Shown here: positions 1 through 64,000 of the stretch, piece after piece
How positions within the stretch are numbered: position 1 is the stretch's first letter
Layout of the letters: every line of letters begins with the position of its first letter
NCBI RefSeq assembly: GCF_016863135.1
Contig: NZ_BOOH01000066.1
Span: 1 to 64,000 of the forward strand
Origin: Planobispora longispora
GTDB taxonomy: Bacteria; Actinomycetota; Actinomycetes; Streptosporangiales; Streptosporangiaceae
Direction: 5' to 3'
Length of the DNA stretch: 64,000 bases
Notes under the pieces: model-generated
The model's database searches: none
The model's input: only the letters and a program-made list of their open reading frames with translations
Told to the model about the DNA's origin: nothing
Program-made: the position numbers and the translations under genes

Positions 1-268
1 AAAACTCAGCAGTCCTCAATCGTCGCTTGAAGACGTGGCGGAAGCCGACCGAAACTACACGATCTAGAGCGAACGCCCATCAGGCAAGCAGAGCAGTCAT
101 TTTACAACGATTGCCTGATCCCGCAGAGAACCGCGGAACCGGGCGATCGAATTACTGGCCGACCGTCACTCCTGACGCCGACACGGTGATTAGCGCTCTC
201 AGTGCACAAGCAGTCACCCGGATGGCGGCCGGTCAGATTCAAATTCCACTGCAACCCGGGGAGAAGCC
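1..268. other. Stretch without a confident gene
   Basis: This lower-GC stretch holds one open frame, 27-281 on the plus strand (84 codons). Its first half uses many A/T-ending codons unlike the rest of the window, and it has no recognisable domain. Its last 13 bases overlap the better-supported small gene starting at 269. I see no convincing promoter or RNA gene here. The low GC fits accessory DNA next to the insertion sequence. Confidence 0.4.
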
Positions 269-436
269 GTGCTCAAACTGACCGTGTCACAGCTCCCGAA
301 CGGCCGTGAGCGGGTCAGCCTGACCCTGTCGTTGCCGCTCCCGCGTGACCGCGTGCTCCGTGACCTGTGGATCATCATCCTCGTTATTGCGACGATCTGC
401 ATGCCGGTGCAGACCGGCATCGTCATCCTGCTCTAG
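269..436 (+). CDS. Small single-span membrane protein, 55 aa
   Basis: A GTG start at 269 follows a good ribosome site, GGGGAG at 258-263. The peptide has a hydrophilic first half (about residues 1-34) and a C-terminal hydrophobic segment (about residues 35-55, rich in Ile, Leu and Val, starting LWIIILVIA). It probably sits in the membrane with its N-terminus in the cytoplasm. The stop is followed within 6 bases by a perfect terminator hairpin, which supports a real transcript. I recognise no family. Toxin-like or phage-derived membrane peptides are possible, but nothing in the sequence proves that. Confidence 0.5.
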   Translation: MLKLTVSQLPNGRERVSLTLSLPLPRDRVLRDLWIIILVIATICMPVQTGIVILL

Positions 437-441
437 CGAGT

Positions 442-473
442 GCGGCCCCGCCCCTCTCGGATGGGCGGGGCCG
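442..473. terminator. Rho-independent type terminator, probably bidirectional
   Basis: Perfect 12-bp inverted repeat, GCGGCCCCGCCC and GGGCGGGGCCGC, with an 8-base loop, followed by TTTGCG. It lies between the end of the plus-strand gene at 436 and the end of the minus-strand gene at 488, so it can serve both converging transcripts. Confidence 0.85.
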
Positions 474-487
474 CTTTGCGTTCTCAG

Positions 488-817
488 CTACAGCAGGGGT
501 TCGTGTCCCTCCACTAGCTTGCCGGTTCCCGTGAGGAGCACGTCGGGCGAGCTGCTTACGGCCTGAGCTGGGTCTGCGCCGACTGCGATGGCCCGCAAAC
601 CTGCTTCGATCAGAGCGCGAGCTGCTACATCTGCGCGGCTTCCGTCTAGGGGCTGCTCTCCGTGGAGATATAGACGCGCTTCCCCCTCCTGGATGAACAG
701 GCAGATTCCGCCAGGGAAAGGAGCGTCAGGCGGGATGTCCTTGCCGTCGTCTCGCACGACGAAACCTGCGGCCGTCAGGGCTTCCTCGGCCTGGGTCAAG
801 ATCTGCTGCGGGTCCAT
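488..817 (-). CDS. Hypothetical protein, 109 aa
   Basis: A compact acidic protein with no signal peptide or membrane segment. The N-terminus (MDPQQILTQAEEALTAAGF) looks helical. The middle has an alternating strand pattern (GGICLFIQEGEARLYLHGE), and another helix follows at about residues 62-75. The start ATG at 817 has no evident Shine-Dalgarno sequence, so the message may be leaderless. It converges on the small membrane-protein gene and shares its terminator. I recognise no family; similar-sized cytosolic proteins are common beside mobile DNA in actinomycetes. Confidence 0.6.
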   Translation of the reverse strand: MDPQQILTQAEEALTAAGFVVRDDGKDIPPDAPFPGGICLFIQEGEARLYLHGEQPLDGSRADVAARALIEAGLRAIAVGADPAQAVSSSPDVLLTGTGKLVEGHEPLL

Positions 818-918
818 GATGTAGAGAATTCCAACGTGTGAGGAAATGTGGCCTCATGTGAAGTTCTCGAAAGAATCAAGATTGCTCAATGAACGATACC
901 CTCAAGATCGTCAGTGTC

Positions 919-933
919 GCTCGATAATCGAGC
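919..933. promoter_or_regulatory. Perfect palindrome between divergent genes
   Basis: GCTCGAT and ATCGAGC flank a single A, a perfect 7-bp inverted repeat. It lies in the 180-base gap between the minus-strand gene starting at 817 and the plus-strand gene starting at 994 or 1012, so an operator for either is plausible. A weaker inverted repeat (TGAGG 839-843, CCTCA 852-856) lies nearer the minus-strand start. Confidence 0.4.
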
Positions 934-993
934 CATTGCGGTCCGGCCAGGAGAGTACCCCGTAATCCACCCGTCCTTGTCAGTAGCCCGCCT

Positions 994-1356
994 GTGCTGC
1001 ACCCTGACGGCATGACCGCTTGGTTGGTGAGCGAGGACACGAGGCTGCTGGTTCGCATGGACCAGATCGCAGCGGTAGGCATGTTAGCTGTCGATCAGAA
1101 GTGGGCTCAGGTCGTTGTAGGTACCGGCATCATCCACGGAAGCCAGGGAATGGTGGCGTTGACCTGCTCCCGTCAGGATGTGCTGTACGCCCGCGTCCAG
1201 TTGATGGGATTCATCGCCGGGGCGTTGGCCAAGTTCAATCCCGCCGGTGGCCCGGTATACGTACACGCCATCTACAAAAAATGGCCGCGGCGCCGACCTG
1301 ACCCGATCTGGCGGGTGACGCAGACGATTCCGGGATACGAGCCGATCAGCCGCTGA
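994..1356 (+). CDS. Hypothetical protein, 120 aa
   Basis: The frame opens with GTG at 994. An ATG at 1012 (MTAWLVSEDTRLL) is an equally likely start giving 114 aa; neither has a strong ribosome site. The protein has a beta-rich N-terminal half and ends in a basic stretch (KKWPRRRPDP). There is no signal peptide, membrane span or known catalytic motif. It stands alone just before the IS3 element, whose left edge lies about 35 bases downstream. I do not recognise it. Confidence 0.55.
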   Translation: MLHPDGMTAWLVSEDTRLLVRMDQIAAVGMLAVDQKWAQVVVGTGIIHGSQGMVALTCSRQDVLYARVQLMGFIAGALAKFNPAGGPVYVHAIYKKWPRRRPDPIWRVTQTIPGYEPISR

Positions 1357-1428
1357 CCAGCAGCACCCACAGCAGCCGTTCATGAGGGGCCTCGGAGATT
1401 CCGGATAGCCGTCTTATGGTCGTAGAGC

Positions 1429-2313
1429 CTATGCGGCTGCTTGTTGTGAAAGGACCTCGTTCAATACCTCCAGGGATGGCCGGTAGCCGAGCGCCGAGTG
1501 CAGGCGCCGCCGGTTGTAGAACCCTTCGATGGAGCGGATGACCTGCCGTCGTGCTTTGGCTCGGGTGGTGAGGACGAAGCGGTGCAGCCACTCGTTCTTG
1601 ATCGCGGAGAAGAACGATTCGGCCATCGCGTTGTCCCAGTAGACACCGGTGCGGCCGACCGAGCGGCGGATGCCCGAGCCGGCCAGGAAGCGGCCGAACT
1701 CCTGTGAGGTGTCGTTCGAGCCGCGGTCGGCGTGGAAGACGGCGCCAGGCTGGAGCAGGCCGGTGCCGGCGGCCATCCGGATCGCGTCGATGATCAGCTC
1801 GGTGCGGTAGTGGTCGGCCATCGCCCAGCCCGGCACCGCCTTGCTGTGGCAGTCGATCACCGTGGCCAGGTAGAGGAAGCCCTTCCAGGTGCGGATGTAG
1901 GTGATATCGCCGACCAGCTTGATGCCCGGTCGGGCGGCGATGAAGTCGCGGTCGACCAGGTCGGGGATGCCCCGATAGTCACCCTGGACGGTGGTGGCCG
2001 GCCGGAACTTCCTGACCTGGGCGGGGATGAGGCCTTGCTCGCGCATCAGGGCGCGGACCAGTTCGGCCGAGCAGTGCTCGCCGCGGCGGACCAGGGCAGC
2101 GTGCACGCGCCGATATCCGTAGGTCTCATGGGAGCCGGTGGAGATCTCGGTGACCAGGGCGGCCAGCAGCGTGCGGCGTTGCGCGGTGGCCGAGGCCGGC
2201 CGAGTGCGCCACTCGTAGTAGCCCGGGCGCGACACGCCCAGCCAGGCGCACATCTTGGCGATCTTATGGTGCGCCTTCTCCGCGTCGATCAGCTCGTACG
2301 TGGCGAGCGTCAT
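1429..2313 (-). CDS. IS3-family transposase orfB (DDE integrase domain)
   Basis: A 294-aa DDE transposase. The N-terminal part (about residues 15-75) is the HTH_21-like region (KIAKMCAWLGVSRPGYYEW). The rve integrase core follows, with the three acidic residues visible in DITYIRTWKGFLY, FHADRGSNDTSQEF and ESFFSAIKNEW, so the catalytic core looks intact. The start ATG at 2313 lies inside the end of orfA. A TGA in a third frame (2312-2310) overlaps this ATG. OrfB sits in the +1 frame relative to orfA, not the usual -1. Confidence 0.92.
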   Translation of the reverse strand: MTLATYELIDAEKAHHKIAKMCAWLGVSRPGYYEWRTRPASATAQRRTLLAALVTEISTGSHETYGYRRVHAALVRRGEHCSAELVRALMREQGLIPAQVRKFRPATTVQGDYRGIPDLVDRDFIAARPGIKLVGDITYIRTWKGFLYLATVIDCHSKAVPGWAMADHYRTELIIDAIRMAAGTGLLQPGAVFHADRGSNDTSQEFGRFLAGSGIRRSVGRTGVYWDNAMAESFFSAIKNEWLHRFVLTTRAKARRQVIRSIEGFYNRRRLHSALGYRPSLEVLNEVLSQQAAA

Positions 2314-2599
2314 CGATTCCCGGATGAGAAGAAGGCGGCCGCTTTTTCAGGAAGATCAGCTTCTCGCGCAGCTCGGCGTTCTCCCGCTCCAGCTCCCGGA
2401 TCCGGGCCCGCTCCGGCCCGGAGACCGGTGGCTCGTCCTGGCCGTGCACGATCCGGTGCCGGTTCACCCAGCTGCCCAGGGTGCTGGCGTTGATGTCGAA
2501 CTCGCGCGCCACCGACGCGACCGTCCACTCGCCCTCCAGCACCATTCGGATGGCTTCTTCTTTGAACTCGGGCGAGAACTGCCTACGACGCCTCGTCAC
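2264..2599 (-). CDS. IS3-family transposase orfA (helix-turn-helix)
   Basis: A 111-aa protein with an HTH_Tnp_1 domain (RRQFSPEFKEEAIRMVLEG, then SVAREFDINASTLGSWV) followed by a leucine-zipper-like helix (RIRELERENAELREKLIFL). It should bind the terminal repeats and oligomerise with the transposase. A run of five A followed by G (codons CTG AAA AAG, 2350-2342) sits where IS3 elements normally slip by -1. Here a -1 slip leads to a TGA at 2312-2310, right on the orfB ATG. The last 20 residues read over orfB. Confidence 0.88.
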   Translation of the reverse strand: MTRRRRQFSPEFKEEAIRMVLEGEWTVASVAREFDINASTLGSWVNRHRIVHGQDEPPVSGPERARIRELERENAELREKLIFLKKRPPSSHPGIDDARHVRADRRGEGAP

Positions 2600-2735
2600 G
2601 TACTTACCTCTTCCAGACTTCTATCAGCTTATGTAGCCAACTGTCCGGAATCTGTAGGACACCTCAGGTGTACGGCTGTCGCCGGACCATTGCGACATGA
2701 AGCGATCGCTGTGGTTCATGGTAGGTACTGTCGGT

Positions 2736-3284
2736 GTGGAGTTCTTCTGTTATCACCGTGATCGGCCTGAATCTGCGGCGCTACGTGATGAGCTGCGGGA
2801 AGAGCACTGGTCCTACATGGACCGGTACGCGGAGGGGATGATCGCCCGTGGTCCGACCTTCGAGCGGGGCGGTGACACGGCCACCGGGAGTGTGCACATC
2901 CTCGACCTGCCGGATCTCGCCGCCGCGCGCGCGTTCGTCTTCGACGAGCCCAACTACCAGGCCGGTGTGTACCGGGATGTGATGTTGCGTCGGTGGCGCA
3001 ACGTTCTGGGGCGCACCATGTGGGATTTCCCCGGCGGCAGAGAGGGCGGCAACCGGTATCTGGTGCTGGGCCTCGGCTCCGGGCAGGCTGTCGATCTCGT
3101 CCCGCCGACCGGCCGCGACGAGCTGATCGCGTACGGACCGTTGCTGTCCGACGACGGCGCCACCTGGCTGGGTACGGCGCTGCTGGTCCGGGCGCCGGAC
3201 CCGGATGCGGCGCGCGCCGTCCTGACCCTGGACCGGTACGCCGGCATCGAGGTCCACGACTGGGAGTTCGGCGGGCGGCGGTAA
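2736..3284 (+). CDS. YCII-related domain protein
   Basis: About 182 aa with two YCII-like ferredoxin-fold halves. The first (about residues 1-95) contains the family's usual H-x-x-Y start (EHWSYMDRYAEGMIARGP) and the G-S-V-H-I-L-D-L strand. The second half resembles a degenerate repeat. The GTG at 2736 begins exactly where homology begins (VEFFCYHRDRP). Starts at 2697 and 2718 are open in frame but would add an unconserved leader. It lies immediately right of the IS element and upstream of the NRPS gene, separated by 368 bases, so a common transcript is not evident. The function of such proteins is generally unknown. Confidence 0.65.
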   Translation: MEFFCYHRDRPESAALRDELREEHWSYMDRYAEGMIARGPTFERGGDTATGSVHILDLPDLAAARAFVFDEPNYQAGVYRDVMLRRWRNVLGRTMWDFPGGREGGNRYLVLGLGSGQAVDLVPPTGRDELIAYGPLLSDDGATWLGTALLVRAPDPDAARAVLTLDRYAGIEVHDWEFGGRR

Positions 3285-3652
3285 CAGGCACATGATCGTC
3301 GCCGAGGCGGGGGGAACGAGGCTTCATCGTCTCCGCTGTGCCCACGCTCGGTTGCTTGGCTGTGTACGGCGTGCTGTGCGGCTTGGAGAGGAGGCGTCCG
3401 CAGGATCCGGACCATGGGGCGGGCCGAAGATCGAACGGGGTGAGCGGGAGCGCGTCGCGTGAGGGCCTCGTGTGATCAACGGTGGCATCAATCGGGCGAG
3501 CGGGTGGTTGCGGACGAAAGGGGGTGAACATCTGGCGGGTTGTGAAGATCGGGAAGTACGGTGGCGATGTTCAGGGTCGGCTGTGAGCCGGCGCCGTGAC
3601 TGTTTGCCTTGCTCGATCTTGTCGACGCCGCCGAGTTGCGAGGTGCCCGCCC
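3285..3652 (+). other. Intergenic region upstream of the NRPS gene
   Basis: These 368 bases hold no convincing gene. Short frames here have poor codon bias. The last part carries the NRPS ribosome site (GAGG at 3640-3643, 9 bases before the ATG). No clear operator or riboswitch was seen. The NRPS promoter must lie here if the gene is not read from the YCII gene. Confidence 0.5.
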
Positions 3653-6600
3653 ATGATCGAAGACGCCTATCCGCTGGCCGCGCTGCAGGCGGGGATGCTG
3701 TTCCACAGCGAGCTCGACGCCTCCACCTACCACGATCTGACCACGCTGACCGTGCGCGGCCGCTTCGACCGGGAGGCCATGGAGGCGACGCTGTCCGACC
3801 TCGCCGCGCGCCACCCGATCCTGCGCACCGGCTTCGACCTCACCGGCTTCAGCGAGCCGCTGCAACTCGTGCACGACGCCGCCACGATCCCGCTGGAGGT
3901 CGTCGAGTCGGGGGAGGGCCTGGCGGCCTGGCGCGAGGACGAGAAGCGCCGTCCCTTCGACTGGAGCCGGCCGCCGCTGCTGCGGGTCTGCGCGCACCTG
4001 CTGGAGCCGGGCAGGTTCGCGCTGAGCGTGAGCTTCCACCACGCGATCCTGGACGGCTGGAGCCTGGCCTCTCTCATCACCGAGCTTCTCGAACGCTACT
4101 CCGCCCGTCTCCGCGGCCTCACCGTGCCCGTACGGCCGCCCTCGGCCGCCTTCCGCGACCTGATCGCGCTCGAGCGCACCGTCCTGGCCTCGGAGGAGGC
4201 GCGCGCCTTCTGGGAGCGGCAGGTCGCCGACGCTCCGGACAGCCGCCTGCCTCGCCTGCCCGGCTACCCGCGCGACGGCGTGACCGACGTGCGGGGCCAC
4301 GCCGTCCCGCTCGACCGGGAGCTCGTGGCACGGCTGGAGCGGGTGGCGCGCGAGGAGCAGGTGCCCATGCGCACCGTGCTGCTGGCCGTACACCTGCGGG
4401 TGGTGTCGCTGCTCACCGGCCGCGCCGACGTCCTGAGCGGGATGCTCGTGCACGGCCGTACGGAGAGCGAGGGCGCGGAGGAGGCGCTCGGCCTGTTCCT
4501 CAACACCGTTCCGGTACGGCACAGCCTCACCGCTCCCACCTGGCGTGAGCTGATCAAGGAGGTGTTCGCCGCCGAGGTGGCGTTGCTTCCGCACCGGCGC
4601 TTCCCGCTGTTCGAGATCCAGCGGATGGCCGGCCGCACGCCCCTGCTGGACGTCACCTTCGACTACCGCGACTTCCACGTGTACGGCAGGCTCCGTGCCG
4701 AGGACGACCGGACCGCTGATCGGCGGGATGACGCGGCGGCCGATCGGGCCGGCGGTCGCACGGGCGCTCCGTACGCCGGTCAGGTGACGCTGGAGGGACA
4801 GGACCACTTCGAGCAGACCGACATCCCGATGACCGTGGGCTTCTCGCGGGAGCCGTCGGGCGCCCTGGTGCTGGTCCTGTCGTATGACCGCACCCAGTTC
4901 TCCGAAGCCCAGGCCGGCGACGTCGCCGGGCACTACCTGCGCGCGCTGGCGCACCTGGCCGCCGATCCGGGCGCCGACCCGCGGCCGGCCGACGACTTCC
5001 TCGGCGGCGACGCGGCGCTGATCGACGGCTGGAACGCCACCGCGCGCCAGTACGCGCCGGTGACCGTGCACGAGCTGGTGCTGGCCCAGGCGCTGCGCAC
5101 GCCCGAGGCGCCCGCGGTCGTCTTCGAGGGGGAGTGGCGCACCTACGGCGAGCTCGCCTCACGGGTGTTGCGGCTGGCGCGGGTCCTGCGCGAGGCGGGC
5201 GTCGGCCAGGACCGGGTGGTGGGCGTGTTCCTGGAACGCGGCCACGATCTGCCCACCGGCCTGCTGGGCGTGCTGGCCGCCGGGGGCGCCTATCTCCCGC
5301 TCGAGGTCGACCATCCGCGTGAGCGGTTGCGGCTGATGATGCAGGACGTCGGCGCCACGCACGTGGTCACCTCGGCGGACCTGGCCGACCGGCTGCCGGA
5401 CGGCCTGGCGGCGATCCTGGTCGACCAGGACGGGCCCGCTCTGAGTGACGTGCCGGATATTTCGCCTGACGCGCTGGCCTATGTCTTCTTCACCTCCGGG
5501 ACCACCGGACGCCCGAAGGGGGTGGGGGTCTCGCACCGCGCGGTGGTCAACCGGCTGCTGTGGGGGCAGGAGACCTTCGCCTTCGGCCCGGAGGACCGCG
5601 TCCTGCAGAAGACGCCGTACGGCTTCGACATCTCGGTGTCGGAGCTGTTCCCGCCGCTGATCGCCGGGGCCGGGCTGGTGATGGCGCGGCCGGGCGGCCA
5701 TCTGGAGCCGGACTACCTGGCCGAGCTCATCACCACCGAGCGCGTCACCTACGTGCACTTCGTCGCCTCGATGCTGGCGGCCTTCCTGGAGCTGGGCGAT
5801 CGGCTGCCGCCGCTGCCGCGCGTCGTCAACGGCGGCGAGGCGCTGCCGCCGGACGTGGCCGCCCGGTTCCGCGGCGGTGAGCTGCTCAACCTGTACGGGC
5901 CGACCGAGGCGACGGTGGAGGTCTCCTGGCACCGGTGCGCACCGGGTGAGCCCACGGTCCCGATCGGGGTGCCGATCGCCAACAGCCGCCTGGAGGTGCT
6001 GGACGCCTCCCTGCAGCGGGTCCCGATCGGCGTGGTGGGCGAGCTGTACATCGGGGGTGTCCAGCTCGCGCGCGGCTACCTCGGGCAGCCGGGGCTGACG
6101 GCCGACCGGTTCGTCCCCGACCCCTACGGCTCCGGCGGACGCCTGTACCGGACCGGCGACCTGGCCCGCTGGCGCCCGGACGGCGAGGTGGAATACCTGG
6201 GGCGCAGCGACTTCCAGGTCAAGATCCGCGGCATGCGGGTGGAGCTCGGCGAGATCGAGGCGGCGTTGCTGGCCTTCGAGGAGGTCAAGGCCGCCGTGGT
6301 GGTGGCCAGGCCGGGCGCGGGCGGGCCGCGGCTGGTCGCCTACGTGGTGAGCGGTGAAGAGATCGATTGGCGGGCCCGGCTGGCCGCGGTGCTGCCCGGC
6401 TACATGGTGCCCTCGGACCTCGTCCGGCTGGAGGCGCTGCCGGTCTCGCGCAACGGCAAGCTGGACCGCGCCGCGCTCCCCGAACCCGCCTCTTCCCGGG
6501 CCGCCTCCTACGTGCCGCCGCGCGACCCGGTCGAGGCGCACCTGGCCCAGCTGTGGGAGGAGGCGCTCGAGCTGACGGCGGTCGGCGTGCACGACGACTT

Positions 6601-7579
6601 CTTCGAGCTCGGCGGGCATTCGCTGATCGCGTTGCGGCTGGCGATGCGGATACGCAAGGAGCTCGACCGGGAGCTGCCGGTGGCCGCGTTCCTGTCGGCG
6701 CCGACCGTGGCGAAGCTGGCCGACGTGCTGCGGCAACCGGCCGACATGGGCAGCGCGAGCCGGATCGTGCCGCTGCAGCCCGACGGGGACCGTACGCCCA
6801 TCTTCTTCTTCCACGCGCTGGGCGGGCAGGTCTTCCGCTACCACCCGCTGGCCCGCCGGCTCGGCGCCGACCAGCCGGTGTACGGCGTGGAGGCGCAGGG
6901 GCTGGCGCCCGGCGAGCAGCCGCATCGCTCCTTCGCCGAGATGGTCGAGGACTACCTGCGCCACCTGCGTGCGGTACGGCCGCACGGGCCTTACGTGCTG
7001 GGCGGGTTCTGCATCGGCGGCAACATCGCGATCGAGGTCGCCCGCCGCCTGCGCGCCGACGGCGAGGAGGTGCCGCTGGTCGTGCTCATGTACTCCGACG
7101 CCGACGAGCCGGTCGTCGCCGCCACCCTGGATGACGAGCGGGCGCTGCTGTTCCACGCGCTGGCCGGCGGACCGCTGGAGGTGGACTGGGAGGAGCTCGG
7201 CGCGATGGAGCCGGAGCAGCGGCTGCTGGCGGTGATGGGCGCGGCGGCGGCCGCCGACCGGCTGCCGCCGGACACGGCGGATGTGGAGCAGGCGCGCCGC
7301 TACCTGGAGGTGTTCCGGGCCAACGCCCACGCGATCGGGCGGTTCGAGCACGATCCCTACGACGGGCCCGTGGCGATGTTCGGGCCCTCGGGGTCCGCCC
7401 TGGGCTGGCAGGCGATCGTCAAGGGCCCGCTGGAGGTCGTGCCGATCCCCGAGGAACGCGTGGTGATCCTGTACGAGCCCCTGGTCATGGAGACGGCCGC
7501 CACCATGAGGAAGTGGATGGACCACGGCGTCAACGCCGATGTGAGAGACAGCGCGTCGGAAACTCAAGTGTCATCGTGA
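3653..7579 (+). CDS. Single-module nonribosomal peptide synthetase, C-A-T-TE
   Basis: 1308 aa, starting at the ATG after GAGG rather than at the longer frame opening at 3596. The condensation domain (about residues 1-430) has an intact HHAILDG at 129-135. The adenylation domain (about 455-930) has the A3 loop FTSGTTGRPKG near 612. The residues lining its pocket read by eye as D-I-S-H-V-G-L-V-E-K, which I cannot match to a known substrate. The carrier domain has the phosphopantetheine serine 990 in LGGHSL. The C-terminal thioesterase (about 1040-1290) has GGFCIGG, putting Cys1120 where Ser is usual. By eye Arg1269 stands where the catalytic His is expected and Tyr1147 where the Asp is expected. 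The N-terminal C domain implies that an acyl or peptidyl partner is delivered from elsewhere; no other module lies in this window. Confidence 0.93.
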   Translation: MIEDAYPLAALQAGMLFHSELDASTYHDLTTLTVRGRFDREAMEATLSDLAARHPILRTGFDLTGFSEPLQLVHDAATIPLEVVESGEGLAAWREDEKRRPFDWSRPPLLRVCAHLLEPGRFALSVSFHHAILDGWSLASLITELLERYSARLRGLTVPVRPPSAAFRDLIALERTVLASEEARAFWERQVADAPDSRLPRLPGYPRDGVTDVRGHAVPLDRELVARLERVAREEQVPMRTVLLAVHLRVVSLLTGRADVLSGMLVHGRTESEGAEEALGLFLNTVPVRHSLTAPTWRELIKEVFAAEVALLPHRRFPLFEIQRMAGRTPLLDVTFDYRDFHVYGRLRAEDDRTADRRDDAAADRAGGRTGAPYAGQVTLEGQDHFEQTDIPMTVGFSREPSGALVLVLSYDRTQFSEAQAGDVAGHYLRALAHLAADPGADPRPADDFLGGDAALIDGWNATARQYAPVTVHELVLAQALRTPEAPAVVFEGEWRTYGELASRVLRLARVLREAGVGQDRVVGVFLERGHDLPTGLLGVLAAGGAYLPLEVDHPRERLRLMMQDVGATHVVTSADLADRLPDGLAAILVDQDGPALSDVPDISPDALAYVFFTSGTTGRPKGVGVSHRAVVNRLLWGQETFAFGPEDRVLQKTPYGFDISVSELFPPLIAGAGLVMARPGGHLEPDYLAELITTERVTYVHFVASMLAAFLELGDRLPPLPRVVNGGEALPPDVAARFRGGELLNLYGPTEATVEVSWHRCAPGEPTVPIGVPIANSRLEVLDASLQRVPIGVVGELYIGGVQLARGYLGQPGLTADRFVPDPYGSGGRLYRTGDLARWRPDGEVEYLGRSDFQVKIRGMRVELGEIEAALLAFEEVKAAVVVARPGAGGPRLVAYVVSGEEIDWRARLAAVLPGYMVPSDLVRLEALPVSRNGKLDRAALPEPASSRAASYVPPRDPVEAHLAQLWEEALELTAVGVHDDFFELGGHSLIALRLAMRIRKELDRELPVAAFLSAPTVAKLADVLRQPADMGSASRIVPLQPDGDRTPIFFFHALGGQVFRYHPLARRLGADQPVYGVEAQGLAPGEQPHRSFAEMVEDYLRHLRAVRPHGPYVLGGFCIGGNIAIEVARRLRADGEEVPLVVLMYSDADEPVVAATLDDERALLFHALAGGPLEVDWEELGAMEPEQRLLAVMGAAAAADRLPPDTADVEQARRYLEVFRANAHAIGRFEHDPYDGPVAMFGPSGSALGWQAIVKGPLEVVPIPEERVVILYEPLVMETAATMRKWMDHGVNADVRDSASETQVSS

Positions 7580-7598
7580 AATAGCAGGTCGGAAGCAT

Positions 7599-7625
7599 CC
7601 TCCCCCGCGCCCGGGCGCGGGGAGG
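7599..7625. terminator. Hairpin terminator after the NRPS gene
   Basis: A GC-only stem, CCTCCCCCGCGC with GCGCGGGGAGG and a short loop (one unpaired C), lies 20 bases after the NRPS stop. There is no T tract, as is common in high-GC actinomycetes. Confidence 0.65.
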
Positions 7626-7747
7626 GGCGGTGCCTCGTCCCATCCGGACCCGTCGTGCCCGTCGACGGGATCAACGGATCCTCAACATCGTCTCAACACG
7701 TCCCGCACTACGGTCCAGGCGTTCAGACGATCGGATGAGGAGAGGAT

Positions 7748-8134
7748 ATGAAGACCCTCACGAAAATCGGCGTCGTGGTCGCGGCGACGGTGTCCTCCGT
7801 GACGATCGCGGGGGCGACGCCGGGCACGGCCGGTGCCGCGTCCGCCGCGCCGCCGGCGTCCGCCGCGCCGGCTGTGGCGGTGGCGGTGGCGGTGGCGGTG
7901 GCGTCGGACGGTCTCGCCGCGGCCGCCGGAACCGCCCCCGCCTGCGTCGCGCGCTACGTCAGCCAGGCCTCCAAGGCGATCATCCTGCGCAACACGTGCA
8001 AGAAGAAGATGCGCGTCAAGGTGATCATCAAGCGCGGGCCCGACAGTCCCTGCTTCGGCATGGGCAAGGGCAGCATCCGCGCCTGGAAGTGGGGGACCCC
8101 GTACTCCGGCTACGACAAGACCGTCGTCTGCTGA
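7748..8134 (+). CDS. Secreted small protein with tendamistat-like four-cysteine pattern
   Basis: 128 aa, starting after the ribosome site GAGGAGAGG. Residues 1-31 form a signal peptide ending in AGAAS. Next comes a low-complexity Ala/Val linker encoded by five perfect GTGGCG repeats, then a mature domain of about 70 residues with four cysteines spaced 18, 18 and 26. The alpha-amylase inhibitor tendamistat family has four cysteines spaced about 16, 18 and 28 with similar beta strands (MRVKVIIKRG then PCFGMG), so I suspect that fold. The inhibitory WRY triplet of tendamistat is absent, so amylase inhibition is not implied. A second secreted gene follows 110 bases later. Confidence 0.7.
   Translation: MKTLTKIGVVVAATVSSVTIAGATPGTAGAASAAPPASAAPAVAVAVAVAVASDGLAAAAGTAPACVARYVSQASKAIILRNTCKKKMRVKVIIKRGPDSPCFGMGKGSIRAWKWGTPYSGYDKTVVC
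7874..7903 (+). repeat. Five tandem copies of GTGGCG
   Basis: A perfect hexamer repeat inside the secreted-protein gene, encoding Val-Ala five times between the signal peptide and the cysteine-rich domain. Slippage would change linker length without breaking the frame. Confidence 0.95.
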
Positions 8135-8244
8135 CCCGCGCTCCCGCGCCCGCGCGCTCCCGTTCCACGCGCGGACCCCTCATTGCTCTCGGCCGCGCAG
8201 CCGAGAGCGTCCACGCTATCCGACCCCAATCGAAGGAGGACGTC

Positions 8245-8595
8245 ATGAGCAGAACGGTGAAACTCGCCACGGCCGGATTTCTCGCCACCCTCGCCCTCGG
8301 CGTGAGCACGCCCGCCGCGGTTCAGGCCGCGGCTCCCGAGGTCGTGGCCTCCGCCGCCTCGACCTCCGTCTCGGCATCCGTCTCGACCTCCGCCGGGAGC
8401 GCCGCCGCCCTCGACCGGGCCGCGCTGGACCGCTGGGTCACCTACGGGCACTACCCCACGAAGTGGCAGTGCAAGGCGCAGGGCAAGTTCTACACATTCA
8501 AGAAGAAGCTGGCCAAGTCCTACCGGTGTGTACGGAAGGTCAAGATCGGCCCCTTCAAGACCTACCGCCTCGACCTGCTGATCCCCTGGCTGTGA
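8245..8595 (+). CDS. Secreted small basic protein, 116 aa
   Basis: The ATG at 8245 follows a strong AAGGAGGA (8233-8240), which rules out the longer frame opening at 7630. A signal peptide (about residues 1-30, ending VQAAA) is followed by a Ser/Ala-rich stretch. A basic C-terminal domain of about 55 residues has two cysteines (WQCKAQGKF and YRCVRKVKIG), probably one disulfide. It is not recognisably homologous to the preceding secreted protein, though both are small, exported and Lys-rich. A terminator hairpin follows. Function unknown. Confidence 0.7.
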   Translation: MSRTVKLATAGFLATLALGVSTPAAVQAAAPEVVASAASTSVSASVSTSAGSAAALDRAALDRWVTYGHYPTKWQCKAQGKFYTFKKKLAKSYRCVRKVKIGPFKTYRLDLLIPWL

Positions 8596-8615
8596 TCTCC
8601 TGGCCGTGATCCCCG

Positions 8616-8658
8616 CCGCGGGCCGCCCCGGAATCTGGCGCATCGGGGCGGCCCGCGG
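8616..8658. terminator. Terminator hairpin between the secreted protein gene and trmO
   Basis: Perfect 15-bp stem (CCGCGGGCCGCCCCG and its complement) with a 13-base loop. It begins 21 bases after the upstream stop and ends just before the trmO ribosome site GGAGGAGG. Confidence 0.85.
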
Positions 8659-8670
8659 TACGGAGGAGGC

Positions 8671-9072
8671 ATGACGTACGAGATTCATCCGATCGGAGTC
8701 GTCCGGTCGTCCTTGGTGGACCGCGAGAGCGCTCCGAAGCAGGGGGCGGAGGGCGCTCCCGACGCCTGGCTGATGTTCGAGCCCGCGATGGCCGACGGCA
8801 TCCGTGATCTCGCGGTCGGCGACGAGGTGTTCGTCCTCACGTGGCTGCACCTCGCCGACCGGTCCGTGACGGCCGTGCATCCACGCGACGATCCGCGGAA
8901 CCCGCTGACCGGCGTCTTCAGCACCCGCTCCTCCGACCGGCCCAACCCCGTCGGCCTGCACCGGGTCCGGGTGCTCGCGATCGACGGGCTCCGGGTGCGG
9001 GTGGCCGACCTCGAGGCCGTCGACGGCACCCCGATCGTCGATGTGAAACCGGTCCTGGACGGAACGCGCTAG
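8671..9072 (+). CDS. tRNA (N6-threonylcarbamoyladenosine37) N6-methyltransferase TrmO
   Basis: 133 aa, the TsaA/UPF0066 beta-barrel family that methylates t6A37 of certain tRNAs using S-adenosylmethionine. The signature TRSSDRPNPVGLH spans residues 85-97, and the late motif DGTPIVDVKPVLD spans 119-130, both close to the family consensus. The family also needs the N-terminal IGVVRS strand, visible at residues 8-13. The start follows GGAGGAGG. It appears to be a single-gene unit behind a terminator. Some bacterial members have a longer C-terminal region, so this is a minimal version. Confidence 0.9.
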   Translation: MTYEIHPIGVVRSSLVDRESAPKQGAEGAPDAWLMFEPAMADGIRDLAVGDEVFVLTWLHLADRSVTAVHPRDDPRNPLTGVFSTRSSDRPNPVGLHRVRVLAIDGLRVRVADLEAVDGTPIVDVKPVLDGTR

Positions 9073-9268
9073 CGGGTTCCCGTGACCGTCGTCATCGGGG
9101 GAGCGTGCCTGCGGGACGTTCCCCGAAGGCATCCGTCCCCGGCGCCGCTCGAATCGCTGGAGCCGCTGTCTTCCAGGGGCCCGCCGCGGGTGCCGATATG
9201 CCTGGAGCTCGCCGGTACGGACGCTCCGCCTGCCGGGCGGCCGGGATCGCCGGAGGGCCGGACGGGGG

Positions 9269-10432
9269 TCAACGGGATCGTGACGGGGCCGCGGAGAGCA
9301 GGGTGAAGCGCCTCAGGAGCCATTCGATCGGGCCCTGCCGGTGGTGACGCAGCCACCGGGCGCTCAACGTCAGGAGGACCGCGTAGATCGCCGCGGCCAC
9401 GCCCATCACCGCGACGGGGGCCAGTTCGCCCGCCAGCGCCAGGCCGTACCCGGTGAAGACCAGGCAGGCCAGCACCGACTGGCCGATGTAGTTGGAGGCC
9501 GCGACCCGGCCGGCGGGGGCCAGGACGCCGCCGACCGCCGGGACGCGTCTGATCAGTTCGAGCAGGGTGACCACGTAGGCGGCGGCCAGCATCAGGGAGG
9601 TCACGTTGTTGACCGCCATGCCGATCAGTTGCGTGGTGCCGTCCGCCTGGGCCGACCAGGTGAAGAAGACCGCGGCGGGCAGGCCGACGCCGTACCCCAG
9701 CCACAGGATCCGGGGGACCAGGCGGGCCCAGCGCTCCGGCTCCTCGAACAGCCGGGACTTGCCCGCCGCCAGGCCGAACAGGAACAGCGCCATCGCCATA
9801 GGCCCCTGGCCGATCCACACGAACGCCGCGAGCACCGGGTAGGTCTCCACCTGGAAGCGGAGGAAGCTCAGCGGCCCTCCGGTGACCAGTTCCTCGGCTC
9901 TGGCGGCCGCCGCCGCGTCGAGGGCCGGGGTCGCCGCGCCCCCCGGGTCGAGCAGGGTGAGTCCGGCCAGCAGGAGCCAGATCGCCGACGTCACGCCGAT
10001 GATCCAGCAGCCGGCCTTGACCGCGGTCCTGGGCCGCATGTCGCGCATCCCCAGCAGGAGGAGACCGAGCACGGCGTAGAGGGTGAGGATGTCGCCGATC
10101 CAGAGCAGGAGGCCGTGCGCCACGCCCAGGACGAACAGGCCCAGGCACCGGCGGAGCATGCGGGACTTGACCTTCCCGCCCCACGAGCGCATCTGCAGGG
10201 TGAAGGAGTAGCCGAACAGGAAGGAGAAGATGACGTAGAACTTCGTCAGGATCAGGGTGCTGACGGCGAGGGCGACCGGGCCCTCGCTGATGGGCATGGC
10301 GCCCATGCCGACGGCGTATCCGGGGTCGGCGAAGAAACCGATGTTGGCGATCAGGATGCCGCCCAGCGCGAAACCGCGTACGGCGTCGATTTCGTGGATG
10401 CGCCGGGAAACCGGGGCACTGGCCTGGGTCAT
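9269..10432 (-). CDS. DUF418 (YeiB-like) integral membrane protein
   Basis: 387 aa with about ten predicted membrane spans. The N-terminus carries the hallmark RIHEIDAVRGFALGGILIAN of the DUF418/acyltransferase-3-like superfamily. The C-terminal half (about 230-370) is the DUF418 domain (WLGYGVGLPAAVFFTW; GRVAASNYIGQSVL). Family members are membrane proteins of unsettled role, possibly in transport or transfer of small groups. It is divergent from the Mrr-like gene. A -10 element at 10439-10444 lies six bases from the ATG, implying a leaderless message. Confidence 0.88.
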   Translation of the reverse strand: MTQASAPVSRRIHEIDAVRGFALGGILIANIGFFADPGYAVGMGAMPISEGPVALAVSTLILTKFYVIFSFLFGYSFTLQMRSWGGKVKSRMLRRCLGLFVLGVAHGLLLWIGDILTLYAVLGLLLLGMRDMRPRTAVKAGCWIIGVTSAIWLLLAGLTLLDPGGAATPALDAAAAARAEELVTGGPLSFLRFQVETYPVLAAFVWIGQGPMAMALFLFGLAAGKSRLFEEPERWARLVPRILWLGYGVGLPAAVFFTWSAQADGTTQLIGMAVNNVTSLMLAAAYVVTLLELIRRVPAVGGVLAPAGRVAASNYIGQSVLACLVFTGYGLALAGELAPVAVMGVAAAIYAVLLTLSARWLRHHRQGPIEWLLRRFTLLSAAPSRSR

Positions 10433-10444
10433 GGTCCGATGCTA
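10433..10444 (-). promoter_or_regulatory. Leaderless promoter -10 of the DUF418 gene
   Basis: Read on the minus strand, TAGCAT is followed by six bases and then the start ATG at 10432. This is the TANNNT-plus-six arrangement of leaderless actinobacterial transcripts. The same layout appears at 12991 and 36156 in this window. No ribosome site is present upstream of the ATG. Confidence 0.55.
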
Positions 10445-10657
10445 GGAATCCGGTGAATGACGCACATCGAACTTTGGGGGCGCGTGCCGCGACCAAAGTC
10501 GGTGGAGCGCTCGCGGATGCACTCGGGGATGAATCCGTCACCTGCGGGGAGGAAAGGACGCTCAGGCCATGCGCCGGGTGGTGGATTTTGTCGGGAGCGA
10601 GGTTCACACTCGACGCATCTTCCCGTTCTCCCTCTCCTTCTCCTTCCGGAGGCCGTG

Positions 10658-11404
10658 ATGGTGAAGCGCAGATCACCGGCGGGGAAGCGCGTCACCCGCC
10701 GGGGCAGGAAGAAGAGCCGGATCGGCTGGGAGTGGCTGCTCGTCCCGCTGGCCGTCTTCATGGTGGGGCGCGCGTTCTGGGAGGACCTGGCCTCCTCCTG
10801 GCCGGTGCTGCTCGGCGCGGTCGCCGTGCTCGCGGCCCTGCTGTCCGCCGTCTTCCTGGTGGTGCGCCGGATGGGGGCGGCCTACCGCAGGGAGGCGTTG
10901 CGGCGTGCGGGGCTGGACCGGCTGAACGCGCGCCAGTTCGAGAAGCTCACGGCCGAGCTGCTGCGGCGCGACGACTTCGGCCGGGTCCGTGTCGTCGGAG
11001 GGGCCGGGGACGGGGGCGTGGACGTGCGCGGCGCCGCACCGGACGGCCGCGGGTACGCGATCCAGTGCAAGCACTACACGCGCCCGGTCGGCCCCGGGGC
11101 GGTGCGCGACTTCGTGGGCGCGTTGCAGGCCCGGCCGTACCGCGGCCACCAGGGTGTCTTCGTGACCTCGCACTATCTCAGCGCGCAGGCCGCCCGCACG
11201 GCCCGCGAGCACGGCGTGATCGTCATCGATCGGGACCGGCTGGCCGACTGGCTGCTGGGCGCCTACCGTCTCGGCCCGGACCGCGGAGCTCCACCGGTTT
11301 GGCTGGCCCGGCTGCGCAGCGGCCGTCAGGCGCGAGAGCGGCTGCGCCCGCCGTCGTCCGCCCAGGCCGACGAACTCGGCCTGGGCGGCGCGGCCGCGGA
11401 GTGA
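10658..11404 (+). CDS. Membrane-anchored Mrr-like restriction endonuclease domain protein
   Basis: 248 aa. The ATG at 10658 has GGAGG five bases upstream; the frame is open from 10457 but that extension is not supported. Two hydrophobic spans (about residues 22-40 and 45-68) anchor a cytoplasmic Mrr_cat nuclease domain (about 85-205). Its metal site is visible as GDGGVDVRG and the Q-x-K element YAIQCKHY. The C-terminal tail is Arg-rich. Mrr-type domains cleave DNA, often methylated foreign DNA. The membrane-tethered form is widespread in actinomycetes and not well characterised. It may act in surveillance of incoming DNA or in DNA turnover. Confidence 0.85.
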   Translation: MVKRRSPAGKRVTRRGRKKSRIGWEWLLVPLAVFMVGRAFWEDLASSWPVLLGAVAVLAALLSAVFLVVRRMGAAYRREALRRAGLDRLNARQFEKLTAELLRRDDFGRVRVVGGAGDGGVDVRGAAPDGRGYAIQCKHYTRPVGPGAVRDFVGALQARPYRGHQGVFVTSHYLSAQAARTAREHGVIVIDRDRLADWLLGAYRLGPDRGAPPVWLARLRSGRQARERLRPPSSAQADELGLGGAAAE

Positions 11405-11447
11405 ACGGAGCGAGATCGGTTCGGGGAGGTCGTGGACGAAGGGAGAC

Positions 11448-11590
11448 ATGATGATTGCGTGGGTTTGGTGCGCGACCGCGACACCTGAGGGCGCGGAGGC
11501 ATACCGGCGGCATTTCACCGAGTCGGTCCTGCCCGCCCTGCGAGACGTCAAGGGACACCGCGGCGCCTACCTGTCGCTACGCCGGGGGAA
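11448..11590 (+). pseudogene. Truncated antibiotic-biosynthesis-monooxygenase-like gene
   Basis: Translation from ATG 11448 or 11451 gives IAWVWCATATPEGAEAYRRH and then LPALRDVKGHRGAYLSLRR, which closely resembles the N-terminal half of ABM-superfamily proteins. After about residue 47 the similarity stops: the frame runs into Arg/Gly-rich noise that is antisense to the neighbouring amidohydrolase. The expected second half of the ferredoxin-like fold is missing. I read this as a 3'-deleted remnant, possibly cut when the neighbouring segment was inserted. Confidence 0.6.
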
Positions 11591-11658
11591 TGGAGAACCC
11601 TCCCAGCAGGCCCGTGTACTTCTTCGGACGCGGCGGGAGATGTCCGCGCGGAACGACG

Positions 11659-12813
11659 TCAGCCGGGGAGGCGGTAGACCCGGCGGGCGTTGCCCGCGCC
11701 GATCATCCCGGCGATCCGGCCGGCGTCCCGCTCCGTCCAGGCGTCCTCGGCCAGCCCTTCCCGGAGCAGCCCGGACAGCGCGCCGCGGAACAGAACCGAA
11801 CCGAGGTGGTACAGCTCGGGCAGGCCGTACGCGTCGGAGGCGTAGAGCAGCTTGCCGAACGGGGTCAGCTCCAGGGCCTCGGCGAGCAGCGCCCCGGCCC
11901 GCCGGCCCACGTTGTGCAGGGCCAGGCTGACGTCGGCGAAGACGTGCGGGAACACCTGGGCGAGGTATCCGGCCTCCCGGTGGTACGGGTAGTTGTGCAG
12001 CAGCACGATCGGCACCCCCGCCGGCGCGGTCGCCCGGAGCAGATCGGTCAGGAGCGCCGGGTTCGCCCGGGACAGGTGCACATCCGGGTCGCCGTACCCG
12101 ACGTGGAACTGCACCGGCAGGCCGAGGTCGAGCGCCGTGTACACCAGGAACCGGTGCAGCACCTCGTCCGCCAGCCGGGCCGGGGCGTCCGGCCGCGCGG
12201 AGGCCAGCCACCGGCCCGCCGCCGCGGCGATCTCCCCCTCTCCGGGCCGGTACGGGGCCAGCGCCAGCCCGGCCCGGTAGGCGGCGACGGACTTGGCCCC
12301 GACCACCCGGCCCTCCCCGGCGCCCGCCAGCTCGGTGAGGCGCTCGCGGAAACGGCCGGCGAAGCCCCGGGCGGAGGTCCCGGACTCGACGACCTCCTCG
12401 GCGACGTGCTCCAGACGGAGGATCTCGTACCCGGGCGCCCCGGCTGCCTCGGCCAGCTCGCCGGGGGAGAGCAGCGACCGGGGGTTGTGCCCGGTGTCCA
12501 CGCACAGGGCGCCGAGCCCGGCCGCGCGCAGCAGCCGCCGGGTCACCTCGGCGTGGCCGAGCTCCTCCCGGCGGGCGAGATACTCCTCCGGCTCGGCATG
12601 CCGGGGCAGGTCGAGCACGGGCGCGCACCAGCGGCGCACGGCGAACCCCGCCTGCGTGTCGAACAGGCTCCCGCCCAGCGGGGAGGCGCTCTCGGCCTCG
12701 GTCAGCATCGCCTCGAACCCGGCGCGCGACAGGTCCCGCGGCACGACTCCGTGGCAGTGGTGGTCGATCAGCCGGAGCGCGGCGACCGCGGGCAGGAGTT
12801 CGGAGGTCGGCAT
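11659..12813 (-). CDS. Amidohydrolase (FluG N-terminal-domain-like)
   Basis: 384 aa, a TIM-barrel metal-dependent hydrolase. The first metal motif is the DHHCHG box at residues 17-22. Later metal ligands are plausible in VQFHVGYGD, VLLHNYPYH and YASDAYG. The start ATG at 12813 begins the conserved region; the frame is open much further upstream only because of GC bias. It diverges from the glutamine-synthetase-like gene. In the fungal protein FluG an amidohydrolase of this kind is fused to a GS-I-like domain, so the two genes probably act together, for example on gamma-glutamyl compounds. The substrate is unknown. Confidence 0.85.
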   Translation of the reverse strand: MPTSELLPAVAALRLIDHHCHGVVPRDLSRAGFEAMLTEAESASPLGGSLFDTQAGFAVRRWCAPVLDLPRHAEPEEYLARREELGHAEVTRRLLRAAGLGALCVDTGHNPRSLLSPGELAEAAGAPGYEILRLEHVAEEVVESGTSARGFAGRFRERLTELAGAGEGRVVGAKSVAAYRAGLALAPYRPGEGEIAAAAGRWLASARPDAPARLADEVLHRFLVYTALDLGLPVQFHVGYGDPDVHLSRANPALLTDLLRATAPAGVPIVLLHNYPYHREAGYLAQVFPHVFADVSLALHNVGRRAGALLAEALELTPFGKLLYASDAYGLPELYHLGSVLFRGALSGLLREGLAEDAWTERDAGRIAGMIGAGNARRVYRLPG

Positions 12814-12840
12814 CGTCCAAGACTTACCACGGCCGGGCCG

Positions 12841-12950
12841 ATGCGCCGAGGATCCAGGACTCGCCGTGGCCTGGCCGGTATGCCGGGCGGCCGGGACCCG
12901 CCGTCGCCGGACTGATGCGCCGGGCGGCCGGGATTCGCGGCGGCCGGGCC
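12841..12950. repeat. Three imperfect tandem repeats of 35-39 bp
   Basis: Copies begin at 12841, 12880 and 12915, each starting ATGC and sharing the core CCGGGCGGCCGGGA or a diverged form of it. They fill the gap between the divergent amidohydrolase and GS-like genes. They could carry regulator sites or be slippage products. Confidence 0.6.
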
Positions 12951-12990
12951 GAGGTATCGAGCGACCAGGGCCGCGAGGGCGGACGATGTC

Positions 12991-13003
12991 TAGTCTGGAA
13001 CCG
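12991..13003 (+). promoter_or_regulatory. Leaderless promoter -10 of the GS-like gene
   Basis: TAGTCT at 12991-12996 is followed by six bases and GTG at 13003. This is the same arrangement and the same hexamer as at the ALDH gene (36156-36161). It argues for a leaderless message beginning at that GTG. Confidence 0.5.
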
Positions 13004-14433
13004 TGGAGGTCACGCCGATGCCACCGATACCGTCCACATCGCCGACAGCACAGCCGCTGACCGCTCCCGAGCGGGCCCGCCGCGCCGGACAGGCCCGTAC
13101 GGCCGCCGCCGGCCTGGCCGCCGACGGCGTCGAGGCCACCGCGGTGACCTGGGTGGACACCAGCGGCATCACCCGGGTCAAGGCGGTGCCGCTGGCCCGC
13201 CTGGAGCAGGCGGCCGCCTGGGGCGTCGGGGCCTCGCCGGTGTTCGACGCGTTCCTGCTCGACGACTCGATCGTGTCCGGGCGGTACGCCGGAGGCCCGG
13301 TCGGGGACCTGCGCCTCTATCCGGACCTGAGCAGGCTCACCCGGCTGGCCGCGCTCCCCGGCTGGGCCTGGGCGCCGGCCGACCGCTACGACCAGGACGG
13401 CGTGCCGCACCCGCTGGACGCGCGGCTCCTGGCGGGGCGTGAGGCCGCCCGGCTGGCCGGGGACGGCTACGCGGTGCGCGCGGCCTTCGAGATCGAGTGG
13501 TGCGTCTCCGCGGGCGCCGGCGACGAGTTCGTCCCCGCGTCCCGGGGCCCGGCGTACGGCATGGCCCGCCTCACCGAGCTCGCCGGTTACCTGCGGGAGA
13601 TCCTCGCCGCGCTGGCCGCGCAGGGGGTCGCGGTCGAGCAGGTGCATCCCGAGTACGCCGCCGGCCAGTACGAGGTCTCCGTCGCCGCGGCGGATCCGGT
13701 CGGCGCGGCGGACCTCGCCGTGCTGGTGCGCGAGACCGTCCGCGCGGTCACGGCGCGGAACGGGATGCGCGCCACCTTCGCGCCGAAGGTGCTCGCCGGC
13801 GGGGTCGGCAACGGCGGCCACGTGCATCTCAGCCTGTGGCGCGACGGGACGGCCCTGATGTCCGGCGGTTCCGGCCGGTACGGCCTGACCCCCGAGGGAG
13901 AGGGCTTCACCGCCGGGATCCTGGAGCGGCTGCCCGCCCTGCTCGCCGTCGGCGCTCCGGCGGTCGCGAGCTACCTGCGTCTGGTGCCCTCGCACTGGGC
14001 CGGCGCGTTCGCCTGCTGGGGGAGGGAGAACCGGGAGGCGGCGCTGCGGCTGGTCACCGGCTCGGCGGGGGAGCGTGATCGGGCGGCCAACATCGAGGTC
14101 AAGTGCGTCGACCTGGCGGCCAACCCGTACCTTCTGGTCGCCGCGCTGCTGGCCGCCGGCCGCGCCGGGATCGAGGCGGGCCTGCGCCTGCCGGAACCGG
14201 TCGAGGAGGACCCGGCCGGCATGGACGAGGAGAGCCTGCGGAAGCTGGGGATCGCAGCCCTGCCGGACTCGCTGGCCGAGGCCGTCGCCGCGTTCGAGAA
14301 CGACCCGGTCCTCGGCGCGGCGCTGGGGCCGCAGGTCGTGGACACCGTCGCGACGGTACGGCGGGGCGAGCTCGCCCTGTTCGACGGCGCGAGTGCCGAA
14401 GAGGTCGTCGAACGCAGCCGCTGGCGCTACTGA
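13003..14433 (+). CDS. Glutamine synthetase-like enzyme (GS-I fold, FluG C-terminal-domain-like)
   Basis: 476 aa from the leaderless GTG at 13003. An ATG at 13018 with GGAGG 8 bases upstream is an alternative, giving 471 aa. The N-terminal GS beta-grasp region covers about residues 25-115. The catalytic barrel contains the metal and glutamate motifs VEQVHPEYAAGQYEVSV, GNGGHVHLSLW, the ATP/phosphate region SHWAGAFACWGRENREAALR and NIEVKCVDLAANPYL. It is divergent from true GlnA and likely gamma-glutamylates an amine rather than ammonia (inference from the family). Its divergent neighbour is a FluG-type amidohydrolase that could reverse or trim the product. Confidence 0.88.
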   Translation: MEVTPMPPIPSTSPTAQPLTAPERARRAGQARTAAAGLAADGVEATAVTWVDTSGITRVKAVPLARLEQAAAWGVGASPVFDAFLLDDSIVSGRYAGGPVGDLRLYPDLSRLTRLAALPGWAWAPADRYDQDGVPHPLDARLLAGREAARLAGDGYAVRAAFEIEWCVSAGAGDEFVPASRGPAYGMARLTELAGYLREILAALAAQGVAVEQVHPEYAAGQYEVSVAAADPVGAADLAVLVRETVRAVTARNGMRATFAPKVLAGGVGNGGHVHLSLWRDGTALMSGGSGRYGLTPEGEGFTAGILERLPALLAVGAPAVASYLRLVPSHWAGAFACWGRENREAALRLVTGSAGERDRAANIEVKCVDLAANPYLLVAALLAAGRAGIEAGLRLPEPVEEDPAGMDEESLRKLGIAALPDSLAEAVAAFENDPVLGAALGPQVVDTVATVRRGELALFDGASAEEVVERSRWRY

Positions 14434-14606
14434 TCCCGGTCGTGATCACCGGGTTCGCCGGTCTCGGCTGCGGTTGCGGTTGCCGGTGCGGTTGTCGGTG
14501 CGGTTGCCGGTGCTGTCGGCGAGGGCCGTTGCGGGACGCGCCGGTGCCGGCTCCCCGAACCAATCCTGGAGATCGCGCATCTCACGGGTGAACGGGGAGG
14601 ATGGTC

Positions 14607-15785
14607 ATGAAACTCAAAATCGTCATCGGTCCTGTCACCGCCGCAGTCACGTCCGCGGTCATCGCGGCGGCCGGGGCGCCGCCCGCGAGCGCCCGGGCGG
14701 CGGAGGCGTCGAGGCCGGACGTGTCCGCGGCGAGCACCGGGCCTGCCGTACCGGGGTCGTGGGCTCACCATGCGGGAATCGAGCCTGCCGTACCGGGGTC
14801 GTGGGCTCACCGCGCGGAGACCGGATCCGTCGAGCAGGGACGGTGGATCAAACTCGCGGGCACCCGGGGCGAGCTCAACGAGGCCGCGGGGGCGCCGGTC
14901 CGGCTCGCCTCGTACTCCCTCGTCTTCGACGCGGGCCAGCAGCACTACGGCTACCTGCGCGAGGGGGACCGGTTCGTCAGGACGCCCTACCGGGAGGCGC
15001 TGGCGGCGCCCGGGGGCAGGTGGGTCGCCGGCATCGAGGACTCCCGGCTGTGGCTGGCGAAGCGGAAGATCGACCTGATCGACCGCCGCAGCGGGCGGAC
15101 GCACACGATCTCCCTGCCGGCGCCCGTGACCTCTCCCGAGTGGTCCGCGGACGGCCGTACCCTCCTGCTCACCGCCTACCGGCCGCACCGTGACGGCAGC
15201 CTCACGACAATCGGCTTCGTCACGGTGGACGCGGCCGAACGCACCGCCCGGCTGGTGCATGCGGGACCGCGTCACCGCGTGAGCGACTGGGGCATCGGGC
15301 GCTCCCACCGCTTCTACTTCGCCGGTTCCGCGGACCGGGTGCTGGCCGTGCGCAACGGGCCGGAGGCCGGGCCGCGCAAGCGCCGCATCGCCGTCTACGA
15401 CCTGGACGGCAGGCAGCGCCGGGTCTACACCGGCGTCGGCACCCTCGACGAATGGCACACGACGACGCCCTTCTCGCCCTCGGGACGGTTGTTCGGCACC
15501 CTCCTGGGCGATTCCCGGGACAGTGGCGGGGGAGGGCCGATCGGCATCGTCGACGCGGAGACCGGGAAAATCGTGCACCGGTTCGGCCGGGACGTCCGCG
15601 CCTTCGCCGGCTGGTACGACGACGAGCACGCGATCGTCCAGCGGGAGCGGGCCGGGACCCGGATCTACCAGCGCGTCGATCTCTCCGGCGGCGACGCCGT
15701 CGATCTGATCCGGGAGAAGCTGGTCGCCGGACCCGCCGATTACCGGCCCCACCTTGAGCGGGTCAACTTCGTGCGCCGTAGCTGA
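14607..15785 (+). CDS. Secreted protein, probable beta-propeller
   Basis: 392 aa. The ATG at 14607 is chosen because GGAGG (14596-14600) is six bases away; the ATG at 14601 abuts it. A signal peptide (about residues 1-30, ending ASARA) precedes a tandem repeat of 14 residues (PAVPGSWAH twice, encoded at 14741-14824). A domain of about 300 residues then shows repeated W-S-A-D-G-R-T-L and PFSPSGRLFG blades, typical of TolB/WD40-like propellers. No catalytic motif is evident. The upstream gap 14470-14520 carries GGTTGCCGGTGC-type repeats. Probably exported to the cell surface; function unknown. Confidence 0.7.
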   Translation: MKLKIVIGPVTAAVTSAVIAAAGAPPASARAAEASRPDVSAASTGPAVPGSWAHHAGIEPAVPGSWAHRAETGSVEQGRWIKLAGTRGELNEAAGAPVRLASYSLVFDAGQQHYGYLREGDRFVRTPYREALAAPGGRWVAGIEDSRLWLAKRKIDLIDRRSGRTHTISLPAPVTSPEWSADGRTLLLTAYRPHRDGSLTTIGFVTVDAAERTARLVHAGPRHRVSDWGIGRSHRFYFAGSADRVLAVRNGPEAGPRKRRIAVYDLDGRQRRVYTGVGTLDEWHTTTPFSPSGRLFGTLLGDSRDSGGGGPIGIVDAETGKIVHRFGRDVRAFAGWYDDEHAIVQRERAGTRIYQRVDLSGGDAVDLIREKLVAGPADYRPHLERVNFVRRS

Positions 15786-15896
15786 AGGGATGACGGGCTC
15801 ACGGGCTCATTGCCGTACGGGCTCACCGATCGAAAGGTTCGCAGACCGAAAGGCTCACGGGCCGGGGAGCCGGACCGCCGGCGGGGGCTCGGCGGT

Positions 15897-18116
15897 TCAC
15901 GCGGAAGAGCTCTCGCCCACCGGAGCGCCGGGTGCGGTCGCGAACGCGCCGAGGGCGAGGCGGCGCTGCTCCTCCTCGACGATCCGGCGGGCCAGTTCGC
16001 GCTCGGAGACGTCCACGGCCTCGGCGGTGGACTCGGCCAGGTCGCTCCGGCGGGCGTAGGCGTCGAAGAGCTTCGTCTTGGATCTCAGGATGTCGAGCAT
16101 GCGCTGGTCGATCGTGTCCGCCACGAGGAGCCGGTGCACCTGCACCTTGCGCACCTGGCCCATCCGGTGCGCGCGGGCCACGACCTGGGCCTCGATGCTC
16201 GGCTTGACCTGCGGCTCACACATGATCACCACGGAGGCGGCCTGCAGGTTGAGCCCCACGCCGCCCGCCTGGACCTGGCTGAGCAGGACCGCGTGTCCCG
16301 CGGCGCGGGAGAACTCGTCCACGATCTGCTGGCGGCGGGCCGGGGCGACGTCTCCGGAGAGCGGCCCGTGCGCCCGGCCGTCCAGGGCGGTCCGCACGCT
16401 CGCGAGCACGTCGCGGAAGTAGGAGAAGATCACCACTTTGAGCCCGCTGGCCTCCGCCTTGTCGACCAGTTCGAGCAGGCGCTTCAGCTTGGCCGAGGTG
16501 CCGGGGACGGCGTAGGCGGCGCGGCGCATGGCCATGAAGTTCCCCGCCGCGACGGCCTCCCGGTAGGCGGCGAGGTCGGCGCCGCTGAACTCCACCCAGT
16601 CCTCGGCCTGGACCAGGTCGGGCAGCTCGGTGAGCACGTCCTCCTGGTTGCGGCGCAGGTAGACGGGGGCGACGGCCTTGCGGAACGCCTCCGCCCCGAC
16701 GATGACGTCGTCGTGGCGGCGCAGGTTCACGGACAGGTTGAGATCGAGATAGGAGACCAGGGCGCGGAACTCCTCGGCCCGGTTCTCCATCGGCGTGCCG
16801 GTCATGAAGAGCACCCGCTCGACGCGCTTGCACCAGCGGGCGACGGCCCTGGACCGCCTGGCCTGACGGTTCTTGACGTAGTGCGCCTCGTCCACGACGA
16901 GCATGCCGACCTGGACGCGGGGCGGGAGCTTCAGCCGGTGCAGGCTGTCCAGGGTGACCACGGCGACGCCGCCGCGCCGTACCCACTCCTCCTGGGCCGC
17001 CAGGCGCGTGCTCCCGTGCAGCGGGTAGGCGTCCAGGGTGCTGCGCGCGTGGATCTCCCGCACCCAGTTGATCAGCACGCTCGTGGGGCAGACCACCATG
17101 AAGTGGTCGTTCCCCTCCGCCTTGAGATGTGCCAGGGCGGCGATGGCCTCGATCGACTTGCCCAGCCCCATCTCGTCGCCGAGGATCACCCGGCGCTGGG
17201 CGAGGGCGAAGCGGGCGCCGAAGTCCTGGTAGCCGCGCAGGGAGACCCGCAGGTGGGTCTCGTCGAGCGCCTGCGCGCCGACCTTCGCGACCAGGTCGTC
17301 GGGGAGCAGGCCCCGCGCCGCCGCGCCGGGTTCGCCGGGCTCGCCGGCCAGCTCGGCGAGGAGGCTGTAGTAGTCCGACGCCCGGAACTCGAAGTCGGTC
17401 CACGCCTCGAACTCCGAGACCGGGGGCCGGAGCAGGTCGCTGGTGACCTGGGCGAGCAGGAGCCGGGTCTCGCGGGCGCCGTCCAGCAGGCCCGCGAGTT
17501 CCGCCAGCGCCTCCCCGGCGCGGCGGCGGCGTCCGCGACCGGTGAACACCAGCCGCAGGCGGCTTCGCGCCGGGCGCGCGGCCGTCAGCAGCGGCCCGAG
17601 CCGCCTGGCGAGGTCACGCGCGGCCTCACGGGCGACCGGCAGGTCGGGGCCGACGTTCACCAGCCGGTGCAGCGCGATCACCAGGTCCGTGGTCTCGCGG
17701 CCGCGTTCCTCGGCGTCGAGGCGGATGCCGACGGTCTCCTCGACCGCCCGGGCGATCTGGCGGGCCGCGGCGTGCACCCGTTTCACCGTCTGCGCGCCGA
17801 CCCCCGGAAGCAGCTGGAGCTGGTACGGCGAGGCGTCCAGGACCTGCAGGACCGTGGTGTAACCGGCGCGCTCCAGGGCGCCGACGCGGAGCCGCCCGCC
17901 GGTCACGTCCTTGAGCCGGGTGAGGGGGATCGCGTCCAGTTCGGCCCGGGCCAGTTCGGAGCGGAGCGCGCCGAGCACCTGCTTGACCACCTGGTGGACC
18001 AGGGCGTGCTCCTGCAGGAGGGTCCGCGCGTCGGACAGCAGGCGTTCCGCGTTCCGGCAGAGGGCGTTCGCCTCCTTGGTCGTGAACTCCCTGCCCTCCG
18101 GTCCGGCCACGCTCAC
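15897..18116 (-). CDS. SNF2-family helicase/ATPase
   Basis: 739 aa. The N-terminal region (about 1-290) contains a helix-hairpin-helix (YQLQLLPGVGAQTVKRVHAA) and helical segments. The SNF2 ATPase follows with motif I GDEMGLGKS, motif II VVDEAHYVKN, motif III MTGTPMENR and the helicase C-terminal motifs LLSQVQAGGVGLNLQAA and RAHRMGQ. The start is GTG at 18116, preceded by GGAGGACGAGAAC. It should translocate on double-stranded DNA. In bacteria such proteins are often linked to RNA polymerase recycling or to defence. Nearby genes do not form a known defence set, so I leave its role open. Confidence 0.92.
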   Translation of the reverse strand: MSVAGPEGREFTTKEANALCRNAERLLSDARTLLQEHALVHQVVKQVLGALRSELARAELDAIPLTRLKDVTGGRLRVGALERAGYTTVLQVLDASPYQLQLLPGVGAQTVKRVHAAARQIARAVEETVGIRLDAEERGRETTDLVIALHRLVNVGPDLPVAREAARDLARRLGPLLTAARPARSRLRLVFTGRGRRRRAGEALAELAGLLDGARETRLLLAQVTSDLLRPPVSEFEAWTDFEFRASDYYSLLAELAGEPGEPGAAARGLLPDDLVAKVGAQALDETHLRVSLRGYQDFGARFALAQRRVILGDEMGLGKSIEAIAALAHLKAEGNDHFMVVCPTSVLINWVREIHARSTLDAYPLHGSTRLAAQEEWVRRGGVAVVTLDSLHRLKLPPRVQVGMLVVDEAHYVKNRQARRSRAVARWCKRVERVLFMTGTPMENRAEEFRALVSYLDLNLSVNLRRHDDVIVGAEAFRKAVAPVYLRRNQEDVLTELPDLVQAEDWVEFSGADLAAYREAVAAGNFMAMRRAAYAVPGTSAKLKRLLELVDKAEASGLKVVIFSYFRDVLASVRTALDGRAHGPLSGDVAPARRQQIVDEFSRAAGHAVLLSQVQAGGVGLNLQAASVVIMCEPQVKPSIEAQVVARAHRMGQVRKVQVHRLLVADTIDQRMLDILRSKTKLFDAYARRSDLAESTAEAVDVSERELARRIVEEEQRRLALGAFATAPGAPVGESSSA

Positions 18117-18269
18117 GTTCTCGTCCTCCTCCGAGCCGGATCGACGGTCGAGCTGCCCTTTATGTCGTGAAGGCTTGGGTTGTGTAAAGCGGATACAGCA
18201 GTATGCGCATGGATCTCCCCCCGAGGGGAGATGATCGCCCGATCCTCACGGCTCCGCGGGCGGGCCGGA

Positions 18270-18905
18270 TCAGCCGAGCCGGGGCTCCCCGTGCGGGGAT
18301 CCCTTCAGTTCGTGGAAGCCCGGCACCCCGGCCACCAGCAGCGTCCCGTCCCAGAGGCGACCGGCCTGCTCGCCCCGGGGGATCCGGGACATGACGGGCC
18401 CGAAGAACGCCACGCGCCCGCCGCCGGCGTCGGTGGCGGCGACCACCGGGGTGCCGACGTGCGTGCCGACCAGGGCGATGCCCTCGGCGTGCGAGGCGCG
18501 CACCAGCTCGTCGTACTCCGTCGACATGCCCGCCCCGGCCAGCTCCACCGGGAGTCCGGCGGCCGCCAGCGCGTCGTGCAGCGGGCCGATCCAGTCGCCG
18601 TGCTCGCGGTCGACCGTCCACATCGCGGTGTAGAACCTGCCGAGCGCCTCCTGCCCGTGGTGATGCCGTACGGCGGCGCAGACGCGCACCGGCACCCACA
18701 GGTACCCCTCGGGGTCGCCCTCCGGATCGTCGTCCCGCCCCTCGTTGAGCACGGACAGGCTCATCACGTGCCAGCGCACCTCGACCGGCCTGACCTTCTC
18801 CACCTCCAGCAGCCACCGGGAGGTGATCCAGGTGTACGGGCAGGCGGGGTCGAACCAGAAGTCCGCGATCGTCCTGGTCGTCCCGGTCGTCTCGGCCGTC
18901 GTCAC
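18270..18905 (-). CDS. DsbA-family protein, mycothiol-dependent nitroreductase type (Rv2466c-like)
   Basis: 211 aa thioredoxin-fold DsbA-like protein. The motif DFWFDPACPYTWITSRWLLE near residue 15 matches the family's FDPxCPWAWITSRW, with one active-site cysteine. The V-E-V-R-W-H-V-M-S-L-S-V-L-N strand and the late GVPGFHELKG also fit. M. tuberculosis Rv2466c uses mycothiol to reduce nitro drugs, so this gene supports a mycothiol-making actinomycete. The GTG start at 18905 overlaps the TGA of the upstream gene (GTGA), so the two are translationally coupled. Confidence 0.85.
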   Translation of the reverse strand: MTTAETTGTTRTIADFWFDPACPYTWITSRWLLEVEKVRPVEVRWHVMSLSVLNEGRDDDPEGDPEGYLWVPVRVCAAVRHHHGQEALGRFYTAMWTVDREHGDWIGPLHDALAAAGLPVELAGAGMSTEYDELVRASHAEGIALVGTHVGTPVVAATDAGGGRVAFFGPVMSRIPRGEQAGRLWDGTLLVAGVPGFHELKGSPHGEPRLG

Positions 18906-21277
18906 CCGTTCCTCCGGATCGTCGCAGGGCGCAGCCAGTGGGCGCCGGCCGACCAGCCCAGCAGACGGCGGCCGCCGCCGTCCGCCGTGCCGCCGGGGGC
19001 GAAGGAACCGCCGGCGGCGACGTGCACCAGGCCGGCGAGCGCGGGGGCGAGCCGGTCGCGGACGCCGGGCGGCTGCTCGCTGAGGCGCGCCGAGAGCAGG
19101 CCCGCCGTACCGCGCGGATCCCCGGCGCCGGGCAGGGACATGAAGAAGACCATGTGGCGCCAGGCGTAGGCGACGTCCTTGATGGTGGACAGCGGCCGGG
19201 GGTTGTGCTCCAGCTGCGAGGTGAGCCTGGCCGCGACGGTGAACGCCCGGTCGGCGAGCGCCCGCCAGCCCGCCGCGGGCCGTACGCCCACCCGGTGGAC
19301 CAGGGTGGCCAGGTTGTGCGTGGTCAGGATCTGCGCCTGCTCGATGACCATGCCGTTGGCGGCCACCGAGTACGAGCCCTGCGGAGCGCCGGACCTGGAC
19401 AGGCAGAGCCCGTCGAACGTGCGGGAGGTCCGCGCTGCGTACCGGTCGTGCGGCCGCGTGTCGGCGATGGCCCGCACCGCGCGGTAGTCGATGCCGTAGT
19501 AACGCTCGTACAGGCTGCCGCCGAGCAGCTCACCGGCGACCTTCGCGGCGGCGGGGAACTTGGCGGAGAAGGACCCCGTGAAGATGTCGGCGGCCAGCTC
19601 CTCCACCCACGGCAGGTCCTGGCCCGCCTCCCGGCCCAGCGCGGCCAGCTCGCGGATCAGCGGGTTGGGCGGGAGCGTGCCGGGGAAGCCGTCGAGCGCC
19701 AGCTCGCCCAGGCGCCGCAGGGCCGTGCCGGCGTCACGACGCCTGGAGTCCCGGCTCGTCTCCTGCCTCGTCTCCCGGCCGGTCTCCCGGCTCGTTTCCT
19801 CGCCCGGCTCCCCGCCGGAGTCCCGGTAGGCGCTCACCGCCCGCACCCAGGGCAGCTCCTCGATCTGGACCTGCCGCTCCAGGTCGAGCAGGAGCAGCGA
19901 CCGCCGGTTGCGGAAGGCCCGGTAATTCGCGGCCATCAGCGACCGCAGGGCGTCGTCGGGATAGGCGGCGGCGGTCACCGCCGCGGCGATCTGCGGTATG
20001 AGCCGGGCCAGCACCTCGGCGGAGGGGACGACGCCGGCGGCGATGAGCTCCTCGACCGTGCCGGCGAGCGAGCGGCGCACGACGTGCCGGATCGCCTCGG
20101 GCACCGCCGCTCCCGCGGGAACCCCGGTGGCCGCCGCCTCCTCGGCGGTGACGGGCCCGGTCAGCGCGTCGGCGGAGCGCACGCCGCGGTCCTGCGGCAG
20201 GTCGGCCAGGCGGCCCACGACGATCCGGGCCAGCGTGTGGTGGGCGGGGACGGAGGCGTCGTCCGCCTGCCGCCGGCGCAGCGCGGAGTGCGGGGCCGAG
20301 CCGGGACGACCGCGGCGGCGGAGCATCGCGTCGACGGCGTGCTGGAGCAGCCCCCGGGCACGCGGGGAGAGCGCACGGCCGGCCACGACCTCCTCCAGCG
20401 AGGAGCGGAGGATCGCGAGGTTCTCCTTCGGCTTGCGGTGCTTGGCGCAGCGCGGGTGGGCGGCGGCGAGCGCGCGGTACCGGTCGAGCAGGGCCGCGGC
20501 GCGGCCGAGCCACTCGTCCCCGATCACGCGGGCGACCCGGCCGTCCTCGGCGGTCTCCAGCCAGAGCGCGAGCATCTCGTCGGCGAGCGGGTTCCAGACC
20601 GTCAGCGCCTCGCGCATCGTCTCGATCCGGTCGTTCGGCCCGCGCCGGGCGAGGGCGTCACGCGCGTCTCCGGCCGTCTCCCGCCACACGACGTCCGGGG
20701 CGAGCCTGGGAACGTCGGCCGGGGCGGGGGCGAAGCGGAGCCGGTCGGCGTACGGGCCGATCTCCTCCAGCAGGGCCAGCGCGGCCGGGACGTCCCCGGC
20801 CCGCACCAGCCAGGCCACCACGGGCAGGGCGGCCTCCTCCGGGACCTCCATCCGGTAGCCGCCGCCGTCCAGGAGGGCGTCCAGCTCGGTCAGGCCCGGT
20901 TCGGTGAGGTGGTGGGCGAAGACCGACCGGCGGTCGCGCGCCAGCCCGGCCCGCCGTACGGTCTCCTCCTCGTGCGGGCGCAGCGGCCCTCCCGCGGCCG
21001 CCTCGCCGGTGGCGAACCCGCCCCGCACCACCTGGGGCGTCGCCCAGACCGGGAGGCCGGCGACAGGCTTGCGGGACCCGATCGACAGCGTGCCGGAGAC
21101 CATGCCGCGCAGCACGGACTCCCAGCGGCGCAGCCGTCCCTCGGCCCGCCGCCGGGTCTCCTCGTCCGCGTGGATCAGCGCCGTGACGAACGCCGTGGCC
21201 AGCTGCCCGATCGGATATCCGGTCCCGGCCTGGATCCGGGGCCCGCGGTCCTCCGCGGCCGGTTCGTTGTTCTCCAT
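18902..21277 (-). CDS. Large hypothetical protein, 791 aa
   Basis: I do not recognise this protein. The ATG at 21277 (MENNEPAAEDRG) is taken as the start; the frame stays open to 21427 but that part crosses the tRNA-like element. It is mostly alpha-helical and hydrophilic, without membrane spans or signal peptide. A run of Glu-Thr-Ser/Gly-Arg repeats (about residues 510-530) is encoded by short DNA repeats. The C-terminal part contains a conserved-looking GMVIEQAQILTTHNLATLV and a phosphate-loop-like glycine stretch without a proper P-loop. No ribosome site precedes the ATG, which begins three bases after the tRNA-like end. It is coupled to the DsbA-like gene. Confidence 0.6.
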   Translation of the reverse strand: MENNEPAAEDRGPRIQAGTGYPIGQLATAFVTALIHADEETRRRAEGRLRRWESVLRGMVSGTLSIGSRKPVAGLPVWATPQVVRGGFATGEAAAGGPLRPHEEETVRRAGLARDRRSVFAHHLTEPGLTELDALLDGGGYRMEVPEEAALPVVAWLVRAGDVPAALALLEEIGPYADRLRFAPAPADVPRLAPDVVWRETAGDARDALARRGPNDRIETMREALTVWNPLADEMLALWLETAEDGRVARVIGDEWLGRAAALLDRYRALAAAHPRCAKHRKPKENLAILRSSLEEVVAGRALSPRARGLLQHAVDAMLRRRGRPGSAPHSALRRRQADDASVPAHHTLARIVVGRLADLPQDRGVRSADALTGPVTAEEAAATGVPAGAAVPEAIRHVVRRSLAGTVEELIAAGVVPSAEVLARLIPQIAAAVTAAAYPDDALRSLMAANYRAFRNRRSLLLLDLERQVQIEELPWVRAVSAYRDSGGEPGEETSRETGRETRQETSRDSRRRDAGTALRRLGELALDGFPGTLPPNPLIRELAALGREAGQDLPWVEELAADIFTGSFSAKFPAAAKVAGELLGGSLYERYYGIDYRAVRAIADTRPHDRYAARTSRTFDGLCLSRSGAPQGSYSVAANGMVIEQAQILTTHNLATLVHRVGVRPAAGWRALADRAFTVAARLTSQLEHNPRPLSTIKDVAYAWRHMVFFMSLPGAGDPRGTAGLLSARLSEQPPGVRDRLAPALAGLVHVAAGGSFAPGGTADGGGRRLLGWSAGAHWLRPATIRRNG

Positions 21278-21279
21278 AG

Positions 21280-21352
21280 CCAGCGTGGCGGGTTCCGCCC
21301 CCGCGCCCTCCGGGTCCCAAGCCCGGCGCTCTTCTGACTGAGCTACACGCTG
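21280..21352 (-). tRNA. tRNA-Pro(UGG)-like element, probably non-canonical or pseudo
   Basis: Read on the minus strand it folds as a full cloverleaf. The acceptor stem CAGCGTG pairs with CACGCTG, plus a G discriminator. The D stem GCTC pairs with GAGC, and the anticodon stem CCGGG with CCCGG around the loop CTTGGGA (anticodon TGG). A five-base variable arm AGGGC follows, then the T stem GCGGG with CCCGC. Every stem is perfectly paired. The T loop is GGCGGAA instead of TTCGAAT, and the D loop AGTCAGAA lacks the GG that normally contacts the T loop. No CCA is encoded. This looks like a decayed tRNA or a tRNA mimic. It abuts the start of the 791-aa gene. Confidence 0.6.
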
Positions 21353-21699
21353 TCGTGCGCCCACGGCGGCACGGGCGCCGCGGCGATCACGCGGCCGACG
21401 ATACCCCGCAGCACCATCGATTCCCACCGATATAGCACCGCTTCCGGGGCGGCACCGGCAGCGGTCTGCCGGTCCTTCTCGGATGACCGGAAATTCAATA
21501 ATTGCACTGTTCTAATGGATGATCGACTGGTTATCCCGCTATGCGGAGACCGTCTCGCCTTTGCGGTCCTCGGCCATGACGGCTTGATTGTCGCGAGCCC
21601 TTGCTGTCAGAGGACAAAATGCGCTAAACGGAAGATCGCCATTTATCAAGGGATCAAGGGATCAAGGGCGTCTATCTGGTGTGGAGAAGGCAGGGTGGT
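21353..21699. other. Intergenic region between divergent genes
   Basis: About 350 bases with lower GC near 21480-21700. A 62-codon frame at 21515-21703 exists, but its A/T-ending codons and composition make it unconvincing. Promoters for the leftward tRNA-like/791-aa unit and the rightward 166-aa gene should lie here. A direct repeat GGGATCAAGGGATCAAGG occurs at 21651-21668. Confidence 0.5.
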
Positions 21700-22200
21700 G
21701 TGAGCGTAACCCCGAATCGGCGAGTGGAGCCGGAGAGCCGGCCCACGGTGCGGGATGTCGTTCGTGGCGTCGTGACCGACGTGGCGCCCGAGGAATTGCC
21801 TCTGGTCGCGGGACTGCAGGGAATCGACCACGAGACGGCGGTACGGCGGCTGCGCCGTATGACGTCCCGGAAGGAGCCGCTGGGATTCGGGCTTGAGGAG
21901 ATCACCGCCCTCGTCACCGCCGTCGTCTGGATCGCCCTCGACGAAGCCCTGAAGGGGGCCGTCGGGGCGGCGGTGGAAACGGCGCGGCAGCGGATGGTGA
22001 AACGCACGCGGGCCATCCTGGGCAGGCGGGATCCCGATCCCTCGATCCCGCCGCTGACCAGGGAACAGCTGGCCGTGGTGCACGCGCGGGTCCGGGAGTC
22101 GGCCGTCAAGCTGGGGATCTCGGAAAAACGAGCCGCCCAGATCGCCGACAGTCTCATCACCCGGCTCGCCCTGGAGCCCCCGAAGGGCGAGGAGGAGTGA
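21700..22200 (+). CDS. Hypothetical helical protein, 166 aa
   Basis: The likely start is GTG 21700 (VSVTPNRRVEPES); GTG 21679 is an alternative adding seven residues. The protein is soluble and largely helical, with a central Ala/Val-rich amphipathic segment (LEEITALVTAVVWIALDEAL) that could associate with membrane, and a basic linker (RQRMVKRTRAILGRRD). No known domain. Its TGA overlaps the GTG of the M48 peptidase gene (22197), so both are co-translated and may act together at the membrane. Confidence 0.6.
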   Translation: MSVTPNRRVEPESRPTVRDVVRGVVTDVAPEELPLVAGLQGIDHETAVRRLRRMTSRKEPLGFGLEEITALVTAVVWIALDEALKGAVGAAVETARQRMVKRTRAILGRRDPDPSIPPLTREQLAVVHARVRESAVKLGISEKRAAQIADSLITRLALEPPKGEEE

Positions 22201-24564
22201 CGCCGTCAGGGGCCGGGGCGGACCCCGGCCCTTCCGGCACCACGCTGCGCTTCCTCCTGCTGGGCATGCTCATGCTGGCCGGCACGGCCTCGATGGCCGT
22301 CGACACCATCCTGCCCGCGTTCGTGGAGAACGTGGCCGGCAGGAGCCGGTGCAGGCTCGCGGCCGGAGCGGACCCCTCGGCCGAAGGGGTGTTCGTCTAT
22401 TCGTCGGCTTACGCGAACCTTGAGGCGCTTGAGGAGTGCTACGACCGGTTCGGAGTGAGGACGCCTGAGTGGGAAGCGGCGGTATGGACCGTTTCCATAC
22501 TCATGGCCGCCGTGACGCTGTACCTCCTCCTCCCCAGGTGGAAGGCGCGCCGCGGCCGCGCCGTGCCGGTCGAGGCGGTGGACGGAGAGCTGGGACCGCT
22601 GCTGTCGGAGCTGGCCGCTCGGGCGGGGGTCGGGAACGTGCGCTTCACCGTGGACCCGGCCGCCGCGTCGACCGGTGCGGTGGCCTTCGGCCGCCCCGGC
22701 CGCTACGTGGTGTGCCTGTACGGCGGACTGCTGGCGCGGAGGTTCTCGGACCCGGCCGGATTCGAGGCCGTGGTCCTGCACGAACTGGCGCACGTGCGCA
22801 GTGGCGACGTCCGGTTCGCCTACGCGACGACCGCCCTGTGGCGTGTCTTCCTCGCGGGCGTGCTGCTGCCTTACGCCGTGCTGAAGGTCAAGATCCTTTT
22901 CGATCTGGTCGACCGCCCCGAGGTGTTCCGGGATGCGGATCTCCCGTCGCAGTGGTTCGGTCTCGCCCAGGTGCTCGTCCTGACGGCCCTGCTCACCCTC
23001 GCCCGGGCCGATCTGCTGCGCAACCGGGAGTTGTACGCCGACAACGCGGCCGTCCGCTGGGGCGCGTCCCCGGCGGTGTGGATCGGACGCGCCGCCGGAG
23101 ACCGTGCGCGCGGACCGTGGCGGGCGATCACTGATCCGTGGCGGACGCATCCGAGCTGGGAACGGCGCGTCCGCTCGCTCCACGACCCCTCCGCGCTCTT
23201 CGACGCGTTCCCGGCTCTGCCGATGCTGCTGACCGGGGCGGCCACCCTTTTCACCGCGGCGGAGCTGCCCTCCCTCCTGCGCATGTTCGAGTTGCCGACG
23301 GTGCTGGAGCGGGGGGTCATGCTTCCTCTCGTCGCCGGTCTCGCCGCGGGCGTCATCGTGACGGCGCTCGGTCAGGCGACCGCCCACGCGGTGGCCGCCG
23401 GGCGGCCGGCGCCGTCCGGGTTGCGGGCCGGGTTGTGGTTCGGCGCGGGGCTGCTCGGCGCCGAGCTCGTGCTCAACCAGATCGCCTCCACCGGCTGGCT
23501 GCCCGCCAGGCCCGCCGTCATGCTCTTCCTCCCGGTCGCGGCCGTCGTCACCTGCTGGTGGGTCACCGACGCCGCAGAGCTGTGGATCAGGATGCGCCCC
23601 GCCCGTCCGATGCTGCCGGTGCTGCTGGCCGGGACCGTCGCGACCGGAGTCGTCGTCTTCGCCTGGCTGACGTGGTGGAAGGACATGGGACGCCTGCTGG
23701 TCGACGCCTGGTCTCCCACCCCGGTCATACTCGGCTGGTTCCAGGCCCTGGGGGGTCCCGCCGAGCCGGGAGGAGCGGTGCTCCCCGCGCTCGCCGCGGT
23801 GGCGAGCGTGCTCGGCTGGGTGGCGCTGGCGGCGGTCATGGCGTACATGAACTCTCGCCCTGGCCGTACCGGCCGCCGGTCTCGCGGTCCTGCTCGTCGG
23901 CCCGTGGGGGAAGCGTCTGCGCGGAGCGGGACGGTGGGCCGCACGACACCCCCGGGAGTCGGCCGCCCGCCGGTCTTCCGTCTCCCGGAGCGTGATCGCG
24001 GTCTTTCTCTGCGCGGCTGTGGCGCTGGTCTCGCTCGGGAGTCAACGCTCCCGGTCCTCCCTCCCGGACCAGACGGAGCAGCCGGGAATGTCGAGGCAGG
24101 CGACGGAACTGAAGCTGACGGATTACCTCCGTCGTACTTCTCCCTCGGCGGAGGTACGAGCCTTTCAGATAAGCGCGTGGTTCATCAGCGGTGGTATGGA
24201 CATTCTCGACCGCCTCGCCCGGGACGTCGGGTCCCTCACCGAGGCCGTGCAGGCGGAGGTGCCGGACGGCGCGGAGAAGCTCGGCGAGGCGGGCCGCGTC
24301 GGCGAGGCGCTCAAGGCCCTCTCCGCCGACGTCGACCGCGCCGTGCGCTACTTCCCCATTCCCGACAGCCGGGAGCAGCAGCAGTGGGCCGAGATTCTCG
24401 CGACCCTGAAACGGGAGTCGACCGCGGGACTGGACGCGCTGGGACGCGGTGACCTGGGCGCTTTCAGGGCGGTGGAGGATCGCCTGGTCACGGTGCCGCA
24501 GTCCATGATCTCTCTACTGGAACAGCTGCTGGAGACGATGAAGGCGGGCAGGGTCGGCCGGTGA
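22197..24564 (+). pseudogene. M48-family metallopeptidase gene with an internal frameshift
   Basis: From GTG 22197 the frame encodes an N-terminal membrane span, a soluble loop, a second span, and the zinc motif HELAH in AVVLHELAHVRSGD. Several more spans follow, up to about 23850. The codon pattern then breaks. The biased coding frame resumes one frame over directly after a TGA at 23848-23850 (TLALAVPAAGLAVLLVGPWG) and continues to 24564 with a final span and a helical extracytoplasmic domain of about 150 residues. One extra base near 23845-23870 explains this. It is a real frameshift, a sequencing error, or, less likely, programmed. Intact, the protein would be about 788 aa. Confidence 0.75.
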
Positions 24565-24565
24565 G

Positions 24566-25078
24566 TCAGCCGGGGCCGAGGGCCCGTTCGAAGGCGGCGT
24601 ACGCGTCCGCGGTGAACAGCACGAACCGGGCCTCCTCGACCCGTGACGGCGCGGCGCGCACGGCGCCGACCGCGATCCGGGCGGCGTCGTCCATCGGCCA
24701 GCCGAAGATCCCGGTGGACACCGCGGGGAAGGCGACGGTGGCCGCGCCCAGTTCGTCGGCGACCCGGAGGGACTCCCGGTAGCAGGAGGCGAGCAGCTCC
24801 GAGCGGTCCTCCCCGGCGGAGTGGACGGGACCGACGGTGTGGATGACCCAGCGGGCCGGGAGCTCGCCGGCCGTGGTCGCCACGGCCTGGCCGGTCGGCA
24901 GCCCCCGGCCGTAGTGCGAGGCCCGCAGTCTCCGGCACTCCTCGAGGATCGCGGGGCCGCCGCGCCGGTGGATCGCCCCGTCGACCCCGCCGCCTCCCAG
25001 CAGGGAGGAGTTCGCGGCGTTGACGACGGCGTCGACGCGCTGCGCGGTGATGTCTCCGTGGAACAGGGTGATGCGCAT
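24566..25078 (-). CDS. Macro-domain protein (ADP-ribose/O-acetyl-ADP-ribose hydrolase type)
   Basis: 170 aa, a single macro domain. The ribose-phosphate motifs are NAANSSLLGGGGVDGAIHR near residues 20-38 and AVSTGIFGWPMDDAA near 115, both as in MacroD/YmdB-type enzymes that remove ADP-ribose or deacetylate O-acetyl-ADP-ribose. The ATG at 25078 starts exactly at the conserved first strand (MRITLFHGDI). It converges with the M48 gene, whose stop is one base away. It is transcribed alone. Confidence 0.9.
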   Translation of the reverse strand: MRITLFHGDITAQRVDAVVNAANSSLLGGGGVDGAIHRRGGPAILEECRRLRASHYGRGLPTGQAVATTAGELPARWVIHTVGPVHSAGEDRSELLASCYRESLRVADELGAATVAFPAVSTGIFGWPMDDAARIAVGAVRAAPSRVEEARFVLFTADAYAAFERALGPG

Positions 25079-25202
25079 GCCGCCGAGTCTGCCAGCACGT
25101 CCCGCCGGGAAGGGCGTCCGGCGGGCCGCCGGAAGGCGTCCGGGCTGGAGGGGCAGGCGGGACGCTGGAAACGTCCTGCGCATTCTGCGCTCGCGAAATA
25201 GG

Positions 25203-25219
25203 CCTTATCGCCAATAAGG
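25203..25219. promoter_or_regulatory. Inverted repeat upstream of the kinase gene
   Basis: CCTTAT and ATAAGG are separated by five bases, in an AT-richer patch 38-54 bases before the kinase ATG. It is positioned like an operator or a promoter-proximal hairpin. The macro-domain gene reads away on the other side. Confidence 0.4.
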
Positions 25220-25256
25220 TACGACCCTGGTGGTGATCTTACGGGGAGTGTGGGAC

Positions 25257-27032
25257 ATGACACCGTTACGGCCGGGGGATCCGCGACAGCTGGGGCCGTA
25301 CCGAATCACGGGACGCCTCGGCGGCGGCGGGCAGGGAATCGTCTATTTCGCGCATTCTCCGGACGGAACGCCGGTCGCGGTGAAAGTGCTCAGGGAGCAT
25401 ATCGCCGAGGACGCCGGGGTGCTCGCCCTGTTCGCGGAGGAAGTGCAGGCCGCCAAGCGCGTGTCCCCCTTCTGCATCGCCCAGGTTCTCGACGACGACC
25501 TGACCGGTGATCATCCCTACATCGTCACCGAGTACGTCCACGGCCCCACCCTCCAGCAGGCCGTCGCCGACCACGGCCCCTACGGCGGCCAGGACCTGCA
25601 CCGGCTCGCGGTCGCCACGATGACCGCGCTGGCCGCCATCCACGAGGCCGGCGTCGTCCACCGCGACCTCAAGCCCGCCAACGTCCTGCTCGGCCCGGAC
25701 GGCCCGCGTGTGATCGACTTCGGTGTCGCCCGCGCCCTGGAGAGCACGTCGGCCACGGCCAGCAGGATCGTCGGCACGCCCGCCTACATGGCGCCCGAGC
25801 AGTTCTCCGGCGCCCGCATCGGTCCCGCAGCCGACATCTTCGCCTGGGCCGTGCTGATGGTCTTCGCCAACACCGGCAGGCCCGCCTTCGGCAGCGACAG
25901 CCTTCCCGCCATCAGCTACCGCGTTCTGAACGCGGATCCCGACCTCGGCGACATCGCCGACCCGCTCCGGCGGATTCTGCTCTCCTGCCTGAGCAAGGAT
26001 CCCGCCGCCCGCCCGCAGGCCGCCGACCTCCTCCTCGACCTGCTGGGACGGGGCGCCGCCGGCGCGGTGCCCGTCGTTCCCGCCGAGGCGCCCGCGTACG
26101 GAGCGGAACGGCCCGCCGCCCCGGTCCCCTCCTCCGGCGGGGCTCCGGATCCGGCGGCCGGGGGGCGGAGGCGCGGGTACAGGCCGCTGCTCTCCGCCCT
26201 GCTGGCGGGTGCGGTCGCCGTCGCCGTGATCGCCGGAGTGCGGTTGTGGCCGCCCGGCTCGACGGCCGGCGGCGCCGCCCTGGCCGGTCCGCGGCCGTCC
26301 GCGGCCGCCTCGGAGAATCCCGCGCCCAGCCTCCTCCCGTCCTCCCCGGGCGAGACCGGCGGACGACAGCCCGGCGAGACCCCCACCGGGACCGCCGGGA
26401 CCCGGTCCGCCACCTCGCCCGCGTCCGTGCCGAAGCCCAGGCGCACGCGCAGCGCGGAACCGGAGCCCACACGCAGCACGGAGCCCAAGCCCAAGCCCAC
26501 ACCGACGTCCACGCGCAGCGCGGCGCCCGAGCCCACGCGGGACGTGTCGCCCGATCCCGAGCCCGACCCCGGCACGCCGCCGCCTTCCGCCGGACCGGGG
26601 GAACTCCGGAACGTCCCGGATCAGGGAGGAGGGGTGTACCGGATCATCAACAGGAACAGCGGCCTGTGCCTGCACGTCCGCGGCGGCAGCGGGGACGACG
26701 GCGCGCGGATCGTGCAGTCGCCCTGCACCGGGGGCGCCGGTCAGACCTGGTCCGTTTTCGGCGACGGCGCGATCGTCAACGGCCGCAGCGGGAAGTGCCT
26801 GGCCATGCCGCGCAGCAGTACGGACGACGGCGCTCTGGCGATCCAGTGGGAGTGTCTGCCCGCCAGCCGCGGGCAGAAATGGGGGTTCCGCGGCAAGGAG
26901 ATCGTCAACCGCAACAGCGGGAAGTGCCTGGCCCTGCCGCGCAGCGCCGTGGAGCCGGGCGTCCAGGCGATCCAGTGGGAGTGCCTGACCGCCAGCCGCG
27001 GGCAGAAATGGCGGTTCGCCCCGGCCGGCTGA
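25257..27032 (+). CDS. Transmembrane Ser/Thr protein kinase with C-terminal ricin-B lectin domain
   Basis: 591 aa; the ATG at 25257 has GGGGAG eight bases upstream. The Hanks-type kinase (about 14-265) has the glycine loop LGGGGQGIV (21-29), Lys43, HRDLKPAN (135-142) and DFG (154-156), plus APE-like MAPEQF, so it should be active. One membrane span lies at about 310-331. A Pro/Thr/Glu-rich extracellular linker leads to a lectin domain (about 455-591). That domain has three beta-trefoil-like repeats with NGRSGKCL and NRNSGKCL and three Q-x-W motifs (QTW, QKW, QKW). The outside domain may sense carbohydrate and signal inward. Confidence 0.93.
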   Translation: MTPLRPGDPRQLGPYRITGRLGGGGQGIVYFAHSPDGTPVAVKVLREHIAEDAGVLALFAEEVQAAKRVSPFCIAQVLDDDLTGDHPYIVTEYVHGPTLQQAVADHGPYGGQDLHRLAVATMTALAAIHEAGVVHRDLKPANVLLGPDGPRVIDFGVARALESTSATASRIVGTPAYMAPEQFSGARIGPAADIFAWAVLMVFANTGRPAFGSDSLPAISYRVLNADPDLGDIADPLRRILLSCLSKDPAARPQAADLLLDLLGRGAAGAVPVVPAEAPAYGAERPAAPVPSSGGAPDPAAGGRRRGYRPLLSALLAGAVAVAVIAGVRLWPPGSTAGGAALAGPRPSAAASENPAPSLLPSSPGETGGRQPGETPTGTAGTRSATSPASVPKPRRTRSAEPEPTRSTEPKPKPTPTSTRSAAPEPTRDVSPDPEPDPGTPPPSAGPGELRNVPDQGGGVYRIINRNSGLCLHVRGGSGDDGARIVQSPCTGGAGQTWSVFGDGAIVNGRSGKCLAMPRSSTDDGALAIQWECLPASRGQKWGFRGKEIVNRNSGKCLALPRSAVEPGVQAIQWECLTASRGQKWRFAPAG

Positions 27033-27113
27033 CGGTCGGGCGCGGGACCGGCCTCGGAGCCGGTTCCGAAGCCGTTCCGGAGCCGTTCCGCGGCCGGGGC
27101 GCGCGGCTCCCGC

Positions 27114-27152
27114 GCGGCGGGCCGTACGGCGTGCGGCCGCACGGCCCGCCGC
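27114..27152. terminator. Bidirectional terminator
   Basis: Perfect 12-bp stem GCGGCGGGCCGT / ACGGCCCGCCGC with a 15-base loop. It lies between the converging kinase and S37 peptidase genes. Confidence 0.8.
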
Positions 27153-27161
27153 GGGGCCCGC

Positions 27162-28577
27162 TCAGAACGTCCGGCGGTCGGGGAGCATGTCGTCGTCGGG
27201 CACGGACGGCGGCGCGCTCCGCGTGACCGGCGGCGCGTCGGTCACCCCGGCCCAGCGCCGCAGGGTCGCCGTCGCCGCCTCGCGGTCGGCCTCGGCCAGG
27301 GCGGAGACGTTGGCCCCGTGGTTGGCTCCCGGCGCGACGTACAGGTGGGAGTCGTTCCTGCTGGGCGTGAACCGCTCGGCTCCCCACGGGTCGTTCTCGC
27401 CGTAGACGAACATCATCCGGCTCGACCGCGAGCGCACCCAGTGGTCCACGTCCAGCATCGGCCACGGGTCGTGCCGGGAGCGCAGCTCGGCGGGGAGGAC
27501 CGAGTTGGGCTGGTAGAGGCCGGGGTGGCGGGTCAGGCCGCGCAGGTGCCGGAACCTCAGCTCGGGCCAGCCGAGCTGGGTGGCCGCCTGGTAGTAGTAC
27601 GGCGTGTAGTACTCGATGCCCTGGTCGGTGTAGAACGACCAGCCCGCGACGGAGTCGATCCAGGCGTAGAGCTCGTCGTCGGAGGCCGTGGCGGGCGGCA
27701 CGTCCGCGCAGTCGGCCGCGGTGGAGTACTGCCAGAACGCCCACACCGTGTCGAGCACCGTCATCTCGAACGACCGGTCGGCGCTGCCCAGCGTCCGGGT
27801 GAAGGTGTAGCCGTTCTGCGCGGCGTACGCCTCCAGCCTGGGCACCAGCCGGTCGCGGCGCTTGAGCGCCTCCTTCTGCACGGTGTCCAGCGCGGTGCGG
27901 CAGGCGGCGTCGCCGACGGTGGCGAAGAACCTGTCGTAGGCGCCGTCGAGGGGGTTGACCCGGTCGTTCGGGGCGACGTAGGCCACCACCCCGTCCACGT
28001 CACCGGGGTAGAAGCGCCGGTGGTAGACCGAGGTCATGCCGCCCTTGCTCGCGCCCGTCTGGATCCACTTGCCGGAGTAGACCGTCTTGAGCGCCTGGAC
28101 GATGCGGTGCTCGTCACTGGCCTCCTGCCAGATGGTGAGGTCGCGCCAGTCCGCCGGGTCCGGCCGGGACGAGCGGAAGAACCGGTGCTCGACCGAGACC
28201 TGGTTGCCGTCCAGCAGCCGGGTCGGCTCGGTCCGGGAGGGGGCGGGGTTCACCGGCAGGCCGTACCCGCCGGTGAACAGGACCGTCGGAGCGGTCTCGG
28301 AGCGGTGCAGCAGGGTGAGCCGCTGCTGGTAGGTGCCCTTGCCGGGATCGCGGTGGTCCACCGGCTGGGTGAAGGCGAGGACGAAGAACCGGTAGCCGGC
28401 CGGCTGGGTCTCCGAGACCACGCTCAGGCCGGGGATGGCCTTGAGCCTGGCCAGCAGGGGGTCCTCGGCCGTCACGGCGGCCGGGGCGGGCGGTCCCGTC
28501 TCCGCCCCGGCGGGCAGGGCGACGGAACCGGCGGTGAGCAGGGCGAGGACGAGGGCGGGGATCACCCGGGTTCGCAC
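27162..28577 (-). CDS. Secreted S37-type prolyl tri/tetrapeptidyl aminopeptidase
   Basis: 471 aa with a clear signal peptide (about 1-25, ending PAGAE). An alpha/beta hydrolase of the Streptomyces S37 type follows. The nucleophile Ser177 sits in TGASKGGMT, the acid is probably in YGENDPWGAERF, and the catalytic His in APGANHGANVS. Early motifs FTQPVDHRDPGKGTYQQR and EHRFFRSSRPD are typical. It should remove N-terminal tri- or tetrapeptides outside the cell, as in maturation of secreted proteins or nutrient use. It is a single gene, converging with the kinase gene. Confidence 0.9.
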   Translation of the reverse strand: MRTRVIPALVLALLTAGSVALPAGAETGPPAPAAVTAEDPLLARLKAIPGLSVVSETQPAGYRFFVLAFTQPVDHRDPGKGTYQQRLTLLHRSETAPTVLFTGGYGLPVNPAPSRTEPTRLLDGNQVSVEHRFFRSSRPDPADWRDLTIWQEASDEHRIVQALKTVYSGKWIQTGASKGGMTSVYHRRFYPGDVDGVVAYVAPNDRVNPLDGAYDRFFATVGDAACRTALDTVQKEALKRRDRLVPRLEAYAAQNGYTFTRTLGSADRSFEMTVLDTVWAFWQYSTAADCADVPPATASDDELYAWIDSVAGWSFYTDQGIEYYTPYYYQAATQLGWPELRFRHLRGLTRHPGLYQPNSVLPAELRSRHDPWPMLDVDHWVRSRSSRMMFVYGENDPWGAERFTPSRNDSHLYVAPGANHGANVSALAEADREAATATLRRWAGVTDAPPVTRSAPPSVPDDDMLPDRRTF

Positions 28578-28810
28578 GATCAGCCTCCTGGGGGTCGCGC
28601 CGCCGGACGACGCGAGGGATCCCGGGCCCGGTCGGGGAGGGAGTGCGTGGTCCGGTGACGTCTGAGAGATGAGCGCCTCGCTGTCACCCTAGTGACGTCC
28701 GTCGCGTTTGAGGAGATCTTTCCGGTGGCCGTACTCCGTGATACCCGGACACCGCGTATATCCGGTTATCCGGTGGAGAAACGTCCGGGCATGGGACAGG
28801 GTGGTCGCCC

Positions 28811-29554
28811 ATGGACCGTCAGCTGATCAGCGCCGTCGCGCACACCGACCACCCGATCGCCGCCCCCGTCAGCGAGACCCACCTGGAGCGGCTGCTCACC
28901 CGGGCGAAGCTCGGAGCCGGGGCGCGCATCCTCGACCTGGGCTGCGGCGAGGCCGCCTGGACGCTCCGGGCGCTCGAGCTCTACCCGGACGCGACGGCCG
29001 ACGGGGTGGACATCTCCGCGCGCGCCCTGGCCGCCGCCGCGAAGGGCGCCGGGGCGCGCGGGCTCGCCGACCGGATCGGGCTGCACGAGACGCCGGCCGC
29101 CGGCTTCACCGCCGCCGAGCCGTACGACCTGGTGCTCTGCGTGGGGGCCACGCACGCCTTCGGCGGGCTCGCCGCGACCGTGGAGGGCGTGCGCCGGTTC
29201 CTGCGGCCCGGCGGCCTCGCCCTCGTCGGGGAGGGCTTCTGGGAGGCGCCGCCCACCCCGGAGGCGCTGGCCGAGCTGGAAGCGACCCCCGACGAGTTCG
29301 CCGACCTCCCCGGTACGGTCGCCGTCGCCGAGGAGGCCGGTTTCCGGGTCGTGTACGGGCACACCAGCGAGCTCGCCGAGTGGGACGAGTACGAGTGGTC
29401 CTGGACCGGCAGCCTGACCCGGTGGGCCCTCGACCACCCCGGCCCCGACGGCGAGGCGGCCCTGGCCGCCGCCCTGGAGCACCGGGACATGTGGCTGAAC
29501 GGCTACCGGGGCGTCCTCGGCTTCGTCACGCTCCTGCTCCGCCGCACCGGCTGA
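28811..29554 (+). CDS. Class I SAM-dependent methyltransferase
   Basis: 247 aa. The Rossmann motif I is ARILDLGCGEAAW (residues 38-50), motif II follows at DATADGVDIS, and the post-motif LVLCVGATHAFGG is typical of the Methyltransf_25/11 group acting on small molecules. The C-terminal region (WDEYEWSWTGSLTRWA) matches an uncharacterised actinobacterial subfamily. The substrate is unknown. It diverges from the S37 peptidase gene across 233 bases that contain no other gene. The ATG at 28811 lacks a strong ribosome site. Confidence 0.85.
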   Translation: MDRQLISAVAHTDHPIAAPVSETHLERLLTRAKLGAGARILDLGCGEAAWTLRALELYPDATADGVDISARALAAAAKGAGARGLADRIGLHETPAAGFTAAEPYDLVLCVGATHAFGGLAATVEGVRRFLRPGGLALVGEGFWEAPPTPEALAELEATPDEFADLPGTVAVAEEAGFRVVYGHTSELAEWDEYEWSWTGSLTRWALDHPGPDGEAALAAALEHRDMWLNGYRGVLGFVTLLLRRTG

Positions 29555-29651
29555 CGGCCGGGCGGCGGGGACGGGGCCGCGGTCTCCGGGGGAGGATCTC
29601 GCCGAAGACGGCGGCCCCTTCGTCGGGATCGGCGGGGCCGGCCGCCCGGTG

Positions 29652-30245
29652 TCAGGAGGCGGCGGGGAGCAGTCCCGTCACCAGCGGGGTCACCTCCGGA
29701 AAGGCCAGGCCGGTCGGGACGTCGTCGGGACTCCAGATCGGGAAGTGGCCTCCGGCGGCCCGGACGGTGGCCGTGGCCCCCAGCTCGGTCACATAGTGCC
29801 TGGCGTGATCGAACGGGTCGGGGGTGAGCACGGGGTCGTCGGCCGCGACGAGCACCTGGAACGCCCGGGCCGCCCGGCGGATGCGCGCCCAGTCGAACCG
29901 GGGGGCGAAGAACGGGTTCAGCGCCTCGTAGCCGACCTCCTTGTAGGGGGTGGCGACCAGAACGGCCCCGGCGTACGGGCCGTGGCGGTCGGTGTCGTGC
30001 CGCTCCAGCAGGCGCAGCAGGGTGACGCCGCCCAGGCTGTGCCCGACCAGCACGGTGTCGGCGGGGTCGGTGTCCCGGGCGGCCGCGGTGAGCGCCGTCA
30101 GCCATGCCTCGGGATCGGGCGCGCCGGGCGCGGGCAGCGCGGGGATCCTCACTTCGGCCCGCCCGTCCAGCGCGGTGCGCAGGTACGGGTACCAGAGGCT
30201 CTCGGGGCCGGTCTCGACGGCGTGCGCGAGGATGATCGTGCTCAT
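29652..30245 (-). CDS. RBBP9/YdeN-like serine hydrolase
   Basis: 197-aa alpha/beta hydrolase. The nucleophile Ser70 lies in VLVGHSLGG, a probable Asp is in VAADDPVL, and the His is in AAGGHFPIW. The short size and the N-terminal IILAHAVETGPESLWYPYLR fit the RBBP9/YdeN group of small cytosolic serine hydrolases. Its ATG overlaps the TGA of the upstream membrane-protein gene (ATGA), so the two form an operon that probably responds to the TetR regulator encoded at 30605-31201. Confidence 0.88.
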   Translation of the reverse strand: MSTIILAHAVETGPESLWYPYLRTALDGRAEVRIPALPAPGAPDPEAWLTALTAAARDTDPADTVLVGHSLGGVTLLRLLERHDTDRHGPYAGAVLVATPYKEVGYEALNPFFAPRFDWARIRRAARAFQVLVAADDPVLTPDPFDHARHYVTELGATATVRAAGGHFPIWSPDDVPTGLAFPEVTPLVTGLLPAAS

Positions 30246-30514
30246 GAGGACTCCGTTTCAGGGGATCGGGTCAGCCACGGGTGGAGGAGCCGGCCGGTGA
30301 CCGGTGAGACGACATAGGTCATCGCGGCGACCAGGGCGGCGGAGAGCAGCGCGAGGCGCAGGACGGGAGGGACCGCGCCCAGGCGCGGGACCAGGAGGAA
30401 CTCGGCCAGCGCGAGCAGGGGGAAGAGCCCCAGCCACGCGGAGACGGCCGCTTTCCAGCGGGGTGGTGCGGTATCGAACGTCACGGTGGTAGAAACGAAC
30501 CGGATCGTTTCCAT
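30242..30514 (-). CDS. Small two-span membrane protein (ABM C-terminal domain-like)
   Basis: 90 aa as annotated from ATG 30514. A palindromic operator overlaps that ATG, so the true start may be GTG 30484 (VTFDTAPPRWK). The sequence PPRWKAAVSAWLGLFPLL, two membrane spans, and the ending VSPVTGRLLHPWL strongly resemble the membrane tail found on many antibiotic-biosynthesis-monooxygenase proteins, here as a stand-alone unit. It is translationally coupled to the RBBP9-like hydrolase. Role unknown. Confidence 0.7.
   Translation of the reverse strand: METIRFVSTTVTFDTAPPRWKAAVSAWLGLFPLLALAEFLLVPRLGAVPPVLRLALLSAALVAAMTYVVSPVTGRLLHPWLTRSPETESS
30492..30511. promoter_or_regulatory. Palindromic operator, probable TetR site
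   Basis: GAAACGA (30492-30498) and TCGTTTC (30505-30511) form a 20-bp near-perfect palindrome with the central bases also paired except one. It covers the annotated start of the membrane-protein gene. With a -10-like TATGGA next to it, a repressor here would block transcription start. The TetR gene at 30605-31201 lies just upstream. Confidence 0.65.
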
Positions 30515-30540
30515 ATTCCGGAGTGGAGATCTTTTTTTCG

Positions 30541-30570
30541 GTGCGGTGCGGTGCGGTGCGGTGCGGTGCG
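30541..30570. repeat. Six tandem copies of the pentamer GTGCG
   Basis: A perfect 30-base pentanucleotide repeat in the gap between the TetR gene end and the membrane-protein gene start, next to a run of T. It lies in the expected -35 and upstream region of the operon promoter, so copy-number change could alter promoter spacing or readthrough. Confidence 0.95.
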
Positions 30571-30604
30571 GGCGTCCCGCATGCCGGGGAGGGGGCGGGA
30601 TCGG

Positions 30605-31201
30605 TCAGGAGTAAGCGGCCGTCAGCCGGTCGGCCAGGTCGGCGGCGTACGGGCCGTCCAGCGCCGCGCCGGTGAACAGCGCGCGGTACCACAGCGGCGC
30701 GAAGAAGTCGTCGAGGGCGGCGCCGATGTCCGCGTCCGCGCGGAGCTCGCCCCGCTCGCGGGCACGCTCGAAGATCTCTCCGGCGGCGGCGCGGCGGCCG
30801 CCCAGGAAGTCCTCCCGGAAGGCCCTGGCCAGCTCGGGGTCGTCGAAGCTCGCCGCCACCAGCCCGGCGACGGTGCGGGCGGTGGCGGTCTCGGTGAGCA
30901 GGCCGACGAAGTCGCGCGCGTACCGTTCGAGGTCCTCGCGGAGCGAGCCGGTGTCCGGGACCGTGAGCCGGTCGGCCGCCACGGCGAGGTACGCCTCGAT
31001 GGCCAGCGCTCCCTTGGACGGCCACCAGCGGTAGATCGTCCGCTTGCTCACTCCCGCCCTGGCGGCCACGGTGTCGAGGCTGAGCTTGAGATATCCGTCC
31101 CGCTCCAGCAACTCGGCGGCCACGTCCAGGATCGCCGACCAGGACTCGCGGCTGCGCGGCCGTCCCGGCCCGCGCGGCCCGGCGCCTGCGGCTGCGGACA
31201 T
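30605..31201 (-). CDS. TetR-family transcriptional regulator
   Basis: 198 aa from ATG 31201 (GGGGGTGTGG just upstream); an ATG at 31246 is possible. The HTH (about 28-70) reads ILDVAAELLERDGYLKLSLD, then VAARAGVSKRTIYRWWPSKG. The C-terminal ligand domain is of the TetR_C_16 type. It is followed by the coupled membrane-protein and serine-hydrolase genes, with a 20-bp palindrome at their start, so local repression is the simplest model. Confidence 0.9.
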   Translation of the reverse strand: MSAAAGAGPRGPGRPRSRESWSAILDVAAELLERDGYLKLSLDTVAARAGVSKRTIYRWWPSKGALAIEAYLAVAADRLTVPDTGSLREDLERYARDFVGLLTETATARTVAGLVAASFDDPELARAFREDFLGGRRAAAGEIFERARERGELRADADIGAALDDFFAPLWYRALFTGAALDGPYAADLADRLTAAYS

Positions 31202-31313
31202 CCACACCCCCGGTGAGCGGTGAACAGGCTCCGACGAACCTATCAAGGCCGGTGACGCGCGGCGGCCACCGTGCCGGGTGGCCGCTTCCCGCCGCGCCCC
31301 CGTCGCCCTCGCG

Positions 31314-32459
<1,146 letters not shown>

Positions 32460-32613
32460 TCGCCCCATCCCTCGCAGGACGCCGTGCGGCGTCGACCTTT
32501 CCCCTCCCGATCGGCCGGTCCGGGGGCCGCATGAGGGATGAGAGGTCAGCGGGAATGTGACTCATGGCACACGGAGGAAGACTCAGAGGGCACGGGAGTC
32601 GGGAGGGCGAGGG

Positions 32614-32979
32614 TCAGGAGGTGGCCCGCCCGTGCTTGGCGATCAGCTTGTCGATCTGGACGCTCAGCCGGGCGCCGAGCGGCCAGCCGATGTAGTGGGT
32701 GAGGAAGATGGCGATCTCGCGGAGCTCGTCGGGGGAGAGCTCGGCGTTGGCCAGGGCGGCCGGGATCTGGATGTCGAGGACGTCGTTGAGTCCCTGCCCG
32801 GCCAGCGCGCCGACGAGCAGCAGCCGCCGGTCGCGCATCGACAGGCCGGGACGGGTCCAGATCTCCGCGAAGAGATGGTCCACGGTGACGCCGAAGAAGT
32901 CGCCGGGGGCGTCGCCGATCTCCCAGCCGTACACCTGGCGCATCATCTCCAGGCCGCGCTCGCGCCGGTCGTCACTCAC
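32614..32979 (-). CDS. Carboxymuconolactone decarboxylase-family protein
   Basis: 121 aa CMD/AhpD-like helical protein. The start is GTG 32979 after GGAGG. The CMD core contains RDRRLLLVGALAGQG and ELREIAIFLTHYIGWP, but the C-x-x-C of AhpD is absent, so it belongs with the PcaC-like decarboxylases. It is the last gene of the leftward ALDH-SDR-HIBADH operon and overlaps the preceding gene by 8 bases. It corresponds in position to M. tuberculosis Rv0771 (from memory). Confidence 0.88.
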   Translation of the reverse strand: MSDDRRERGLEMMRQVYGWEIGDAPGDFFGVTVDHLFAEIWTRPGLSMRDRRLLLVGALAGQGLNDVLDIQIPAALANAELSPDELREIAIFLTHYIGWPLGARLSVQIDKLIAKHGRATS

Positions 32980-33910
32980 CGTGCCTCCTGGGGGAGTCCG
33001 AAGGGGAAATCCGAGGGGGAAGGCCGAGGCCCTCGGCGAGGCGGTCGAGCGCGAGCCGGGCCAGGGGCGTGTCGACGCCGTGCTCGGCGGCCAGGTCGAG
33101 GGCGAGGGACAGGTCCTTCTCGCCGAGCGCGAGCACGTTCTCCATGATCCCGTAGAGCGGGTCGCCGGGATCGAGGGGCGCGGTGGTGGAGCGGAGCATG
33201 ATCGATCCGGGCCCGCCGGTGACGGCGTCGGAGTGCCGGACGACCCGGGCGAGCCGGCGCAGCGGGACTCCGGCCGCCTCCGCCAGCCGCTGCGCCTCGG
33301 CCACGGCGGCGAAGGCGGTGAAGTGCAGCAGGTTGCGGGCGAGCTTGGCCCGGGTGCCCGCGCCGACCGGCCCCATGTGCAGGACGAGATCGGCCCAGGT
33401 CCCGAAGGGCTCCCGGCAGCGGGCGAAGGCGTCCTCGGCGCCGCCGACCATGACCGCGAGGGTACCCGCCTGGGCGCCCATGAAGCCGCCGCTGACCGGC
33501 GCGTCCACGATGTCGATCCGGTACGGCGACGCCCGCTCGGCGAGCCGTACCGCGGTCGCGGCGTGGATGGTGGAGTGGATCGCGACGATCGTGCCGGGGG
33601 CCGCCGCGGGGAGGATCCCGGCCATGACCTCCTCCACCTGGGCGTCGTCGCGGACCATGAGCGAGATGATCCGGCAGCCGGCGGCCACCTCGGCGGGGCC
33701 CGCCGCGGCCCGGGCGCCCTTGTCCACCAGCGGGGCCATGGCCTCCGGCCGGGCGTCGTACACGACGAGACCGCGACCGGCCAGGTGCGCCGCCATGGGG
33801 GCGCCCATCTGGCCCAGCCCGATGAAGCCGTACGGGCCCGGCGGCTCGTCGCGCGAGTCCGGCGGCTCGTGGGATTGCGCCGGTTCGCGCGGCGTGGGGA
33901 CGGCGGTCAT
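32972..33910 (-). CDS. NAD(P)-dependent beta-hydroxyacid dehydrogenase (3-HIBADH family)
   Basis: 312 aa from ATG 33910, which overlaps the SDR stop (ATGA). The N-terminal Rossmann motif is GFIGLGQMGAPMAAHLAG, the substrate motif is DAPVSGGFMGAQ, and the catalytic Lys is in GAGTRAKLARNLLHF. All three family signatures are therefore present. It should oxidise a 3-hydroxyacid or similar. It sits third in the operon ALDH, SDR, this gene, CMD, which fits stepwise oxidation of an alcohol or side chain. Compare Rv0770. Confidence 0.9.
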   Translation of the reverse strand: MTAVPTPREPAQSHEPPDSRDEPPGPYGFIGLGQMGAPMAAHLAGRGLVVYDARPEAMAPLVDKGARAAAGPAEVAAGCRIISLMVRDDAQVEEVMAGILPAAAPGTIVAIHSTIHAATAVRLAERASPYRIDIVDAPVSGGFMGAQAGTLAVMVGGAEDAFARCREPFGTWADLVLHMGPVGAGTRAKLARNLLHFTAFAAVAEAQRLAEAAGVPLRRLARVVRHSDAVTGGPGSIMLRSTTAPLDPGDPLYGIMENVLALGEKDLSLALDLAAEHGVDTPLARLALDRLAEGLGLPPRISPSDSPRRHGE

Positions 33911-34656
33911 GAGCGGAACACCTCGCCGCCGTCGACGTTGAAGATCTGCCCGGTGATCCAGGCGGCCTCGTCCGAGAGCAGGAACAGGCACATGCCGGCC
34001 AGATCCTGCGGGGTGCCCGTCCGCTTGATCGCCAGTTTGTCGCGCACGATCTTCCTGACCATGCCCTCGGGCACGACGGTGCGGTTGGCCTCGGTGTCGA
34101 TCGGGCCGGGCGCGATCGCGTTGACCCGGATGCCCATCCCGCCCAGCTCGTGGGCGAGCTGCTGGGTGATGCCGTTGACCCCGGCCTTGGCCAGGCCGTA
34201 GAAGCCGGAGTACTGCCAGGCGGCGGTGGACGACTGGTTGACGATCGCCCCGCCGCCGCGCTCCTCCATGTACGGCCGGACGGCGCGGGCGCACAGCAGC
34301 GCGCCGTCCATGTTCACCGCCATGAAGCGCTTGTAGTAGTCCCAGTCCACGGTGAACAGGAAGTCCAGCCGCATGGTCCCGAAGATCGCCGCGTTGTTGA
34401 CCAGGTAGTCGATCCCGCCGAAGCGGTCCGCCGCCGCGGCGGCCATGGCCTCGACCGACGCGGGGTCGGACACGTCGGTGCGGACGTACAGGCCCTTGAC
34501 CTCCTCGGCGACGGCCGCGCCCTTCTCGCTGACGTCGGCGACCACGACGCTCGCGCCCTCGGCCGCCAGCGCCCGCGCGTACGCCTCGCCGATGCCCTGC
34601 GCGGCGCCGGTGACGATCGCGACCCTGTTCTCGAAACGGCCCTCGAAGCGGCTCAT
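33907..34656 (-). CDS. Short-chain dehydrogenase/reductase
   Basis: 249 aa. The cofactor motif is VTGAAQGIGEAYA, the structural NNAA follows, and the catalytic Ser and YGLAK sit in NQSSTAAWQYSGFYGLAKAG. The C-terminal NVDGGEVF is typical of classical SDRs. Acidic residues after the second strand (VVADVS) favour NAD. Its ATG overlaps the ALDH stop, so it is coupled within the operon. It corresponds to Rv0769 in the mycobacterial cluster. Substrate not determined. Confidence 0.9.
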   Translation of the reverse strand: MSRFEGRFENRVAIVTGAAQGIGEAYARALAAEGASVVVADVSEKGAAVAEEVKGLYVRTDVSDPASVEAMAAAAADRFGGIDYLVNNAAIFGTMRLDFLFTVDWDYYKRFMAVNMDGALLCARAVRPYMEERGGGAIVNQSSTAAWQYSGFYGLAKAGVNGITQQLAHELGGMGIRVNAIAPGPIDTEANRTVVPEGMVRKIVRDKLAIKRTGTPQDLAGMCLFLLSDEAAWITGQIFNVDGGEVFRS

Positions 34657-36149
34657 CCGGCTCCCTCCCCGGTCCGCGCGATCTCGGCGATCGCCTTGGT
34701 CTCCAGGTACTCCTCGAACCCGGCCACGCCCATCTCCCGGCCGATCCCCGACTGCTTGTAGCCGCCGAACGGCACGTCGGCGCCGTACCAGACCCCGCCG
34801 TTGACGCTGACGGTCCCGGCCCGCAGCCGCCGGGCCACCGCCCGCGCCCGTTCCGGGTCGCCGCCGTGCACCGCGCCCGAGAGCCCGTACGGCGAGTCGT
34901 TCGCGATCCGCACGGCGTCGTCGTCGCCGTCGTGCGGCATGATCACCAGCACCGGGCCGAAGATCTCCTCCCGCGCGGCGCGGGCGGTGTTGTCCAGCCC
35001 GGTGATGAGGGTCGGCTCGATCCAGAAGCCCTTGTCCCGGCCCTCCGGCCGCCCGCCCCCGGTCGCGAACGCGCCGCCCTCGGCGCGCGCGAGCTCCAGG
35101 TAGCCCTCGATCCGGTCGCGCTGCCGGGCGGAGATGACCGGCCCGCAGACCGTGCGGTCGTCGCGCGGGTCCCGGGCGCCGAGCTTCGCCATCGTGGCGG
35201 CGGTGATCTCCACGGCCTCGTCGTGCCGGGCGCGGGGGACGAGCAGCCGGGTGGTGATCGCGCAGCCCTGCCCGGCGTGGGTGATCCCGGCGAAGGCCGC
35301 GTACGAGCAGGCGCCGCGCAGGTCGGCGTCGTCGAGCACGATGAAGGCCGACTTGCCGCCCAGCTCCAGGAAGACCCGCTTGACCGTCTCCGCGGCGTCG
35401 CGCATGACGGCCCGCCCGGTCGCCGTGGACCCGGTGAAGGAGACCAGGTCGACCCGGGGGTCGGCGGAGAGCATCGCGCCGAGGGCGTGGTCGGCGCCGG
35501 TGACGATGTTGACCACGCCGGGCGGGATGTCGGTCTCCTCGGCGATGAGCACGCCGAGCACGGCCGCGCACCAGGGCGTGTCGGGGGCGGGCTTGAGCAC
35601 GACCGTGTTCCCCGCGGCGAGCGCCGGGCCGAGCTTGGCCAGGTTGATCTGGTGCGGGAAGTTCCAGGGGGTGACCGCGCCGACCACGCCCACCGGCTCG
35701 CGCACGACGCGGCGGTCGCTGGCCATGCCCATGGGCGCGGCCCGGCCGAGGTCGTGCTCCCACTCGTAGCGCTCGGCGAGGTCGGCGAACCAGGCGAGGT
35801 CGGCGACGGGGGCGTCGAGCTGCGCGCCGTACGTCAGGAACCGCGGGGCGCCGGCCTCGGAGACGGTGAGCTCGCGCAGCTCGTCGGAGCGGCGGGTGAG
35901 CGCCTCGGACAGCTGGCGCAGGCAGCGCACCCGCAGGCCGGGGTCGGCGGCCCAGCCGGAGGAGTCGAAGGCGCGCCGGGCGGCGGCGATCGCGCGGTCC
36001 ATGTCGGCGGGGGCGGCGTCGGCGGCCTCGCCCAGGACCTCCTCGGTCGCCGGGTCGACCGTCTCGAAGCGGCGGGGGCCGGGGAGGAGCTCCCCGTCGA
36101 TCAGGAGAGGTGAAGAACTGCCGAGCAAGCGATCGGTTGTTCTGGACAC
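34653..36149 (-). CDS. Aldehyde dehydrogenase
   Basis: 498 aa, NAD(P)-dependent ALDH superfamily. Cofactor motif VTPWNFPHQINLAKLGPALAAG, FTGSTATGR, catalytic Glu in LELGGKSA, catalytic Cys in HAGQGCAITTR, and EEIFGPVL are all intact. Translation starts with GTG 36149 inside the palindrome at 36142-36157, six bases after TAGTCT, so the message is probably leaderless and directly blocked by a repressor there. It is first in the ALDH-SDR-HIBADH-CMD operon. Compare Rv0768 (aldA). Confidence 0.92.
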   Translation of the reverse strand: MSRTTDRLLGSSSPLLIDGELLPGPRRFETVDPATEEVLGEAADAAPADMDRAIAAARRAFDSSGWAADPGLRVRCLRQLSEALTRRSDELRELTVSEAGAPRFLTYGAQLDAPVADLAWFADLAERYEWEHDLGRAAPMGMASDRRVVREPVGVVGAVTPWNFPHQINLAKLGPALAAGNTVVLKPAPDTPWCAAVLGVLIAEETDIPPGVVNIVTGADHALGAMLSADPRVDLVSFTGSTATGRAVMRDAAETVKRVFLELGGKSAFIVLDDADLRGACSYAAFAGITHAGQGCAITTRLLVPRARHDEAVEITAATMAKLGARDPRDDRTVCGPVISARQRDRIEGYLELARAEGGAFATGGGRPEGRDKGFWIEPTLITGLDNTARAAREEIFGPVLVIMPHDGDDDAVRIANDSPYGLSGAVHGGDPERARAVARRLRAGTVSVNGGVWYGADVPFGGYKQSGIGREMGVAGFEEYLETKAIAEIARTGEGAG

Positions 36150-36172
36150 ATGTCCAGACTACAGTTCACCCC
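36137..36172. promoter_or_regulatory. Divergent leaderless promoters with shared operator (site 1)
   Basis: The operator CTGGACACATGTCCAG (36142-36157) is a perfect 7-bp inverted repeat with a 2-base centre. Leftward, TAGTCT (36161-36156) lies six bases from the ALDH GTG 36149. Rightward, TTGTTC (36137-36142), 17 bases and TACAGT (36160-36165) lie seven bases from ATG 36173. The two -10 elements overlap, and the operator covers the leftward start codon and the rightward spacer. One repressor could therefore shut both. The 16-mer GGACACATGTCCAGAC recurs at the TetR gene start (41939-41954). Confidence 0.8.
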
Positions 36173-36844
36173 ATGACGGAACGCAAGGACTATTCCGGAG
36201 AATTCGCTCCAGGCTTCCGCTTCGAGGACCTGTCGAAAGAGGCCCTGGTCCGGCTCGTCCGGGAGTACGGCCTGATCGTCCACCTGCTCGACCGCGCGGC
36301 CCTCACCGCGGTGGGCCTGCGGTACGGGCAGAAGGCGGTCGAGGAGATCGCCATCGAGGAGTGGCGCGGCGCCAGCCCGATCTACACGGACCGGATCCGC
36401 GAGATCATGAAGATCGAGGGGAACGGGGTCTCGGCGATCTTCAAGTGCCTCCAGCTCGACCCCGGCTTCGCCCAGCACTACATGGACGTGGAGTACGAGC
36501 TCGTCTCCGAGACCCACGGCTTCTTCCAGCTCCGCTCCTGCGGGGCGCTGCTGGACGTCGAACCCTTCGGCGAGCGCTCCATCCGGGGCATGTGCCACCA
36601 CATCGAGGACGGCACCTTCGACTGGACCGCCCAGGCGGTCAACCCGCGTGCCCGCATCCGCCCGGTCCACCGCCCGCCCCGGGAGCCGGCCGGGCGGGTC
36701 CCGCACTGCCGCTGGGAGATCATCATCGACGAGGAGACCGAGCCGGTCGGGGAGGCCGAGATCACCCGGATGACCCGGGGCACCACGGCCGCCCGCTTCC
36801 GCTTCCCGCCGATGCGCGACGGCACTCCGCACATCCCCGCCTGA
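36173..36844 (+). CDS. Conserved-looking hypothetical protein in the P450 regulon, 223 aa
   Basis: I do not recognise the family. The ATG at 36173 lies seven bases after a -10 (leaderless), so the longer frame from 36110 is not used. It is soluble, with no signal. An N-terminal helical part contains LVRLVREYGLIVHLLDRAAL. A central part is rich in potential metal or substrate ligands: SAIFKCLQLDPGFAQHY, LRSCGALLDVE, RGMCHHIEDG. A late strand reads CRWEIIIDE. It is divergent from the ALDH operon under the same operator and faces the SnoaL-like gene, so it probably serves the same pathway. Confidence 0.7.
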   Translation: MTERKDYSGEFAPGFRFEDLSKEALVRLVREYGLIVHLLDRAALTAVGLRYGQKAVEEIAIEEWRGASPIYTDRIREIMKIEGNGVSAIFKCLQLDPGFAQHYMDVEYELVSETHGFFQLRSCGALLDVEPFGERSIRGMCHHIEDGTFDWTAQAVNPRARIRPVHRPPREPAGRVPHCRWEIIIDEETEPVGEAEITRMTRGTTAARFRFPPMRDGTPHIPA

Positions 36845-36894
36845 CGGCGCCCCGCGCGTCCCCGCCGTACGGCGCCCGCCACGACGCCCGCCGT

Positions 36895-36923
36895 ACGGCC
36901 CGCCCGCCTTCCGGGCGGGCCGT
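36895..36923. terminator. Bidirectional terminator
   Basis: Perfect 12-bp stem ACGGCCCGCCCG / CGGGCGGGCCGT with a CCTTC loop. It lies between the converging 223-aa gene and the SnoaL-like gene. Confidence 0.85.
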
Positions 36924-36943
36924 GAGGTCAGGAGGTCAGGAGG

Positions 36944-37495
36944 TCACCAGATGGGGACCGGGGTCTCGCCGCGCCGGTAGTAGCCGGGGACCGGCCGGCC
37001 CGAGGCGGCCCTGTCGAGGCGGCGCTTCATGCCGTCCGACAGGACACCGGCCTTCATCATCTCCACGAACAGCGAGGTGACGTTCCCCAGGTCGAACCAG
37101 TCGCGCTGCCAGGACCACCGGAAGCCGCCGCCGTACCGGAACCAGCTGCCCCCGATGCCCGCCACCTCGTAGGCGCTCCCGTCGGGGCGCCTGGCGTCGG
37201 CGATCTGCTTCCAGAAGCCGACCACCTCGCCGTTGCGGTCGTCGACGAGGATGCTCTGGTACGGGTACGACCAGCCGTCCAGGCCGCCCATCTCCGAGCC
37301 GAGGGCCAGGTCGCGGATCTCGTCGCGGCCCACCGCCATGAAGTCCTGGCCTGGGCCGACGTTCCAGCCGTAGGTGGCGTCCTCGGTGTACAGCTCGGCC
37401 AGCGGGCGCCAGTCGCCCGCCTCCTCGCAGCGCCGGTTGGCCTCCAGCCACCGGTTCACCATCTCGTCCAGCTCGTCGCGGTCGAAGGCGGGCAC
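36944..37495 (-). CDS. SnoaL-like (NTF2-fold) protein
   Basis: 183 aa. GTG 37495 is chosen because AGGAG lies seven bases upstream and homology begins there (PAFDRDELDEMVNRWL); the frame is open to 37570. The NTF2-like cone fold is suggested by CEEAGDWRPLAELYTEDATYGW, the strand pairs IRDLALG and SILVDDRNGEVVGFWKQ, and an aromatic-rich face (GGGFRWSWQRDWFD). Such proteins bind or isomerise hydrophobic rings, including steroids. It is the last gene of the leftward TetR-P450-SDR-CYP51-ferredoxin series, which fits a polycyclic or terpenoid substrate. Confidence 0.8.
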   Translation of the reverse strand: MPAFDRDELDEMVNRWLEANRRCEEAGDWRPLAELYTEDATYGWNVGPGQDFMAVGRDEIRDLALGSEMGGLDGWSYPYQSILVDDRNGEVVGFWKQIADARRPDGSAYEVAGIGGSWFRYGGGFRWSWQRDWFDLGNVTSLFVEMMKAGVLSDGMKRRLDRAASGRPVPGYYRRGETPVPIW

Positions 37496-37634
37496 GGGAT
37501 CTCCTCTCCACGGGTTCAGGGCTCTCGGCCCAGCGGTCGGGGTCTGGGACGTACGGGGATCAGGGCTCACGGCGAGGGCCAGGACTCACGGCGGGGATCG
37601 GGGTCCGGGACGACGGCGCGGGAGGTCCGCAGGC

Positions 37635-39209
<1,575 letters not shown>

Positions 39210-39213
<4 letters not shown>

Positions 39214-40037
39214 CGCCCCTCCTCCCCTCCGGAGACGGCTGTGGACTCTGCGGCTGTCGCGGGTTTCGTGACGGCCGCCTCCGGCTGGACCTCGACGAGC
39301 GTCAGGTGGGTGCCGCGCGGCGTCGCGACGACGGCGGCGATCACCGCGGCGACGTCCTCGGCCCGCAGGAAGTACGGATGACGGGCGAGCCCCCACCGCA
39401 CCCACTCGTCCAGGACCTCCCCGGTCGTCTCCGCGTCCCAGCCCATGCCCATGCCGGTCATGGTCGGGCCGGGACGGACCACCGAGGCCCGGACGCCGGT
39501 GCCCTCCAGCTCCATCTGCAGGGCCCTGGCCATTCCCTCCACGCCGTTCTTGGCCGCGACGTACGCGCCCATGCGGGTGCGCGGGGCCCGGACGACGTCG
39601 GAGGAGACGAGGACGACGTCACCCCGGCCGCGCGCGACCATGCCGGGCACGACATGGGAGACCAGGCGGTGCGCGCCCACCAGGTGGACCTGGACCTGGG
39701 CGGCGAAATCCTCGGAGTCCAGCTCGTGGACACGCTCGGCGCCGAGGTCCCCGGCCCCCGACACGACGATCTCGGGGTCGCCGAGCGCCGCGGCGGCGGC
39801 CGAGACGAAGCGCGCGACCGAGCCGGAGTCGGCGACGTCCAGGGGATGGGCGAACGCCTCGCCGCCGTCCTTGCGGATGGTCTCGGCGAGTTCCTCGCAC
39901 CGGTCCGTCCGGCGCGCGCCGAGGGCGACCGGGTGACCGGCGGCGGCCAGCAACGCGGCGGTGGCGGCGCCGATCCCGGAGGACGCCCCGGCGATCAGTG
40001 CGGGGCGGCGGTGCGGGTGGGGTTCGAATCGGGGCAT
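39210..40037 (-). CDS. Short-chain dehydrogenase in the CYP51 operon
   Basis: 275 aa. ATG 40037 has GGAGAG at good spacing; GTG 40070 is open. Cofactor motif IAGASSGIGAATAALLAAAG, then VVSGAGD in place of the usual NNAG, and catalytic S with YVAAKNG. The basic residues after the second strand (GARRTDR) suggest NADP. It lies between the two P450 genes and is coupled to CYP51. It corresponds to Rv0765c, which as I recall has the same length. Likely acts on the P450 product or its precursor. Confidence 0.88.
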
Positions 40038-40094
40038 GTACGCGCTCTCCAGACACTGGATGTGGTTCACGGCGCGGTCCGGACGGGGGAGTGG

Positions 40095-41345
40095 TCAGGA
40101 CGGGGTGCGGAGGGTGACGGAGACGGGCAGGGAGGCGAAGCCGCGGACGTTGACCGAGTGCACGCGGACGGAGTCGCCCTCGTCCACCTCGTAGTCCCGG
40201 ACCCGCCGGACGAACTCGGTCAGCGCGACGCGCGCCTCCAGCCGCGCCAGACTGGCGCCCAGGCAGAAGTGCCGCCCGCCGCCGAAACTGATCATCTGGG
40301 AGGTGTCGCGGTCGAGGTCGTAGGCGTCCGGGTCGGGGAAGACCCGGGGGTCGCGGTTGGCCGCGCCGACCAGCAGCAGCATGCGGTCCCCGGCCGGGAC
40401 CGCATGGCCGTACAGCTCGATGTCCTCGGTGACGGTGCGGGCGAGCATCTGGCTGGAGGCGTCGTAGCGGAGCGTCTCCTCCACCCAGTCACCGACCCGG
40501 GCCGGGTCGTCCATGGGCTTGGCCAGCTGGACGGGGTTGCGCCGGCCCCAGTGGAGCGCGTTGGCCAGCAGCTTGGTGGTGGTCTCGTTGCCCGCCACCA
40601 CCATGAGGAAGAGGAAGGCGATGACCTCCTCCTCGCTCAGCCGGTCGCGGCCCTCCCGGGCGGTCAGCAGCGCGGAGGGGAGGTCGGCGCCGGGCGCACG
40701 GCGGCGCTCGGCCACGAGGTCCTGGTAGTAGCCGACGAGGGTGAGGGACGCCTCCATCCCGGCGGGCGGGACGTCGTTGAGCCCCTCCTCGCGGTGGACG
40801 ACCAGGTCGGCCAGGCGCCGCAGCTCGTCCCGGTCGGCCTCGGGCACGCCCATCAGCTCGCAGACGACGTCCATCGGGAGCTTGCCCGCGACGTCGGCGA
40901 CGAAGTCGAACTCTCCCTTCTCCAGGGCGGGATCGAGGTGGAGGCGGGTCAGACGCAGGATGTCGCCCTCCAGCTCGCGGACCCGGCGGGGGGTGAAGCC
41001 CTTGGAGACCAGGGACCGCATCCGGGTGTGCTCGGGCGGGTCCATGCCGAGGAAGGACATCGTGCGGTGCGCGTGCGGGCCCCAGGCGCTCGGGTCGAGG
41101 GAGACGCCGTTGGCGTTGGAGAAGCGCTCGTGGTCCCGGAAGGCGGCGGCCACGTCGGCGTGGCGCGACAGGGCCCAGAAGCCGAGGGTCTCGTCGCGGT
41201 AGAGCGGGGCCTCCTCCCGCAGGCGCGCGTACGTCGGGTAGGGATCCTCGTGGATCGCGTAGTCGTAGGGGTTGTAGGTGACCCGGTCGTGCGTGCTCTG
41301 GTTGTGCGCACTGCTGTCGCGTGTGCTCTGGAGGGAGGAGTCCAC
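40095..41345 (-). CDS. Cytochrome P450, CYP123-like
   Basis: 416 aa, GTG start at 41345 with GAGG eight bases upstream. Landmarks: C-helix DPPEHTRMRSLVSKGF, I-helix LMVVAGNETTTKLL, K-helix ETLRYDASSQMLAR, and haem loop FGGGRHFCLGASLARLE. This is a typical soluble bacterial P450. Its position between SDR and TetR matches Rv0766c (cyp123). It presumably shares the downstream ferredoxin. It lies six bases downstream of the TetR gene in the same transcript. Confidence 0.9.
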   Translation of the reverse strand: MDSSLQSTRDSSAHNQSTHDRVTYNPYDYAIHEDPYPTYARLREEAPLYRDETLGFWALSRHADVAAAFRDHERFSNANGVSLDPSAWGPHAHRTMSFLGMDPPEHTRMRSLVSKGFTPRRVRELEGDILRLTRLHLDPALEKGEFDFVADVAGKLPMDVVCELMGVPEADRDELRRLADLVVHREEGLNDVPPAGMEASLTLVGYYQDLVAERRRAPGADLPSALLTAREGRDRLSEEEVIAFLFLMVVAGNETTTKLLANALHWGRRNPVQLAKPMDDPARVGDWVEETLRYDASSQMLARTVTEDIELYGHAVPAGDRMLLLVGAANRDPRVFPDPDAYDLDRDTSQMISFGGGRHFCLGASLARLEARVALTEFVRRVRDYEVDEGDSVRVHSVNVRGFASLPVSVTLRTPS

Positions 41346-41350
41346 GGCGG

Positions 41351-41944
41351 TTACCTCACGATCAGCTCGGCGATGTCGGCGAGGCGGTCGGCCATCTCCC
41401 CGTAGGAGGTGTAGCCCATCCCGGCATGCAGGAGCGCGCCCGCGTAGGCGAACTCCAGCGCGTTCAGCATCCGGTGGTCGGCCCGCGAGCCGAGCGCGGC
41501 CCGCAGGCGGCGGCGGATGGCCAGGCCGATGCGGGCGCGCAGTTCCTGGACGTCCGGATCGGTGCCGAGCATCGCGGTCGTGCAGGCCGCGGCGAGCCGG
41601 GGCTCGTCCGAGACCAGCAGGGTGATCTCGCGGAGCACGGCGACCACGCGCTCACGCGCCCCGGCCGCGGTGTCCACCGGATCGTCCACCGGGTCGTCCA
41701 GCGGTGGCAGGGCGCTCAGCCGCCGCCAGAACACCTCGGTGACGAGGTGGTTCTTGGAGGCGAAGTAGGTGTACGCCGTCGCGGGCGCGACCCCGGCCCG
41801 GCGGGCGACGTTGCGGACGGTCAGCCCGTCGAAGCCGGTCTCCCGGATCTCCTCGACGGCCGCCTCGGTCAGCCGCCGCACGGTGTCCGCCTGACGCTCG
41901 GTCAGCCGCCGGCGGGTGGGCTCTGCAACCAACTTTCCGGACAC
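41351..41944 (-). CDS. TetR-family regulator of the P450 locus
   Basis: 197 aa from GTG 41944, which lies in the operator as the ALDH start does; ATG 41956 (201 aa) is the alternative. The HTH reads TEAAVEEIRETGFDGLTVRN, then VARRAGVAPATAYTYFASKN. The ligand domain is helical, with a P-V-D-D repeat at about residue 90. It is the first gene of the leftward operon TetR, CYP123-like, SDR, CYP51, ferredoxin. Since the same 16-mer occurs here and at the ALDH divergent promoter, it most likely represses itself and that promoter pair. Compare Rv0767c. Confidence 0.9.
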   Translation of the reverse strand: MSGKLVAEPTRRRLTERQADTVRRLTEAAVEEIRETGFDGLTVRNVARRAGVAPATAYTYFASKNHLVTEVFWRRLSALPPLDDPVDDPVDTAAGARERVVAVLREITLLVSDEPRLAAACTTAMLGTDPDVQELRARIGLAIRRRLRAALGSRADHRMLNALEFAYAGALLHAGMGYTSYGEMADRLADIAELIVR

Positions 41945-41954
41945 ATGTCCAGAC
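41939..41954. promoter_or_regulatory. Operator site 2 at the TetR gene start
   Basis: GGACACATGTCCAGAC, identical to 36144-36159. Its core is GGACA-CA-TGTCC. Read leftward it contains the GTG start of the TetR gene, eight bases after TAATGT. The rightward flank TTAGTTCA also resembles the site-1 flank ACAGTTCA, a possible leftover of a second divergent promoter. Confidence 0.8.
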
Positions 41955-42077
41955 ATTAGTTCAGACCATCCTCCCGCACAAGCGGTTGCTAGGGAGGACT
42001 GCCGCGTGTCCGGGTGGGGCGTTCCGGTGGCCGTACGGCCTGGGCCGGGGGAGTGGTCATCGGTTCCGGGGTCCTCG

Positions 42078-42432
42078 ATGACCAGAGGGAGGATGCCCGT
42101 GAGGATCCGCGGCAGGGTCGCCGGGGTCGTCGCCAGGGAACGGGACGGGCGGACGTACGAGATCCACACCCCGGTGGTCGTCGGGGCCGACGGGCGGCGT
42201 TCCACCGTGGCCCGGCTCGCCGGCGCGGGCCCGCCGTACCTGTCCGCCCCGGGCGGGCGGGCCTGCTGCTACGCCTGGATGACCGCCTTCCTCGACGTCT
42301 ACTCCCGGACCGTACGGCCCGGCGAGGCCCTCACCTGCTTGGCCGCCTGGACCGCACGCGCGCTGCTGCGCCCCGGCACCGATCGGCACGGCCTGCTCCG
42401 CATCATCGGATACTGGTGGTGGATCTCGCCTC
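42078..42432 (+). pseudogene. Remnant of a FAD-dependent monooxygenase gene
   Basis: In one frame GRVAGVVARERDGRTYEIHT leads into VVVGADGRRSTVARLAGAGP, which matches the middle of class A FAD monooxygenases (the GADG-x-x-S-x-V-R motif). There is no N-terminal GxGxxG region. After about residue 60 the sequence changes to an unrelated Cys/Trp-rich stretch (CCYAWMTAFLDVYSRTVR) with no clear match. It starts downstream of the possible rightward promoter at site 2, so a divergent catabolic gene was probably lost here. Confidence 0.55.
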
Positions 42433-42444
42433 AGGAGGTGCACG

Positions 42445-43812
42445 TTGCGGGTCCCCCCGACCGTGTCCGCGCGGCCCGTCGTGTCCGCGCGAGAGCGGAT
42501 CGTCAGGCTGCGCGGTGTCCCGCCGGTCGTCGTCGACGCCGTGATCGCCGGTGCGGTGGCCGCCGCCACCCTCTGGTCCGGGCTGAGGTGGGCAGGCGGG
42601 GGACCGTGGGTGGCGGTGCTGGCCCTGGGGGCGTCGGTCCCGCTGCTGTGGCGGAGGAAGGCGCCCGTGCCGACGGCCTCGGCGGTGTGCGCCGCGACGA
42701 CCGGCCTCGCGCTGGCCCACGCGCTGCCGCCGCTGCCGTACGGCGCGCTGGTGGCGGTGTACACGGTGGCGGCGTTCAGCGCCCGGCGGGAGCGGTTGCT
42801 GGGCGGGGCCGCCGGTGCGGTGCTGCTGGCGATGTCCCTCGCGGTGCCGGGCGAGTCGCCGGACTCCTTCGGTTACGTCGGGATGGCGTTCGTCGCCGCC
42901 TGCGCGCTGGGGACCGGAGCGCGGGCGCGCCGAGCGGAGATCGCCGCGCTGGAGGAGCGCACCCGGAGGCTGGAGGAGGAGAGGACGGCGATCGCCGCGC
43001 AGGAGCGCATGCGCATCGCGCGCGACATGCACGACGTCCTGACCCACTCGGTCGGCGTCATGGTCGTCCAGGCGGACGCGGGCTCGCTGGCGGTGCGGGC
43101 CGATCCGGACCGGGCCGAGGCCGCGCTCGAGGCGATCGCCCGGACCGGGCGGGAGGCGGTCGGCCAGCTCCGCCGCGTCCTGGGCGCGCTGCGGTCGGGT
43201 GACGGCGCCGGGCTCGCGCCGCCGCCTGGGCTCGGTGAGGTGGAGCGCCTGGTCGGGCAGGTCCGGGAGACCGGGCTGGAGGTGGCCGTCGAGGTCCTGG
43301 GCGAGGCCGGACCGGTGCCCGCCGACGTCGGCATGGCGGCCTACCGGCTCGTCCAGGAGTCGCTGACGAACACGCTCCGGCACGCGGGGGCCACCGCCGT
43401 GCGGGTACGGCTGAGCTGGTCGCCGGATGCCCTGCGGATCGAGGTGACCGATGACGGCCGCGGCCCGGCCCCGGGCGGGAACGCGGCGGGACACGGCCTG
43501 ATCGGCATGCGGGAACGGGTCGAGGCGTGCGGGGGCACGCTGCGGACGGGCCCGGGGCGGGGCGGTCCCGAGCAGGGCGAGAGGGCGGGCGGCGGGTTCA
43601 CCGTCACCGCGACCCTGCCGCTCGGGACATCGCAGGCGGAGTCTCCGCCGGTTGAGTTTCCGCCGGTCGAGGCGCCACAGGCCGAGTCTCCGCCGGTTGG
43701 GATGCCGCGGGGTGAGTATCCGGCAGTCGGACGGGAAAGGTCCGCGGCCGTCACGACGCCGCCTATCGAACAGGAGCGGTCCGCCGATGGTGCGCGTACT
43801 CGTCGTCGATGA
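42445..43812 (+). CDS. Sensor histidine kinase (NarL/DesK type)
   Basis: 455 aa. A TTG start at 42445 is fixed by a perfect AGGAGG (42433-42438) six bases upstream. Four to five membrane spans (about 25-155) are followed by a coiled coil and HisKA_3 with phospho-acceptor His196 in RDMHDVLTHSVG. The HATPase region contains QESLTNTLRHAG and DDGRGPAPGG with GHGLIGMRERV. A Pro/Glu/Ala-repeat tail follows (about 400-455). It overlaps the response-regulator gene by 26 bases. No extracellular sensor domain, so it may sense the membrane. Target unknown. Confidence 0.92.
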   Translation: MRVPPTVSARPVVSARERIVRLRGVPPVVVDAVIAGAVAAATLWSGLRWAGGGPWVAVLALGASVPLLWRRKAPVPTASAVCAATTGLALAHALPPLPYGALVAVYTVAAFSARRERLLGGAAGAVLLAMSLAVPGESPDSFGYVGMAFVAACALGTGARARRAEIAALEERTRRLEEERTAIAAQERMRIARDMHDVLTHSVGVMVVQADAGSLAVRADPDRAEAALEAIARTGREAVGQLRRVLGALRSGDGAGLAPPPGLGEVERLVGQVRETGLEVAVEVLGEAGPVPADVGMAAYRLVQESLTNTLRHAGATAVRVRLSWSPDALRIEVTDDGRGPAPGGNAAGHGLIGMRERVEACGGTLRTGPGRGGPEQGERAGGGFTVTATLPLGTSQAESPPVEFPPVEAPQAESPPVGMPRGEYPAVGRERSAAVTTPPIEQERSADGARTRRR

Positions 43813-44452
43813 CCAGGATCTGTTCCGCGGCGGCTTCTCGATGATCCTCGACGCCCAGCCCGACATCTCCGTCGTCGGGGAGGCCGCCGGCGGGGCCGAG
43901 GCCGTCCGCAGGGCGGTGGAGCTCCGCCCCGACGTGGTTCTGATGGACATCCGGATGCCGGACGTCGACGGGGTCGAGGCGACGGCCCGGATCTGCGAGC
44001 GCACCGACGCCAGGGTCCTGGCGCTGACCATGTTCGACCTCGACGAGTACGTCTACGCCGTGCTGCGGGCCGGCGCCAGCGGGTTCCTGCTGAAGGACGC
44101 CCACCGGGACGAGCTGGTCGCCGCCGTCCGGGTGGTCGCCGCGGGGGAGGCGCTCCTGGCTCCGACGGTCACCCGGCGGCTGATCTCCGATCTGGTACGG
44201 CGGGGCGGCGCCGTACCCCGCCTGAAGGCCCGGCTCGGCGAGTTGACCGCCAGGGAGCGGGAGACGCTGGAGCGGGTGGCACGGGGCATGTCCAACGCGG
44301 AGATCGCCGCGGCGCTGCACGTGAGCGAGCACACCGTCAAGACGCACGTCAGCAACCTGCTGGCCAAGCTCGGGCTGCGCGACCGGGCGCAGGCGGTGGT
44401 CTTCGCCTACGAGTCGGGGCTGGTCGTGGCGGGAACGCACCTCTGGGAGTAG
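43787..44452 (+). CDS. NarL/LuxR-type response regulator
   Basis: 221 aa from ATG 43787 with AGGAGCGG upstream, inside the end of the kinase gene. The receiver domain has D9-D10, phospho-acceptor Asp54 (VLMDIRMPDVDG), T-x-F in LALTMFD and Lys in FLLKDAH. The C-terminal LuxR HTH reads LTARERETLERVARGMSN, then HVSEHTVKTHVSNLLAKL. It is the cognate partner of the preceding kinase, and a strong terminator ends the unit. Confidence 0.95.
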   Translation: MVRVLVVDDQDLFRGGFSMILDAQPDISVVGEAAGGAEAVRRAVELRPDVVLMDIRMPDVDGVEATARICERTDARVLALTMFDLDEYVYAVLRAGASGFLLKDAHRDELVAAVRVVAAGEALLAPTVTRRLISDLVRRGGAVPRLKARLGELTARERETLERVARGMSNAEIAAALHVSEHTVKTHVSNLLAKLGLRDRAQAVVFAYESGLVVAGTHLWE

Positions 44453-44490
44453 CGCTCTTCCCGGGAACGGCTCACTCCCGGGAAGAGCGC
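44452..44490 (+). terminator. Strong hairpin terminator after the two-component genes
   Basis: Perfect 15-bp stem GCGCTCTTCCCGGGA with its complement around a 9-base loop, starting at the last base of the response-regulator stop. Related CTCCTGGGA/GGGAGCGG fragments continue to about 44560. Confidence 0.85.
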
Positions 44491-44689
44491 GCTCCTGAAG
44501 CTGGGAGGTGCGCGCTCCTGGGAACGGCCCACCTCCGGGAGCGGCTCACTCCTGGGAATGAGGAGGCATTCACTCTTCGCGGCGATCCCCCGAGCCCTTC
44601 TCGCGGGGAGCATTCGAAGCCCGTCCCGGCCTGGGACTCACCTCTCCGAGGGGCCCGGGCCCGAGATCCACTCCGAGGAGAGCGCCGAG

Positions 44690-46279
44690 ATGCACCCGCC
44701 GTCCGTCCCCCCTGCCACGTCCCCCGGTCCTTCGGCCACGCCACCCGTGTCCGATGCCGTTCCGCCCGCCATGCCCTCCACATCCGGCGCTGCGCCGCCC
44801 GTCGTGCGTCTGCCGGCCGTTCTCGCCGCCACGGTCACCGCCACCGCCGCCACCGCCCTCCTGCTGTTCTCCGGCACCGGGCTGACCCCGCTGCCGTGGC
44901 TCACCTGGCTGGCGCCCCTGCCGGTGCTGCTGCTCGCGCCCCGGGTCTCCGCCCCCGTCGCGTCCGCCGCGGCGTTCACGGCCTGGGGGGTCGGCGGGCT
45001 GAACCTGTGGGACCTGCAGCGTGACCGGCTGGAGGTCCCGCTCCCGGTCGCGCTGCTCAGCGTGGTGCTCCCGGCCCTGCTGGCGGTCGCGGCCGTGCTG
45101 CTCTTCCGGCTCCTGGCGCGGCGGGGCAGGCCGGTGGCGGCCGCGGTGGCCGTGCCCGCGGTGTGGGTGAGCGGCGAGTATCTGGTCTCGGTCCTCGGCC
45201 CGGACGGGGCGCTGTGGAGCCTGGCCTACACGCAGGCCGATGTGCTGCCGGTGCTGCAGCTCGCCTCGCTCACCGGCGTGTGGGGCGTCACATTCGCGCT
45301 GATGGCGGTCCCGGCGGCCGTCGCGGTGATCCTCGCCCCGGGGACGGCGGGACGCGCGCGCCTGGGCGTGGGCCTCACGACGCTCGCCCTGCTCGCCGCG
45401 GTGGCGGGGTACGGGACCGTACGGCTCGCCGCGCCCCCCGCGGGCCCGCACCGGAACGTGGCGCTGCTGGCCGCCGGACAGCACGGGGACTGGGCCCCGG
45501 TGGACACGCCCCGGGGGACGGAGAAACTCCGCGACACGCTGGCGCGCCTGCGCGCCCTGCCCCGGGAGACCGACGCGGCCGTGCTGGCGGAGGGCGCCTT
45601 CGTCACCACCGCGGCGCACCTGCCCCGGATCACCGATCCGCTGGCCGCGCTGGCCCGCGAGCGCCGGATGGACATCGTCGCCGGGGTGATCGTCACCGAC
45701 GCCGGTCACAACACGGCCGTGTTCTTCCCCGCCCGGGGAGGTGAGCCGCGGATCTACCGCAAGCGGCACATGGTGCCCGGCGTCGAGCCGTACGAGCCGG
45801 GCGGGCGGGCTCTCGTCGCCGGTGACGTGGGAGTGGCGATCTGCAAGGACCTGGACTTCCCCGGCCTGGCCCGGGAGAACCGCCGGATCGGCGCCACGGT
45901 CATGTTCGTGCCCTCCTGGGACTTCGGGCTCGACGCCTGGCAGCATTCCCGGATCGCGGTGACGCGCGGCGTGGAGAACGGCTTCGCGGTCGTGCGCGGC
46001 GCGGCGGACGGCAACCTGACGGTCAGCGACCCGTACGGGCGCGTCCTCGCCGAGCGGGCGACCGGAGACCGTGCCGTCGTGACCCTCACGGCGGCCGTCC
46101 CCGCAGGCGGCGCCGGCACTCCCTACACCAGGTGGGGCGACTGGTTCGCCTGGTCCTGCCTGGCCGCGGCCGTCGCCCTCGCCGGGCGGGCGGTCCAGGG
46201 AAGGCACGGCCGCCGGGAGCGGGGACGGGCCCCCGCGGACGGTCCCGCCGGGCGGTCGCCGGGGCGCGGGACCGCATGA
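44690..46279 (+). CDS. Apolipoprotein N-acyltransferase-like CN-hydrolase membrane protein
   Basis: 529 aa from ATG 44690 (GAGGAGAG upstream); the frame from 44558 is not supported. A Pro-rich N-terminal tail (about 1-45) precedes six or so membrane spans, then a periplasm-facing CN_hydrolase domain. Its triad is visible as Glu in VLAEGAFVTT, Lys in YRKRHMVPGVEPY and Cys in VAICKDLDFPG. Lnt transfers a fatty acid to the N-terminal Cys of lipoproteins, but the essential Lnt active-site surroundings (W-x-E, C-Y-E) are replaced (C-K-D), so another amide chemistry is possible. A C-terminal span closes the protein. Confidence 0.82.
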   Translation: MHPPSVPPATSPGPSATPPVSDAVPPAMPSTSGAAPPVVRLPAVLAATVTATAATALLLFSGTGLTPLPWLTWLAPLPVLLLAPRVSAPVASAAAFTAWGVGGLNLWDLQRDRLEVPLPVALLSVVLPALLAVAAVLLFRLLARRGRPVAAAVAVPAVWVSGEYLVSVLGPDGALWSLAYTQADVLPVLQLASLTGVWGVTFALMAVPAAVAVILAPGTAGRARLGVGLTTLALLAAVAGYGTVRLAAPPAGPHRNVALLAAGQHGDWAPVDTPRGTEKLRDTLARLRALPRETDAAVLAEGAFVTTAAHLPRITDPLAALARERRMDIVAGVIVTDAGHNTAVFFPARGGEPRIYRKRHMVPGVEPYEPGGRALVAGDVGVAICKDLDFPGLARENRRIGATVMFVPSWDFGLDAWQHSRIAVTRGVENGFAVVRGAADGNLTVSDPYGRVLAERATGDRAVVTLTAAVPAGGAGTPYTRWGDWFAWSCLAAAVALAGRAVQGRHGRRERGRAPADGPAGRSPGRGTA

Positions 46280-46345
46280 CGGTGACGGGGCCGGGTAAGA
46301 CGTGACCGTCGGGGGGCGAAAGACGAGGATCGGGGGTGGACCGCG

Positions 46346-47743
46346 GTGTTCACCGATCGCACGGAGGCGGGACGGCGCCTGGCCGTACGGCTCGGGCACC
46401 TTCGCGGCCAGGACGTCGTCGTCCTCGGCCTGCCGCGGGGAGGAGTCCCGATCGCCTTCGAGGTGGCCAGGGAGCTGGACGCGCCGCTGGACGTCATCCT
46501 GGTGCGCAAGCTGGGCGTGCCCGTCCAGCCGGAGCTGGGCTTCGGCGCCATCGGGGAGGGCGGGGTGCGCGTCGTGGACCCGGGAGTGGTCCGGATGGCG
46601 GGCCTGCGTCCGGAGGACATGGCGCCGGTGGAGGAGCACGAACGCGAGGTGCTCGCGCGGCGGGCGGAGCGGTTCCGCGCGGGGCGGCCGGGCGTCTCCC
46701 TGGAGGGCAGGACCGCCGTCGTCGTGGACGACGGGATCGCCACCGGCTCCACGGCCCGCGCCGCCTGCAGGGTCGCCCGGGCCCACGGCGCCGGCCGGAT
46801 CGTCCTGGCCGCCCCCGTGTGCGCGCCGGACGTGGAGGCGCGCCTGGGAGACGACGCCGACGAGATCGTCTGTCTCGTGGCCCCCGAATCCCTGGGCGCC
46901 ATCGGCCAGTGGTACGAGGACTTCACCCAGGTCGACGACGCGGAGGTCACCGACCTGCTGAGCCGGGCCGGGACGGCGCGGAGCGGGCCGGGGGCGGGCG
47001 CCGGGACCGCGCGGGGAGTGTCGCGAGAGGTCCTGATGGACCTGGGGAAAGCGGAGCTGCCGGGGACGCTCGCCGTTCCCGCGGGCGCCCCCGGGATCGT
47101 CGTGTTCGCGCACGGCAGCGGGAGCGGCCGGCACAGCCCGCGCAACCGTTACGTGGCCGAGGTCCTCAACGGAGCCGGGCTGGGCACTCTTCTGTTCGAC
47201 CTGCTCACCCCCGCCGAGGAGGACGACCGGGCCAACGTCTTCGACGTCCCCCTGCTCGCCGAGCGGCTCGCGCAGGCCACCGGTTGGGTGCGCGAGCACC
47301 TGCCGGGCCTCCGCGTCGGGTACTTCGGGGCCAGCACCGGCGCCGCCGCGGCGCTGTGGGCCGCGGCGGGGCGGGGAGACGGCCGGGAGAACGGCATGGA
47401 CGGGCGGGGAGAGGGCGGGGAGGGCGGCATGGACGGGCGGCGAGGCGGGGAGGGCGGCGCGGATGGCAGGGGAGGCGTCGCCGCCGTCGTGTCCCGGGGC
47501 GGGCGGCCGGACCTCGCGGGACCCCGGCTGGCCGAGGTCTCCGCCCCCACCCTGCTCATCGTGGGCGGCCGGGACGAGCAGGTGCTCGAACTGAACGAGT
47601 CCGCGCGGGGACGGCTCCGCTGCGAGAACCGCCTGGAGGTCGTCCCCGGGGCCACCCATCTGTTCGAGGAGGCCGGAACGCTGGAGACCGCGGCGGCGCT
47701 GGCCCGCGACTGGTTTACCCGCCATCTGCGCGGGGACGGGTGA
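46346..47743 (+). CDS. Phosphoribosyltransferase / dienelactone-hydrolase-like fusion
   Basis: 465 aa, GTG start. Residues about 1-215 form a type I phosphoribosyltransferase with the PRPP loop VVVDDGIATGSTARAA and LPRGGVPIAFEVA. Residues about 230-465 form an alpha/beta hydrolase: VVFAHGSGSGRHSPRNR, nucleophile Ser in GYFGASTGAAAA, Asp in VGGRDEQVL and His in PGATHLFEE. A Gly/Asp/Arg-rich insertion of about 35 residues interrupts the hydrolase, encoded by irregular GGCGGGGAG repeats. Such fusions recur in actinomycetes and their substrate is unknown. Confidence 0.88.
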   Translation: MFTDRTEAGRRLAVRLGHLRGQDVVVLGLPRGGVPIAFEVARELDAPLDVILVRKLGVPVQPELGFGAIGEGGVRVVDPGVVRMAGLRPEDMAPVEEHEREVLARRAERFRAGRPGVSLEGRTAVVVDDGIATGSTARAACRVARAHGAGRIVLAAPVCAPDVEARLGDDADEIVCLVAPESLGAIGQWYEDFTQVDDAEVTDLLSRAGTARSGPGAGAGTARGVSREVLMDLGKAELPGTLAVPAGAPGIVVFAHGSGSGRHSPRNRYVAEVLNGAGLGTLLFDLLTPAEEDDRANVFDVPLLAERLAQATGWVREHLPGLRVGYFGASTGAAAALWAAAGRGDGRENGMDGRGEGGEGGMDGRRGGEGGADGRGGVAAVVSRGGRPDLAGPRLAEVSAPTLLIVGGRDEQVLELNESARGRLRCENRLEVVPGATHLFEEAGTLETAAALARDWFTRHLRGDG

Positions 47744-47836
47744 CCGGTCCCCTCCGGGGCGGGGGACCCTCCGGGGGAGGGACCCCTCCGGGAAGGGCCG
47801 CGTTCGGTTCGGGAGGACCGGGAAGGCAGGACGGGC

Positions 47837-48655
47837 ATGAGCGAGGCGCCGATCTCCGGCTCCGGATACGACCGGATCGCGATCATCACCGGAGCGGACT
47901 CCGGCATCGGCAAGGCGACCGCCGTGACCCTGGCCGGGCACGGGTTCGACGTAGGCGTCACCTTCCACAGCGACCGGGAGGGGGCCGAGGAGACGGCGCG
48001 GCTGGTGCGCGAGAGGGGCCGCGCGGCGGCGGTGCGCCGGCACGACCTGACCGACCCGGAGAAGGCCGCCACGGTGGTGGACGAGCTGGCCGACGAGCTG
48101 GGCGGCGTCGGCGTCCTGGTCAACAACGCCGGGACCGGGAGCAGCACGCCGCTGCTGGAGATGGGCTTCGAGCAGTGGCGGTCGGTGCTCGCGGTGGACC
48201 TCGACGGCGCGTTCCTGTGCGCCCAGCGGGCGGTCCGGCGCATGATCGCCGCAGGCGGGGGCGGCCGCGTCGTCAACGTGACCAGCGTCCACGAGGAGCA
48301 TCCCAGGGTCGGGGCCGGGCCGTACTGCGCGGCCAAGGGGGGCCTGCGGATGCTGAGCCGGGTGCTGGCGCTGGAGCTGGCGCCGTACGGGATCACGGTG
48401 AACACCGTCGCCCCGGGCGAGATCGCCACCCCGATGACCGGCCAGGAGGATCAGCCGCCGCGACCCGGCAGCCGCCCCGGCTACCCGATCGACCGGCCCG
48501 GCGACGCCCGGGAGGTGGCCGCGGTCATCGCCTTCCTCGCGGGCCCGGCCTCGTCGTACGTGACGGGGGCGAGCCTGTTCGTGGACGGGGGGCTGGGGCT
48601 GATGGGCCCGCAGGCGGCGGGGGCCCTCGAATCGGGGGAGTGGCGTCAGGGGTGA
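47837..48655 (+). CDS. Short-chain dehydrogenase (3-oxoacyl-reductase-like)
   Basis: 272 aa. Cofactor motif ITGADSGIGKATAVTLAGHG with an NADP-type second strand (VTFHSDREGAEE). NNAGTG is present, with catalytic Ser in VTSVHEEHPRVG and Tyr-Lys in YCAAKGG. The C-terminal VDGG is typical, extended by about 20 residues. It follows the fusion gene by 93 bases with GC-rich hairpin sequence between, so probably a separate transcript. It converges with the anti-sigma gene. Confidence 0.9.
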   Translation: MSEAPISGSGYDRIAIITGADSGIGKATAVTLAGHGFDVGVTFHSDREGAEETARLVRERGRAAAVRRHDLTDPEKAATVVDELADELGGVGVLVNNAGTGSSTPLLEMGFEQWRSVLAVDLDGAFLCAQRAVRRMIAAGGGGRVVNVTSVHEEHPRVGAGPYCAAKGGLRMLSRVLALELAPYGITVNTVAPGEIATPMTGQEDQPPRPGSRPGYPIDRPGDAREVAAVIAFLAGPASSYVTGASLFVDGGLGLMGPQAAGALESGEWRQG

Positions 48656-48759
48656 GAGGCCGGGGCGCGCCGGGGGCGGGGCGCCGGATCGGCGGCGGGC
48701 CGGGAACGAGGCGCCGGGGCTGGAGCCGCGGCCCGCGGGGAGAGACCGCGGCCCGCTGG

Positions 48760-48984
48760 TCAGAGCGGTGTGCGGTCGTCGTCGAGGGGACCGGTGAGGG
48801 AAGTGGAGCGGTCCCGCCGGACCGCGTCGAGCAGGCCGGGAACCTCACTCAGTTCCCGGAGCTCGGCCTGGCACTCCTCACACGACATGAGGTGGCTTTC
48901 GAACGCCTGGTGGTCCTCTTCGTCCAGCACGCCGAGGGCATAGGCCGTCACGTCTTCATGCGCACCGCGTGAGGAGGGGGACAT
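48760..48984 (-). CDS. Short zinc-binding anti-sigma factor (ZAS domain)
   Basis: 74 aa. The ZAS/zf-HC2 motif H-x3-C-x2-C is at His31, Cys35 and Cys38 (FESHLMSCEECQAEL), preceded by HEDVTAYALGVLDEED. Unlike most anti-sigma factors it ends soon after the ZAS helix and has no membrane span, so it is a soluble, possibly redox-responsive regulator. Its ATG shares a base with the sigma-factor stop (TGATG), a coupled pair. It should hold the adjacent ECF sigma inactive. Confidence 0.85.
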   Translation of the reverse strand: MSPSSRGAHEDVTAYALGVLDEEDHQAFESHLMSCEECQAELRELSEVPGLLDAVRRDRSTSLTGPLDDDRTPL

Positions 48985-49538
48985 CAGCTCGCGACACCTC
49001 TCTCCTTCAGGATCCTGCGCAGGGCGCGGATCCCGTAGTAGAGCCGGGACTTGACCGTGCCGGGCGGGATCCCCAGGATCTCCGCCGCTTCACTAATCGT
49101 ACGGTCCCGTAGGTAAGTGTGCTCTATGACTTCCCGGTGTTCTTCGGACAGGTCTCGGAGCGCGTCGGTGACGATCATCGTTTCCAGCGCCTGCTCCGAC
49201 GCGTCGGGGACGGACACGGCGTCCGCGTCGGCGGGCTCGACCTCCTGAGGGCGAGCTCCTCGCTTACGCCGGCCGTCGATGACGATGCGGCGGGCGACGG
49301 TGAGGAGCCAGGCCCACAGCAGGCCCGGCTCGCGGTGCAACCTCCCCGCGTTTCGCCAGGCCCGGAGGATCGTCTCCTGAACGACGTCCTCGGCCCACTG
49401 CAGATCGTTGCCGGTGGCCTTGCGTACATGGCGGAGCAGGGAAGGGCCGAACTCCTGGTACAGCACCTCAACCAGGACGTCATCGTCGGTTTCCGCGCTC
49501 TCGAACCGGCTGTCGAGATGACGAGGCACGGGCAACAT
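48984..49538 (-). CDS. ECF sigma factor
   Basis: 184 aa from ATG 49538 with AAGGTG upstream; an ATG at 49577 is also in frame. Sigma region 2 reads WAEDVVQETILRAWRNAGRL through LLWAWLLTVARRIVIDGRR. Region 4 reads LSEEHREVIEHTYLRDRTIS and EAAEILGIPPGTVKSRLYYG. It belongs near the SigK/SigL-type ECFs with a ZAS anti-sigma. It is divergent from the lipoprotein operon, whose upstream region has an ECF-type promoter, so it probably drives that operon. Confidence 0.9.
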   Translation of the reverse strand: MLPVPRHLDSRFESAETDDDVLVEVLYQEFGPSLLRHVRKATGNDLQWAEDVVQETILRAWRNAGRLHREPGLLWAWLLTVARRIVIDGRRKRGARPQEVEPADADAVSVPDASEQALETMIVTDALRDLSEEHREVIEHTYLRDRTISEAAEILGIPPGTVKSRLYYGIRALRRILKERGVAS

Positions 49539-49613
49539 CTTTACACCTTCGTTATCAGCCCCGTATGCAACTTCCACAACTCCAGTTATTTCTGACTATC
49601 TCCTTACTTTCCG

Positions 49614-49639
49614 TGAACCGCCTTCCGGACAGTCGCGTA
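49614..49639 (+). promoter_or_regulatory. Candidate ECF-type promoter of the redox operon
   Basis: TGAACC (49614-49619), a 16-base spacer and CGTA (49636-49639) match the usual ECF pattern of a GAAC-type -35 and CGTA/CGTC -10. It lies about 50 bases before the lipoprotein ATG, with a small hairpin (GCCCGC/GCGGGC, 49655-49670) in the leader. Confidence 0.55.
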
Positions 49640-49690
49640 CCTCCGACCAAGTGCGCCCGCATCGGCGGGCCCTTGCGGAAAGGAACGACC

Positions 49691-50257
49691 ATGGCAACAC
49701 GGCACGTCCTATGGCCGGCCGGGGTTGTTGTCACCCTCGTGGCCCTGTCCGGATGCGCCGGAGGCGGCGCCTCCGGGCAGGACTACTCCGGACAGGCCTA
49801 CGCGACGTCGGAGGCGGTGAACGAGCACGCCGGCCACGCTTTCCTGAAGGTCTCGGCGGTGGGCGTCGTCGTCGACGCCCAGGGGCAGACCCTCTACCGC
49901 TTCGACGAGGACAAGCCCTCGGCGCCGAGCTGCGACGGGGAGTGCGCGGCCACGTGGCCGCCCGTCGTCACCGCGGGCGACGTCATGGTCGAGGGCATCG
50001 ACCAGGGCCTCGTCGGCACGGCCGAGCGGCAGGACGGCACCCTGCAGGTGACCCTCGGCGGCTGGCCGCTCTACCGGTTCTCCGGGGACGAGATCCCGGG
50101 AGACCTCAAAGGGCACGGCGCCGGTGGCACGTGGTTCGCGAGCTCCCCGGACGGGAAGCGGGCGCAGTCCCCGGACGGCGCCCCGACGCAGGCTCCGGAC
50201 ACCGCGCGGAGACAAGATCCGGATGCCGCGCGGACGCAGGCTCCGGACGACTACTGA
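49691..50257 (+). CDS. Lipoprotein with two YxFxxD repeats (PF03640 / COG4315 type)
   Basis: 188 aa. AAAGGA precedes ATG 49691. The lipobox LSGC puts the acylated Cys at residue 22. Two secreted-repeat units follow with YRFDED (69-74) and YRFSGD (128-133), the Y-x-F/W/Y-x-x-D signature, and a pair of cysteines (CDGEC, 81-85). The C-terminal tail is a Pro/Gln/Asp repeat (QAPD-type). The biochemical role of this family is unsettled. Here it opens an operon with haem and flavin/Fe-S partners, which suggests a redox role at the outer face of the membrane. Confidence 0.88.
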   Translation: MATRHVLWPAGVVVTLVALSGCAGGGASGQDYSGQAYATSEAVNEHAGHAFLKVSAVGVVVDAQGQTLYRFDEDKPSAPSCDGECAATWPPVVTAGDVMVEGIDQGLVGTAERQDGTLQVTLGGWPLYRFSGDEIPGDLKGHGAGGTWFASSPDGKRAQSPDGAPTQAPDTARRQDPDAARTQAPDDY

Positions 50258-50270
50258 CCCGGGCGACGCC

Positions 50271-50930
50271 ATGTTCAGGTCGCTGTTGCGCCGCTCCCGC
50301 CGTCCCGGCCGGTCCGGCGCTTTCGGAAGCGGAGAGCTGCTGCTGTTCGGGACCTTCCTCGCGGTCGCCGCGGTGGCGGTCGTGCTGGTCACACCGTCCG
50401 GCGGGCTGCCCGCGGCCTCGGAGGGCGGCACCCCCCAGGGCTGGGTCTCCACCCCGTACGGCCCGCTGAGCCCGGCCGACCGCGACTTCCTGGTCAAGGT
50501 CCGCCAGGCGGGCCTCTGGGAGATCCCCACCGGGCAGCAGGCCCAGCAGCGCGCCGACAGCAAGCGGGTCAAGGAGGTCGGCATGCACCTGATGACCGAC
50601 CACCTCAAGCTCGACGCCCAGGTCCTCTCGGTCGCCGGCCAGCTCGGCGTGGTGCTGCCCAGCCAGGCGAGCGCGGACCAGCAGCGCTGGATGGGGGAGC
50701 TGTCGTCCGCCTTCGGCGCCGAATACGACCGGATCTTCGCCAACCGGCTCCGCCAAGCTCACGGGAAGGTCTTCACAGCGGTTGCCGCCGTACGGTCCGG
50801 CACTCGTAACGATCTCATCCGATCCTTCGCCCAGCGGGCGGTGGAGGTGGTCATGAAGCACATGACCCTGCTGGAGAGCACGGGGCTGGTCGACTACACC
50901 GCCCTGCCCGAACCTCCCGCGCCAAAGTGA
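50271..50930 (+). CDS. DUF4142 protein, membrane-anchored
   Basis: 219 aa. ATG 50271 lies 13 bases after the previous stop. An Arg-rich start and one span (about 22-42) are followed by a four-helix ferritin-like DUF4142 domain: LSPADRDFLVKVRQAGLWEI, SKRVKEVGMHLMTDHLKLD and VVMKHMTLLESTG. His and Asp/Glu residues in the helices could bind metal as in ferritin-like folds, but this is not shown. Second gene of the operon, probably outside the membrane. Confidence 0.85.
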   Translation: MFRSLLRRSRRPGRSGAFGSGELLLFGTFLAVAAVAVVLVTPSGGLPAASEGGTPQGWVSTPYGPLSPADRDFLVKVRQAGLWEIPTGQQAQQRADSKRVKEVGMHLMTDHLKLDAQVLSVAGQLGVVLPSQASADQQRWMGELSSAFGAEYDRIFANRLRQAHGKVFTAVAAVRSGTRNDLIRSFAQRAVEVVMKHMTLLESTGLVDYTALPEPPAPK

Positions 50931-50959
50931 CTCCCGCGCCACAGTGAGGAGAGAACCCC

Positions 50960-52174
50960 ATGAAACGCAAACGCATGAGACGCCTGTACGTGCCGCTGTC
51001 CGCGCTCGCCCTGGCGGCCGGGGCGCTGACCGCCACCACGGGCCCAGCCGCCGCCGACCACTGCGACCCCGCGGAACAGGGCCAGGACAGCCAGCAGAAC
51101 CAGGACAACCGGTCAGGCCGGAACGGTCAGCAGGACCAGGACGGCCAGCAGGGCCAAAATGACCAGCGGCAACAGCAGGATCAGGACGGCCGGCAGGGTC
51201 AGAGCGGCCGGCAGAACCAGCAGGGCTCGCAGAACCAGCAGAGTCCAGAGGATCCGCAGGACCCGCAGGACGGGCAGGACGGGCAGGACGGGCAGGCGGA
51301 GGACTGTGCGGATCTCGGTCCGTTCCCGCAGGATTTCGTCGACATCCGGCAGACGCAGCCGAACGTCCAGACGCCCCGGACACGGCGCGGAGGCTCCGCC
51401 GGGAGCTTCGTCTCCCGCTGCGGCCGCAACCAGAACGGCCACCGCAACTCGGACAACTTCATCGTCGCCCCGGGCGTGACCAACGGCGCCCACCACGTGC
51501 ACGACTACGTCGGCAACCTGTCCACCGACGCCTTCTCCACCGACGCCAGCCTGGCGGCGGCGGGGACGACGTGCGCGTTCGGCGACCGCTCGACCTACTT
51601 CTGGCCGGTCCTGCGGGACCGTACGGTCGATGCCAACACCCAGGACCCGGACGGCAACGTGGGACGCATCCTGACCCCCCGCGTGGCGATCATGCAGTTC
51701 CGGGGGAACCCGGTGGCCAAGGTCACCGCGATGCCGCGGTTCCTCAGGCTGATCACCGGTGACGCCAAGGCCGCGACCAACGGCGGTGCGAACGCCCGGG
51801 CCCAGTGGACCTGCAGCGGGTTCACCAACCGGGTGCTGACCGACAAGTATCCGCTCTGTCCCCGGGGCAGCCTGGTCATGCGGATCCTGGACTTCCCGAG
51901 CTGCTGGGACGGGCAGAACACCGACAGCGCCAACCACCGCACGCACGTCCTGTTCCCCGATGAGAGCGGCGCCTGTCCCGCCGGGACGCGGGCCGTTCCG
52001 CAGCTGCGGATGACCCTGGCCTACGCCGCGCCGTCCACCCCCTCCTTCGCGCTGGACGCCTTCCCCGAGCAACTGCACAACCCGGTCACCGATCACGCCG
52101 ACTTCGCGAACGTGATGCCGGACCGGCTCATGCGGTCCGTAGTGAACTGCATCAACCAAGGCCGTCGCTGCTGA
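50960..52174 (+). CDS. Secreted DUF1996 protein with a Gln-rich linker
   Basis: 404 aa. A signal peptide (about 1-33, ending AAA) is followed by about 80 residues of Gln/Asp/Gly repeats, then DUF1996 (about 120-404). That domain has DNFIVAPGVTNGAHHVHDYV with paired histidines, several Cys (SRCGRNQNGH, WTCSGF, YPLCPRGS, FPSCWDGQN) and HRTHVLFP. DUF1996 domains occur in secreted proteins of actinobacteria and fungi and have no assigned function; the conserved His cluster hints at metal binding. Third gene of the redox operon. Confidence 0.87.
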   Translation: MKRKRMRRLYVPLSALALAAGALTATTGPAAADHCDPAEQGQDSQQNQDNRSGRNGQQDQDGQQGQNDQRQQQDQDGRQGQSGRQNQQGSQNQQSPEDPQDPQDGQDGQDGQAEDCADLGPFPQDFVDIRQTQPNVQTPRTRRGGSAGSFVSRCGRNQNGHRNSDNFIVAPGVTNGAHHVHDYVGNLSTDAFSTDASLAAAGTTCAFGDRSTYFWPVLRDRTVDANTQDPDGNVGRILTPRVAIMQFRGNPVAKVTAMPRFLRLITGDAKAATNGGANARAQWTCSGFTNRVLTDKYPLCPRGSLVMRILDFPSCWDGQNTDSANHRTHVLFPDESGACPAGTRAVPQLRMTLAYAAPSTPSFALDAFPEQLHNPVTDHADFANVMPDRLMRSVVNCINQGRRC

Positions 52175-52228
52175 CCTCGTACCCGTCCCGGAGCGGCACC
52201 CTCTCCGCTCGGACGATGAGGAGGCACA

Positions 52229-53626
52229 GTGGACGACACCGATTGGAACGCGGCCCGCGGAACGAACGCTCCGGTGTACTACCTGGGCGGGCCGGCGCGC
52301 CGGCTGGGCGAGCCGGTCGCCGAACCGGAGGGTCCGCCGCTCGGCCCGGACGAACCGGCACGACCCGACGAGCCGGTGCGACACACGGGGACGCCGGTCC
52401 ACAGGATCGGCGAACCGCCGGGCGCCCCGGGAGAGCATCCCGCGGGAGGACGCGCTCGAAGAGAACACCTCCCGGGTGAACGGGGCCCGGCAGAACACCC
52501 CCGGAATGAACGCGTCCAGGTGGGATACGCCCCGGGAACACACCTCGCGAGTGAACGCGTCCAGGTGGGACACGCCGCGGTAGAACACAGCCGAAGTGAA
52601 CGCACCCGGCTGGAACGTGTCCTGGGAGAACAGTCCGATGTCCCGGACGAGCGCGAACGCGACGCGGACAGGCCGCGGCGCGGACAGGCGCGGCACTCCC
52701 GGCAGGAGGCGTCGGGGCTCGACCGGAGATCCAACCGGGTCATGCTCGGGGCGGGGATCACGGTGGTCACCGTCGGCATGCTGATGATGGGCAGGACCGA
52801 GGCGGGACTGCGGGCCTCCGCGGCGGCGTGGGGATTCCTCTCCTTCTTCTCCGGTGTGCTGGCGCTCGTCGCGCTGACCGCCACCGTCGCGCTCGGGCTG
52901 TTCTCCGCCGACCGGGTCGTCCTCCCGGCCCTGGGCAGGATCCGCACCCAGCTCCTGCACCGGTCGGCGGCGCTGGTCGGCATGGCGTTCCTGGCCACGC
53001 ACATCCTGATGAAGATCTCCGAAGGCCGGGCCCCCGCGGCGGCCGCGGTGGTCCCGACGTCCGCGCCGACCATGGCGATCGGGTTCGGCGTGGTCGCGTC
53101 CGACGTGATGGTGCTGATCTTCGCCACCGGGATCGCCCGAGCCGGGTTCGCGGACAGCGGCAAGCCGTGGGTGTGGCGGTTGCTGCACGGCTCCGCCTAC
53201 CTCGCCTGGCCTACGGCGATCATGCACGGGCTGAGCGCGGGCCGATCGCCCGCCTCCTGGGTGAGCTGGAGCTACGTGGCCTGCCTGGTGGCGGTGGGCG
53301 CGGCACTGCTGATCAGGGTCCTCTCCGTACTGCAGACCAGGCGTGCCGCGGCCGGAGCCGAGCCCGCGGCCGAGCCCGCGGTCGCGCGTGCCACCGCGGA
53401 TCGATCCGGTACGGCGGCGCGGACGAATACAGCGGCGAACACAGCGATGAATACGGCGATGAATACGGCGAATGCGGCGGATCCGGCCTCGCTCACGAGC
53501 ATCGTCGGCCGCGTCCCGCGCCGGGCCCGGGGGAGCCGGACCGGCACGGACAGCGGGGCCGGTCCGGAAGGACAGACGGGCACCGAGGGCCGGGTGGCCC
53601 GCCGGCGGATCGGAGGCATGGGATGA
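52229..53626 (+). CDS. Ferric-reductase/NOX-like bis-haem membrane protein without a dehydrogenase domain
   Basis: 465 aa, GTG start after GGAGG. A charged, repetitive cytoplasmic N-terminus (about 1-170, with RNERVQVGY/SERVQVGH repeats) precedes about six membrane spans. His244 and His258 lie on one span (H-x13-H), and His320 and His333 on a later one (H-x12-H). This is the spacing that holds two stacked haems in ferric reductases and NADPH oxidases. No FAD or NAD domain follows, only a low-complexity tail. The dehydrogenase is therefore expected in trans, most likely the next gene's product. Confidence 0.85.
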   Translation: MDDTDWNAARGTNAPVYYLGGPARRLGEPVAEPEGPPLGPDEPARPDEPVRHTGTPVHRIGEPPGAPGEHPAGGRARREHLPGERGPAEHPRNERVQVGYAPGTHLASERVQVGHAAVEHSRSERTRLERVLGEQSDVPDERERDADRPRRGQARHSRQEASGLDRRSNRVMLGAGITVVTVGMLMMGRTEAGLRASAAAWGFLSFFSGVLALVALTATVALGLFSADRVVLPALGRIRTQLLHRSAALVGMAFLATHILMKISEGRAPAAAAVVPTSAPTMAIGFGVVASDVMVLIFATGIARAGFADSGKPWVWRLLHGSAYLAWPTAIMHGLSAGRSPASWVSWSYVACLVAVGAALLIRVLSVLQTRRAAAGAEPAAEPAVARATADRSGTAARTNTAANTAMNTAMNTANAADPASLTSIVGRVPRRARGSRTGTDSGAGPEGQTGTEGRVARRRIGGMG

Positions 53627-53673
53627 GCTCTCACCGGGTCCCCCAGGTCGAACAGGCAGGAGGCACGGGATGA
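53623..53673 (+). CDS. 16-codon mini-cistron between the bis-haem and NuoF-like genes
   Basis: MSSHRVPQVEQAGG plus two residues. Its ATG overlaps the stop of the upstream gene and its TGA overlaps the ATG of the next (ATGA at both ends). HRVPQV repeats as YRVPQV at the start of the NuoF-like protein; the DNA CCGGGTCCCCCAGGTC is duplicated. It is either a relic of a start-region duplication or a coupling device that passes ribosomes on. Confidence 0.4.
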   Translation: MSSHRVPQVEQAGGTG

Positions 53674-55118
53674 TCCCCTACCGGGTCCCCCAGGTCAGAC
53701 GGGTAGGACCGGCCAGGCTCACCGCCGGGCTGGACGCCTCTCGCCGGATGGACCTGTCCGCGCATCGCGCCATGCACGGCACCGCGCCGAAGCTGGACGC
53801 CCGGGAGCTGGCCGAGCTGGCGGACGCCGTGGACCTGCGGGGCCGGGGCGGCGCGGCGTTCCCCTTCGCCCGCAAGCTGCGGGCGGTGGCCGCCCACCGT
53901 TCGGAGAGCGCCGTCCTGGTCAACGCGGCCGAGGGCGAACCGGCCAGCGGCAAGGACACGATGCTGCTCACCAGGACGCCGCACCTGGTCATCGAGGGCG
54001 CGCTGCTCGCCGCGGGCGCGCTCGGCGCGCGGCGGATCGTGATCGCCGCCGCCGAGGGCGGGATGGGGCACGCGTCGGCGGTCGCCGCGGTCGAGGAGCG
54101 GGGGGCGGGGGACCGGATCCGCGTGGCGGCCATCCCCGAACGGTTCATCTCGGGCGAGGGCGGCGCGCTGGTCAGGGCGGTGAACGGGCGCGGCGGCGCA
54201 CCGCCGGGCCGCAAGGTCAGGGCCAGCGACAGCGGGGTGGACGGCCTGCCCACGCTGTTGTCGAACGCCGAGACCTTCGCCCAGCTCGCGGTGCTCGCGA
54301 CCCTGGGGCCCGAGCACTACGCCGACGTCGGGACCGCGCGGGAGCCCGGGACCGTCCTGCTCACCGTGGGCGGCTCGGCGGTCGCTCCGGCGGTGGTGGA
54401 GGTGGAGACCGGGACGCCGCTGCCCGCCGTACTGGAGGCGTGCCGGGCGTCGCCGGGCGAGGGCGTGCTGGTCGGCGGGTACCACGGCGCGTGGATCCAC
54501 CCCGGAGCCGCGGCCGTCGCGCCGGTCTCCCGGCAGGGGATCGAGGAGGCGGGCGGGCGGCTCGGCGCCGGGATCGTGCTGCCGCTCGACGGTGAGACCT
54601 GCCCGCTGGGCGAGACGCTCAGGGTGGCGCGCTATCTCGCCGCGCAGTCGTCGGGGCAGTGCGGGCCCTGCCGGCTGGGGTTGCCGGACGTCGCCCGCAC
54701 CCTGGCGGACCTCGTCGAGGGTTCGGCCACCGCCCTGGACGGCCTGCGCCGCCGGGCGGCCGGGGTCAGGGGCAGGGGCGCGTGCTCCCATCCCGACGGG
54801 ACGTCCGGGTTCGTGCTGTCGGCGCTGGCGGCGTTCCCCGACGACATCCAGGAGCACCTGCTCCGCGGGAGCTGCGGCCGTCCGGTCCTGGGCGTGCTGC
54901 CCGTCCCGGAGCGGGAGCCGGAGCCCGAGGTCCGTCTGACCGTCGACTGGACCCGCTGCCAGGGGCACGGCCTGTGCGCGAAGCTCGCCCCCGACCTCGT
55001 CCACCTCGACGAGCACGGCTACCCGGTCTTCGCCCGCGACGCCGTACCCCCGCAGCTGCGGCGCCTGGCCCGCCGGGCCGTGGAGATGTGCCCGGCCCTG
55101 GCCCTGCGGATGGCGTGA
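53670..55118 (+). CDS. NuoF-like NADH dehydrogenase subunit fused to a ferredoxin
   Basis: 482 aa from ATG 53670. The FMN/NADH region has DLRGRGGAAFPFARKLRAV and NAAEGEPASGKD, then SNAETFAQLA, as in NuoF. An SLBB-like part follows. The N3-type cluster region reads SSGQCGPCRLG and GACSHPDG, where the first of the usual cysteines is Ser. The last about 65 residues are a ferredoxin with CQGHGLC and CPALAL (C-x-x-H-x-x-C, 3Fe type). It can plausibly take electrons from NADH through FMN to its own ferredoxin and on to the bis-haem membrane protein encoded upstream. Confidence 0.88.
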   Translation: MIPYRVPQVRRVGPARLTAGLDASRRMDLSAHRAMHGTAPKLDARELAELADAVDLRGRGGAAFPFARKLRAVAAHRSESAVLVNAAEGEPASGKDTMLLTRTPHLVIEGALLAAGALGARRIVIAAAEGGMGHASAVAAVEERGAGDRIRVAAIPERFISGEGGALVRAVNGRGGAPPGRKVRASDSGVDGLPTLLSNAETFAQLAVLATLGPEHYADVGTAREPGTVLLTVGGSAVAPAVVEVETGTPLPAVLEACRASPGEGVLVGGYHGAWIHPGAAAVAPVSRQGIEEAGGRLGAGIVLPLDGETCPLGETLRVARYLAAQSSGQCGPCRLGLPDVARTLADLVEGSATALDGLRRRAAGVRGRGACSHPDGTSGFVLSALAAFPDDIQEHLLRGSCGRPVLGVLPVPEREPEPEVRLTVDWTRCQGHGLCAKLAPDLVHLDEHGYPVFARDAVPPQLRRLARRAVEMCPALALRMA

Positions 55119-55123
55119 GGCCG

Positions 55124-55528
55124 TCAGTCCGCGGGGACCGCGGCGACCGCCTCGACCTCGATCAGGATGTCCGGCCGGAACAGGCCCGCGACCTGGACGA
55201 GCGAGCTGGTCGGCGGCCGCTCCAGGTTGACGAACTCGTCGCGCACCGCCCGGACGACGGGCAGGGCCGAGGTGTCGACGACGAAGATCGTGAGCTTGAA
55301 CACGTCGTCCCACGTCGCGCCGGCCGCCTCCAGCGCCGCCCCGACGTTCCGCATGACCAGGCGCGTCTGGGCCTCCCAGTCGCCGGCGGGGGCCGGGGTG
55401 CCGTCGGCGGCGATCGGGACCTGGCCCGAGGTCCAGACGAGCCTGCTGCCCGGAGGGACGCTGGCGACGTGGCTGTAGCCGTTGGGCGGGGGCAGCGTCG
55501 AGGGCGTGCCGAAGTCGATGGAGCTCAT
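55124..55528 (-). CDS. RidA/YjgF-family protein
   Basis: 134 aa from ATG 55528. Family features: the N-terminal hydrophobic strand VWTSGQVPIAADG, the central QTRLVMRNVGAALEAAGATW, and the C-terminal SSLVQVAGLFRPDILIEVEA. In RidA the Arg of the R-P-x motif contacts the enamine/imine substrate; here RPDILIE keeps it. RidA proteins destroy reactive 2-aminoacrylate-type intermediates. It converges with the NuoF-like gene, five bases apart. Confidence 0.9.
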   Translation of the reverse strand: MSSIDFGTPSTLPPPNGYSHVASVPPGSRLVWTSGQVPIAADGTPAPAGDWEAQTRLVMRNVGAALEAAGATWDDVFKLTIFVVDTSALPVVRAVRDEFVNLERPPTSSLVQVAGLFRPDILIEVEAVAAVPAD

Positions 55529-55592
55529 GGATCTTCCTTCCGGATGCCCGTCGGGCGTCGGTCCCTCCCGCAACCCGCTCGCCGGCCGGGCC

Positions 55593-56159
55593 TCACTCCG
55601 CCAGCCGGTGGAGGATGACCATGCCGCCGTACGCGGGCCGGTCGGGACGCTGGTCGTCGGTCTCGATGTACTCGTCGAGGATCGCGAGGATGCGGCGGTC
55701 CAGCTCCTCGATCTCCTCGGGTGACAGGTGGAGCATGAACCGGCTGAACATCCGCACGGACTCCGGGCCCGCCTCGCGCAGCTCGTCCTGGAACGCCTGG
55801 ATCGGCGCGAAGGACGCCTCGGGCCCCTCGCCGGACAGCGGGTCGTCCAGCCACCACGAGCGGCCCGTGGACCGGTAGGGCTTCTCCAGGGCGCCGCTCT
55901 CGCCGGTCCGCACCGGCGCCTGGTGCAGCAGGCCCGCCTCCACCAGCTGGCGGACGTGGTAGAAGACCGTGCCCGGGTCGCTGCCGAGCCGGTCGGCCAG
56001 CTGCTTGTTCGTCATCTCCCGCTGGGCGCACAGCCGCAGGATGCGCACGCGCAGCGGATGCGCGAGGGCCTTGGCCTCCTTGACCGTCGCCGCCCGCCGC
56101 TGCCGCGGGTGGGGGGAGGCGGCCTCCGGTGATTCCTGCCCGGCACCCTGCTCGCTCAT
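55593..56159 (-). CDS. ArsR-type winged-helix regulator
   Basis: 188 aa from ATG 56159. The HTH_20/ArsR domain (about 20-85) reads EAKALAHPLRVRILRLC, TNKQLADRLGSDPGTVFYHV and RQLVEAGLLHQAPVRTGE. A C-terminal helical extension of about 100 residues (SPEEIEELDRRILAILDEYI) resembles regulators of drug exporters. It diverges from the MFS gene across 75 bases containing a palindrome, so it most likely controls that exporter. Confidence 0.9.
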   Translation of the reverse strand: MSEQGAGQESPEAASPHPRQRRAATVKEAKALAHPLRVRILRLCAQREMTNKQLADRLGSDPGTVFYHVRQLVEAGLLHQAPVRTGESGALEKPYRSTGRSWWLDDPLSGEGPEASFAPIQAFQDELREAGPESVRMFSRFMLHLSPEEIEELDRRILAILDEYIETDDQRPDRPAYGGMVILHRLAE

Positions 56160-56201
56160 GGGTACAGCGTAAGAGGCTGATTCATATCTGTCACATCGAT
56201 T

Positions 56202-56215
56202 GATTTTTCTAAATC
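56202..56215. promoter_or_regulatory. Palindrome in the ArsR/MFS divergent promoter
   Basis: GATTT and AAATC flank TTCT in an unusually AT-rich 75-base gap. It lies about 20 bases before the MFS ATG and is the best candidate binding site for the ArsR-type regulator. Confidence 0.5.
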
Positions 56216-56234
56216 GCTCTGAAACTCTCGATTC

Positions 56235-57512
56235 ATGGCAACCGACGACCGTCTCCAGGCGGACGACCGGCAGGCGTCCGGTGCCGATCCGCCTCCACTG
56301 GGGGCCGCCTTCTGGCGCCTGTGGACCTCCTCCGCCCTGTCCAACCTGGCCGACGGCATCTTCAAGGTGGCCCTGCCCCTGGTGGCCATCCGCTTCACGG
56401 ACTCTCCCGCCCTGATCGCGGGGCTGACCTTCGCACTGACGCTCCCGTGGCTGGTCTTCGCGCTGCCCGCCGGAGCGCTGGCCGACCGGCTCGACCGCCG
56501 CCGCGCGATGCTGGGCGCCAACGTCGTCCGGGCCGTGCTGCTGGCGGTGCTCACGCTGGCCGTCGTGACCGGCGCCGGCTCGATCTGGGTGCTCTACGCC
56601 GTCGCGGTCTGCGCCGGCGTCACCGAGACGATCTACGACACCTCGGCGCAGTCGATCCTGCCGCAGGTCGTCCCGCGTGACCGGCTCTCGCGGGCCAACG
56701 GGCGCCTGCACGCCGCCGAGCTGACCGCCAACGAGTTCGTCGGCCCGCCCGTGGGCGGTTTCCTGGTGGCGGCGGGCGTGGCGCTGGCGTTCATCGCGCC
56801 CGTGGCGCTGTGGGCGGCCGCCGTGGTGGCGCTGCTGCTCGTGCGCGGCTCGTTCCGGATCGAGCGGGAGCGGCGCACCACCATGCGCGCCGACATCGCC
56901 GAGGGCCTGCGCTTCCTCTGGCGTCACCGGCTCCTGCGGACCCTCGCCGCCATGGTGGGCGTGTTCAACTTCGCCGGCAGCGCCACCTGGGCCGTCCTCG
57001 TGCTCTACGCGGTGGGGCCCGGCTCCGCCATGGGCCTGTCCGAACCGGCGTACGGCCTGCTGCTCACCGCCACCGCGGCGGGCAGCCTGCTCGGCTCCCT
57101 CGTCGCGGACCGGGCCGAGCGCCTGCTGGGGCGCTCCCGTGCGATCGCGCTGACGATCTTCACCGGCGCGCTCTTCGTCGGCGCGCCGGCTCTGACGGCC
57201 GACCCGTTCGCGATCGGCGCCATGTTCTTCGTCGGGGGCGTCTCCATCGCCGTCTGGAACGTCATCACGGTGTCGCTGCGGCAGCGGATCACCCCCGACC
57301 GGCTGCTGGGCCGCCTCAACAGCGCCTACCGCCTCCTCGCCTGGGGCACCATGCCCCTGGGCGCCGCCGCCGGCGGCCTGCTGGCCCAGTTCCTCGGGCT
57401 CCGCGCGGTCTTCGCCGTCATGGCGCTGCTGGTGCTCGTCCGGATCGCCGGCATGGCGGTGGTGAACGACAGGGCCATGGACGAGGCCGAGCGCGCCGCC
57501 GATCACTCCTGA
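56235..57512 (+). CDS. MFS exporter (MFS_3/EntS-like)
   Basis: 425 aa with about 12 membrane spans. The N-terminal WRLWTSSALSNLADGIFKVA and the loop ADRLDRRRAMLGANVVRA (motif A variant) are typical of drug or siderophore exporters of the MFS_3 group. A central loop (RIERERRTTMRADIAEGLRF) separates the two halves. Divergent from and probably repressed by the ArsR-type regulator. The transported compound is unknown. Confidence 0.9.
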   Translation: MATDDRLQADDRQASGADPPPLGAAFWRLWTSSALSNLADGIFKVALPLVAIRFTDSPALIAGLTFALTLPWLVFALPAGALADRLDRRRAMLGANVVRAVLLAVLTLAVVTGAGSIWVLYAVAVCAGVTETIYDTSAQSILPQVVPRDRLSRANGRLHAAELTANEFVGPPVGGFLVAAGVALAFIAPVALWAAAVVALLLVRGSFRIERERRTTMRADIAEGLRFLWRHRLLRTLAAMVGVFNFAGSATWAVLVLYAVGPGSAMGLSEPAYGLLLTATAAGSLLGSLVADRAERLLGRSRAIALTIFTGALFVGAPALTADPFAIGAMFFVGGVSIAVWNVITVSLRQRITPDRLLGRLNSAYRLLAWGTMPLGAAAGGLLAQFLGLRAVFAVMALLVLVRIAGMAVVNDRAMDEAERAADHS

Positions 57513-57594
57513 GCCGATCACTCCTGACGGGGGCGACCCCAGAGCGCCGTGGAAGTCCGATCGGCGGTGGCCGTGACCGCCCGCCGACGAGGTG

Positions 57595-57720
57595 ATCCGC
57601 GGCGCCCTCGGCCGCCGGCACCTCGGCTGCCGGGACCCGGCTGCCGGGACCCGGCCGCCGGCACCTCGGCCGCTGGGATCTCAGTCGCCGGAGGTGCCGG
57701 CGGCTGAGGTCCCGGCCGCC
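57595..57720. repeat. Degenerate GC-rich tandem repeats at the end of the MBL gene
   Basis: Units such as GCTGCCGGGACCCG (twice in a row near 57625-57655) and GCCGCCGGCACCTCGGC repeat imperfectly. They run from the gap into the last codons of the MBL gene, where they encode AAGTS-type residues. The tail of that protein is therefore probably variable. Confidence 0.6.
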
Positions 57721-58982
57721 TCGCCGGTCCCGGCGGCTCTGCGGGACTCGGCGGCGGCCCAGGCGAACACGCCCCGAGACATCAGGGACGCCTCGGACGC
57801 CGCCCTGGCCTCGAACACCTCGGCCCTGATCCGGTGCAGGTCCGCGTCGCCGGGGGCCGCCTGCACGGCCATCTCGGCCAGGTGCCCGGCCAGGCGCTGG
57901 TCGCCCGCCTCCAGCGCGCGCAGCGCCGCCTCGCCGAGTTCGGCCGCGCCGCCCGCGAGGCCGGCCACGGCCCCGGCCAGCACGGCGTCGGGCGCGGGCT
58001 TGAGGTTGGCCGGGTTGCCGTCGTACCACCCGCCGTACAACCGCCAGATGTTGCGCACGATGAACTCGGGCTCGTCATAGTGCGGCCGGAGGTAGGGCCG
58101 GTCGGCGAGCCGGGCGGGCGGGTGGACCTCCCGTACGATCGCGTCGAGCCTGGCCCCGTCGTTGAGCATGGCGAGAGTCTGCTCCACCAGGCTCTCCAGC
58201 CACTCGGCCGTCTCGATCAGCGCCTGCTCGACCCGGTCGGCGCCGAAGACGGGCGCGCCGTGGCTGGGGAGCATGATCTCGGCGTTGAGCGCGGCCATCC
58301 GGCGCAGCGCGATCGCCCACTCGCGCGGGTAGCGCTGCACCTTCTGCGGGTTGCCGCAGTTGGGGCTGACCCAGATGAACAGGTCGCCGGGGAGCAGCAC
58401 CCGCTGCTCGGGCAGGAACCCGACGCTGGCGTCGTCGGTCTCGCCCTTGCCGTGGAAGAGCTCGAAGGGGCCGGCGGTCAGCGTGTCGCGGTAGTCGACG
58501 TCCGGGTACCGGTACTCCGACGGCCAGATGAACCCGTCCATCTGGAACTGCCTGCGGTTGATCACCGAGTTGTAGCCGAGGGTCATGAGGTAGCGGTCGA
58601 AGCGCGCGGCCACCGCCTCATGGGCGGCCACCACGGGCCGGGGCCTCCCGGCCGCGTCGGCCTCGGCGTCGAACGGGCCCACACCCGAGATGTGGTCGAT
58701 GTGCCCGTGCGAGTAGACCACGGTCGTCACCGGATCGGTCGTCCACTCCCGCACCTCACGGTGGAGCCGGGCGGGATCGAAGGGGTTGCCGGTGTCGAAC
58801 AGCGCCGCCTCGCCCCCGCCCCGGACGACGATCGTGTTGCCGAAACCGCTGCGGAAGCCCACGCCGTCCACGACGTCGACGACCCCGCGCCCGGACAGGC
58901 CGCCGTGCACGATGCTGTCGTCGGCCTTCCCGCTCCAGACCAGGTCGGCGTAGCCCACGAGATCCATCGGATCGCTGCCCAT
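57681..58982 (-). CDS. Alkyl-sulfatase-like metallo-beta-lactamase-fold hydrolase
   Basis: 433 aa; AAGGAG seven bases before ATG 58982. The MBL zinc motif is YSHGHIDHISGV (H-x-H-x-D-H). Further motifs are HGKGETDDASVGFLPEQRV, LPGDLFIWVSPNCGNPQKVQ and LPSHGAPVFG. The C-terminal part (LYGGWYDGNPANLKP onward) matches the alkyl-sulfatase dimerisation domain. SdsA1/BDS1-type enzymes also have an SCP2-like domain, which is missing here. Likely releases sulfate from alkyl sulfates. It is divergent from the PucR gene, with GMC oxidase and ALDH beyond. Confidence 0.85.
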   Translation of the reverse strand: MGSDPMDLVGYADLVWSGKADDSIVHGGLSGRGVVDVVDGVGFRSGFGNTIVVRGGGEAALFDTGNPFDPARLHREVREWTTDPVTTVVYSHGHIDHISGVGPFDAEADAAGRPRPVVAAHEAVAARFDRYLMTLGYNSVINRRQFQMDGFIWPSEYRYPDVDYRDTLTAGPFELFHGKGETDDASVGFLPEQRVLLPGDLFIWVSPNCGNPQKVQRYPREWAIALRRMAALNAEIMLPSHGAPVFGADRVEQALIETAEWLESLVEQTLAMLNDGARLDAIVREVHPPARLADRPYLRPHYDEPEFIVRNIWRLYGGWYDGNPANLKPAPDAVLAGAVAGLAGGAAELGEAALRALEAGDQRLAGHLAEMAVQAAPGDADLHRIRAEVFEARAASEASLMSRGVFAWAAAESRRAAGTGEAAGTSAAGTSGD

Positions 58983-59175
58983 CGGATCGCTCCTTCGTCG
59001 GTCTTCTCCCCGCCCGGCGCGGTGGCCGCCGTCACCGGTGGCCGCGGCGATGCGGCGGGCCCGGGCGCCCCCTGCGGCGGTACGGCGGGCGCGGGCGTTC
59101 CCGCGAGGGGAGTGTGCTCACTGTGCTGTCCGTACGGAATGAGCGCAATCACCCCCCGTCCCACCCGGACCCCCT

Positions 59176-59201
59176 GTGGATTGTGAGATGTCACAATCCA
59201 C
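59176..59201. promoter_or_regulatory. 26-bp palindromic operator at the PucR gene start
   Basis: GTGGATTGTGA and TCACAATCCAC form perfect 11-bp arms around GATG, ending two bases before the PucR ATG. Binding there would block translation or transcription start, as for autoregulation. A TTGTGA half-site recurs upstream of the GMC gene near 60695. Confidence 0.7.
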
Positions 59202-59203
59202 GG

Positions 59204-60634
59204 ATGGACGACTCCGGCCCTCCCGACCGCGCCGCCCCCGGCGTTTCCGAACCCGGCGCCCCGGACTCCGACGCCTCCGGCCGCGCCGCTCCGCAGCCCG
59301 GCGTTCCCGGTCTCCGCGTCCCGGATCCCGATGCCGGGGCCCGTGTCGCCGCCCGGATCGCGGCCCGCTGCGAACCTCTGGTCAACCGGCTGACCCGGGA
59401 GATCGTCGCGGAGCAGGCGGCTGCCGTTCCCGCGTTCGCGAGCCTGCCGGAGCGGGTGCGGGACCTGGAGGTGGCCGCGAGCGTCCGGCACGGGCTCCGG
59501 CTCTTCCTCCGGGGCGCCCGGGGCGAGCCCGTCACCGGCCGCGACCTGCTGCTGTTCCGGGAGCGGGCGGCGCAGCGGATGACCGAGGGGGTGCCGCTGG
59601 CGGTCCTGCTCAGCGCCCACCTCTTCCCCTACCGGCCGCTGTGGCGCGCCCTGTGCGCCCAGGCCCGGCCCGGCGAGGAGGAGGGGCTGCGTCACCTGGG
59701 CGAGTTGATGTTCCAGGCGATCGAGCGGGCCGTGAGCGCGGTGAGCGAGGCCTACCTCGGCCAGGCCGCCCTGGCCGAGCGGGGTGAGGCGCTGCGCGCG
59801 GTGGCCAGGACCCTGCTGGCCGGGCAGGACGCCGACGACGTGGCGGCCCGGTACGGCGTCGTCCTGGAACCGGGCTACCGGGTGCTGTACCTGGCGGTCG
59901 GCCCCGCCGGAGACGCCGGAGACGCCGGAGACACCGGAGACACCGGAGACACCGGCGAGACCGAGAGGGCGCGGGACGCCGACGCAGCCGGGAGCGCCGG
60001 GCGCTCCGGAGGTTCCGCGGGTTCCACCGGCCTCGTCGTGGAGGTACGGCGTCGCCTCCACACCGTCCAGGCCGAGCTGGACCGCCACGTCGGGGAGCCG
60101 GTCATGTCCTGGTTCGGCCCCGAGGGCGGCCACGCCCTGCTCCCGCTCCGCGTCCCGGCTCCCGCCGCCCGCCTGGCCCGCAGCCTGGCCGACGGGGGCG
60201 TCGCGGCGCACATCGGGACGGCCGTCGCCGAGCGGCGCGCGGACATCCCGGCCGCCGCCCGGCGGGCGGCCAGGATCGCCGAGGTGGCCCGGGGCGGCGG
60301 CCGTCCCGCCGGGCTCTACGAACTGCGCGACGTGCTGCTCGACTACCACCTCAGCGCGCCCGGCGCGAGCGGCGCGGAGCTGGGCGGGCTGCTGGACGCG
60401 CTCGATCCCGCGCTGCTGGAGACCCTGGAGGCGTACTTCGCCGCCGACTTCGACCGCCGGTCCACCGCCCGGGCGCTGGGCGTGCACCCCAACACCGTGG
60501 ACAACCGCCTGTCCCGGGCCGGCGCCCTGCTCGGCGCCGACCTGCGGACCTCGGGCGGGATCCTGCTGGTCGGCGCGGCCCTGGCCGCCCGCCGTCTCCG
60601 GGCCGCGACGGGCGGGGAGGCCGGGGCCCGGTGA
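59204..60634 (+). CDS. PucR/CdaR-family transcriptional regulator
   Basis: 476 aa from ATG 59204, just after the 26-bp palindrome. A Pro/Asp-rich N-terminus (about 1-45) leads to a helical region (about 50-220, RsbT-co-antagonist-like). A GGDEF-like CdaR middle part follows, containing a 9-base repeat array (59909-59953) that codes GDA/GDT. The C-terminal HTH_30 reads ETLEAYFAADFDRRSTARAL, then GVHPNTVDNRLSRAGALLG. It sits between the alkyl-sulfatase-like gene and the oxidase/ALDH genes, so it probably controls them. Confidence 0.9.
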   Translation: MDDSGPPDRAAPGVSEPGAPDSDASGRAAPQPGVPGLRVPDPDAGARVAARIAARCEPLVNRLTREIVAEQAAAVPAFASLPERVRDLEVAASVRHGLRLFLRGARGEPVTGRDLLLFRERAAQRMTEGVPLAVLLSAHLFPYRPLWRALCAQARPGEEEGLRHLGELMFQAIERAVSAVSEAYLGQAALAERGEALRAVARTLLAGQDADDVAARYGVVLEPGYRVLYLAVGPAGDAGDAGDTGDTGDTGETERARDADAAGSAGRSGGSAGSTGLVVEVRRRLHTVQAELDRHVGEPVMSWFGPEGGHALLPLRVPAPAARLARSLADGGVAAHIGTAVAERRADIPAAARRAARIAEVARGGGRPAGLYELRDVLLDYHLSAPGASGAELGGLLDALDPALLETLEAYFAADFDRRSTARALGVHPNTVDNRLSRAGALLGADLRTSGGILLVGAALAARRLRAATGGEAGAR

Positions 60635-60730
60635 GAGGTGCGCTAAGAGGGCGGGCGGTGCCGGTGAGGTGGGAGAGAAGGAGGCATATGCGTCTTTTGT
60701 GATGATTACCCTGGGTGTGTTGCGCGCTAC

Positions 60731-60748
60731 AGAATCAGGTTCTAGTGT
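60731..60748 (+). promoter_or_regulatory. Candidate promoter and inverted repeat of the GMC gene
   Basis: AGAA and TTCT flank TCAGG (60731-60743), overlapping a -10-like TAGTGT (60743-60748). TTGCGC (60719-60724) can serve as a -35. This gives a leader of about 50 bases with the ribosome site GGAGG at 60796. Confidence 0.45.
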
Positions 60749-60804
60749 GGCCGTCGTCACATGCGCTGGGCGGGCGAGTACCGCCCACTCTCGACGGAGG
60801 ACCC

Positions 60805-62757
60805 GTGCCTGCTCTCACTCCCGTCCAGCGCGACGTGCTGCGCGCTCTGGTGGACACCGCCGTTCCGGCGCTGCAGGTCGACGACGACCCCACCGGCTTC
60901 TGGGCGACCCCCGGCTCCGCGGCCGGCGCCGACGAGGCACTGGCCGACTACCTGGAGACCCTTCCCGAGGCGGACCGGACGGGCGTCGCCCAGCTGCTCG
61001 ACGGGCTGGCCATGCTCGGCTTCCAGCACCAGGGCCGGGCCACCCGCGAGGGCATGCTCGCCACCGCCATGGCGCTCGCCCCCGAGGCGCTCGTCGCCAT
61101 CTCCACCCTGCGCGGCGGCGCGTGCATGCTCGCCCACTCCATCACGGACGCCGAGGGCCGCAACCCGTTCTGGGCGCAGTACGGCTACCCCGGGCCGCAG
61201 ATCACCCCGCCCCAGGACGAGCCGTACATCACCCCGTACGTTCCGGCCGACGGCGAGGTGATCGAGGCCGACGTCGTGGTCGTCGGCTCCGGCGCGGGCG
61301 GCGGCACGATCGCCGGGGTGCTGGCCGCCGCGGGCAGGAGCGTCGTCGTGCTGGAGGCGGGCGGGGCCAGCAGCGAGCGGGACTACCGCCAGCTGGAGGC
61401 CGAGGGCAAGCAGATGATGTACCGGGGCGGGCTCTCGGTCTCCGCCGACGGCAACGTCGGCCTGCTCGCCGGATACACGCTGGGCGGCGGCACCACCGTC
61501 AACTGGCACAACTGCGTGCGGCCCAGCGACGCGGTGCGCCGCGAGTGGGCCCGCGAGCACGGGCTGGACGGCCTCGACACCGAGGAGTTCGACCGCCACC
61601 TGGACGCGGTCCTGACGCGCATGGGCGCCAACGACCGGTGCAGCGACTTCAACGGCCCGCACCAGCGCATGGCCGAAGGAGCCAAGGCCCTCGGCTGGTC
61701 GATGCACACGGCGGTGCGCAACGTCGACGAGGCCGCCTACGACCCGGTGGCCGCCGGATACACCCAGTTCGGCGACCCGAGCGGGAGCAAGCGCGGCACG
61801 CTCAACACCTACCTGCGCGACGCCTTCGACCACGGCGCGAAGATCATCGTCCACACCCGCGCCGACCGGGTCCTCACCGAGGGCGGCCGGGCCACCGGGG
61901 TCGAGGCCACCCGCACCGATCCCGTCAGCGGGCAGACCCGCCGGGTGACGGTGCGCGCCGCCGACGTCGTGGTGGCCTGCGGCGCCCTGGAGACCCCGGC
62001 CCTGCTGCTGCGCTCCGGCATCGGCGGCCCCGCCGTCGGCCACAACCTCTACCTGCACCCCAGCGCGGGGATCTTCGGCGTCTACCCCGAGGACCAGCGG
62101 GCGTGGTGGGGGCCGCCGCAGGCCGGGATCGTGGACGAGCTCCGCGACCTGGGCGACGGATACGGCCTGCTGATCGAGGGCTCGCACTACTACACCGGCG
62201 TCTTCGCCTTCCAGCTCGCGCGGCGCGACGGCCGCGAGGCCAAGGAGGCGATGAGCAAGCTCGGCCGCATGGCCGACTTCCTGTTCGTCCTGCGCGAGCA
62301 CGCCGGGGGACAGGTGACGATCGACGAGAACGGCGAGGCCGTGCACACCTACGCCCTCACCGACGAGCGCGACGTCGCCGCCTACTACAAGGGCCTGCGC
62401 GCCCTGGCCGAGCTGCACCTGGCCGCCGGGGCCGAGGAACTGTGGTTCGGCGCCACCCCGCCGGTCTTCAAGCGCGGCGACGACTTCGAGGCGTGGATGG
62501 CCCTCCTGGAGTCGATCCACATCGGCGCGGGCGGCCTGTTCATGGGCAGCGCCCACCAGATGGGCACCGCCCGCATGGGCGCCGACCCGCAGACCTCCGT
62601 CGCCAAGCCGAACGGCGAGCTGCACGACGTCGCCGGCGTCTGGATCGGCGACACCAGCGCCTTCCCCACGCCCTCGGGCGCCAACCCGATGCTCACCTGC
62701 ATGGCCCTGGCCCACCGTACGGCCGAGCACATCGCCCAGCACACCACCGCGGCCTGA
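60805..62757 (+). CDS. GMC-family long-chain alcohol oxidase-like flavoprotein
   Basis: 650 aa; GTG 60805 has GGAGG four bases before the spacer, so the frame from 60715 is not used. An N-terminal helical cap (about 1-145, LTPVQRDVLRALVDTAVP) is typical of fatty-alcohol oxidases. The FAD motif VVVGSGAGGGTIAGVLAAAG and VLEAGG follow. GYTLGGGTTVNWHNCVR is the GMC signature 1, and the C-terminal GTARMGADP with SGANPMLTCMALAHR carries the FAD/active-site region. It should oxidise an alcohol to an aldehyde, which the next gene can oxidise further. Confidence 0.9.
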   Translation: MPALTPVQRDVLRALVDTAVPALQVDDDPTGFWATPGSAAGADEALADYLETLPEADRTGVAQLLDGLAMLGFQHQGRATREGMLATAMALAPEALVAISTLRGGACMLAHSITDAEGRNPFWAQYGYPGPQITPPQDEPYITPYVPADGEVIEADVVVVGSGAGGGTIAGVLAAAGRSVVVLEAGGASSERDYRQLEAEGKQMMYRGGLSVSADGNVGLLAGYTLGGGTTVNWHNCVRPSDAVRREWAREHGLDGLDTEEFDRHLDAVLTRMGANDRCSDFNGPHQRMAEGAKALGWSMHTAVRNVDEAAYDPVAAGYTQFGDPSGSKRGTLNTYLRDAFDHGAKIIVHTRADRVLTEGGRATGVEATRTDPVSGQTRRVTVRAADVVVACGALETPALLLRSGIGGPAVGHNLYLHPSAGIFGVYPEDQRAWWGPPQAGIVDELRDLGDGYGLLIEGSHYYTGVFAFQLARRDGREAKEAMSKLGRMADFLFVLREHAGGQVTIDENGEAVHTYALTDERDVAAYYKGLRALAELHLAAGAEELWFGATPPVFKRGDDFEAWMALLESIHIGAGGLFMGSAHQMGTARMGADPQTSVAKPNGELHDVAGVWIGDTSAFPTPSGANPMLTCMALAHRTAEHIAQHTTAA

Positions 62758-62770
62758 AAGCGAGCCAGAC

Positions 62771-64000
62771 ATGACCGTCCCCGAGCCGAACCACACGCGC
62801 GAGACCGTCTACGTCGACGGCGCGTGGGTCCCCTCCACCGGCGCCGGCACGCTCCCGGTCGTCAACCCCTACACCGAACAGGTCATCGGCACCGTGCCCG
62901 AGGGCACGCCCGAGGACGTCGACCGGGCGGCCCGCGCCGCCGCCCGCGCCCTGCCCGGCTGGGCCGCCACCCCGCTGGCCGAGCGGGTCAAGACGTGCTC
63001 GGTGATCGCGGAGGGCCTCAAGGCCCGCGCCCAGGAGATCGCCCTGACGGCCTCCCGGGAGATGGGCGCGCCCTGGCAGCTGGCCGTCATGGTCCAGGCC
63101 GGTCTTCCGGTCATCGACTTCGCCTCGATGGAGGACGTCGCCGGCCAGGTCGAGTGGGAGCGCCGGTCGGGCAACTCCGTGCTGGTCCGCCAGCCGGTCG
63201 GCGTGGTCGGCGCGATCACCCCGTGGAACTACCCGCTCCACCAGATCGCGGCCAAGGTCGCCCCGGCCCTGGTCGCCGGGTGCCCGGTCGTGGTCAAGCC
63301 GTCGGAGCTGGTGCCCGGCGTCGCCTACCTGCTCGCCGAGATCATCGACGCGGCGGGCCTGCCGCCCGGCGTGTTCAACCTGGTCCCCGGGACCGGCCCG
63401 GTGGTCGGCGAGGCGATCGTCGAGCACCCGGCGGTCGACATGGTGTCGTTCACCGGCTCCACCCGCGCCGGGCGCCGCGTCGCCGAGCTGGCCGCCCGCG
63501 CGCCCAAGCGCACCTCGCTGGAGCTCGGCGGGAAGTCGGCCAGCGTGCTGCTCGGCGACCTGACGGCCGAGGAGTTCGGCAACGCCGTCGCCGGCTCGCT
63601 GACCGGCTGCCTGATCAACAGCGGCCAGACGTGCAGCGCCACCACCCGGCTGCTGGTGCCCCGGGCCCGGCTCGCCGAGACCGAGGAGCTGCTCACCCTC
63701 TTCACCCAGTTCGCGACCATCGGCGACCCGATGGACCCGGCCACCCAGCAGGGCCCGCTGGTGAGCAAGGTGCAGCAGGAGCGGGTCCGCGCCTACATCC
63801 GCGACGCGATCGACGACGGCGCCCGGCTCGTCGCCGGGGGCCCGGAGCAGCCCGAGACCACCCCGACCGGCTTCTTCGTCCGGCCCACCGTGCTGGTGGC
63901 CGAGGCGGGCACGCGCATCGAGCAGGAGGAGGTCTTCGGCCCGGTCCTGACCGTGGTGCCCTACGACGGCGGCGACGACGAGGCGCTCGTGATCGCCAAC
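62771..64000 (+). CDS. Aldehyde dehydrogenase, 3' end outside the window
   Basis: 410 codons are visible from ATG 62771, 13 bases after the GMC stop, so both are in one operon. Motifs present: VGAITPWNYPLHQIAAKVAP, FTGSTRAGRRVAEL, catalytic Glu in LELGGKSASVLL, catalytic Cys in SGQTCSATTR, and EEVFGPVL near the window edge. The family is about 470-500 aa, so 60-90 residues are cut off. It probably converts the aldehyde from the GMC oxidase to the acid. Confidence 0.93.
   Translation, partial: MTVPEPNHTRETVYVDGAWVPSTGAGTLPVVNPYTEQVIGTVPEGTPEDVDRAARAAARALPGWAATPLAERVKTCSVIAEGLKARAQEIALTASREMGAPWQLAVMVQAGLPVIDFASMEDVAGQVEWERRSGNSVLVRQPVGVVGAITPWNYPLHQIAAKVAPALVAGCPVVVKPSELVPGVAYLLAEIIDAAGLPPGVFNLVPGTGPVVGEAIVEHPAVDMVSFTGSTRAGRRVAELAARAPKRTSLELGGKSASVLLGDLTAEEFGNAVAGSLTGCLINSGQTCSATTRLLVPRARLAETEELLTLFTQFATIGDPMDPATQQGPLVSKVQQERVRAYIRDAIDDGARLVAGGPEQPETTPTGFFVRPTVLVAEAGTRIEQEEVFGPVLTVVPYDGGDDEALVIAN

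Follow-up and report, generated by a model that had tools for sequence, protein, structure and literature searches.

In NOX enzymes the haem-ligand histidines are spaced by x13 and x12, and members of the NOX/ferric reductase (FRE) family (Pfam PF01794) carry a fused FAD/NAD domain. A different arrangement, in which a PF01794-type two-haem membrane protein stands beside a NuoF-like PF10589 protein, has been predicted by Meheust et al. (eLife 2021; PMC8238504): a NuoF-like protein is encoded in 31 'MsrQ-like' flavinylation clusters and, in the part of that article considered here, MsrQ-like clusters are described as widespread in Actinobacteria, with apbE and an FMN-binding gene typical of the clusters with a NuoF-like protein, with an iron transporter in some, and with electron transfer to outside acceptors predicted to be driven by NAD(P)H. 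On the side of regulation, SigL of Mycobacterium tuberculosis is an ECF sigma factor paired with the HxxxCxxC zinc anti-sigma factor RslA, a membrane-associated zinc-thiol switch that senses thiol oxidation, according to the consulted part of PMC2877774. Also, the RpoE1 ECF sigma operon of Sinorhizobium meliloti encodes a PF03640-type secreted 'lipoprotein 15' protein (PMC3511301), and the consulted part of that source mentions neither a membrane/NuoF pair nor DUF4142 or DUF1996.

Layout of the locus and comparison with flavinylation clusters

We analysed a stretch of 64,000 nucleotides from Planobispora longispora (the window; contig NZ_BOOH01000066.1, positions 1 to 64,000). As an earlier note on this DNA had claimed, five plus-strand genes lie opposite an anti-sigma/ECF sigma pair, and coordinates and Pfam matches place them as follows:

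48760..48984, minus strand: zinc (ZAS-type) anti-sigma factor of 74 aa with HxxxCxxC (PF13490 zf-HC2, 34.7 bits, cut-off 22.2)
48984..49538, minus strand: ECF sigma factor with regions 2 and 4 (PF04542/PF04545), nearest NCBIfam PRK09645; start from our own gene caller
49614..49641, plus strand: ECF-type promoter-like site TGAACC-N16-CGTACC directed at the operon (pattern in relatives and own-genome search)
49691..50257, plus strand: lipoprotein (LIPO) with two PF03640 (Lipoprotein_15) repeats and a CxxxC pair (89.4 bits)
50271..50930, plus strand: DUF4142 protein (PF13628, 80.7 bits)
50960..52174, plus strand: DUF1996 protein, probably exported (PF09362, 89.3 bits)
52229..53626, plus strand: FRD/MsrQ-like membrane protein of 465 aa (four invariant histidines, sub-threshold PF01794, profile match to relatives)
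53670..55118, plus strand: fusion of a NuoF-like FMN/Fe-S protein with a CxxHxxC...CP ferredoxin (PF01512, PF10589, PF13459; Complex1_51K 102.9 bits, NADH_4Fe-4S 62.8 bits at a cut-off of 23.5, Fer4_15 51.1 bits)

The genes are closely spaced, bearing out the 'tight series' of the earlier note; in 20 of 46 relatives there is a 4-base overlap between the membrane gene and the NuoF gene, compared with a gap of 43 bases in the window. The kind of system, which had been presented as uncharacterised, is not unprecedented in view of the MsrQ-like/NuoF-like pairs predicted in the consulted part of PMC8238504. The window type differs from those clusters by the ferredoxin fused to NuoF, by a cassette of DUF4142, DUF1996, LIPO and a BBE flavoprotein, and by the ECF promoter-like site, and neither apbE nor an FMN-binding gene was found at the fused loci or in the genome of the window. 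None of the 57 loci of the fused clade, some of which are short, showed ApbE, compared with 10 of 12 unfused loci, a group that includes L106 (membrane gene and ApbE both not found) and L100 (pair, ApbE not found). Similarly, the 99.96%-complete genome gave no match to ApbE or to FMN_bind (PF04205), which were matched by 7 and 4 of 14 control genomes, respectively, and a flavinylated system as such was rejected for this reason. In the NuoF tree, the fused clade (support 1.0) was nested within mostly ApbE-linked lineages. New here are the fused clade with no ApbE seen at its loci amid mostly ApbE-linked relatives, the exported DUF4142/DUF1996 set with BBE, and the alterations of the NuoF cluster and GEE motif; the most informative facts are the absence of ApbE and FMN_bind together with the BBE flavoprotein of the relatives.

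Membrane protein and NuoF-ferredoxin fusion

With a limit of E<=0.1, Pfam returned nothing for the membrane protein of the window. When the limit was relaxed to E<=1, 16 of 29 members matched PF01794 (Ferric_reduct) with a best E of 0.00018, and the window protein scored E 0.17 and 12.4 bits, below the cut-off of 28. The pairs H244-x13-H258 and H320-x12-H333 are invariant in all 29 membrane proteins, matching the NOX spacing, and the four histidines are likewise kept without exception in ten relatives of the unfused type, of which nine come from ApbE-bearing loci. Alignment by hhalign with a profile of these ten relatives gave a probability of 99.8% and an E of 4.9e-29 with the four histidines aligned, and both unfused-type relatives that were scanned lie above the cut-off of PF01794, with 40.7 and 33.9 bits. 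The probable PF01794-type two-haem identity of the window protein rests on these relatives; a profile search of the PDB returned nothing relevant. Pfam detected no fused FAD/NAD(P)H domain in the 465 residues and, in contrast to NOX/FRE proteins, a NuoF-ferredoxin protein adjoins instead, so that the split oxidoreductase layout proposed in the earlier note is supported by an FRD-type, predicted bis-haem protein beside the fusion.

The fusion resembles NuoF/HydB (TIGR01959; best PDB match 7p5h) in its Complex1_51K and NADH_4Fe-4S domains and keeps the FMN-loop GRGG motif and the N..E.E motif. However, it scored 158 bits against the NuoF equivalog TIGR01959 (cut-off 559), carries a C-terminal ferredoxin and has no NuoE or NuoG adjoining. 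The first of the four NuoF cluster cysteines is absent in 34 of 34 NuoF-like proteins and present in two canonical controls from the same genome. The fusion was aligned over 22 sequences. In the motif counts, 19 of 19 fused members lack the second Glu of GEE, a nucleotide-site residue in NuoF; it is present in 11 of 12 unfused proteins and both controls. Because of the missing cysteine and the missing Glu, NADH, which the earlier note had assumed as electron donor, is doubtful in this role, and a literature search found no paper on NuoF nucleotide specificity. At the unfused loci L101, L103 and L160 a separate ferredoxin of 64-90 aa (by Pfam in L101) takes the place of the fusion. A stray complex I subunit was rejected, as the genome's own NuoF and a protein that we read as HoxF-like are encoded at separate loci.

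Conserved gene set, exported proteins and promoter-like site

A search with exact peptide patterns taken from the window protein, which hence recovers close relatives, gave 50 loci, in which genes were called with our own codon-bias script. DUF4142, DUF1996, membrane protein and fusion occurred together in 37 of the 39 relatives' loci that bear the sigma gene, counted with HMMs trained on the same loci (four of them, L035, L041, L055 and L056, being truncated or broken). Of the five families whose co-occurrence the earlier note proposed to check, these four recur together, and LIPO was found in 10 of 50 loci. The gene order recurs in tens of genomes and so is not due to chance, and the genes have stayed together throughout a family of soil bacteria. 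The membrane/NuoF pair occurs without the cassette in four MAG loci (L040, L046, L047, L050) and in L096-L098 and L111, so the cassette is not obligatory; given these eight loci and the limited spread of LIPO, the role that the earlier note gave to the exported proteins, as electron acceptors or substrate binders, is an inference. DUF1996 was also found away from the pair. Among 296 drawn genomes, DUF1996 was present in 8 of 8 with a fusion match above 600 bits versus 37 of 288 others, a co-occurrence that deserves little weight, because six of the 8 belong to one genus and ten regions around DUF1996 copies in the other seven genomes contained no detected pair gene.

LIPO (11 sequences) has invariant C22, C81 and C85, DUF4142 (alignment of 20) has invariant H111, H164 and H197 and one N-terminal hydrophobic segment by hydropathy, and DUF1996 (alignment of 35) has invariant H179, H181, H329, H373, H379 and D381 together with eight invariant cysteines. 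The DUF1996 protein is probably exported, its signal peptide having been judged by eye; no segment exceeded the hydropathy threshold. PDB searches at E<=0.1 gave no match for LIPO and DUF1996 and one irrelevant match for DUF4142, and none of the three is known to carry a redox cofactor. In 28 of 50 loci the fusion has in its neighbourhood a gene for a Tat-like BBE flavoprotein with the flavin-linking residues present, and EncM and carbohydrate oxidases are among the closest relatives of this flavoprotein with a solved structure; the Planobispora genome encodes a copy 70% identical and unlinked to the operon.

HxxxCxxC was found in 37 of 40 detected anti-sigma relatives, the remainder including partial matches, and the window sigma factor scored 193.6 bits against PRK09645 (cut-off 202). 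The consensus of M. tuberculosis SigL promoters is TGAACC-type. In 40 of 41 loci TGAACC-N16/17-CGTA is directed at the operon, with a spacer of 16 in 39 loci and of 17 in one, the exception being the rearranged L112; a looser pattern matched 70 of 1640 control windows, which were sampled within these very loci and among which there may be promoter regions. Thus, the ECF control proposed earlier is supported by a conserved promoter-like site. The exact pattern (spacer 15-16) occurred nine times in the genome, compared with 1+1 for the reversed-pattern control, and six of the other eight sites lie inside called genes. As L164 is the only one of these eight with a gene starting on the same strand no more than 100 bases away, a broad regulon was rejected at the level of exact matches, a search that would miss weaker sites. 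RslA is membrane-associated, as described in the consulted part of PMC2877774; the window anti-sigma factor, with its zinc finger at 8-39, appears too short at 74 aa for the RslA plan.

One reading takes LIPO, DUF4142 and DUF1996 as envelope-stress proteins that share a promoter with the pair and exchange no electrons with it. The separation of pair and cassette in several loci would fit, as would the S. meliloti 'lipoprotein 15' protein, for which a part in sigma control is proposed in the consulted part of PMC3511301. However, in Streptomyces L051-L053 the DUF4142 and DUF1996 genes are still close to the pair despite a different kind of sigma gene between them (by Pfam in L051), and parts remain adjacent in L112, which makes co-regulation by itself rather unlikely.

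Proposed electron flow and significance

Architecture, conservation, the four-histidine pattern, the promoter-like site and the lack of an ApbE or FMN_bind match were read directly from the sequence. Cofactors, direction of flow, donor, acceptors, signal and history are what we infer in the following scheme, and we lean towards an operon for transmembrane electron export by a split system that works without ApbE and is controlled by a thiol-type ECF switch. The FMN of the NuoF-like domain would be reduced by NADPH, NADH or another cytosolic carrier. Its electrons would then run through an Fe-S site with three cysteines and through the fused ferredoxin, likewise with three cysteines, and would reach first the inner and then the outer haem of the FRD/MsrQ-like protein. 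The outer haem would serve extracytoplasmic acceptors from the same operon, namely DUF4142, DUF1996 (probably with a metal site) and, where present, the YxFxxD lipoprotein, with a Tat-type BBE flavoprotein as a further possible acceptor in many relatives. The ancestral outside carrier would have been an ApbE-flavinylated FMN protein, the clade having lost ApbE and acquired the new cassette. The cytosolic zinc-thiol anti-sigma factor would hold the ECF sigma factor, which would fire the operon from the single conserved promoter, with oxidation of thiols or loss of zinc as the most likely trigger. The pair lacking the cassette, DUF1996 copies away from the pair, exported proteins with no known redox cofactor, the limited spread of LIPO, the unlinked BBE gene, L112 lacking the promoter-like site and the lost nucleotide-site Glu weigh against an exporter. 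A bolder version, which we put forward tentatively, is a flavinylation-independent export branch in which a His-rich metalloredox protein of the DUF1996 family and a helical DUF4142 protein, often with a self-flavinylating BBE protein, took over from the ApbE-modified FMN carrier, and the NuoF-ferredoxin fusion with two three-cysteine clusters would be an NADPH- or ferredoxin-type entry.

Alternatively, O2, Fe(III) or Cu(II) might take up the haem electrons directly, as in NOX/FRE enzymes, yielding superoxide or reduced metal, with the exported proteins handling the product or binding metal. The Hx13H/Hx12H pattern, the conserved histidines of DUF1996 and DUF4142 and the iron transporter of some MsrQ-like clusters are consistent with this, as are fungal DUF1996 deletions, which the consulted part of PMC4738358 describes as sensitive to oxidation and several metals, though not to copper. 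Since no metal transporter was recognised by eye among the flanking genes read and no FAD/NAD domain of the NOX/FRE kind was found in the membrane protein, we consider this improbable.

Reverse flow, from an outside oxidation by BBE or DUF1996 through the haems to the NuoF-like protein and NAD(P)+ or a cytosolic partner, would accord with the frequent BBE neighbour and its oxidase relatives, and three-cysteine clusters would suit a higher-potential chain. However, BBE lies outside the window operon, the nucleotide site is altered and FRD-family proteins usually move electrons outward, so that we regard it as quite improbable. Envelope thiol or methionine-sulfoxide repair, with the pair supplying reductant to a thioredoxin- or MsrQ-type protein, is very unlikely: the L095 pair is followed by a thioredoxin-like and a DsbD_TM-like gene (DsbD_TM below cut-off) and the related RslA senses thiol oxidation (PMC2877774, in part), but thiol partners occur at this one locus and the DUF1996 cysteines may be structural disulfides.

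Under the exporter reading, DUF1996, DUF4142 and PF03640, families that are so far unexplained, gain a common context and a testable electron source, and the single-promoter ECF switch offers a handle for turning the system on. The lineage seems to have lost flavinylation and retained the membrane conduit, and therefore tests the interchangeability of outside carriers. If the bolder version is true, DUF1996, which fungi also have, would represent a new class of extracytoplasmic redox metalloprotein.

Organization and conservation of the operon

Re-reading of the window genes confirmed the gene list of the earlier note and its extent (48760-55118), and the region is organized as follows:

48760-48984, minus strand: zinc anti-sigma factor of 74 aa
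48984-49538, minus strand: ECF sigma factor
49614-49641, reading toward the operon: promoter-like site, about 50 bases upstream of the lipoprotein gene
Ending at 55118, facing the sigma/anti-sigma genes: PF03640 lipoprotein, DUF4142 protein, DUF1996 protein, membrane protein and NuoF-ferredoxin fusion

The closest match to the fusion, the last protein, was from Planobispora rosea (95% identity), and the host is Planobispora-like (Streptosporangiaceae). An imperfect 47-bp tandem repeat (53623-53716; copies identical at 33 of 47 positions, including 23 of the first 27) lies at the membrane/NuoF gene junction, and its first copy encodes a 16-codon ORF upstream of the NuoF start. A minus-strand stretch at 37656-37856 shows 41% identity to the fused ferredoxin domain.

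Fifty loci were collected as GTDB contigs matching peptide patterns of the fusion protein, so that the sample is biased to close relatives, and six-frame ORFs lying up to 8 kb from the fusion were assigned to families with HMMs. The fusion was present in 50, the membrane protein in 47, DUF1996 in 42, DUF4142 in 41, the anti-sigma factor in 40, the sigma factor in 39, a BBE-type oxidase in 28 and the lipoprotein in 10. DUF4142, DUF1996, membrane protein and fusion were all found in 37 of the 39 sigma-bearing loci, L027 lacking DUF1996 and L044 lacking DUF4142. Membrane and NuoF genes overlap by 4 bases in 20/46 loci. Among the 11 loci devoid of the sigma gene, four from MAGs (L040, L046, L047, L050) carry the membrane protein/fusion pair alone, three from Streptomyces (L051-L053) show DUF4142-DUF1996, a different sigma-type gene, a gene which we take to be PucR-like and then the pair and lipoprotein, and the other four are truncated or broken. 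At a further locus (L112) the pair is inverted yet adjoins the lipoprotein-DUF4142-DUF1996 genes, with a sigma gene nearby.

When L112 and L113 were added to the 39 sigma-bearing loci, TGAACC-N-CGTA was found between sigma gene and operon, oriented toward the operon, in 40/41, the sole miss being L112. N spans 16 bases in 39 loci and 17 in the remaining locus, and varies in sequence. No such pattern oriented toward the sigma gene was found in sigma-bearing loci, and a looser pattern matched 70 of 1640 random 290-base windows drawn from the same loci. This genome contains nine exact matches to the pattern (reversed control, one and one), and six of the eight matches other than the operon's own fall within called genes; therefore, the ECF sigma factor looks nearly dedicated to the operon. 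Oxidation of the related anti-sigma factor RslA causes zinc loss and lowers affinity, according to an excerpt of PMC2877774, and by analogy the window anti-sigma factor may possess such a switch.

Membrane protein and NuoF-ferredoxin fusion

Four histidines with spacings of x13 and x12, as in NOX proteins, are invariant in 29/29 membrane-protein sequences. Matches to Pfam PF01794 were sub-threshold only (16/29 members at E<=1); the cut-off was passed by both scanned membrane proteins (n = 2) from loci with unfused NuoF relatives, which do not carry the C-terminal ferredoxin. A profile-profile comparison with such unfused-type relatives gave a probability of 99.8% (E 4.9e-29), and ten of them, nine from ApbE-bearing loci, retain all four histidines. 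The bis-haem FRD/NOX-like protein proposed in the earlier note is well supported as a predicted two-haem FRD/MsrQ-like conduit. Two membrane proteins (L046:5806-7977, L111:7357-9903) bear C-terminal low-complexity tails of several hundred residues.

The fusion retains the FMN motifs, and three cysteines of its ferredoxin motif CxxHxxC...CP are invariant across 22 aligned sequences. None of the 34 aligned NuoF-like proteins has the first cysteine of the four-cysteine cluster, which the NuoF and HoxF-like proteins of this genome both carry. The GEE motif has lost its second Glu in 19/19 fused members, whereas 11/12 unfused ones keep it; the one exception (L099) branches closest to the fused clade in the NuoF tree. 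In complex I this Glu selects against NADPH, so that NADPH or another donor would be consistent with its loss; our literature search found no paper on this selectivity in NuoF. The weakest element of the original proposal is NADH as the donor. NuoF-like proteins of L109, L110 and L114 also lack the first cluster cysteine, have no membrane-partner match alongside and neighbour genes for 360-390 aa proteins, presumably acyl-CoA dehydrogenases.

Putative exported partners and the absence of ApbE

ApbE is encoded in 10/12 loci with an unfused NuoF relative. Those read have the order ApbE, membrane protein, NuoF, with a separate ferredoxin in some, a layout equal to that of the MsrQ-like/NuoF-like flavinylation clusters, 31 of which are described in an excerpt of Meheust et al. 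(2021; PMC8238504). A FastTree phylogeny of NuoF domains, with the NuoF of this genome as root and some weak deeper nodes, nests the fused clade (support 1.0) inside unfused lineages. ApbE was not found in 57 fused-clade loci, some of them short, and neither ApbE nor FMN_bind had a match anywhere in this 99.96%-complete genome. Among 61 genomes drawn from the host's family 32 encode ApbE, so this genome is not exceptional in lacking it. The simplest reading is that the fused clade lost ApbE and gained the cassette of exported proteins. One ApbE-bearing locus (L158) has two FRD-type membrane genes, one of them with a long extension at the C-terminus.

A BBE-type flavoprotein gene lies within 8 kb of the fusion in 28/50 loci and immediately 3' of it in 27 (gap of 53-132 bases in 25); this genome has a copy (70% identity) away from the operon. 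Of the 27 adjacent proteins plus this copy, all 28 begin with a Tat-like sequence and carry the Cys motif, and 27 carry RSGGHS; these two motifs are linked to bicovalent FAD, and Pfam FAD_binding_4 and BBE were confirmed for two of the proteins. Such an enzyme with its own covalent flavin may replace the ApbE-made flavin.

DUF4142 keeps three histidines in 20/20 sequences, and DUF1996 keeps H179, H181, H329, H373, H379, D381 and eight cysteines in 35/35. DUF1996 is predicted, from its N-terminus judged by eye, to be exported; no segment exceeded the hydropathy threshold used. It has HxH-x3-G, DxSxY, CP and HxD in common with the fungal DUF1996 pattern in an excerpt of PMC4738358, whereas spacings and the GW tail differ; the same excerpt reports that fungal deletion strains are more sensitive to oxidation and to several metals, though not to copper. 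In L149 and L153, where no pair gene was found in the region, DUF1996 adjoins a divergent lipoprotein-like gene of 142-165 aa, and a gene a few positions away is presumably glutamine-synthetase-like. Downstream of membrane protein and fusion at L095:8196-13004 lie genes resembling thioredoxin/AhpC-TSA and DsbD_TM (the latter at 23.9 bits, under the cut-off of 27.1), possibly a thiol version of the system.

For the operon as a whole, we infer the direction of electron flow, donor, acceptor and signal. No description of it was found in the open-licence PMC literature, judged by title and start of abstract. This kind of system is already known as a prediction, from the MsrQ-like/NuoF-like pairs in the excerpted Meheust et al. 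(2021); the ApbE-free branch, the fused donor, the cassette and the promoter are new within the scope of these searches.
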